Source: Candidatus Thorarchaeota archaeon (GTDB taxonomy: Archaea; Asgardarchaeota; Thorarchaeia; Thorarchaeales; Thorarchaeaceae). From it: a stretch of 34,779 nt of DNA. A model generated the notes under the pieces. That model ran no database searches. It saw only the letters and a program-made list of their open reading frames with translations, and was not told the DNA's origin. Location of the stretch: NCBI GenBank assembly GCA_004524435.1, contig SDNO01000005.1:1-34779 (forward strand). The letters are read 5' to 3'. How positions within the stretch are numbered: position 1 is the first letter of the stretch; each line of letters starts with the position of its first letter. A program made the position numbers and the translations under genes. This document shows positions 1 through 34,779 of this stretch, piece by piece.

Positions 1-99
1 ACATGTCCTATGACGACCAGATTTAGGTGCTCTTTGTCTTTTTTGCTCAATTATAACACCACGTTTTTCTGAAGTCCAATCCCATATCTGGGGAATAGA

Positions 100-312
100 C
101 TAGTCCTCCAGTTTGAGTGTTACTTTTAATGATTTCGACAAGGTTCTTTCGCCAGAGTAGGTCACAGCAATGGCAAGATGCACTGCAATGTGAGATTTTT
201 GCGAAATCTCGGAATCTGATACGAATACAGTACCATCGGAAGCGAGATATCCGTCCTCGGTGGTATTGTATGTGCCGTGAAGGAGGAATGTGGCAGTGTT
301 TGTTGTCATCAT
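100..312 (-). CDS. Possible small or partial exported beta-rich protein (ORF tail ...ATFLLHGTYNTTEDGYLASDGTVFVSDSEISQKSHIAVHLAIAVTYSGERTLSKSLKVTLKLED)
   Basis: C-terminal part of ORF 100..435 has protein-like composition, but its 5' end overlaps the 5' end of the opposite-strand membrane gene and no clear SD is seen. Confidence 0.25.
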   Translation of the reverse strand: MMTTNTATFLLHGTYNTTEDGYLASDGTVFVSDSEISQKSHIAVHLAIAVTYSGERTLSKSLKVTLKLED

Positions 313-1003
313 CGTGGTCGTGGTGGTATGGGTTCTCATCAGACAGGACAAAGAGAGTCGTCTGGCCCTACTTCTGCTTGCAGGGCTCTTATCCACATAT
401 CTTGTATCGGTCCTTGCATACATGCCTCCAATCACTGAGATTGCCCTGGGGGCAGAGGAAGAACTGAGAGTCTTCTCCCCCGTTGCGTACCCCTTTTCCG
501 TCCAGCAGTATCGGGACTATGCAGAGAGGGGCTTCCGTTACTCTATCGTCCTAGGATGGCCAAGGGGCCTCCCAGTAATCCAGTTTCCTCTGCTTCATGA
601 TCAGAGTGAGTTCATCCATGGCCAAGCATACTACTCGGGTCTGATTATGGGCATGCTGGGGCTGGGTATCGTATTGGCCACGGTGATATCACTCGGTCTT
701 CTTGATAGCCACAGAAGCCCACCAAGAGAACCGAAACTGACACCCGCCTATCTGGTACTAGTTCCTTTACAGATTGCACTGGTACTATTGATGGGTGCTC
801 TCGGGGCTTCGGGTGGAACAATCTATGTCGCAGGGGGGGTCATAGTCTTGGTGGTTTCCCTGATACCGGCCATCTCAGAGATGTCGAGGCGGGAACCGAC
901 AGAAGAGGAAGAATCGCTGAAGGACACTAGATACACGCGCATTCGTGCCTGCAGTATGGGAGGCAAATATCCTATTCCAAGAGGTTGCTTGTCCAGTTTC
1001 TGA
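290..1003 (+). CDS. Multi-pass membrane protein of unknown function
   Basis: 237 aa ORF with several hydrophobic segments; AAGGAGG just upstream. An alternative GTG start at 296 gives better spacing. Confidence 0.7.
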   Translation: MAVFVVIIVVVVVWVLIRQDKESRLALLLLAGLLSTYLVSVLAYMPPITEIALGAEEELRVFSPVAYPFSVQQYRDYAERGFRYSIVLGWPRGLPVIQFPLLHDQSEFIHGQAYYSGLIMGMLGLGIVLATVISLGLLDSHRSPPREPKLTPAYLVLVPLQIALVLLMGALGASGGTIYVAGGVIVLVVSLIPAISEMSRREPTEEEESLKDTRYTRIRACSMGGKYPIPRGCLSSF

Positions 1004-1508
1004 CTTGTTGGAGATCTCGGAAATCGATGACCTCCGGAACCTCTTCGTCTGTCTCCTGTTTGCTCTTGACGATCCTCTTGACCAAGAATCCCACTATACG
1101 ATTGTATTTGGAGAAATCAAAGACCCCGCCAAATAGACCTGTGGCGACTGGATTGAGCCCTGGATACGAAGATGCTGTCTTGTGCAAGTACTCCTCTTGG
1201 GCGATTTCGTGTCTATCCGGATCCCCTGCATCCCCACAGACCACGAACAGCGCAGTTTTGGTATTGGATAGTGCGTCGATGTTGTTCTCAATGAATTTGA
1301 GAGGCTCTTTGGTCCACTGACCCGCTTGTATCCCACTCCCAATAACCACAAGATCATAGACTGAGATGTCCTCTGGGGGCTGGGCTTCCTTTAGGTTGGA
1401 TATATCGACCTGCACATTCTGCTCTCTGGCAACCTTTGCCATCTCTTCAACGATTCCGGTCGTGGTGCCATACCGTGTTCCATAGCCAATCAACATGCAT
1501 TCAATCAT
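972..1508 (-). CDS. Flavodoxin-domain protein (HemG/flavodoxin-like)
   Basis: N-terminal GYGTRYGTTTGIVEEMA phosphate-loop pattern and VVIGSGIQAGQW segment typical of flavodoxin-like proteins. Confidence 0.8.
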   Translation of the reverse strand: MIECMLIGYGTRYGTTTGIVEEMAKVAREQNVQVDISNLKEAQPPEDISVYDLVVIGSGIQAGQWTKEPLKFIENNIDALSNTKTALFVVCGDAGDPDRHEIAQEEYLHKTASSYPGLNPVATGLFGGVFDFSKYNRIVGFLVKRIVKSKQETDEEVPEVIDFRDLQQVRNWTSNLLE

Positions 1509-1531
1509 GCATAATCACGCCGAATGATGTG

Positions 1532-1562
1532 AGCCAGACTGCTCATTAAGCTTTCACTGGCT
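1532..1562. terminator. Inverted repeat AGCCAG...CTGGCT between micro-ORF cassette and flavodoxin gene
   Basis: 6-bp arms at 1532-1537 and 1557-1562 around AAGCTT; downstream of the micro-ORFs on the minus strand. Confidence 0.3.
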
Positions 1563-1632
1563 TGAATGGCGCAACACGCAACAGCATACCACATAGGGGA
1601 GAGTAGTGTGTTCAAAAAGAGGCAGGAGGTGC

Positions 1633-1734
1633 TTACGTTGCTTCCAACGCAAGCACTTCTTCATGAGAGAGGGACTTGTTCTCGAAGTGGGCACCCTTGT
1701 CCTCTCGTTCTTCAGCGATAGGCCGAGAGATCAT
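1633..1734 (-). CDS. Micro-ORF 3, 33 aa: MISRPIAEEREDKGAHFENKSLSHEEVLALEAT
   Basis: ATG with AGGAGA upstream (AGGAGATAGACTACAATG); directly follows micro-ORF 2; not in the ORF track because it is short. Confidence 0.5.
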   Translation of the reverse strand: MISRPIAEEREDKGAHFENKSLSHEEVLALEAT

Positions 1735-1740
1735 TGTAGT

Positions 1741-1824
1741 CTATCTCCTGAAGTACGCGTAGGTAAGAGCCTCAGTTGAATCGGTGACCTTCCTTGTCTT
1801 GGTCTTGTCCTTAGCAAGTGCCAT
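1741..1824 (-). CDS. Micro-ORF 2, 27 aa: MALAKDKTKTRKVTDSTEALTYAYFRR
   Basis: SD GAGGTGA upstream of ATG (GAGGTGAAGAAATCATG); paralogous to micro-ORF 1 (MAL...ST-E/K-A..YAY). Confidence 0.6.
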   Translation of the reverse strand: MALAKDKTKTRKVTDSTEALTYAYFRR

Positions 1825-1831
1825 GATTTCT

Positions 1832-1933
1832 TCACCTCAGAACTGTATAGTATGCATAGCTAATAGCCTTGGTAGACTGAATGGTCTTGTTCTTCTTCTC
1901 GGAGTCAGTTCGATTGTTGATTGTTAGAGCCAT
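1832..1933 (-). CDS. Micro-ORF 1, 33 aa: MALTINNRTDSEKKNKTIQSTKAISYAYYTVLR
   Basis: ATG with GTGA 6 nt upstream; TATA-like element about 35 nt upstream; paralogous to micro-ORF 2. Confidence 0.6.
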   Translation of the reverse strand: MALTINNRTDSEKKNKTIQSTKAISYAYYTVLR

Positions 1934-1965
1934 GATGTTTCACAAGAAATACTGTTCAGAATCAG

Positions 1966-1973
1966 TATATAAT
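1966..1973 (-). promoter_or_regulatory. TATA-box-like element for the micro-ORF cassette
   Basis: Plus-strand tatataat (minus ATTATATA), about 33-40 nt upstream of the micro-ORF 1 ATG. Confidence 0.5.
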
Positions 1974-2004
1974 GGAGAGCCACAATGGAGGGTCACACAA
2001 TGAA

Positions 2005-2030
2005 GTCACAAATTGTGACTATCTAGATAG
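2005..2030. promoter_or_regulatory. Adjacent palindromes, possible operator
   Basis: GTCACAA-A-TTGTGAC (2005-2019) followed by perfect CTATCTAGATAG (2019-2030), upstream of the TATA box; related half-site GTCACACAA at 1992. Confidence 0.4.
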
Positions 2031-2123
2031 TTCCTAGGGGCAAAGACCCTGAGATGAATCAGACAGCGGGGAAACGTGCCAGTCAAGAGGTTTACCGATT
2101 CTTCGCCATGGAGTAGCATATTT

Positions 2124-2195
2124 TCAGAACCGTTCATTGTATGTTGGACAGACTTGGACACCAGAGAGTTGTCCCCCCAGAAACGGCACTGGGTG
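2124..2195 (-). repeat. Copy A of conserved short coding motif: HPVPFLGGQLSGVQVCPTYNERF*
   Basis: Aligns codon-by-codon with copy B (3101..3181); lies 15 codons downstream of, and in frame with, the TGA stop of the nucleotidyltransferase-like gene. Confidence 0.6.
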
Positions 2196-2240
2196 GTCTC
2201 TGTCGTGGTCAGCGATGCTGTGTGAGTGACCAGCTCTCAG

Positions 2241-3089
2241 TCATGGGCTGGAGTATATAAACTCCTGCGCTGAAATGCCCAACTTTGTCCACGTTTTCGG
2301 TAGCTGTTGGTATACCCTGTGCCCCGCAGAGAGCATTGATCTAAAGGTGTGAACTGAACTGAAGTTGGAAAGAAACAGCTCCCATCCACGCAGATAGAAA
2401 TCGGCGTATGATTTCGCGAGGTTCTCTAGCCCCTCCTCGAGAAGGATCGCGTGGATTCTCGTTCGATTGCAGGTCCAGATATCCGAATCATAGCCCATCA
2501 GACTGAGGAGTCTTACAGGAGAAGGGGAAACTCTCCAGTTGATGCGACGGATGACGACATAGAAGTCAATGCCGACACGATCCACTACCGACATGGGAAG
2601 ACCGTCAAGAACCGACCCCAGGTCCAGAAGACTCTTCAAGTCAATCTCGCGAATTCTATCAGCAGGTGGAATCTTGTCTTGATGGGGCTCTCCAAAGAGT
2701 ATTCGCGTTGATGCAATCTGAGGAGGGACATATTCAGGGAGCTCTGAAAGGGCGTTAAGACTGACGAGCTGAATCCGGGGGATATGAAGAGGATTTGGCA
2801 TTGCTTGAAGGAAGTCCTGCTCATACTCCGCAGAAACTCTCATTGCTGACTGAAATGCGTCCACTCCACCGAGAATCTTGGCGTTGTTGTGAGTTGCATA
2901 ATGAATATCGACATCACTTATTGTTGGGACGTAGTCGATATCAGAGTCCCAACTCTTTACCGCTGAACCTTTTGCATATGCATAAGTGACTAATTCACCA
3001 AAGGCGGCCTGAAGTATCCCTGACCAGACTGTCAAAGACTGTTCAACTTCTTCCTTTGCCTGTGCACGATATTCCTTGGGATTTTTCAG
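2241..3089 (-). CDS. Nucleotidyltransferase-fold protein
   Basis: GSAVKSWDSDIDYVPTISDVDIHY resembles the GS...DxDxD NTase motif. The ORF track starts at TTG 3035; an in-frame CTG at 3089 has AGGAGGGG 5 nt upstream and adds LKNPKEYRAQAKEEVEQS. Confidence 0.7.
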   Translation of the reverse strand: MKNPKEYRAQAKEEVEQSLTVWSGILQAAFGELVTYAYAKGSAVKSWDSDIDYVPTISDVDIHYATHNNAKILGGVDAFQSAMRVSAEYEQDFLQAMPNPLHIPRIQLVSLNALSELPEYVPPQIASTRILFGEPHQDKIPPADRIREIDLKSLLDLGSVLDGLPMSVVDRVGIDFYVVIRRINWRVSPSPVRLLSLMGYDSDIWTCNRTRIHAILLEEGLENLAKSYADFYLRGWELFLSNFSSVHTFRSMLSAGHRVYQQLPKTWTKLGISAQEFIYSSP

Positions 3090-3100
3090 GTCTGCCCCTC

Positions 3101-3181
3101 CTATGAACTCAGTGAATTCCGTTCATTGTGAATTGGGCAGACTTGAACATCGAGCTGCCCGTCTAGGAACGGCACCGGATG
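3101..3181 (-). repeat. Copy B of conserved short coding motif: HPVPFLDGQLDVQVCPIHNERNSLSS*
   Basis: Begins 2 nt after the uS7 stop codon; paralogous to copy A with mostly third-position differences. Confidence 0.6.
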
Positions 3182-3183
3182 TA

Positions 3184-3882
3184 TTATCTTGCAGATCGTG
3201 CGACTCTCTCGCGTTCATCTTTTCGGGAGATCGCATAGCTTGAAGAATCCGCATTATATGCAAGAAGTAGTTCATCGACAATGCATTGCTCCACGGGCTT
3301 GGCGTTCTTATGAGCTGCCCGTACGGCACCAACTGATAGATATCTCAGGGCGATGTCGATTCTGCGCTGTGGAGCAACATCTACTGAACGAGGATACGCC
3401 ATTCCACCGTATGAGATTCGTGTTGTTTCCTCTGCAGGAGCTGCATTCTCTACGGCTGTCACTAGGACTTGAATAGGATTCAGGCCGGTTCTATAATCGA
3501 TAATCTCAAAGGCACGTCGTAGAAAAGAGATCATCCGAATCTTCTTACCGGCACCTCGGCCGGTACGTGTCTTCTTTTCCTTGCGTTTCCCGGCATTCAT
3601 GAGCTTGTTAACAAAACGTTCCACAATGGGAACTCTGGACTTGTGAAATCGGCTTCGTGCGTGTCTTCCCGATGTATGAGGGATGAGAACGGGCTTGAGT
3701 GAGATATAGCGTTCAAGGCCAATGTCCTTGATTTCGACCCTTGACGGGTCCCACTTGCCAAAGAGAAGTAGGTCGGGTGTTTCTTCAGGCTGGATTGCCT
3801 CAGGCGGCTGTCCACCCTCGGGTTGTTCCTGTTCTTCGTCTGCACCATTGTCGATAGTTTCTTCCTCAGACATTGTGACCAC
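3184..3882 (-). CDS. rps7: 30S ribosomal protein uS7 with acidic N-terminal extension
   Basis: RFHKSRVPIVERFVNKLMNAGKRKEKKTRTGRGAGKK...NPIQVLVTAVENAAPAEET typical of archaeal uS7; synteny with uS12. Confidence 0.95.
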   Translation of the reverse strand: MVTMSEEETIDNGADEEQEQPEGGQPPEAIQPEETPDLLLFGKWDPSRVEIKDIGLERYISLKPVLIPHTSGRHARSRFHKSRVPIVERFVNKLMNAGKRKEKKTRTGRGAGKKIRMISFLRRAFEIIDYRTGLNPIQVLVTAVENAAPAEETTRISYGGMAYPRSVDVAPQRRIDIALRYLSVGAVRAAHKNAKPVEQCIVDELLLAYNADSSSYAISRKDERERVARSAR

Positions 3883-4326
3883 CTAGCGTATTGGTTTTTC
3901 AGCCCTACCATAGATTAGCGAATCAAGACTGACACCGTTGACCTTGATTACTTTCCAGCGCACACCTGGAAGATCACCCATGGCACCACCCATCGCACCG
4001 CCAATGCCTTCCACAAGCACTTGATCGTGTTCGTCTATGAATTTCAGACCACCATCGCCGGGAATGAAAGCTGTGATCTGTTTGCCATTCTTAGACAGTT
4101 GTAGTCTCACGGCCTTCCTAATGGCCGAGTTTGGCTGTTTGCTTTCAATTCCAACTTTCTCAAGCACGATTCCTCGGGCCTGAGGAGCTCCCTCTAGAGG
4201 ATCAGTCTTCTTTTTGAGGTTCAAGATGCGCCTCTTGTAGCTGGCCTTCTTCCATCTAAACCGTTTTCTTTTGGCCTTCAATGCCCGGCCAGCGAATTCG
4301 CCCAATGGACTCTTCGAACCTGTCAA
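3883..4326 (-). CDS. rps12: 30S ribosomal protein uS12
   Basis: [51 protein letters not shown] start with GAGGT upstream. Confidence 0.97.
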
Positions 4327-4439
4327 TTACATTACCTCTGTTGATGCTAAGGAGCCTACCGTTCATGGTGTGCTCTGTGGGGTGGTCAGTGCTTCGCCCT
4401 TCTGTATGCTTAAAAGCATTATGAAACGGGGCTGTGTTT

Positions 4440-4874
4440 TCATGCGATAACGACATTCTCCACATCAAAATGTCGCCTGACGAGGATTCGAGCCCGTGCA
4501 ACATTTCGGCCATCCTTGCCTATCGCAATGCCTCGATCCTCGTCCTTCACAGTGACACTAGCAACTTTTGTGCCGTCCTTCTGTTCGCTGATTTCAACCT
4601 TCTGAACTCGGGCCGGGGCTAGTGCACTCTTTACGAACTCCTCTGGAGTGTCAGCAATCTCAACAATGTCGATGTGCCTCCCCAAGACCTCAGATGCATG
4701 ACGTACATTTGATCCGCCTTTTCCTATGGCTCTCCCTAGGTGTTTTCGGGGGACTACAAAGATTATTCTCTCTGCCTCATCATCTTTTACAACGTCGACC
4801 GCGGGAGCCCCTGTGATTTTTTCGAATGATGCGATGAGGGACATGTCCTCCATTGAGAGCTTGACACTAGGCAA
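4440..4874 (-). CDS. nusA: Archaeal NusA-like KH-domain transcription factor
   Basis: GRAIGKGGSNVRHASEVLGRHIDIVE and GIAIGKDGRNVARARILVRRHFDVENV KH motifs; position between eL30-like and uS12. ORF track start 4898; TTG at 4874 with GTGAGG is a better start. Confidence 0.92.
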   Translation of the reverse strand: MPSVKLSMEDMSLIASFEKITGAPAVDVVKDDEAERIIFVVPRKHLGRAIGKGGSNVRHASEVLGRHIDIVEIADTPEEFVKSALAPARVQKVEISEQKDGTKVASVTVKDEDRGIAIGKDGRNVARARILVRRHFDVENVVIA

Positions 4875-4884
4875 ACGGCTCGCC

Positions 4885-5184
4885 TCACACCATATCAAGG
4901 ATTCTTGAGTCGCCAGGCTTGATGACTGCGATTGCCGAAACCATGAATGGTTTTCCGATGACTTCGCCCAAGTCCCAAGAGGTGCCTTCGAATACTGTGA
5001 TCTTTGTGCTGCTCATCTGTGCGTACTGTTCAATATCCTCATACGCATCCACAGGGCAGTTTGCTGCAACAACTACCAGCTTTGCCTCGCCCTTTCTCAG
5101 GGCGTCGATAGACTCTTGCGTACCGATACGGCACTCACCTGTGTTGACTGCACTCTCGATTGGTTGATTAAGGCTCAATTCCAA
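4885..5184 (-). CDS. rpl30e: Ribosomal protein eL30 / L30e-like protein
   Basis: GKAKLVVVAANCPVDAYEDIEQYAQMSSTKITVFEGTSWDLGEVIGKPFMVSAIAVIKPGDSRIL-type L7Ae/L30e fold; canonical operon position. Confidence 0.93.
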   Translation of the reverse strand: MELSLNQPIESAVNTGECRIGTQESIDALRKGEAKLVVVAANCPVDAYEDIEQYAQMSSTKITVFEGTSWDLGEVIGKPFMVSAIAVIKPGDSRILDMV

Positions 5185-5219
5185 ATACCTCGCTGTTCTA
5201 TGTTATGACTTCTTATTGA

Positions 5220-5232
5220 ACCCGAAGCGGGT
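5220..5232. other. Short hairpin ACCCG-AAG-CGGGT between rpoA2 and the eL30 gene
   Basis: Perfect 5-bp stem within a GC-rich intergenic stretch. Confidence 0.35.
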
Positions 5233-5282
5233 CTTTCGGGCCGGTGCCCGGTTTTAATGCTTCCGTACTGGGCCTCCAAGTT

Positions 5283-6482
<1,200 letters not shown>

Positions 6483-9140
6483 CTATTTCATCCGACTCTT
6501 GCCTAGTACCTTCTCTATTGCAATGTCAATATTCACGGATCGACCATGATCCGACTTGCTTGGATCAACACCATCATCACCAAATCGGAACTGTACAATT
6601 CGACCAGGTGCGGTTCTAACAGTGCCGTCAGACTCAACCTTCAAGTCCTGCAACGCGGTCATCAGTCGTCGTTGCATGTATCCGGAAGTGGAAGTCCGAA
6701 CTGCAGTGTCAACCAGGCCTTCTCGACCACCTGCTGCGTGGAACCAGTATTCGATTGGATCCAGTCCGCTCTTGTAGCTCGATGTAACAAACCCGCGAGC
6801 ACGGGCACCTAGGTCACCCCTCTCAAAGTGAGGAAGTGTCCGGCCAATGTATCCTCGACTGATGCGCTCTCCACGAACTGCCTGCTGTCCGACAACGGCG
6901 GCCATCTGTGATAGGTTCAGTCTTGAACCACGAGCGCCTGTCTGTGCCATGATGACTGCAGAGTTCTCAAGGCCCAGATGCTCTCCTGCAACCTCGCCTG
7001 CAGAGTCTCGTGCTTCAGCCAGTGTGGCCATGATTCGCTGCTCGACTGTTTCGAGCAGTGTCTGACCAGGATTTGGATCCAGCTCGCCTCGTTTGTAGGT
7101 TTCAATGAGCTGGTTGACCTTTTTATCGGCCTCTTCGAGAATTATCTTGATTCTCCGGGATGCCTCCTTTGGAAGAGTCACATCATCAAGCCCCATCGAG
7201 AAGCCACGATCTGTGATTAGCCGAACAAGAAGTCGACCAACTGAGTCCATGAAATTGCGTCCTGCGGTGGAGCCCTTCTCCTTGATGATACGATGGAATA
7301 GTGAGTCGGGTTCTCCCGCGCCAAATGCCTTCTCATCTACAACACCAAACTCTAGCTCACCGTTTCGGACGACCACGTACGCGTCATATTCGCAGTCTTC
7401 CATCTTGCATACCTTGCATTTCCTGCAGATGTTGGCCTTGAAGGAGATGTTGATACCCTCAGGTATGAACATACTGAATATCTGTTTCCCAGTCCACAGC
7501 TGCACAGGCGCCTTGATAGCAGGTTCGGGAAGTTCACCCTCGAACTTCGCAGTAGCCGTTAGCTGATTCACTTGGTTCAGCGTAAACAGGCTTGACTTTC
7601 GAGTCAACAGAAATGCTGCTGAGATGTAGTCCTGTAGTGCTCCAATGATAGGACCACCATATCGTGGAGAGAGAATCTGTTCCTGAACCCTCATGAGTAC
7701 GCGTGCCTCGGCACGAGCCTCTTCAGACTGGGGTACGTGGAGATTCATCTCGTCACCATCAAAGTCTGCGTTGTAGGGTGGACAGACGAAGAGGCTCAGC
7801 CTGAAAGTTCTGTATGGCATTACCCGTACCTCATGGGCCATGATGGACATTCGGTGAAGCGAGGGCTGTCGGTTGAACAATACTATATCGCCCGAGTCAA
7901 GATGCCGTTCCACAACGAAACCAGGCTCTATAGTTTCAGCAATGGTAGTTCTATCCTTCACAAACCGTAGATCTACTCTCCGGCCATCGGTCCGAATCAA
8001 GTAGTTCGCGCCCGGGTGTCTGTCAGGACCCCTGATTACGAGCTCCTTCATCTTGTCCATGTTCCACTCCGTTGCCCGTTGTGGAATTGTGAGAATTCTA
8101 GCAATCTCCTCGGGAACTCCTACCTCGTTCATGCTGAGATTCGGATCTGGGGAGATTACTGTTCGTGCTGAAAAGTCCACACGCTTTCCGGATAGGTTGG
8201 ACCTGAATCGACCCTCCTTGCCCTTGAGGCGTTGAGCCAATGTTCGCAATGCACGACCACTTCTGTGTCTCGCTGGAGGGATACCGCTCACGCCGTTGTC
8301 GAAGTAAGTGGTCACGTGATACTGAAGCAATTCCCAGAGGTCTTCAACGATTAGCTGAGGTGCTCCAGCATCCAGGTTCTCGCGAAGGCGCTGGTTGATA
8401 CGAATAATATCGATGAGTTTGTGAGAGAGATCGTCCTCTGAGCGTACCCCCGATTCCAGTGTAATGGAGGGGCGTACTGTGACAGGTGGGACGGGTAAGA
8501 CAGTGAGAATGGCCCATTCGAGTCGTGCAGCCTGAGCATTGATACCCATGAGTCTGAAATCGTCATCTGGTATGTTCTCAAGCCGCGCACGAACATCAAT
8601 AGGTGTGAGCCGGACAGATCCAGCCTCACTGATTTCGTAGATAGAGGTTGGCTTCTCGAGTTTAATCTTGAACTGTTCAGCCTCGCAATGAGGACAGTTC
8701 TTTGCCTTGTTACCGCGTTTCAGAATCTCCTTAGAGAGGTTCGCAGTCTTCTGACCGATCTCGGGGTAACGCTTGAAGAGCTTCTCATAGTGTTCAATCT
8801 CTTCCTCACTGAGAAGAAGCCGATTGCACTCTCTGCACGTTGCTCTCAGGACCTTATAGATGACCTTGGCATAGCCCTCGTGCATCACCGGACGAGCAAG
8901 CTCGATGTGGCCGAAGTGACCAGGACAGTTGCCTACACGATTTCCACAAGTCCTGCAACGCTGACCAGGGTCGATAACGCCCAAGCGCGGATCCATGATT
9001 CCTGATTCGATGGGGTAGCCATCTTCGTCATATGTATCGGCTACCACAATCTGTGCCACAGACATCTTACGGATATCTTCGGGCGCGAGTAGTCCAAATT
9101 CAATCTCGTCAACTTTCTTAGTGCTGGCTGCGGACATCAT
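6483..9140 (-). CDS. rpoA1: DNA-directed RNA polymerase subunit A'
   Basis: CRTCGNRVGNCPGHFGHIEL zinc motif and catalytic NADFDGDEMNLHVPQ. Confidence 0.98.
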   Translation of the reverse strand: MMSAASTKKVDEIEFGLLAPEDIRKMSVAQIVVADTYDEDGYPIESGIMDPRLGVIDPGQRCRTCGNRVGNCPGHFGHIELARPVMHEGYAKVIYKVLRATCRECNRLLLSEEEIEHYEKLFKRYPEIGQKTANLSKEILKRGNKAKNCPHCEAEQFKIKLEKPTSIYEISEAGSVRLTPIDVRARLENIPDDDFRLMGINAQAARLEWAILTVLPVPPVTVRPSITLESGVRSEDDLSHKLIDIIRINQRLRENLDAGAPQLIVEDLWELLQYHVTTYFDNGVSGIPPARHRSGRALRTLAQRLKGKEGRFRSNLSGKRVDFSARTVISPDPNLSMNEVGVPEEIARILTIPQRATEWNMDKMKELVIRGPDRHPGANYLIRTDGRRVDLRFVKDRTTIAETIEPGFVVERHLDSGDIVLFNRQPSLHRMSIMAHEVRVMPYRTFRLSLFVCPPYNADFDGDEMNLHVPQSEEARAEARVLMRVQEQILSPRYGGPIIGALQDYISAAFLLTRKSSLFTLNQVNQLTATAKFEGELPEPAIKAPVQLWTGKQIFSMFIPEGINISFKANICRKCKVCKMEDCEYDAYVVVRNGELEFGVVDEKAFGAGEPDSLFHRIIKEKGSTAGRNFMDSVGRLLVRLITDRGFSMGLDDVTLPKEASRRIKIILEEADKKVNQLIETYKRGELDPNPGQTLLETVEQRIMATLAEARDSAGEVAGEHLGLENSAVIMAQTGARGSRLNLSQMAAVVGQQAVRGERISRGYIGRTLPHFERGDLGARARGFVTSSYKSGLDPIEYWFHAAGGREGLVDTAVRTSTSGYMQRRLMTALQDLKVESDGTVRTAPGRIVQFRFGDDGVDPSKSDHGRSVNIDIAIEKVLGKSRMK

Positions 9141-9141
9141 G

Positions 9142-12100
9142 TTAGATCATCTCCTTGAGCCTGAGTCTACAGGCAAGTCCCAGCGACATCATCTCCTGGA
9201 GGAGGAGTTTGAATGCATACGATACTGTAATATTGCTCACCTTGGCGCTGGTGCCACAGATGGGGCAATATGTCATGTCCTTGTTCCTGTCATAGACTCC
9301 GATGAGGCCACACTCCTCACAGACGAGCATGCTGCTCTTGTCCGACTCGTCCAAGAGTCGGCCCTTCAGAAGGATTGCAGCTCCATGGCCAATCAGGACG
9401 TCGCGCTCCATCTCGCCGAATCTGAGTCCACCCTCTCTGGCACGGCCCTCTGTGGGCTGCCTCGTGAGGATTTGGACTGGACCACGGGCACGAGCGTGAA
9501 TCTTGTCAGCCACCATGTGGTGAAGTTTCTGATAGTAGATTACACCGACGAAGATGTCGGTCGTGAGTTTCTCTCCTGTAATTCCAGAGTACATGGTTTC
9601 GCGACCATTGTACTGAAGACCGTGATCGTGCAACTGGTCAAACAATTCTTGTTCAGTCACACCACAGAAGGGAGTGGCATCTTCTTGACTGCCCTTCATG
9701 CATGCTGCCTTGCCGGCAATCATCTCAAGAATCTGACCAATGGTCATTCGGCTTGGGATAGCATGAGGATTGATTATCAGGTCCGGAACAACACCGTCCT
9801 CTGTGAAAGGCACATCCTGCTGGGGCACAATGTATCCAATGACGCCCTTCTGTCCATGTCGCGAGGCATACTTATCACCCAGCTCAGGCACTCGCAAGTC
9901 ACGTACCTTTACCTTCACAAGACGGTTTCCATCAATGGTTTCTGTGAGAATGACACTGTCGACAACACCTGATTCGCCATGCCTCACTGCAACGGAGGTC
10001 TCGCGGCGGTTTGGTGAAGCAATCTCAAACTCTGAGTATTCTTCAAGGAAACGCGGTGGAGAGGTCCGTCCGATAAGGACATCGCCGCCTTGTACCTCAA
10101 CCTCAGTTTCGATGATTCCATCTTCACCAAGATTGCGATATGACTCCGACGCTCTGTAACCACGTACACTGCGTTCGGGAATCTCAAACCGGTCTTCTTG
10201 ACCACCTGGATACTTCCGCTCTTCGCTTTCATATACACGAGCAAAGGTGCTTCTGCCCAGACCTCGTTCGATAGAGGCCTTGTTCATTATCAGGGCATCT
10301 TCTATGTTGTAGCCCTCGAAAGACAGAATTGCAACAACGAAGTTCTGTCCCGCCGGCCGTTCCTCGTAGCCAATCGAGTCCATCGCACGAGTCTTGACTA
10401 GCGGTATCTGAGGATAGTGGAAGAAGTGTGAACGTGTATCTGCACGATACTTGAAGTTTGAAGCGGGTACACCCACCGATTGTTTTGCCATTCCTGCCAT
10501 GTAGACGTTTCGCGGAGACTGGTTCCGTTCGGGGAAGGGAATCAGAGCTGCAGAGATGCCGAGAATAGTAGCAGGGACTATCTCGAGGTGTGAGGTGTTG
10601 GGCCCAATCTCTTCAGGACCCATCGCAATCAGTGCGTTCTCTTCCTCTTCTGCGTCCAGAAACTCAACGATTCCGTTCCGCAGGAGGTCAGGAAATGTCC
10701 ATTCGCCGTCGTTGATCATACGAAGATGTTCATCTGTAAGACGACTTCGACCGTTCTCCACGACAATCAGTGGTCGTCTGACGCGTCCTGCGTCGCAGTT
10801 GACCTGTACTTCGTGAGTACCATCATAATAGGCGATGTTTACTTCTGAGTCAGTCTCTCCAGCACGGCGCTTCTGACGAATAGTCTTAGCAAGAACCTGA
10901 GGTGCTGGATGTACGCCTACCAGTCTGCCATTGAGAAAGACATCAGCCCATTTCGAGTCTCTCTTGCCCTTGAGTTGTTCAATGGGTTCAACTTCTGCAT
11001 TGAGCATCGTGCGTTCAACGGCCTCTTCATCGGTACCCACCGAGATGTAGGCCATCATTGCGATGTTCTTCACCAGACCACAATTGGGACCTTCAGGAGT
11101 TTCATTAGGACATATCTTACCCCAGTGAGTCGAGTGAAGGTCTCGGGCCTCGAAGTGAGGTTGCGACCTTGACAGGGGTGAAACAACCCTTCGTAGGTGT
11201 GAGAGTGAGGATATGTAATTGGTCCGATCAAGTAGTTGCGATACTCCAGCCTTCCCGCCAACCCAATTGCCCGTAGCAAGCGCATGCTTCAGTCGCTGAG
11301 TAATGACATCGGCACGGACAGCCGTTCGAATGTTTGGTTTTCTTCCACGGACTGCGGTGCGTTCAAGCTGGTACTTGATATCCCTTGTAAGCGAGTACAA
11401 AGCCACTCTGAACAGGGACATCAATAAATCTCCAGAGAGTTTCAGTCGCTTGTTTGCATAGTGGTCCTTATCATCGGGCTGTCGTTTATTGAGTACAAGC
11501 TGAAGGAGCCTCTCCACCATCTGACCGAGGTAGTAGGCCTTCTTGAGACGGTGGTCTTCTTCTGTACCGACGTGAGGTAGAAGATATCGGTCTAGGACTT
11601 TCTCGGCTCTTGCCAGGCGATAGTCCTTTGTCTGACCTACAGCGACTCGTTTTCCAAGAAAGTCAAGCGCGTTTTCCAGCGTAGACCCTTCCTCGTCGTC
11701 CATCGTGACATTGATTGGCTGAGCCTGCTCGATTGTCACAATGAGTTCATTGCGAATCTCATCATCGTCGGAGATCACATCAACAATCTCTCTGTCAGAC
11801 TCTAGACCCAGAGCCTTCATGAGAATTGCAAGAGGAATCTTCCCGGGTACGGATGGAAACGAAACGCGAAGCTCTCCAGTCTTCTTTCGCTCAATGGTGA
11901 CAGGTGCACGGAATCCACGTGATGTTGAGAAGACCTTAGCAACGTGGGTGTAGCTAGAGCTCTTGCTGGCCTCTTCAATCAGGATTCGGTTGGGAGCAAG
12001 ATCTTCTTGGGTGACAAGAACGCGCTCAGACCCGTTGATGATGAAATAACCACCAGGGTCCTTTGGGTCCTCGCCATACTTGATAAGTTCTCCATCAGAC

Positions 12101-12507
12101 ATGTCATGGAGAAGACACTTCTCGCTTCGAAGCATAATCGGTAAATCACCGATGTAGATGCGAAGCGTTTCCATTCGAGTTGTGACAGAGCCTTCTTTCC
12201 GAACGGGCGTCATATGGAGGTACAACTTGCTTGCATAGGTCAAGTTGCGAATACGTGCCTCGTTAGGATAGAGGGGATGTTCACTGCCGTCTGCTTCTCG
12301 GACGGAAGGGCTCTCGATCTCTATCTCACCGAGGTCTACATAGTAACCTTCTACTTTCGGATTCAGTCGAGCAACACTATCAACTACTTGCTGCAATTCG
12401 TGTTTCACGAATCGATTGAAGGAGTCTAGATGCTGTCCAACAAGACCTCTGTCTCTGAAATACGCTTCAATTACTGGCCAATACTTCTGGCGCTCTTCGA
12501 CACCCAA
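9142..12507 (-). CDS. rpoB: DNA-directed RNA polymerase subunit B (unsplit, 1121 aa)
   Basis: GDKYASRHGQKGVIGYIVPQQDVPFTEDGVVPDLIINPHAIPSRMTIGQ; C-terminal CEECGLIGVYDRNKDMTYCPICG zinc motif; TTG start. Confidence 0.98.
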   Translation of the reverse strand: MGVEERQKYWPVIEAYFRDRGLVGQHLDSFNRFVKHELQQVVDSVARLNPKVEGYYVDLGEIEIESPSVREADGSEHPLYPNEARIRNLTYASKLYLHMTPVRKEGSVTTRMETLRIYIGDLPIMLRSEKCLLHDMSDGELIKYGEDPKDPGGYFIINGSERVLVTQEDLAPNRILIEEASKSSSYTHVAKVFSTSRGFRAPVTIERKKTGELRVSFPSVPGKIPLAILMKALGLESDREIVDVISDDDEIRNELIVTIEQAQPINVTMDDEEGSTLENALDFLGKRVAVGQTKDYRLARAEKVLDRYLLPHVGTEEDHRLKKAYYLGQMVERLLQLVLNKRQPDDKDHYANKRLKLSGDLLMSLFRVALYSLTRDIKYQLERTAVRGRKPNIRTAVRADVITQRLKHALATGNWVGGKAGVSQLLDRTNYISSLSHLRRVVSPLSRSQPHFEARDLHSTHWGKICPNETPEGPNCGLVKNIAMMAYISVGTDEEAVERTMLNAEVEPIEQLKGKRDSKWADVFLNGRLVGVHPAPQVLAKTIRQKRRAGETDSEVNIAYYDGTHEVQVNCDAGRVRRPLIVVENGRSRLTDEHLRMINDGEWTFPDLLRNGIVEFLDAEEEENALIAMGPEEIGPNTSHLEIVPATILGISAALIPFPERNQSPRNVYMAGMAKQSVGVPASNFKYRADTRSHFFHYPQIPLVKTRAMDSIGYEERPAGQNFVVAILSFEGYNIEDALIMNKASIERGLGRSTFARVYESEERKYPGGQEDRFEIPERSVRGYRASESYRNLGEDGIIETEVEVQGGDVLIGRTSPPRFLEEYSEFEIASPNRRETSVAVRHGESGVVDSVILTETIDGNRLVKVKVRDLRVPELGDKYASRHGQKGVIGYIVPQQDVPFTEDGVVPDLIINPHAIPSRMTIGQILEMIAGKAACMKGSQEDATPFCGVTEQELFDQLHDHGLQYNGRETMYSGITGEKLTTDIFVGVIYYQKLHHMVADKIHARARGPVQILTRQPTEGRAREGGLRFGEMERDVLIGHGAAILLKGRLLDESDKSSMLVCEECGLIGVYDRNKDMTYCPICGTSAKVSNITVSYAFKLLLQEMMSLGLACRLRLKEMI

Positions 12508-12661
12508 CTTGTCACCACACCCTGATGGAGGACGGGGGAACTACTGCGAGCATGGATGCTTCCCAACGCATGAACCCAGAAAATTCCGAGCTCGTCATAT
12601 ACCGCAATAGCCGCCCCGTTTGTTCTGCTCTTGCAGCTCCCCTTCCCATCCACTGGGACTG

Positions 12662-12738
12662 TGGCGGGCTCGGCGGGATTTGAACCCGCGGCCGTCAGGT
12701 TAAAAGCCTGCTGCGCTACCTAGCTGCGCCACGAGCCC
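12662..12738 (-). tRNA. tRNA-Lys (anticodon UUU), CCA encoded
   Basis: Cloverleaf GGGCTCG...CGAGCCC acceptor, loop CTTTTAA, T-arm GCGGGTTCAAATCCCGC, terminal GCCA. Confidence 0.95.
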
Positions 12739-13073
12739 GAGCATCAATGCGTACCATAGTGTGACGCGTGCATCCAGAGCCCATGTAACATCATGTCTTG
12801 TCTGTACTGTCAGTTATGGTCATGCATGGATGGGAAGCAGTACCTGCCTGAGCAACCGACGAAAATTCTGAGGGCATAAAAGGGTTCCGATAAAACGAAG
12901 ATATGGTCTATCCTCTGCAGAGGCTATGCGGAAACAAGCCGTAGAATGTATGGGTCATGGTTCTGTAAAAAGGTTATGTTGCTGGATTGACTCTGAGTTG
13001 GAAGGCTTGGAGCTGGATCTCGGGTAAGGCATGGTCCGACAACTTTAATAGATTAACGAGAAACGACCGAATC

Positions 13074-13102
13074 AGCTCGTCAGTCTACCGAGATTACGAG
13101 CT
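13074..13102. other. Inverted repeat in the 5' flank of tRNA-Asp
   Basis: AGCTCGT (13074-13080) / ACGAGCT (13096-13102), perfect 7-bp arms, 15-nt loop. Confidence 0.35.
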
Positions 13103-13109
13103 AAGAATA

Positions 13110-13217
13110 GCCCCTGTAGTGTAGTTCGGCCTAGCATCCGAGACTGTCAAGCCTTGGCGCTTGCTGTCTTGGAGCAGACCTCTCGGGACCCGGGTTCGAA
13201 TCCCGGCGGGGGCGCCA
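13110..13217 (+). tRNA. tRNA-Asp (anticodon GUC) with a 30-nt intron at canonical position 37/38; CCA encoded
   Basis: Acceptor GCCCCTG/CGGGGGC; spliced loop CUGUCAC; intron 13150..13179; BHB-like CTGT/GCAG 4-bp helix with CAA and ACC bulges. Confidence 0.92.
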
Positions 13218-13503
13218 TCTCTTCTTCTTCATGATCAGATACTCTATGTATCAGCTAGGATGTCGGAGATAGTCGCCGTAGTCAGCATCATCTGTGTCTG
13301 TACCGTCTAGAAGACTATCTACTAACTGATTCTTGGTCATCTCTCGTAGCGATGTGATGGTTTCCTGCGGGCGAAAGGTGGACTCTTGCATGAATGAGGT
13401 GGAAAAAAAACAGCCCCATAGGGATATGTTCCACAACAGAAGAGAAATAGAATGTCTTCTCACCGCGAGCCAAATAAGGAGCCGTCAGCATCTCATTGAA
13501 ACC

Positions 13504-13971
13504 ATGTTGTCGTGTATCAGACAGCTGTTCGAGTACAATATCGCACAACGAAGACGAATTCTGAAGCTGCTTGAACAGGTTGATAGAGAGGACCTTACAA
13601 GAGGACTTGGAGTGGGCTGGGGTTCGATACATGGAATACTGGTTCACCTGATGAACACGGAGATTTACTGGATCGATACGGTCCTGCGTGGTGTTGAAAC
13701 AGAGAGGGTTCTCTCAGAAGAGTGTGAAGATATGGACGCGATCTCAAAGCACTGGAGTAGAGTTGAGGAGAACACTAGGAATCTGTTGTCGGATGTGAAT
13801 GAGGCCTATCTTCAGAATGTTCAGAGTGTGAGGTGGGACGGGACCATAATCAGTTTCACTGTTGCAAAGGCACTCTTACACGTGGCGACACATGAGATTC
13901 ATCATCGAGGGCTAGTAATAGGACTGTTAAGGCAGATGGGGTATGATCCACCAGATGTGAATATGCTGTAG
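13504..13971 (+). CDS. DinB-family (DinB/YfiT-like) protein
   Basis: GWGSIHGILVHLMNTEIYWI and HVATHEIHHRGLVIGLLRQMGYDPP match the DinB-like fold and His positions. ORF extends to 13333; start uncertain. Confidence 0.82.
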   Translation: MLSCIRQLFEYNIAQRRRILKLLEQVDREDLTRGLGVGWGSIHGILVHLMNTEIYWIDTVLRGVETERVLSEECEDMDAISKHWSRVEENTRNLLSDVNEAYLQNVQSVRWDGTIISFTVAKALLHVATHEIHHRGLVIGLLRQMGYDPPDVNML

Positions 13972-13977
13972 AGGTGA

Positions 13978-14979
13978 GTGATGATGACAACTGAGTTTCT
14001 TAGTTCATGCTACAGGGCTATGATAGACCAGGACCAAGCAATTCTGAGAACAATGAGCACTATTCCGAAGGGCGAAGAGCAAAGACTGGAGGATGCCAGA
14101 CAGGTGATTCTGACAGGGGCAGGAGATTCCTTGGCGGTAGCAGAGTACGGAGCTTGGGTAATGCAGGAGGTTGGGATTCACGCCATTGCCATAACACCAA
14201 CCGTTCTTAACCGCCTGTCTCTCTCCCCAGAGGATCTCGTAGTCGGAATCACGGCCTCAGGGAGAAGCCTATCCACTATTCATGCGCTGGAGCATATGAC
14301 GAATCAAGGAATCAGGCCGGTAGTTCTGACAGATGACCCGGAAGGGAATGCAGCGAGTCTCACAGATATTCAGTGGAGCACGCAGGCAGGAGTTGACACC
14401 TACAACATCATTCCAACGGCCCCCACAACAACAGCAATGGGCTTCCTACTGGGCCTTGTATCACGGTTGGATGATAGATACAATGAGGGAATCAGGTTGT
14501 TCCTTGATGGCCTGCCGTCAATCATGGACTGGGCGGAATCTGTGGGGCAGGAGATTGCACAGGGAATCAGCTTACAGGGAGTAGTATGTCTGCTATCAGA
14601 GGGGGCTAATCTTGCCACGGCACATATTGGGGCGATGAAACTGAATGAGGGGGCGCTTGTACGCGGAGTTGTTGTTCTGCGCGAAGAGTTCGAGCATCAT
14701 GGAAATCTACCATCTCGAGATGAAGACTTCATCATTCTGATCAGTGATTCACCAAGGATGCGGGAAGATTCCCAGTACATGCACGTGCTCACCGAAACCC
14801 TTGAACTTACTGCCTACAATCAGTATCTGCCCGAGAAGTTTCGGATAGAAACACCTGCAGTTCAAGCTCTGGCGAATACGATTGTCATGCAGATGATGGG
14901 ATACTATCTGATTCTTGAGCATAATCCGGAAATGGAATGGTTTAGGATGCCCAATGCTAAGGCCTTCAGAATCTATTGA
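13978..14979 (+). CDS. SIS-domain (sugar isomerase-like) protein
   Basis: TGAGDSLAVAEYGAWVM...LVVGITASGRSLSTIHALEHMTNQGIRPVVLTDDPEGNAASLTD; SD GAGGTGAGTG. Confidence 0.82.
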   Translation: MMMTTEFLSSCYRAMIDQDQAILRTMSTIPKGEEQRLEDARQVILTGAGDSLAVAEYGAWVMQEVGIHAIAITPTVLNRLSLSPEDLVVGITASGRSLSTIHALEHMTNQGIRPVVLTDDPEGNAASLTDIQWSTQAGVDTYNIIPTAPTTTAMGFLLGLVSRLDDRYNEGIRLFLDGLPSIMDWAESVGQEIAQGISLQGVVCLLSEGANLATAHIGAMKLNEGALVRGVVVLREEFEHHGNLPSRDEDFIILISDSPRMREDSQYMHVLTETLELTAYNQYLPEKFRIETPAVQALANTIVMQMMGYYLILEHNPEMEWFRMPNAKAFRIY

Positions 14980-15040
14980 AGTTTCGACTGTCTTGCGATA
15001 AGGCAAAAGGTAACATATCGCTACTGAGCTGGATACACAG

Positions 15041-16012
15041 ATGAAAGTGATTGAGATACTCTCAATGATAGATGACCCATCGAAACGAGGGGAAGTTGCA
15101 GACTATATCAATAATCATGAGAGTGAATACTCCAAACTGATTGATGCTGCGTTCTCTCAATCAGCTGATGGGATGGAAGAAACAAGGAGAAGACTGCTTG
15201 ACCTTGTGGATCTCCTGAATCAGCGGATTGCGACAGAGATTATCGAGCATGCAATATTTGATACAGACGCCAATATCAGAATCAGAGGGCTAAAAGCGGC
15301 CTATAGAAACATGGTAGATATACTGAATGAAGAGCTTCTCTGTATCCTTGACGATAGAAAATCCGACTTCGAGGCTCGGAAGTGGATTGTTCATATTCTT
15401 GCTACAACAGACTCGGAAACCTTTGGCCGTAGGCTTAGATCGCTTGCACGAAACCACGATGAAGGTATTGAGATTCGCAAAGAAGCAATCTTTGCATTGA
15501 CCAATGTTGCTGATGATGAGAGTCTAGGTACATTGTGCGCTGTCTTAGGAGATAGCGAGGTAGAGATTCGTCGGTCGGGGGCGTGGGCGTTGAGTAAGCT
15601 TGGCGATAATAGTACTATCAACTGCCTCTTTGCAGCGCTTGAAGATGAGGACTCCAAGGTTAGGGACTGGGCCATCCGTGCACTGCGTGACATGGATGAT
15701 GCAAGAGCCCTTCAGGGGCTGGCTGATGCACTTCACAGTGTGGAACCTGAAGAGCAGATTCGAATGATACGACTTGTTGTTGAGAAGCGTTCAGAGATCA
15801 TTCTTCGTGCCATTGCTGAGCTCCTCAGTTCACCGGATACAGAGGTCCGACGAGTCGCAGCATGGGCAATGGGAGTATCACCATATCCTCCTGCTGCAGG
15901 AAGCCTTGAGGCACTATCGGATGATGAGGATGAACAGACGAGGTATTATGCTAAGGCAGCATTGCGGCGTCTGGGCAGCGTAGACCCCTCTGACTTCGGA
16001 CTCGTTCTGTGA
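15041..16012 (+). CDS. HEAT-repeat protein
   Basis: Repeated helical units, e.g. LCAVLGDSEVEIRRSGAWALSKLGDNSTINCLFAALEDEDSKVRDWAIRALRDMDD. Confidence 0.85.
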   Translation: MKVIEILSMIDDPSKRGEVADYINNHESEYSKLIDAAFSQSADGMEETRRRLLDLVDLLNQRIATEIIEHAIFDTDANIRIRGLKAAYRNMVDILNEELLCILDDRKSDFEARKWIVHILATTDSETFGRRLRSLARNHDEGIEIRKEAIFALTNVADDESLGTLCAVLGDSEVEIRRSGAWALSKLGDNSTINCLFAALEDEDSKVRDWAIRALRDMDDARALQGLADALHSVEPEEQIRMIRLVVEKRSEIILRAIAELLSSPDTEVRRVAAWAMGVSPYPPAAGSLEALSDDEDEQTRYYAKAALRRLGSVDPSDFGLVL

Positions 16013-16016
16013 ACTA

Positions 16017-16772
16017 TCACATCATTCCTCTATACAGGCCACCATCAATGAGTAGCAGGGCTCCGTGGATATAACTTGAAACTGGACTCAAGAGAAAAGC
16101 ACTCACTTCTCCGAATTCCTCGGGGGTTCCCATTCTTCCTAGTGGTATACGTGATATGATTTGCTCTTTTGAGGAAGAATCGTCGGCGAGCAGTTCATCA
16201 ACGCGATTTGTCAGAATCCATCCCGGACAAATTGCATTGACTCTGATACCAGTGGGTCCAATCTCGTCTGCAAGAGTACGCATCATTCCTATGACAGCTG
16301 AACGCAATGAGTTGGAGAGCATGAGGTTTTCAATTGGCTGCTTCACGGAGATTGAGGTGCTGTAGAGGATGGAAGGGGAATCGGCCGTCTGAAGAAGAGG
16401 AAGTGCCTCCCGCGTCAAACGCACAGCACTCATCAGCGTGAGATTGTAGGCTCTGAGCCATTGTTCCTCGGAGAGATCTGAGAATGATCCGGGTGGAGGC
16501 CCTCCGGCATTCACAAAGAGCCCATCAATATGATCTGTGATGGCAGCTACATCGTCAAGAAGTGCCCTGATGTCCTCTTCCTGTGATAGATCACAGACGA
16601 AAAAGCGTGACAGACTGCCGAGAGATTCAGTGGCAGACTCAAGAGACTCCTTCTGTCGGCTACAGATTATTACGTTGGCGCCCTCTTCCACCAGTGCCTC
16701 TGCAACTCCATAACCAAGTCCGCGAGAGGCGGCGGTCACCAGGAAGATTTTTCCCTCTACTCTAAGGTCCAT
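16017..16772 (-). CDS. Short-chain dehydrogenase/reductase
   Basis: VTAASRGLGYGVAEAL (TGxxxGxG-like), NAGG motif and C-terminal DGGLYRGMM. The usual catalytic YxxxK motif is not obvious. Confidence 0.88.
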   Translation of the reverse strand: MDLRVEGKIFLVTAASRGLGYGVAEALVEEGANVIICSRQKESLESATESLGSLSRFFVCDLSQEEDIRALLDDVAAITDHIDGLFVNAGGPPPGSFSDLSEEQWLRAYNLTLMSAVRLTREALPLLQTADSPSILYSTSISVKQPIENLMLSNSLRSAVIGMMRTLADEIGPTGIRVNAICPGWILTNRVDELLADDSSSKEQIISRIPLGRMGTPEEFGEVSAFLLSPVSSYIHGALLLIDGGLYRGMM

Positions 16773-16829
16773 GATGCATCAATCGCCACCAGCGAGAGTA
16801 GAAAGAGGGCTATTTCACTGCTCCGAAAC

Positions 16830-17129
16830 CTATCCCGCCACTTCTTTTCTCTCAGATTGAGTGCGGGCGCCCATTTTCGCTTCAAGATGGACAAAGGCGG
16901 CGCTCAGTCTTCTGAAGGAGTTCTCCACTTCAAAATGACCAATACCCATCGAATTCAGCGCCTTCTTGATTTTTCGCGGGGTCAGCCGTTTGTTGTCCTT
17001 GGATCCGAATGCGAGGAGGACCCGTGTTTCATTGACATCTGGCATCTGACATATTGAGTGACATTTAATGCCCTTCTCTTTGAGTCCGCTCTTTATGGTA
17101 GAAACGATCGATGTCATTGTGTCTGTCAA
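16830..17129 (-). CDS. Hypothetical protein (99 aa)
   Basis: Open frame between flanking genes; no recognised family. Confidence 0.55.
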   Translation of the reverse strand: MTDTMTSIVSTIKSGLKEKGIKCHSICQMPDVNETRVLLAFGSKDNKRLTPRKIKKALNSMGIGHFEVENSFRRLSAAFVHLEAKMGARTQSERKEVAG

Positions 17130-17166
17130 CCAGAGCTATGTTCTCGATTGGGCTACTAAAAGACCC

Positions 17167-17197
17167 GTAATACGCAAGTATTACCGCGGAGTTCGCG
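17167..17197. other. Tandem hairpins: GTAATAC-GCAA-GTATTAC and CGCG-GAGTT-CGCG
   Basis: Perfect 7-bp stem with GNRA tetraloop (17167-17184), then 4-bp CGCG stem (17185-17197), in a divergent intergenic region. Confidence 0.45.
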
Positions 17198-17293
17198 CGA
17201 AATAGGCTTGAAAGCATTCCTCTGCAGCCCATTTTGCTTTGGAGGGTTTGTTAATATGCGAGTGTGCTAACGGAGTTCCATCAGGTGGAACCT

Positions 17294-20206
17294 ATGGCTG
17301 ATGACAGTGCAGGCCTATTACGGGGCTCAAAGAGCTGGGCTGTTTTATACGCCATGTCGTCCTTGAAGCACAACAAGATTCGAAGCGTGGGGATAGCTCT
17401 CCTGCTAGCAGTTGGTGCAGCACTTCCCACTACCGTCTTTGTTTGGACGACCACAGGGTCAAGAGTGGCAGTTCATGACTATTTTTCCAATTATGCATAT
17501 CAACTCCGGGTAAGCTCGGGAGAGACTCCAAGTGAACGGACAGTCCTGACAGGCATGAAAGAAACAGTGGAGAGCGATCCATTCGTTGAAACGGTGGATG
17601 TTATTCCATCTTCCGTTGGCATCTTGACAGGGGAATATCTAGAGGATTGGCTCTTCTATTCTATTGGAGCACCTAACTACGCAGCGGGAAAGAAGGATTG
17701 TCGTTTCTTGATTTTAGACAATGAAACTATCTCACACTGGAGGCCTGAGTTTGACTATCGGGGTAACTTCTCTCTGTATCCCGGACAGATTCTGGTTTCT
17801 GAGAAGTTTGTGGATTACACCGAGGACTGCCATGGCGTGACGCTCGAAGTGGGTGACAACGTCACCATGGACCTGCTGCTTGAGGCTGACTGGAGATACT
17901 ATGGTTTCACCTATCAATCGGATATCCAAGTCAAGAAACTGGTGAACTACACCATTGCCGGAATCTATCAAATCAGAAACCTGTTGGGGCATATAGGTGA
18001 CTCATTCATATCGATGACCCGTGCAAACCGGGATCCGGAAGATCTGTTTGACTATGTGCCTGTCTTGGGGATTGATGACTCCATCATAGTTCTCCGTGAT
18101 GAATTCTATGAGAATGAAACAAGTCTGGTCTTCAAGGAGGGTTTCTTCAAACCGGGTTTCTTGATTCGTGGTAATCAACAGAACTTGGTGGATGCAGGAG
18201 TGGAGATGGCAGCGGACAATATGCGTGCAGTCAAGACACGGTTGTCCGAGAGCTATCCTGGTATCAACTTCTTGGGGCACCAAGAGCTCAAACAACTTGA
18301 TACCGCCCTTTCTACATTTATACGTAGCCAAGTAATCTCAATTCTGGGTTTTCCTGTCCTTGTCATGAGTGTATTACTCACCGTATTCACAGCAGAGACC
18401 TCAATCGTCCGTAAGAAACCGGAGATAAGCACTCTACGGGCAAAGGGCGCCTCTTTCAATCAGATATTCGGTTCTGTAGTAGCCGAGAGTATCATTCTGT
18501 CAGCTCTAGGCATAGTCTGTGGCATATTCTTGGCCCTGATTATGGCTCCCATAATGGGTGCTTCTACAGGAATACTCAGTTATGATTCCCAGAGGTACAC
18601 ACTCTATCTCTCCTTCACGACAGTCCCACCACTGGCAATTGTCATTGCGGTCGCGATAGGTACATACTTGCCAATCTCCTACCTGATTCACGTGTCACGG
18701 CGCGTCGATGTGTCCGAGATAGGACAACCAGCATCTACAACACAAGAGCCTGAAGAAATCGGAGAGGAGAACATCTGGCGTTACGTGCTTGCCTTAGGAG
18801 GGGTGCTCAGTCTGTTGCTTGCATTGCCAGTTTTGGTGGAACCTGTGGGAATGATTGCAGTGCTGGAGATCCTAATCATGACGCTGCTTCTGTTCATTGC
18901 CTCATATCTGGGATCACGTGCAATGCAGCTCGTTACAGCTAGGCTATCAGTCCTGACCTTGGGACGACTAGGAGAGAAGGGGCTGTATCTTGTGCAGAGC
19001 CTGCGGAGAAGGAGAGGCACGTTCATCCCACTGATGCTGATTCTCACGCTGACCCTATCGACGACGTCCATGATGATGATTCAAAGTGCGAGCTTCGGAC
19101 AGACGGCGGAGAGAGAGATTGCCTATGCGGTCGGCGCGGACCTGAGAGTTGAATGTTCTAGCAAAGGTTTGGATTATGGAAATATCATCAAGGTACATTT
19201 TGGTGTGAATCATCTGACACCCGTCGTAGAAACTTGGGGAAAGCATCAAAATCTCGGAATCATGTTGGAAGGAATTGACCCCATTCAGTATTTGGATGTT
19301 GGAAAGTTCTCCGATCAGACCTTTGTCGGATCAAATCCGTTTCAGGTTCTCTCTCTTCTTGCACACAAACCAAATGGAATCGTGCTAAGTGAACACCATG
19401 CGTCAATCTGGAACATCACTATAGGTGATGAGATTCCGATTGGATTTGGCGGTGCAGTTCTGAACCCAGTCAGAGAGTTCGAAGTCGTTGGGCTTATGTA
19501 CAGTGCACCTGGTTTTGGTGGAGCAGCAAGGGCCACAACACCCGTCAATACCATTTCGGCATTAATGGATATGGGAGTTGGGTTCAATGGATTTGCATTG
19601 GTGAACGTGGACTACTTAGTGACTGAGGGCCAGCTCAATGGTGTGAAGATGTTCCTTGGGGATATGACCAATCGTACTCATATCCCGATAATGAAGCGGG
19701 CACTTGAAGCAGACATTGGAGTGCATGTCTATGCGCTTGATGCATTGGAGTTGAGCGATGATGCATATGCCGTAGGATTGTATGTCGCAGGGGTTCAGGG
19801 ATTGACAATGATTGGATATCTAATGTGTGCCCTCCTTGGGCTTGCCTCAATCGGGCTATTTCTCAGTTCTGCGATATTGGAACGTCGAATTGAGTACGCT
19901 ACATTCAGAGCGTTGGGGGCAACAAAACGGGACATTGTTGAACTGGTGTTCGGGGAGTTTGCCGGGTTGATATTGGCTGCCTTTTTGATAAGCACTATAC
20001 TGGGCGTTGTGTTCGGCTACTTTCTGAGTAACATGACCTTCCTCATATCGCCTTTCTCCTCACTGCTCGGAAATCTATTCACTTACCCAGCTGATGTGTT
20101 GGCACTGACACTGTTCTTGGAGATGGCAGTAATGGTTGGGACATGCTATCTCCCGGCAAGAGATGCAGGAACAACAGATCCCGTGAAGTGCCTTAGGAAT
20201 CTCTGA
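17294..20206 (+). CDS. FtsX-like ABC transporter permease (MacB/FtsX type)
   Basis: N-terminal TM, large extracytoplasmic domain, 2x FtsX-like segments (ISTLRAKGASFNQIFGSVVAES; YATFRALGATKRDIVELVFGE). ORF track start 17264; ATG 17294 has AGGTGG upstream. Confidence 0.88.
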   Translation: MADDSAGLLRGSKSWAVLYAMSSLKHNKIRSVGIALLLAVGAALPTTVFVWTTTGSRVAVHDYFSNYAYQLRVSSGETPSERTVLTGMKETVESDPFVETVDVIPSSVGILTGEYLEDWLFYSIGAPNYAAGKKDCRFLILDNETISHWRPEFDYRGNFSLYPGQILVSEKFVDYTEDCHGVTLEVGDNVTMDLLLEADWRYYGFTYQSDIQVKKLVNYTIAGIYQIRNLLGHIGDSFISMTRANRDPEDLFDYVPVLGIDDSIIVLRDEFYENETSLVFKEGFFKPGFLIRGNQQNLVDAGVEMAADNMRAVKTRLSESYPGINFLGHQELKQLDTALSTFIRSQVISILGFPVLVMSVLLTVFTAETSIVRKKPEISTLRAKGASFNQIFGSVVAESIILSALGIVCGIFLALIMAPIMGASTGILSYDSQRYTLYLSFTTVPPLAIVIAVAIGTYLPISYLIHVSRRVDVSEIGQPASTTQEPEEIGEENIWRYVLALGGVLSLLLALPVLVEPVGMIAVLEILIMTLLLFIASYLGSRAMQLVTARLSVLTLGRLGEKGLYLVQSLRRRRGTFIPLMLILTLTLSTTSMMMIQSASFGQTAEREIAYAVGADLRVECSSKGLDYGNIIKVHFGVNHLTPVVETWGKHQNLGIMLEGIDPIQYLDVGKFSDQTFVGSNPFQVLSLLAHKPNGIVLSEHHASIWNITIGDEIPIGFGGAVLNPVREFEVVGLMYSAPGFGGAARATTPVNTISALMDMGVGFNGFALVNVDYLVTEGQLNGVKMFLGDMTNRTHIPIMKRALEADIGVHVYALDALELSDDAYAVGLYVAGVQGLTMIGYLMCALLGLASIGLFLSSAILERRIEYATFRALGATKRDIVELVFGEFAGLILAAFLISTILGVVFGYFLSNMTFLISPFSSLLGNLFTYPADVLALTLFLEMAVMVGTCYLPARDAGTTDPVKCLRNL

Positions 20207-20299
20207 GATTTCTTCTTGGGTGACTTGTTGAGAGGTATTCTTGCGCTGAACTTCCTATTGATTAGGTAAGCAAAGCAGCCCACTCTGGGGTCCTCTGAA

Positions 20300-21277
20300 A
20301 TGGATGAAAATGGGTACCGGGCGTTCTTGAAAGACAGAAACCTCGATGATGAGAAAATCACAGACTCAGTTGCTGCAGTCAGACGCCATGAAGAATATCT
20401 TGAGGATAATGACAAGTCGCTCACATCTGCGGACAGACAGGATTTCCGAGCCTATGTTTCGATACTCATGGAAAAAAGAAACAACTCCTATGAAGAGTTC
20501 TATGCTTTGGCAAGGTATGCCTATTTCATCGGAAATCTTGAAACATATCTCGGTATTCTTGAATTAACAGATGGTGCCGATGTCATGGAGGTGCTTTCAG
20601 ACGCACTTGCGGATGAGATCGGAGATAGCTGGCGCGAGCAGATATTCGAGGACATCACTTTGCCACCACTGGGAACTCCGTCAGGGGAGAAGAACAAGGT
20701 TGCCCAGATTGTGATACAGAGAATCGAACGGCTTCTTGATCAGGAAACATGTGAAGAGATTCTGTCTAAGGTTGCTCATGGTATTCCGCGAGAGTACTAT
20801 GAGAAGGAAAGGCAGAAGTATCTTGACGCAGGCAGTCTACAGGAATACGTCAAGAGAAAGAGAGCAGATGCCATCGAGAATCTCGTGAAACATCGAGAGG
20901 AGGGGACCCTGTTCTACACCCAAGAGATCACAGATGAAGTCCTTGACTTTGTGAGTTCTCGGCCTGATATCCTTACTGGGGAACTCAGAGAGGACGTCAT
21001 TTATCACACGAAGATTCCTTACATGACCAAAGAGTATCTAGCTGAAACAGACGAAAGAATGAAGCGATTCTATTACTGCCACTGTCCTTGGGCCCGCGAG
21101 AGTATCTTGGATGATGATATTGATGTGTCGTCTACCCTCTGCTATTGTAGTGCCGGTTTCACAAAACAGCCCTGGGAAGTGGCACTTGACCAACCGCTAG
21201 AGATTCGCTTGGTGAAATCTGTGCTGAAAGGCGACCTTGAATGCAGTTTCGAGATACAGCTGCCGAAGGACATCTGA
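20300..21277 (+). CDS. Uncharacterised protein, DUF6144-like
   Basis: C-terminal CHCPWARESI...CYCSAGFTKQPWEVALDQPLEIRLVKSVLKGDLECSFEI; family name from memory. Confidence 0.6.
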   Translation: MDENGYRAFLKDRNLDDEKITDSVAAVRRHEEYLEDNDKSLTSADRQDFRAYVSILMEKRNNSYEEFYALARYAYFIGNLETYLGILELTDGADVMEVLSDALADEIGDSWREQIFEDITLPPLGTPSGEKNKVAQIVIQRIERLLDQETCEEILSKVAHGIPREYYEKERQKYLDAGSLQEYVKRKRADAIENLVKHREEGTLFYTQEITDEVLDFVSSRPDILTGELREDVIYHTKIPYMTKEYLAETDERMKRFYYCHCPWARESILDDDIDVSSTLCYCSAGFTKQPWEVALDQPLEIRLVKSVLKGDLECSFEIQLPKDI

Positions 21278-21342
21278 AGCTGAGGAATCATTGCCGTAGT
21301 GCATAGTCTGTCGTCTTCCGATATCTGTCGCACTACACGTAT

Positions 21343-21972
21343 CTACCGAAAGGGGACAAATCTGAATTCTCCGTGTTGTGTGATTTTTGGAGGATCGTCC
21401 TTGAGAATCCGCGTCATCACTTGATAACCGTCTACCGATACTGGAATGACCATTATTCCCTTCTGCTTCAGCTGTGTCATCAGTGGATCTGGTATCTCAC
21501 TGGCTCCCGCAGTGACAATGATTCGATCATAGGGCGAATCTGGGGGATAGCCCTCATAGCCATCACCTTGTACAATTTTCACATTTTCAATCTCGGCCGC
21601 TCGAAGATTTATCTTGGCCGTTTCTGCAAGAGTAGAAACAAGTTCCACAGATACTATGCCACCCTCCTTTCCAACCAGCTTGGACATCACAGCAGCATTG
21701 TAGCCCGAGCCTGCCCCTATCTCCAATACGGACTGCCCTTCATGGAGATCAAGTAGTTGAATCATATACGCTACTGTATATGGTTGGCTGATGGTTTGAC
21801 CATGTCCGATAGGCTGGGGATAGTTGGCGTACGCGTCTTTTCGGTATGGCTCTGGAACGAATATCCGGCGGTCTATCTGGTCCAATGCATCCAGAACCTC
21901 CTTCTCGATTCCCATTCTCCGGAGTTCGTCTAGTAACCGTTCCTTGCGTTTTGTCGTATTCATCTGACCCAT
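21343..21972 (-). CDS. pcm: Protein-L-isoaspartate O-methyltransferase
   Basis: FVPEPYRKDAYANYPQPIGHGQTISQPYTVAYM and VLEIGAGSGYNAAVMSKLVG. Confidence 0.93.
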   Translation of the reverse strand: MGQMNTTKRKERLLDELRRMGIEKEVLDALDQIDRRIFVPEPYRKDAYANYPQPIGHGQTISQPYTVAYMIQLLDLHEGQSVLEIGAGSGYNAAVMSKLVGKEGGIVSVELVSTLAETAKINLRAAEIENVKIVQGDGYEGYPPDSPYDRIIVTAGASEIPDPLMTQLKQKGIMVIPVSVDGYQVMTRILKDDPPKITQHGEFRFVPFR

Positions 21973-21994
21973 CCTTCTAGTTCAAAACGCTGCA

Positions 21995-22960
21995 TCAGCC
22001 AAACTGTTCGTATGCATCTTCCAGCTCATCAATACGCTTCTCTACGGTGTCCTCGGAGAACTCATACTCGTCCACAAGCATCACTCTGATTGCCTCATTA
22101 TTCGGAGGCTCCCATAGAACGGAATAATCCTCCTCGGTTTCCATGTCTTGGTAGAGACCCATGATAGCCTGCCAGTCAAAATCGCAGCCCGCTCTATCAA
22201 ATGCTTTGGGGATATCGTTTTGCTTTACGAGCTTGAGGCCCCGTCTTGGCCCTATGCCCCGGATGCCTCTAGGATGATAATCGGTTCCCATCATTATTGC
22301 TATGGCAATCAATTCATCATGCGAAATTCCGAGGGTATCAAGGATGTCTTCTAGGACTAGGAGCTCAGGACCACTTGTCGCTCTCTGTGATTTGGAGAGT
22401 CTTCGAACTAGCCTAGGCGAGCCATGTAGAAGTGTATCATAGTCTGTAGATGCCGCAGCATAACAGCCCCCCTTCTGTACCATCAATGCTGTCTGAGCGT
22501 CAGCCTCGGATGGCGCCTGGATAACAGGAACACCGATTGCTTCCAAGAAACGCTTTGAAGAATCAATTATCTCTGGCGTCAGTCGCGCGGTGCGTGCTGC
22601 GTATTTCTTCATCTCTGCAGTCGCACCCGCTTCCTTTGCTTGGGCTAGTTTCTCCGCAGCATCGGACTTCCTGTCAGAGCGACTTCGAATAGTCTGCTCT
22701 TTCAGCTGAGGAGGGAGACCATCAAATACGTATGCTAACTTGATTCCTCGATTGAGAAGATTCGCCGTTCTCGGCAGAAGACCCAGCAAGTGCGATGTCA
22801 CCTTACCATCAGATGTGCGAAGATACTCACCATCTGGTTGCCGGATGACACTGAGGAACTGATAGATTTGATTGTGGGCATCCACAGCCAGTGTCTTATG
22901 TCTAAGACTGGCAATGTCGATTTCCGTGGGTGTGACCAGTTTTCTCAGATTTGTTCCCAT
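21995..22960 (-). CDS. fen: Flap endonuclease FEN-1
   Basis: MGTNLRKLV start; VFDGLPPQLK; APSEADAQTALM; STDYDTLLHG; MGTDYHPRGIRGIGPRRGLKLV. ORF track extends to 23050. Confidence 0.95.
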   Translation of the reverse strand: MGTNLRKLVTPTEIDIASLRHKTLAVDAHNQIYQFLSVIRQPDGEYLRTSDGKVTSHLLGLLPRTANLLNRGIKLAYVFDGLPPQLKEQTIRSRSDRKSDAAEKLAQAKEAGATAEMKKYAARTARLTPEIIDSSKRFLEAIGVPVIQAPSEADAQTALMVQKGGCYAAASTDYDTLLHGSPRLVRRLSKSQRATSGPELLVLEDILDTLGISHDELIAIAIMMGTDYHPRGIRGIGPRRGLKLVKQNDIPKAFDRAGCDFDWQAIMGLYQDMETEEDYSVLWEPPNNEAIRVMLVDEYEFSEDTVEKRIDELEDAYEQFG

Positions 22961-23158
22961 GTTCTTCCCAGACCATTCTCCCGGATAGAGCATTACGATA
23001 TCTCTTTGCTGCGATCTGACGATTCTACCGGCATGGTAAGGGGAGTTCATTAACTATATAAAACTCTGGCTTTGTCCGAACTCCGAAAAAGCATCTCGCA
23101 CGGTATGGATTAACTAGCCGGTGGTTTTGCTATAACTCCAGGATAGGCTTGCAGAAGA

Positions 23159-23235
23159 TGGTCGGAGCGGCCGGATTTGAACCGGCAACCGATGGATCTA
23201 CAGTCCATTGCTCTGCCAGGTTGAGCTACGCTCCG
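23159..23235 (-). tRNA. tRNA-Tyr (anticodon GUA), C1-G72, CCA encoded
   Basis: CGGAGCG/CGCTCCG acceptor, loop CTGTAGA, T-arm GCCGGTTCAAATCCGGC, ACCA end. Confidence 0.95.
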
Positions 23236-23300
23236 CAAGGGGGGAGCACAGCGATTTTCCTTTAAAGATTTCCCATTTAGTGCACAAGCGCATTCCATAA

Positions 23301-23327
23301 GAGATATCTCCCGATTCTCCGGGAGAT
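23301..23327. other. Hairpin upstream of GNAT gene
   Basis: ATCTCCCG-ATTCTC-CGGGAGAT, 8-bp arms, overlapping the palindrome GAGATATCTC. Confidence 0.4.
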
Positions 23328-23375
23328 TCATCATCTGCGAGTACATAGTTTGAATCATGAATAGAGGCGATTAGT

Positions 23376-24350
23376 CTGAGTTTTCGGGTCAGGGAATGGA
23401 ACCGACAGGGTGATTGGGATAGTTTCGCAAGGTTGTCTTGGGGGACTGCAAAGGCTACGAATAGCGCATACCATCAGGGACTTGTGAAGACAAACCCGGG
23501 CAAGACGGGGGAGGAGCTATTCCGTATATACGAAGAGGAACTGAAAGAGTTCGATTTTGACAATGAGCGATGTAGAGTCTTTGTAATTGAAGTCGAGAGG
23601 CGCTTTGCGGGGTATGTGTGGCTCAGCATCCGTGACAGCAGAGATAGTTGGGAACTGACCCGACCTATGTGGATTTATGATATTACTCTGCATTCTGACT
23701 ATAGAGGGCGTGGTCTTGGAAGAATCTTAATGAAACGAGCTGAGGAATGGGCAATAGAGCAGAAGAGAAACTTGGGATTGTTCGTTCACGCGCACAATGA
23801 GCCAGCGATTCGACTCTATGAGGGCGAAGGATACGTTGTGAAATCGACTCCCATGACCTTGAGATTTTCGGAGATGGATAGTGCATCTCGGCTCTCAGAG
23901 CGTCTTGAATTTCTAGAGGATGACTATCGAAACAAGAGAAGGGGGAAACAGGTTGCCCATGACAGATTTGCACGGTTGGTCCGATTCAGTGAAGAAGCCA
24001 ATGATGAAGAAATCGCCACAGCCTATCAGAGTTTTGTGGACTCCTATACATCAGATGAGTTGGAACATTCACGCTTCGTGGCTAGTAGAGAGGGAAAGAC
24101 AACCGGAGTCTTGTCGGTTGGACAGGCGCCTTTCCGCAAGGACATCGGCATGATCTATGAACACGCACTGGTCAACGGTGATGAAACAGTACAGCAGGCG
24201 TTCTTGGCAAAGGCTGTCAGTTGGGCTCAGGACCGGGGACTATCGGCACTTTACATCCTTCTCCATGCCATGGATGATTTCAGGCCTTCTGTGTTAGAGT
24301 CTGCTGGCTTCGTAGTTCCGGGCTACTTCATGGAGAAACGGCTGATATGA
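23376..24350 (+). CDS. Tandem GNAT-domain acetyltransferase
   Basis: LHSDYRGRGLGRILMKRAEEWAIEQKRNLGLFVHAHNEPAIRLYEGEGYVVKSTPMTL, then a second degenerate GNAT half. ORF track start TTG 23433; the frame upstream reads LSFRVREWNRQGDWDSFAR, a GNAT-like N-terminus. Confidence 0.85.
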   Translation: MSFRVREWNRQGDWDSFARLSWGTAKATNSAYHQGLVKTNPGKTGEELFRIYEEELKEFDFDNERCRVFVIEVERRFAGYVWLSIRDSRDSWELTRPMWIYDITLHSDYRGRGLGRILMKRAEEWAIEQKRNLGLFVHAHNEPAIRLYEGEGYVVKSTPMTLRFSEMDSASRLSERLEFLEDDYRNKRRGKQVAHDRFARLVRFSEEANDEEIATAYQSFVDSYTSDELEHSRFVASREGKTTGVLSVGQAPFRKDIGMIYEHALVNGDETVQQAFLAKAVSWAQDRGLSALYILLHAMDDFRPSVLESAGFVVPGYFMEKRLI

Positions 24351-24371
24351 AACCCGTTCATAGGCAGGACT

Positions 24372-24397
24372 TTGCTGGTAGGTATCTCTACCAGCAA
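24372..24397. terminator. Strong hairpin after the GNAT gene
   Basis: TTGCTGGTAG-GTATCT-CTACCAGCAA, perfect 10-bp arms, 20 nt after the stop codon. Confidence 0.5.
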
Positions 24398-24534
24398 GAA
24401 GAATTACCTCCCATCTTGGTGTAGCCAAGCCGAAGGAATCGGCTAGTCTGGGGCCTGTCCTAGTCTTATCTCTCGGAACCTTGAAAGGGCTTGGTGTTCT
24501 TGACTGAGATAGCATAGAACAGGGAGGTCCAGAC

Positions 24535-26757
24535 CTGAACGATTCCCCCATTGAAAGTATCTTTCCAATCTCTGAAGTCAATCGGATTGCAGAGAGGGAA
24601 TCAACGGGTTTTGGCAGAAGACACTATCGTCCAGTATATGTCATGCACAAGTGGTGGGCGAGACGGTTGGGTTCCGTGTTTCGGACGATACTATTGTACA
24701 CTCTGGCTGATTCCAGTCTAGAGGGATGGGATGGCAGTCCGGAGACCCTCTGGCAGTTCTATGCTCGCGATGTAATTATGGAACCAAAGACTGTACTCGA
24801 TCCAATGATGGGTGGCGGTACCACCATTGTTGAGAGCCTTAGGTTTGGATGCAGAGTCATAGGTGGAGACCTTAATCCTGTAGCTTGGTTTGTGGTTAAG
24901 AAACAGGTAGAAGACTTGGATACGAGGCTGCTTGAGCAGAGTCTGAAGAAACTGGACAATGATCTGGGCGATGACCTGCGTCGTTACTATGTGACAAGAT
25001 GCCCCGTATGTGGAAGAGATGCTGAGGGGCTCTACTATTTCTACACAAAGATGGTATCATGTCCTGACTGTGGCAGAGAGCTGCCATTGGTCAGGGACTT
25101 CTTTCTTGCTCGCTCTCGCAGGGAAGAGACGGATGTTGTGGTGTGTCCTATCTGTTGGAATGTCTTTGAAACCCCAGATGCACAGAAGTATACAGCATGT
25201 CCTCAGTGTGGCCATGAGTTTATTCCGAAAAAGTCCGGCCATGTGAGGGGGAGAAGTTTCAGGTGCTGCGGTAAAGAGTGTGGCTCCTATAGCATTGTGG
25301 ATTATGTGCGGAAGAACGGGCGACCCTCAGAAAGGATGTATGCCGTGGAGTTCTACTGCCCCCATTGTGATAACGAAGGAGATTCAAGGCTTAAGAACGG
25401 GAGGGGATACAAGGCAAGTGATGACCAAGATGTACAGCTTCTCGAAGCTGCACGTGAAGAGTTCGTGAGAATAGGAGACAGGTTACCCATACCAGACACG
25501 CGTATTCCTGATGGGGTTGAAACCCGACGGGCGCTGAACCATCAGTATGAGCGGTTTCGAGATATGTTTAACCAACGTCAGCTGCTGAACCTCGGTAAGA
25601 TATATCGTTGGATCTTGCAGGAAGAGAATGCGAATCTGCGGGAGTTTTTGATTCTTGCATTCTCTAATTGCTTGAAGTACAACAATATGTTCTGCAAGTA
25701 CAATGCAACGAGAGGTTTCATAACCGACATATTCCGTACGCACTCCTTTTCGCCCTCGATGGCACCTGTCGAGTGCAACTGTTATGATACAACAAAGGGA
25801 AGGGGATCCTTCAGTGCTTTTGTGAACTTGGTCATTGAAGGAAAAGAGTATTGCACGAGTCCTTTCGAGAGACACTTTCACCAGGGACAGATGGTGAAGA
25901 CTCGAACAGAAACACCAATCTCCGGGAATGTCGTCGGTAGTTACAGACAGTTGGAAAGTCCCGGGGACACCCTCTTGGTGTGTGGTTCCTCTGGTCACCT
26001 AGAGATACCAAACGGCTCAGTCGACATTGTGGTTACTGATCCGCCATACGCGGACAACGTGATGTACTCAGAGCTATCGAATTTCTTCTATGTGTGGTTG
26101 AAGATTGGATTGGATAACGACTATGACGAGTTCAGAAGTACACTGGTTCCTTGGAAATCGGAAGTGATAGCAAATAGAGTGCAGGACAAATCACCAGATG
26201 ACTTCCTAGCTGGGCTACGAAGTATTCTTGAGGAAACAAATCGGGTGCTGAAGGAAGATGGAAAACTTGTCTTCACGTTTCATCACAGATCCTTGGATGC
26301 ATGGTCTTCTGTGCTACAGGCTGTGCTAGATGCAGGATTCTTCATCCGGACAATCTATCCTGTTAGGAGCGAGATGAAGGCGTCCACTCATTTTCTAGGT
26401 AAGAGCAATATCAAGTACGACATGATTATTGTCTGTAGGAAGCGAAAAAGACAGGGAAAGTCCATCACCTGGGCTGAGTTGGTTTCGGAGATTCAGGCCT
26501 CTGCAACTCACTTGATGAAACGTATGGACTCCTCAGGTGAGGAGTTGGGGCGGCTAGATAGATATGTCATTGCCGTTGGGAAGTGCTTGGAGCTCTATTC
26601 ACAGTATTATCCGCAAGTCATCGAAGAGCAGATGCTGGTAGATGTGAGAACCGCTGTTGAAAGAATTGAGAATTGGATTCTTGATATCGGTTTCAAACAG
26701 ATAGGAATTGGGGTAGAAGACCCAGAATTGCAAGAATCACTCCAGCCAGAATCATAG
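24535..26757 (+). CDS. Zn-ribbon-containing DNA methylase (COG1743/DUF1156-type)
   Basis: IESIFPISEVNRIAERES...RPVYVMHKWWARRLGSVFR (DUF1156-like), LDPMMGGGTTIVESLRFGCRVIGGDLNPVA, multiple CxxC pairs, VVTDPPYADNVMYSELSNFFYVWLK. ORF track start 24643; conserved N-terminus extends to CTG 24535. Confidence 0.85.
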   Translation: MNDSPIESIFPISEVNRIAERESTGFGRRHYRPVYVMHKWWARRLGSVFRTILLYTLADSSLEGWDGSPETLWQFYARDVIMEPKTVLDPMMGGGTTIVESLRFGCRVIGGDLNPVAWFVVKKQVEDLDTRLLEQSLKKLDNDLGDDLRRYYVTRCPVCGRDAEGLYYFYTKMVSCPDCGRELPLVRDFFLARSRREETDVVVCPICWNVFETPDAQKYTACPQCGHEFIPKKSGHVRGRSFRCCGKECGSYSIVDYVRKNGRPSERMYAVEFYCPHCDNEGDSRLKNGRGYKASDDQDVQLLEAAREEFVRIGDRLPIPDTRIPDGVETRRALNHQYERFRDMFNQRQLLNLGKIYRWILQEENANLREFLILAFSNCLKYNNMFCKYNATRGFITDIFRTHSFSPSMAPVECNCYDTTKGRGSFSAFVNLVIEGKEYCTSPFERHFHQGQMVKTRTETPISGNVVGSYRQLESPGDTLLVCGSSGHLEIPNGSVDIVVTDPPYADNVMYSELSNFFYVWLKIGLDNDYDEFRSTLVPWKSEVIANRVQDKSPDDFLAGLRSILEETNRVLKEDGKLVFTFHHRSLDAWSSVLQAVLDAGFFIRTIYPVRSEMKASTHFLGKSNIKYDMIIVCRKRKRQGKSITWAELVSEIQASATHLMKRMDSSGEELGRLDRYVIAVGKCLELYSQYYPQVIEEQMLVDVRTAVERIENWILDIGFKQIGIGVEDPELQESLQPES

Positions 26758-27511
26758 TCATGAGGAAACATACAGCAGTGTCTCTGTGCCTCCAGGTGGG
26801 TCTGCGAAGATATGTACGAGTGTCCTGGTATCCAAAACCGCGGCCGTCCATCGATAGCGAGAGAGATTCAGCCTTCATGAGTGCTGACACTAACAAGGGG
26901 AAGAATGTGTAACGGATGGTTCTTAGTATCTTATGGAGCCCTCCCACTTCTGGATATATTCCCCTTGAGTGTTGAGCCATGCGTACCGTTTCATTCTCTT
27001 GATCGAAGAGGGGCAGAAAGCGAAGCGCCACCACAAGCCCGAATGCGTATCTGTAAGGGATACCGATGTCCGTGAGAGCATAGGACAAGAGTGTGGGGTC
27101 AGTAGTGGCCACAAAGAGCATGCTGGAGAGTACTATGACCAAGAAGCGTAGCATTATGGACACGCCACGACTAATCCCGTAGTCTGTCACTGGGAGGGCA
27201 GGGCCAACCTGGCCAATCCTTGGAATGAGATAGAGGAAAACGGTTCCATTTGTAGTCACAAGTACTTGAACGATGAATAACAGAATGGAGAATACAAGAA
27301 TGAATCTCATCTTTCGAGTGAGCCGTGCAAGAGAAACCTTTGCAAGGCGGAACGTGAGCACTAGAACGGAGAGAACGAGCAGACCGAATGCCCCGTTCTG
27401 GTAGAGAATGATTGATGTATTCAGAGTGAGTAACATCCAGAGTTTTGTCAGGGGATGCAACTGGTGGACAGGGGACTTGACATCCATGAAACCGATTCTA
27501 GAGGCCATCAA
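26693..27511 (-). CDS. ecfT: ECF transporter T component (EcfT/CbiQ-like)
   Basis: Multi-TM; coupling-helix-like MKAESLSLSMDGRGFG; adjacent to ECF ATPase. Confidence 0.88.
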   Translation of the reverse strand: MMASRIGFMDVKSPVHQLHPLTKLWMLLTLNTSIILYQNGAFGLLVLSVLVLTFRLAKVSLARLTRKMRFILVFSILLFIVQVLVTTNGTVFLYLIPRIGQVGPALPVTDYGISRGVSIMLRFLVIVLSSMLFVATTDPTLLSYALTDIGIPYRYAFGLVVALRFLPLFDQENETVRMAQHSRGIYPEVGGLHKILRTIRYTFFPLLVSALMKAESLSLSMDGRGFGYQDTRTYLRRPTWRHRDTAVCFLMTMILAGVILAILGLLPQFLSV

Positions 27512-28956
27512 ACATCACCTAGTCTGTTTACGTATTCACTGCGTCCGAGTTTGCCAAGCTGCTTCATCACATCGGCGGGCATGCCATCGAGTAGGATACG
27601 ACCATTGTCGATGAACACAAGTCGATCGCAGAACTGTGCGGCAAACTGAGAGTCATGAGTCACAACCACTGCGGACCCTCCACGACTTACTGTTGAGTGA
27701 ATCACACTCTGGACAAACTTGCGTCCCTCAACATCTTGACCGATGAAAGGTTCGTCGAGGAGGAGCAGTTCGGGCTCATGCACCATGATCGAAGATATGT
27801 TCAGTCTTCTCTTCTGACCGTGGCTGAGCGAGAATGGATTCCGAGTACGGGTATCAGCTAGTCCCGCTAGGTCGAGGAACTTGTTGGCCCTTCCAAGGGC
27901 CTCCTCTTCCTGTAATTCGAATATGTCTATCCCGAGAGTCTGTTCTCTCCATACGGTAGTTTCGAAAATCTGATGATTAGGGTTCTGAAAGACAACTGCA
28001 GTCTTTCGTGCAACAACGGTCTTTGGTAGACTCTCTATTGCCTCCGAGTCCAGATAGACCAGGCCCCTGTGAGGAGACAGTAGTCCTGCAAGAAGAAGTA
28101 GAAGGGTAGTCTTTCCGGATCCATTGTCGCCCATGATAGCTACAACCTCTCTTCTGTCTACTTCGATTGTAATGTCTTGGATTGCCTGTCGAGAGCCGTA
28201 GGAATATGCTATGGATTCTGCTCTAACCAAGGGGTCAGAATCTTGTTCCACAGAAGATGTGATGGCCAAAGGGCCGACCTCGGGTGGTGGGCTGAAGGGC
28301 ACGATATCATCTCCTGTGAGATGGAGTATCCTGTCTGCAATCGACTGCAGCCTCTCGAAACGATGCTCGATGCAGATTATTCCCATGCCCTGGGATTTGA
28401 GGTTTGACAGTACATGACGGATTCTTCTGGTGCCTGCGGGGTCAAGGCTTGAAGTGGGTTCATCAAGTATCAGGTAGTCAGGTCGAAAAGCCAACATTGA
28501 CGCAATGGCAACACGCTGTTTCTCGCCCCCTGAGAGCTGGTAAGTGGCACGATCTAGTAGGTCAGGTCGCTCCACTTCCTCGAGGGAACGAGTGACCTTT
28601 TGGGCCAGTTCATTTTCCGGAATGAGAAAGTTCTCAGGGCCAAATGCGACCTCGTCCGATACACGGAGGGTACATAGCTGACCCTCTGAATCCTGTTGCA
28701 CCAGAGCAATCCTGCGAGCTATCTCACTTATTCTCATTGAATCTAGGTCATTATCTTCAACTGCAAGATGACCAGAGAGAGTGCCATCTATCACATGGGG
28801 GATGAGTCCCGCCAAGCATTTCGCTAAGGTAGACTTACCCGAACCCGTTGGACCGGTGAGAAGGACTAGTTCTCCTCTCTCTAGGGTCATTGAAACACTG
28901 TCAAGAACGGTGCTTTCGCCACCGTATGAGAAACTGACATCTCTTGCCTCAAGCAT
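27508..28956 (-). CDS. ecfA: ECF transporter ATPase, two fused ABC domains (EcfA-EcfA')
   Basis: Two Walker A (GPTGSGKST, GDNGSGKTT), two signature-like motifs (LSGGEKQR, LSHGQKRR), two Walker B (LILDEP, LLLDEP). Confidence 0.95.
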   Translation of the reverse strand: MLEARDVSFSYGGESTVLDSVSMTLERGELVLLTGPTGSGKSTLAKCLAGLIPHVIDGTLSGHLAVEDNDLDSMRISEIARRIALVQQDSEGQLCTLRVSDEVAFGPENFLIPENELAQKVTRSLEEVERPDLLDRATYQLSGGEKQRVAIASMLAFRPDYLILDEPTSSLDPAGTRRIRHVLSNLKSQGMGIICIEHRFERLQSIADRILHLTGDDIVPFSPPPEVGPLAITSSVEQDSDPLVRAESIAYSYGSRQAIQDITIEVDRREVVAIMGDNGSGKTTLLLLLAGLLSPHRGLVYLDSEAIESLPKTVVARKTAVVFQNPNHQIFETTVWREQTLGIDIFELQEEEALGRANKFLDLAGLADTRTRNPFSLSHGQKRRLNISSIMVHEPELLLLDEPFIGQDVEGRKFVQSVIHSTVSRGGSAVVVTHDSQFAAQFCDRLVFIDNGRILLDGMPADVMKQLGKLGRSEYVNRLGDV

Positions 28957-28967
28957 TCTCTACCCGC

Positions 28968-30026
28968 CTAATACACATAGAGTTCAGTCACCTGTTTTAC
29001 CCAAGCAGAGCCCTCGTAGTTTCCAGCTATCAGCCAGAGGCCGTCATTAGATTCTGTAAGCAGAAGTCTTTCATCATCTAGGACGGTCTGGAGATCGAAT
29101 GTAATTGAATAACCATCTCTAGCAATCACCTGTATGCCATTTGCTTGGGGCTTCGGCTCTGCTACGCCAAGAATGGTTGATAGCAAGACCCCTGTGTAGT
29201 TGGTTGGGGGAATGTGGGTGTATGCGCCTTGGAGTTCTGCAACAATAGTCACTTCATACTCTGAGAAATCGGCAGGGCGGTATAGGTAAGGAGTTTCAAC
29301 CAGACCCGTCACCTCGCAGGAATATGGATCAGCAAATACGTCTGCAATGGCCACCGCGTAATATGTGGAACCTAGAATGAGAAAGGTCACAAAGGCAATT
29401 GCCGGAAGATTCCGTCGAATCATGATGGAACGGGAGACTCCCTCTTCCGCAGGAAGGTGATTTGTCAGTCCCGCCTCTTCTAGGAAGGCGAGAGTTTGCC
29501 ATGCAAAATAGCCGGCGAATATGATGCCGGAACAGAATGCTAGTATCGTGATAAGGCTAATGTAGATCAATGGTGTTCCGGTAAAGTAGAAGAGCTGGAA
29601 TACGATAACATTGGAGGAGGATGACAGACCGGCGAAGAGCCACCAGTTCAGACGTTCTATGACGGATTTGCTGGATGGACCATTAGGAGAAATCGATGGA
29701 ATATCAAGGATGACACCTTGAATAAGTGATACAATGACAATCACTATTCCATGTGTGCTACCTGTGAACATCTCGACAAAGCCTTTCAGAAGACCAGCGA
29801 AAGCGCCAGAGCCACGTTTTGGGACAAGCACTCGAATCAACACGATCCAGAAGACATGAAGTCCTGCAATGATTTGGCCTGCCCCGAAGGGTACCCCAAC
29901 TGCGATGTTGATTAGGTTCCCTAGATAACCAACAAAAGTACTCAGCGCCCCACCTAGTGAAGAGAGAATGAAGAGAGTCACAAGCTCTCGGGTGGTCATG
30001 ATGTTCGAGAAGGCCTTTCTCGTCAC
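28968..30026 (-). CDS. ECF S component-like membrane protein with C-terminal extracytoplasmic domain
   Basis: Hydrophobic N-terminal part with GLHVFW...GAFAGLLKGFVEMFTGSTHG (YkoE/thiamin-type S component-like); C-terminal YTGVLLSTILG...QVIARDGYSITF...WVKQVTELYV. GTG start at 30026 (GAGGTGGTACCGTG) overlaps the upstream stop; ORF track start 30122. Confidence 0.7.
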   Translation of the reverse strand: MTRKAFSNIMTTRELVTLFILSSLGGALSTFVGYLGNLINIAVGVPFGAGQIIAGLHVFWIVLIRVLVPKRGSGAFAGLLKGFVEMFTGSTHGIVIVIVSLIQGVILDIPSISPNGPSSKSVIERLNWWLFAGLSSSSNVIVFQLFYFTGTPLIYISLITILAFCSGIIFAGYFAWQTLAFLEEAGLTNHLPAEEGVSRSIMIRRNLPAIAFVTFLILGSTYYAVAIADVFADPYSCEVTGLVETPYLYRPADFSEYEVTIVAELQGAYTHIPPTNYTGVLLSTILGVAEPKPQANGIQVIARDGYSITFDLQTVLDDERLLLTESNDGLWLIAGNYEGSAWVKQVTELYVY

Positions 30027-31597
30027 GGTACCACCTCGATAATCTGTGTGTAACGGACCCATCGAGCTCCTGCTGACAGGTATATGTCGCAACCCATTCC
30101 CGGAGCTGACGTCTGAAGACAATCACCATTGCTGTACTGACCATCCTCTGGTAACATCGCAAGCCTCAGTCCAGTAGACCAGTCGGGAACGGTTGTTCCA
30201 TTATAGGAATATGCCAATATCATGTCGCCTTGCAGTTGGTACCAGCTTTCGTTTGGGTACACATTGTCATAACAGAATTCTTGTTGATAGCCATCATTAG
30301 CAGTCACTCTCAGTGTGTTCTCGGTCGTCATGCCACCCACTAGAGCCAAGAGATCGGAGATTTTCACGCCTTTGTATACACCTTGACCATGCCAATTCTC
30401 AAGCTGATTTTGGAAGGATGAGAACCCTTCTATCGTAGGCAATTGCATCAGGTCGTCTATTGTAAGGGTTAGGTCTTCGTTTCTACCCCGAATGACGACC
30501 TGGTCTCTCGCAAAAGATGGCTCCTCTAAGGCAACGGGTTCTATCCTGACCTGTGGACCTGACACTGTAACATTGACATAGTGGTATATACCGCCTTTCT
30601 CTGCAGTCTCATAGAGGGTGGCACCAGCTCCTCCCGTTATGACGTAGGTCACGGTGCTGGGAGTACTGACATTGAACATATGGATGTGACCGGCGAAGAC
30701 AACGTTCACCGATTCGGATTCGAAGATATTCATGAGACGCGTGGCGGTGGTGGTATTGAGTAGTGTATGATTGCCACCCGGTCTTGGGTCAAATGGCGGG
30801 ATGTGTGTGAAGACGAACTTGTGTTCTGCTACTGCTGTGGACAGGTCATCTTCAAGCCACTGCAATATTGATTCTGATACATCCCCAGCTGACGAGTTGA
30901 AGATGGTGAAATGTGCACCACCAAAATCAAAGGAATAGGTGGAGGGGCCGTATCTACTCTGATATCGTTGACCCCCGTTCAACTTGATATCATGATTTCC
31001 AGCTGTGAGAAAAAGGGGAACGGAGAGATTTCCCGTAGCGTCGTCAAATCGTTGGTATTGTTTCTCTTGACCAAAGGGAGTGATGTCACCACAGTGAAAC
31101 AGCATATCGGGATGGAGGTGGTTTGCAGTGGTCACAATGTCCTGTATGGAGCCCTGATACCCCTGTGAATCACCAAATACGTAGAAATTCAGAGGAGATG
31201 CATCTGAGGTGTCCATCGTGATACTCGCATTGGGCAATTGCGTTTCTAAGCGGAGAATATTGGAGGATCCATTGGAGTATACTATGGAGTATGAAACATT
31301 TGATGAGAAGGTGACTCTGTGCGTGTTGATATTGGTGATGAGAACCTGATGATTATTCAGAAGACCGCCAGCATGGGCCGATAGATTGAGTTGTATGGAT
31401 AGAGCCATTGCACGAATCACCGTCTGATCGGTAGTTTGATCCAATACGTACCCACCCCGAACTGATACTTCCGGTGCCGGAGCAGGGTTGCCAGTGAATA
31501 TCAGATACACTGACCCTATGCTTGTAATACAGATGAGGATAATACCTGCAAGAGCCAAAGTTTCTCTTCTCTGATTCATCTGGGGCTCCGACTCCAC
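30023..31597 (-). CDS. Membrane-anchored extracytoplasmic calcineurin-like metallophosphoesterase with C-terminal molybdopterin-binding-like domain
   Basis: N-terminal TM; metallophosphoesterase motifs FGDSQG, HCGDITPFG, AGNHD, FAGHIHMF; C-terminal LTIDDLMQLPTIE...YKGVKISDLLALVGG...RVTANDGYQQEF...WVRYTQIIEV; many NxS/T sequons. Confidence 0.85.
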   Translation of the reverse strand: MESEPQMNQRRETLALAGIILICITSIGSVYLIFTGNPAPAPEVSVRGGYVLDQTTDQTVIRAMALSIQLNLSAHAGGLLNNHQVLITNINTHRVTFSSNVSYSIVYSNGSSNILRLETQLPNASITMDTSDASPLNFYVFGDSQGYQGSIQDIVTTANHLHPDMLFHCGDITPFGQEKQYQRFDDATGNLSVPLFLTAGNHDIKLNGGQRYQSRYGPSTYSFDFGGAHFTIFNSSAGDVSESILQWLEDDLSTAVAEHKFVFTHIPPFDPRPGGNHTLLNTTTATRLMNIFESESVNVVFAGHIHMFNVSTPSTVTYVITGGAGATLYETAEKGGIYHYVNVTVSGPQVRIEPVALEEPSFARDQVVIRGRNEDLTLTIDDLMQLPTIEGFSSFQNQLENWHGQGVYKGVKISDLLALVGGMTTENTLRVTANDGYQQEFCYDNVYPNESWYQLQGDMILAYSYNGTTVPDWSTGLRLAMLPEDGQYSNGDCLQTSAPGMGCDIYLSAGARWVRYTQIIEVVP

Positions 31598-31659
31598 TAA
31601 GTGATATGCATGACTGTATATTTCGGGTGTCTGTAGTAGTTAAGAAGCTTGGCACGTGC

Positions 31660-33642
31660 TCATGTTTCGGACTCTTCTATCCGTACTACTGTTGAATTGA
31701 AGGTTGATCCCCCACCAAGCACTTGAGGTATCGATAGTGTTATGGAGTTGGTAGGTCTTCCATCCAGATCGGCACCTTGGCGTGGGACCCATAGGACGCC
31801 GGGCGGAATAGACTCTGCCAGCTGAGTTTGCATCCTGATCTGCCCGCGCTCGTTTGAGAGTATCACCGTATCTCCCGAGAGGATGTTCCTCTCCTTTGCA
31901 TCGCGGGGGTTGATTCGTACAGTAGCAGGAATGGGCCCAAATACCTCTTGGAACTGTGTATGACTGTATCGTGTCATTGCACTATTCAAGAGAATGAACT
32001 CTTTGGAATCGATAGATAGCGAAGAGTACTGTGGAGTAGGTGACAGACCGAGGTTGTCAGTCTGAGTAGAGTAGAACTCAAGACGACCAGACGGTGTAGG
32101 GTAGTAGTTCAGAGGAAGATACTCCAATTCCACACAATTTCCCCCCATCAGGTCATCAAATGAGGCCCCTCTCAGCGATTCTTTCATGGCAATCTTCACC
32201 GCACTCCAAGGATTCTCAAACAACAAATCATCATCAAGCTTCAGGTGTTCTGCAATCTGACGCATCAGCCATATCTCATCTCTGCTCTCGCCGAGGGGCG
32301 GCACTACATTTCTTGATGCCATCGTATAGCGATGTGCCCAAGCGATTGTTATGTCGTCTTTCTCCAAGTAGGTACAAGCAGGCAGGACTAGATCTGCAAA
32401 GTCTGTAGTTTCAGTCCAGTGGGTATCATGTACAACTACGAAGACATCATCCCGAAAAAGCCCCTCTCTCAAGGGAATCTGGTTGGGAATTGTCAAGGCA
32501 GGATTCATATTATAGACAAATATGAACTTGAACTCGCCACGTTGAATGAGAGGAGCCAGGTCCACTTGACTTACAGTTTTCCAGTCGTTTGCTAACTGGT
32601 GCCTACCGCTCAGATACCCGGTGTCGATCTTGAAGCCGCTTTCATTGCTGTAGAAGAAGCCTCTGTGAATCCCGACAAGAGCAGGAAGAAGAGCAACGGC
32701 CCGAGTTGATTCAGCACCCTGTAGATGCTTTTGCATGCCCACCCCTATCATTGTGGCACCGGGCTTCCGATCCGCATAGAGGTCGCCCAGTTCACGAATG
32801 ACTCTCTCATCAGGACCGCATATGGAGGATGCTCTGGTCAGTGACCAATGGGACACTTCCTCAGCAAAGCGCTCATAACCTGCGGTATATGTCTTGATGA
32901 ACTCGTGGTCAATCTTGTCGGTTTGGATGAGGTAGTTTGCGAGGGAGAGGGCGAGGGGAGCGTCTGTACTCGGACGAAGTGGGATCCACCTATCAGCCTC
33001 TTTTGCAGTTCGGGTTCTCCGGGGATCGATAGCAACTATCGACGTACCATTCCTATCTCGGGCCTCTAAGGCCATGTCCCATATGTGCGGTGCGCTGACT
33101 ACGGCATTGAAGCCCCAGAAGATGATCATATGCATGTGCAGGAGGTCATCGGGTTGAACACCATAGTCTGAGCCGTAATGGAGCGAGATGGCATCTCGAC
33201 CGGACTTTGCACAGAGAGCATGGTCAGTCCTTGTAGCACCAAGTACGTTCCATAGACGCTGTGGAAAGTGGAGTGTGAGCAGTCCGGTGTTCCCGAAGTA
33301 GTCCAGTAAGAGAACACTCTCCTTTCCATGCTCTTCTATTGTGTTCTCTAGCCTGGCAGTCAGGAGCTCTAGTGCCTCTTCCCATGATATCTGGTGCAAT
33401 TCATCCTGAGCAGTGTCACGAAGATACGGATGTTTCACGCGGTTTGTGACCAGACGGACCATGTCCTTGGCGGCGCGAGGGCAGGTTATACCTCGTGTAA
33501 CCGGATGTTCAGGATCACCACGGACTGACTTGATTTGGCCGCTCGCATCAAGTTGAACGAGCAGGGTACAGGTGTCATAGCAGTCTCTCGGACAGACTGT
33601 TCGAAATTCATACGGAGCAGCCATCTGGTTTCCTGACTCCAA
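31660..33642 (-). CDS. Molybdopterin oxidoreductase (formate dehydrogenase/DMSO reductase superfamily)
   Basis: N-terminal CPRDCYDTCTL...GITCPRA [4Fe-4S] pattern; DHALCAKSGRDAISLHYGSDYG; C-terminal dinucleotide-binding region. Confidence 0.92.
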   Translation of the reverse strand: MESGNQMAAPYEFRTVCPRDCYDTCTLLVQLDASGQIKSVRGDPEHPVTRGITCPRAAKDMVRLVTNRVKHPYLRDTAQDELHQISWEEALELLTARLENTIEEHGKESVLLLDYFGNTGLLTLHFPQRLWNVLGATRTDHALCAKSGRDAISLHYGSDYGVQPDDLLHMHMIIFWGFNAVVSAPHIWDMALEARDRNGTSIVAIDPRRTRTAKEADRWIPLRPSTDAPLALSLANYLIQTDKIDHEFIKTYTAGYERFAEEVSHWSLTRASSICGPDERVIRELGDLYADRKPGATMIGVGMQKHLQGAESTRAVALLPALVGIHRGFFYSNESGFKIDTGYLSGRHQLANDWKTVSQVDLAPLIQRGEFKFIFVYNMNPALTIPNQIPLREGLFRDDVFVVVHDTHWTETTDFADLVLPACTYLEKDDITIAWAHRYTMASRNVVPPLGESRDEIWLMRQIAEHLKLDDDLLFENPWSAVKIAMKESLRGASFDDLMGGNCVELEYLPLNYYPTPSGRLEFYSTQTDNLGLSPTPQYSSLSIDSKEFILLNSAMTRYSHTQFQEVFGPIPATVRINPRDAKERNILSGDTVILSNERGQIRMQTQLAESIPPGVLWVPRQGADLDGRPTNSITLSIPQVLGGGSTFNSTVVRIEESET

Positions 33643-33693
33643 GTATCATGATGGCATCTTGGTGGTCAGTTCTATATTAAGTGGAGGAATGTG

Positions 33694-34470
33694 TCAATTG
33701 ACCGGTATACCTTCATGTCTTATGCGTTCTGATAGCGTTTTGATACGCTTATCACTTCGCCAGACTGCGGTCTCTGCAAGGGCATCAGCAATGACCGACT
33801 GAAATCTTTCTTCGGTTGTTTCTGTACGAGGCTGCCCCATCAGATCAAGATATTCATCGAGCAAGAGCCAGACCATTTTCTGTTTCTCTGGTGCGAAAAT
33901 CGGATTGGTGTCAAGGATGCTTGCAGCCACACCACTGATGTCGAGGATCCATGGTCCTTCATGGGCCTCCTCAAAGTCTAGTCCCCAGAGTATATCACCA
34001 GCCACAATGAAATTTCGGAGCCGAGGATCACCTTTGACCATCCCTGTGATCTTATGAAAGTCATAGTACCATTGTGCTAGCATTGCCACGTATCTATTCT
34101 CTAGAGTTCGATTGAGTACATCAACCAGTGGCTCTCCGGAGATGTACTTCATAAGGATCACACCGTTTCTTGCGCCGTAGACCTCAGGCACAGGGAGTCC
34201 TGCAGTATGACAGGACAGCAGTAGCCCATGCTCCAGCTCAAACCGATTTGTTACGAATAGTTTACCAATCAGCTTTTCTCCTGAAGAGAGTGTGAGTCTG
34301 AGGACGACGTTCTTCTTGCTCCTCAGGCGGCCAACATCGGTGACTCTATCCGGGCGCCGTGTGTGTTCGTCAATGAGCTCTCGGAGGGTCTTCACGCGTT
34401 CTACCTCCAAGACTTGGCCGTCTAGACCGTGTAGTTTTCCAGAGAGTTCGTCAAGAGCATCCATGGTCAT
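33694..34470 (-). CDS. Kinase-like protein (RIO/APH/Bud32-like fold)
   Basis: VILMKYISGEPLVDVL, KGDPRLRNFIV, and GLDFEEAHEGPWILDI resembling catalytic HGD..N and DFE motifs. Confidence 0.65.
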   Translation of the reverse strand: MTMDALDELSGKLHGLDGQVLEVERVKTLRELIDEHTRRPDRVTDVGRLRSKKNVVLRLTLSSGEKLIGKLFVTNRFELEHGLLLSCHTAGLPVPEVYGARNGVILMKYISGEPLVDVLNRTLENRYVAMLAQWYYDFHKITGMVKGDPRLRNFIVAGDILWGLDFEEAHEGPWILDISGVAASILDTNPIFAPEKQKMVWLLLDEYLDLMGQPRTETTEERFQSVIADALAETAVWRSDKRIKTLSERIRHEGIPVN

Positions 34471-34552
34471 CAGCGTTAGAGTAGAAGGTGTCTATTAGAC
34501 TACCGACCAATCACTCTTTAAGTCCAAGACGAAAGCGCTCTCCTGATTGGCA

Positions 34553-34768
34553 ATGGATGGTCGAATCTGTAACGTTGAGAAGAACAAGGAAGACTGCGGC
34601 TGCACGTATCCTGGGTGTTCTCGCAAGGGATACTGCTGTGACTGCATACGATACCATTGGAAACACCACGAGCTGCCAGGCTGCCTCTTCCCGAAGGACG
34701 CTGAGAAGACCTTCGATAGGTCTCTGGAGTATTTCATCGAAGTCTGGAGTAAGGAGTTAGGCTTGTAA
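34553..34768 (+). CDS. Small Cys-rich protein, DUF6485-like
   Basis: CNVEKNKEDCGCTYPGCSRKGYCCDCIRYHWKHHELPGCLFP. Confidence 0.75.
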   Translation: MDGRICNVEKNKEDCGCTYPGCSRKGYCCDCIRYHWKHHELPGCLFPKDAEKTFDRSLEYFIEVWSKELGL

Positions 34769-34779
34769 GAATGGCGGGC

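Follow-up and report, generated by a model that had tools for sequence, protein, structure and literature searches.

A multi-copy family of micro-ORF cassettes with a dedicated promoter in Thorarchaeota

Introduction

Can three open reading frames (ORFs) of about 30 codons each, lying end to end in an archaeal genome, be genes, and if so, what could their products do? The question is raised by the first two kilobases of a 34,779-nucleotide stretch of DNA from a Candidatus Thorarchaeota archaeon (assembly GCA_004524435.1, contig SDNO01000005.1, positions 1 to 34,779), hereafter called the window. Here, we describe the cassette formed by these micro-ORFs, its relatives, and the signals that surround it. 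We then weigh the roles that the encoded peptides may play.

Three micro-ORFs in tandem

All three ORFs lie on the minus strand. ORF1 (1933-1832) and ORF2 (1824-1741) encode basic microproteins that begin with MAL, of 33 amino acids with a pI of 9.9 and of 27 amino acids with a pI of 10.0, respectively. ORF3 (1734-1633) specifies an acidic microprotein of 33 amino acids and pI 4.9 with the conserved C-terminus EVLALEAT. The gap between ORF1 and ORF2 is 7 nt and that between ORF2 and ORF3 is 6 nt. An initial annotation, made from the sequence alone, had reported these three consecutive ORFs, gaps of 6-7 nt, and an acidic third product; the sequences are identical to those given there, and the sole slip is the cassette end, placed at 1934 rather than at 1933.

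The proposal that ORF1 and ORF2 are tandem paralogs is borne out. Their similarity exceeds what composition would provide (local score 51, reached by 0 of 5000 shuffles), and a single family profile, in which both sequences are themselves included, detects ORF1 with an E-value of 2.3e-13, ORF2 with 1.3e-10, and their counterparts throughout the family. The MAL peptides are cationic, with a median charge of +5/+6. An AF2 model of the ORF1 product predicts a disordered tail plus a short helix at residues 21-30 (mean pLDDT 69).

A family confined to one archaeal lineage

The profile, called A1 and built from 33 MAL peptides, matches all 47 genomes in the window's archaeal family (MAGs of Thorarchaeota from 13 genera), with 1-14 hits each, copy numbers being those of profile searches of draft genomes. 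It matches none of the 148 other genomes of the phylum. Among the loci fetched from the family there are ~300 homologous micro-ORFs, against none in those 148 genomes, which places the observation far beyond chance. The claim to gene status had been made to depend on homologs with a conserved reading frame in related genomes; such homologs exist, and the claim survives. At the DNA level, searches find a second copy in the window's genome and copies in most genomes of the same family. When 257 Gb of public genomes were scanned for the ORF3 tail, 12 loci emerged, at least 11 of them in Asgard MAGs, with Thorarchaeota in most titles. Three of the loci (L205, L209, L210) come from isolate RBin_111 (WJMJ01), which is titled Lokiarchaeota and matches G018, a member of the window's Thorarchaeota family; this MAG is likely mislabelled.

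Comparison of 110 cassettes reveals a common anatomy. Specifically, ORF1 products follow the form MAL(A/T)xN(N/S)R, a variable basic middle, and STxAxxYAY(x)xR; ORF2 products follow MALAK, a variable middle, and STxAIxxAYFRR; and ORF3 products have a variable hydrophilic part followed by EVLALEAT. The order MAL-MAL-EVLALEAT recurs in most genera, so the MAL-MAL-acidic arrangement seen in the window is kept across genera. Other cassettes consist of a single MAL ORF, MAL-MAL, MAL-MAL-MAL, or MAL-EVLALEAT, and there are forms in which extra micro-ORFs stand ahead of an MFS gene.

The cassette has no match in Pfam, NCBIfam, PHROGs, PDB, or Rfam. The suggestion that it recalls peptide-precursor or small-regulator operons likewise led to no match among known systems of either sort. 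Lineage-limited small proteins that gene callers miss have been found by Ribo-seq in Methanosarcina mazei (PMC11456600). The family described here differs from those small ORFs in being multi-copy, apparently co-regulated, homogenised, and equipped with a dedicated promoter.

Purifying selection in all three frames

As befits a family of translated small proteins, relatives show purifying selection on the reading frames. In disjoint pairs of homologs, in-frame dN/dS is 0.42 for ORF1, 0.37 for ORF2, and 0.47 for ORF3, and the other frames give 0.9-1.2. In the same kind of pairs, pS exceeds pN in 36 of 38 cases for ORF1, 38 of 40 for ORF2, and 13 of 13 for ORF3 (sign tests, p 1e-4 to 1e-9); the copies are homogenised within genomes, so these pairs are not all independent events. 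Only in the annotated frame does dN/dS fall far under 1, and the idea of gene duplication under selection is upheld. Selection is distributed unevenly. The ends of the MAL peptides are more conserved than their middles, with dN/dS at the start, middle, and end of 0.41, 0.60, and 0.31 in ORF1 and of 0.14, 0.59, and 0.28 in ORF2. ORF3 shows 0.56 over its first part and 0.13 over its last nine codons.

A dedicated promoter

The TATA-like element noted ahead of the ORFs is confirmed as TTATATAC (1972-1965), 31 nt before ORF1. It lies within the TATA box, TTATATACT (1964-1972, minus strand), which has one match in the window where 0.03 are expected. Upstream on the same strand (1979-2009) lie direct repeats with a 13-bp period: GTGAC at 2009-2005, GTGAC at 1996-1992, and GTGGC at 1983-1979. 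These are joined by a palindromic, operator-like element, GTCACAATTTGTGAC (2005-2019, minus strand), that is conserved, in different genera, ahead of most stand-alone cassettes and whose genome-wide pattern hits lie almost all at cassettes. Most stand-alone cassettes thus have in common the arrangement GTCACAnnnTGTGAC-N8-GTGAC-N8-GTGGCT-N4-6-TATATAC. The core pattern of repeats plus TATA occurs in 42 of the 47 family genomes and in 0 of the 148 other genomes of the phylum, and the reversed control gives 0. We consider it close to certain that the cassettes form a genuine gene family, multi-copy and served by a promoter of its own.

Promoter hits also occur outside known cassettes, namely at further operons of the MFS gene MFSb, two of them with divergent micro-ORFs, and at a single gene whose product is repeat-type or bactofilin-like. 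At L224 (G010:C6, 59202-59229), a P1-like palindrome and a GTGAC half-site, without the GTGGCT-TATA part, precede a gene for a 411-aa repeat protein that is bactofilin or polymer-like. A second promoter-like element with the same half-sites, P2, lies ahead of MFS genes; G020 and G019 also have it ahead of micro-ORFs that are followed by GNAT acetyltransferase genes. The GGTCA..GTGACC block in the MFS leaders was considered as a riboswitch or other RNA element and rejected: its spacing does not preserve the frame, and it resembles a second promoter with the same half-sites. P2-type elements without micro-ORFs stand directly before a small two-gene operon that lacks an assigned identity (L244; G007:C4, 15418-15467) and directly before a GNAT gene (L253; G003:C40, 59022-59071), and these two sites are possible further members of the regulon. 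The third cassette of the window's own genome (L145, G000:C217) has three MAL-type ORFs under a P3-type promoter, GGTAAGGCAAACCTTTATAT; the strict P3 pattern is rare.

Signals embedded in the coding ends

Each ORF has a plausible ribosome-binding site, as had been claimed. That of ORF1 is GTGA (1940-1943, minus strand) in a short 5' leader, and the context TTGTGAA-N5-ATG of the ORF1 start is conserved in most cassettes. For the other two ORFs, inspection of the sequence and a systematic test identify Shine-Dalgarno elements that overlap the preceding gene: on the minus strand, GAGGTGA (1838-1832) overlaps the last codons of ORF1, and AGGAGATAG (1749-1741) overlaps the Arg-Arg-stop of ORF2. Across the family, MAL ORFs that precede another ORF mostly end in AGG or AGA, forming a strong Shine-Dalgarno. 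The mean match is 5.7 at the ends of the 159 MAL ORFs with a next ORF versus 4.0 at the 37 without one (p=8e-14). Many of these 37 keep a terminal Arg or Lys, some by means of CGC or CGT codons. Thus, the basic end appears to be kept for the protein and its codons chosen for coupling. Hairpins that sequester the Shine-Dalgarno at MAL ORF ends were rejected because these Arg-rich ends have no clear RNA-structure excess over a synonymous null; a small subset of last ORFs gave p=0.02.

The end of ORF3 is different, and here the initial annotation underrated the third gene. EVLALEAT is the most conserved stretch, and it overlaps a covarying hairpin (1626-1659, minus strand) made of the last 8 ORF3 codons, the stop codon, and 7 nt downstream. 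Its 14-bp stem is paired in 84% of alignment cells, compared with 31-50% in slid controls, and 31 cells are double-changed versus 7.5 in shuffles (0 of 500). The hairpin scores z -3.7, and across the family native ORF3 ends are more stable than synonymous variants by 9.2 kcal/mol (p=5e-10). Where Glu and Val codons differ at the third base, the flank differs to match, which indicates that both protein and RNA are constrained at this end. A T-run (1614-1618, minus strand) follows the hairpin to give a terminator-like 3' end, and a T-rich stretch occupies this position in nearly all copies; a simple terminator scan did not flag it. A stop-codon hairpin as a general rule for last ORFs was rejected, as outside ORF3 such structures are only weakly above shuffles.

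Exporter neighbors and peptides before pumps

Some cassettes adjoin exporter genes. Specifically, 12 lie before MFSa, an MFS_1/MFS_3 gene of Mef, EntS, and Tap-like type, usually at +6 nt, and 11 lie before MFSb. Among nine MFSa hits in 12 genomes, a micro-ORF precedes every one whose upstream sequence was examined. Among 30 MFSb loci in 18 genomes, those with at least about 57% identity mostly have P1/P2 elements and often micro-ORFs, and about 18 more distant MFSb paralogs with upstream sequence have neither. MFS genes stand beside about a quarter of cassettes only. G004 and G012, both at least 95% complete, possess MAL peptides and no MFSb at 1e-30.

One explanation, which we regard as unlikely, is that the micro-ORFs are leader-peptide attenuators: their translation state, set by drug or amino-acid stalling, would control the gene downstream, as in the mef/msr or trp operons, and the EVLALEAT hairpin would be a terminator melted by the ribosome finishing ORF3. 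The adjacency to MFSa and MFSb fits this notion, pumps of the Mef/EntS/Tap type are a classic target of such control (PMC4335068), and the covarying hairpin overlaps both the coding end and the stop of ORF3. However, the MAL-MAL-EVLALEAT type found in the window has no conserved gene directly downstream, the genes at that position being mostly unrelated to each other. RNA structure shows no clear excess over the synonymous null at the other, Arg-rich ORF ends, apart from the p=0.02 of the small last-ORF subset. What separates micro-ORF and MFSb is the promoter-like P2, not an evident conserved RNA fold, and a leader acting in cis would hardly call for the five near-identical stand-alone copies that one genome contains. 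The mef(E)/mel attenuator with its leader peptide Mef(E)L (PMC4335068) shares with the cassettes a short ORF before an MFS efflux gene and hairpins in the leader region. The micro-ORFs described here differ: they are 27-36 aa long, are conserved in amino acids at both ends, mostly stand alone with their own terminator-like end, and often have a second promoter-like element before the MFS gene. In several genomes, a RimJ/RimL-like GNAT gene follows the cassette at a distance of 650-870 bp and on its strand (L012, L015, L051, L057, L088, L146, L182, and L187); given this recurrence, the trio type may have some tie to a gene downstream.

The peptides could instead be exported. The MAL peptides would then be leaderless antimicrobial or signalling peptides that leave by the MFS pumps, and the acidic third product would be an immunity protein or partner. 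We consider this quite unlikely. In its favor are cationic peptides of 27-36 aa in multi-peptide operons without leader or modification genes, exporters beside some cassettes, and a variable middle between conserved ends. Most cassettes have no pump beside them, though, and no signal sequence or membrane segment is apparent in the MAL peptides. Moreover, the peptides are hydrophilic, with GRAVY of about -0.5 to -0.65 (median about -0.5), whereas aureocin A53-like leaderless bacteriocins have a mean hydrophobicity of 0.16 (PMC11580447). The peptides are thus cationic but, judged on GRAVY, not hydrophobic in the manner of that class. Like the cassette products, those bacteriocins are short, cationic, leaderless, and sometimes encoded several to an operon (PMC11580447); here, by contrast, no ABC or immunity gene is seen, and the genes occur in every genome of the family. 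Hydrophilicity also sets them apart from the hydrophobic, membrane-spanning peptides of Ldr/Ibs-like type I toxins. Both attenuation and export are most plausible for those variants that are linked to MFS genes.

Copies that evolve in concert

The window's cassette adjoins rps12-rps7, and the same or neighbouring translation genes lie near cassettes in G007, G018, G001, and G016. Other copies are syntenic between genera at polX, and G007 and G018 share a copy at cbf5. Within G007, and likewise within G018, paralogous copies have 89-98% identity, and orthologous sites are 83-84% alike. Dispersed copies from the three syntenic loci cluster with others of the same genome rather than with those of the same locus; in the copy tree, those of G018 form one clade (support 95), and those of G007 are less well resolved. 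Similarity between paralogs ends ~50 bp upstream of the promoter core and ~20 bp past the hairpin, as judged from edges inspected by eye. These alignments point to a 0.4-kb unit that evolves in concert.

Multiple copies in each genome, similarity that stops abruptly at both edges, and contigs that often break within the cassette might also be expected of a selfish or MITE-like dispersed repeat carrying ORFs by chance. Yet, rather than occupying variable sites, several copies share sites across genera (rps7 and polX, with cbf5 in two genomes) and are homogenised there, and three reading frames are under purifying selection. Searches of phage, plasmid, and viral contigs by pattern scan and tblastn gave no match, and a viral or plasmid origin was dropped on that basis. 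The selfish repeat is very improbable and largely refuted. Integration next to tRNA genes was also rejected: what look like tRNA halves beside some copies are recognised as tRNAs neither by ARAGORN nor, except at L017, by Rfam. Least probable of all is a structural or regulatory RNA with incidental ORFs, for which strong DNA conservation of the promoter and ORF1 start and the covarying 3' hairpin could speak, and against which stand the codon-position pattern, the frame-specific dN/dS, the lack of any Rfam match at the cassette, and structure clearly above the synonymous null only at ORF3.

Two further features of the window deserve mention. At 13110-13214 (plus strand), Rfam calls a 105-nt tRNA that ARAGORN misses and that probably contains an intron. 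At 2241-3035 (minus strand), a protein that matches nothing in Pfam, and that is conserved beside the G001 cassette as well (L077), has the motif DSDIDY..DVDIHY, which suggests a nucleotidyltransferase-like fold.

A possible trans-acting stress response

The explanation we tentatively favor, somewhat short of an even chance, is a family-specific, co-regulated microprotein and efflux response whose peptides act in trans. The notion is that a regulator would read the GTGAC repeats and switch the copies on together. Coupled re-initiation would carry ribosomes from one ORF to the next, so that two basic microproteins and one acidic microprotein could be made in fixed proportion. Inside the cell, these would act in trans as abundant small partners of a larger target, be it the ribosome, RNA, or a regulator. 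They might constitute one arm of a xenobiotic or translation-stress response, with the MFS pump as the other. Action in trans is proposed for the window's type because no conserved gene lies directly downstream and the transcript has a terminator-like end; the xenobiotic or translation-stress role is drawn from the efflux link. The grouping of dispersed copies by genome speaks for a role of dosage. The intracellular target is conjecture, based on peptide charge and on the predicted disordered tail and short helix. No regulator of the GTGAC repeats was found, which counts against this explanation, as do the lack of an exporter beside most cassettes, the absence of MFSb from G004 and G012, and the recurrent GNAT gene. 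Precedent for a small peptide that acts in trans and is tied to a multidrug efflux operon comes from peTrpL of Sinorhizobium (PMC7298713); that peptide, however, derives from a bacterial trp attenuator, whereas here the family is multi-copy and archaeal and no attenuator is seen.

A more elaborate version of the trans-acting response is possible but doubtful when taken as a single joint claim. In it, dispersed, concertedly evolving micro-operons would form an operator-controlled, family-wide response in which a fixed set of two basic peptides and one acidic peptide assembles, or acts jointly, in trans to protect against chemical or translational stress, a dedicated MFS pump takes part, and the ORF3 C-terminus is dual-coded as the transcript-end hairpin. 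We know of no system with this make-up.

These micro-ORFs occur in every examined genome of an Asgard lineage with their own promoter and operator, and yet they are missing from the protein and RNA libraries searched, probably because the members are only 27-36 aa long. Small-ORF cutoffs can thus hide multi-copy, strongly selected genes. The end of ORF3 provides a clear case of a coding terminus that doubles as a covarying RNA hairpin. For the biology of these archaea, the cassette offers a handle on Asgard regulation and stress response and makes peptide-linked efflux control readily testable in an archaeon.
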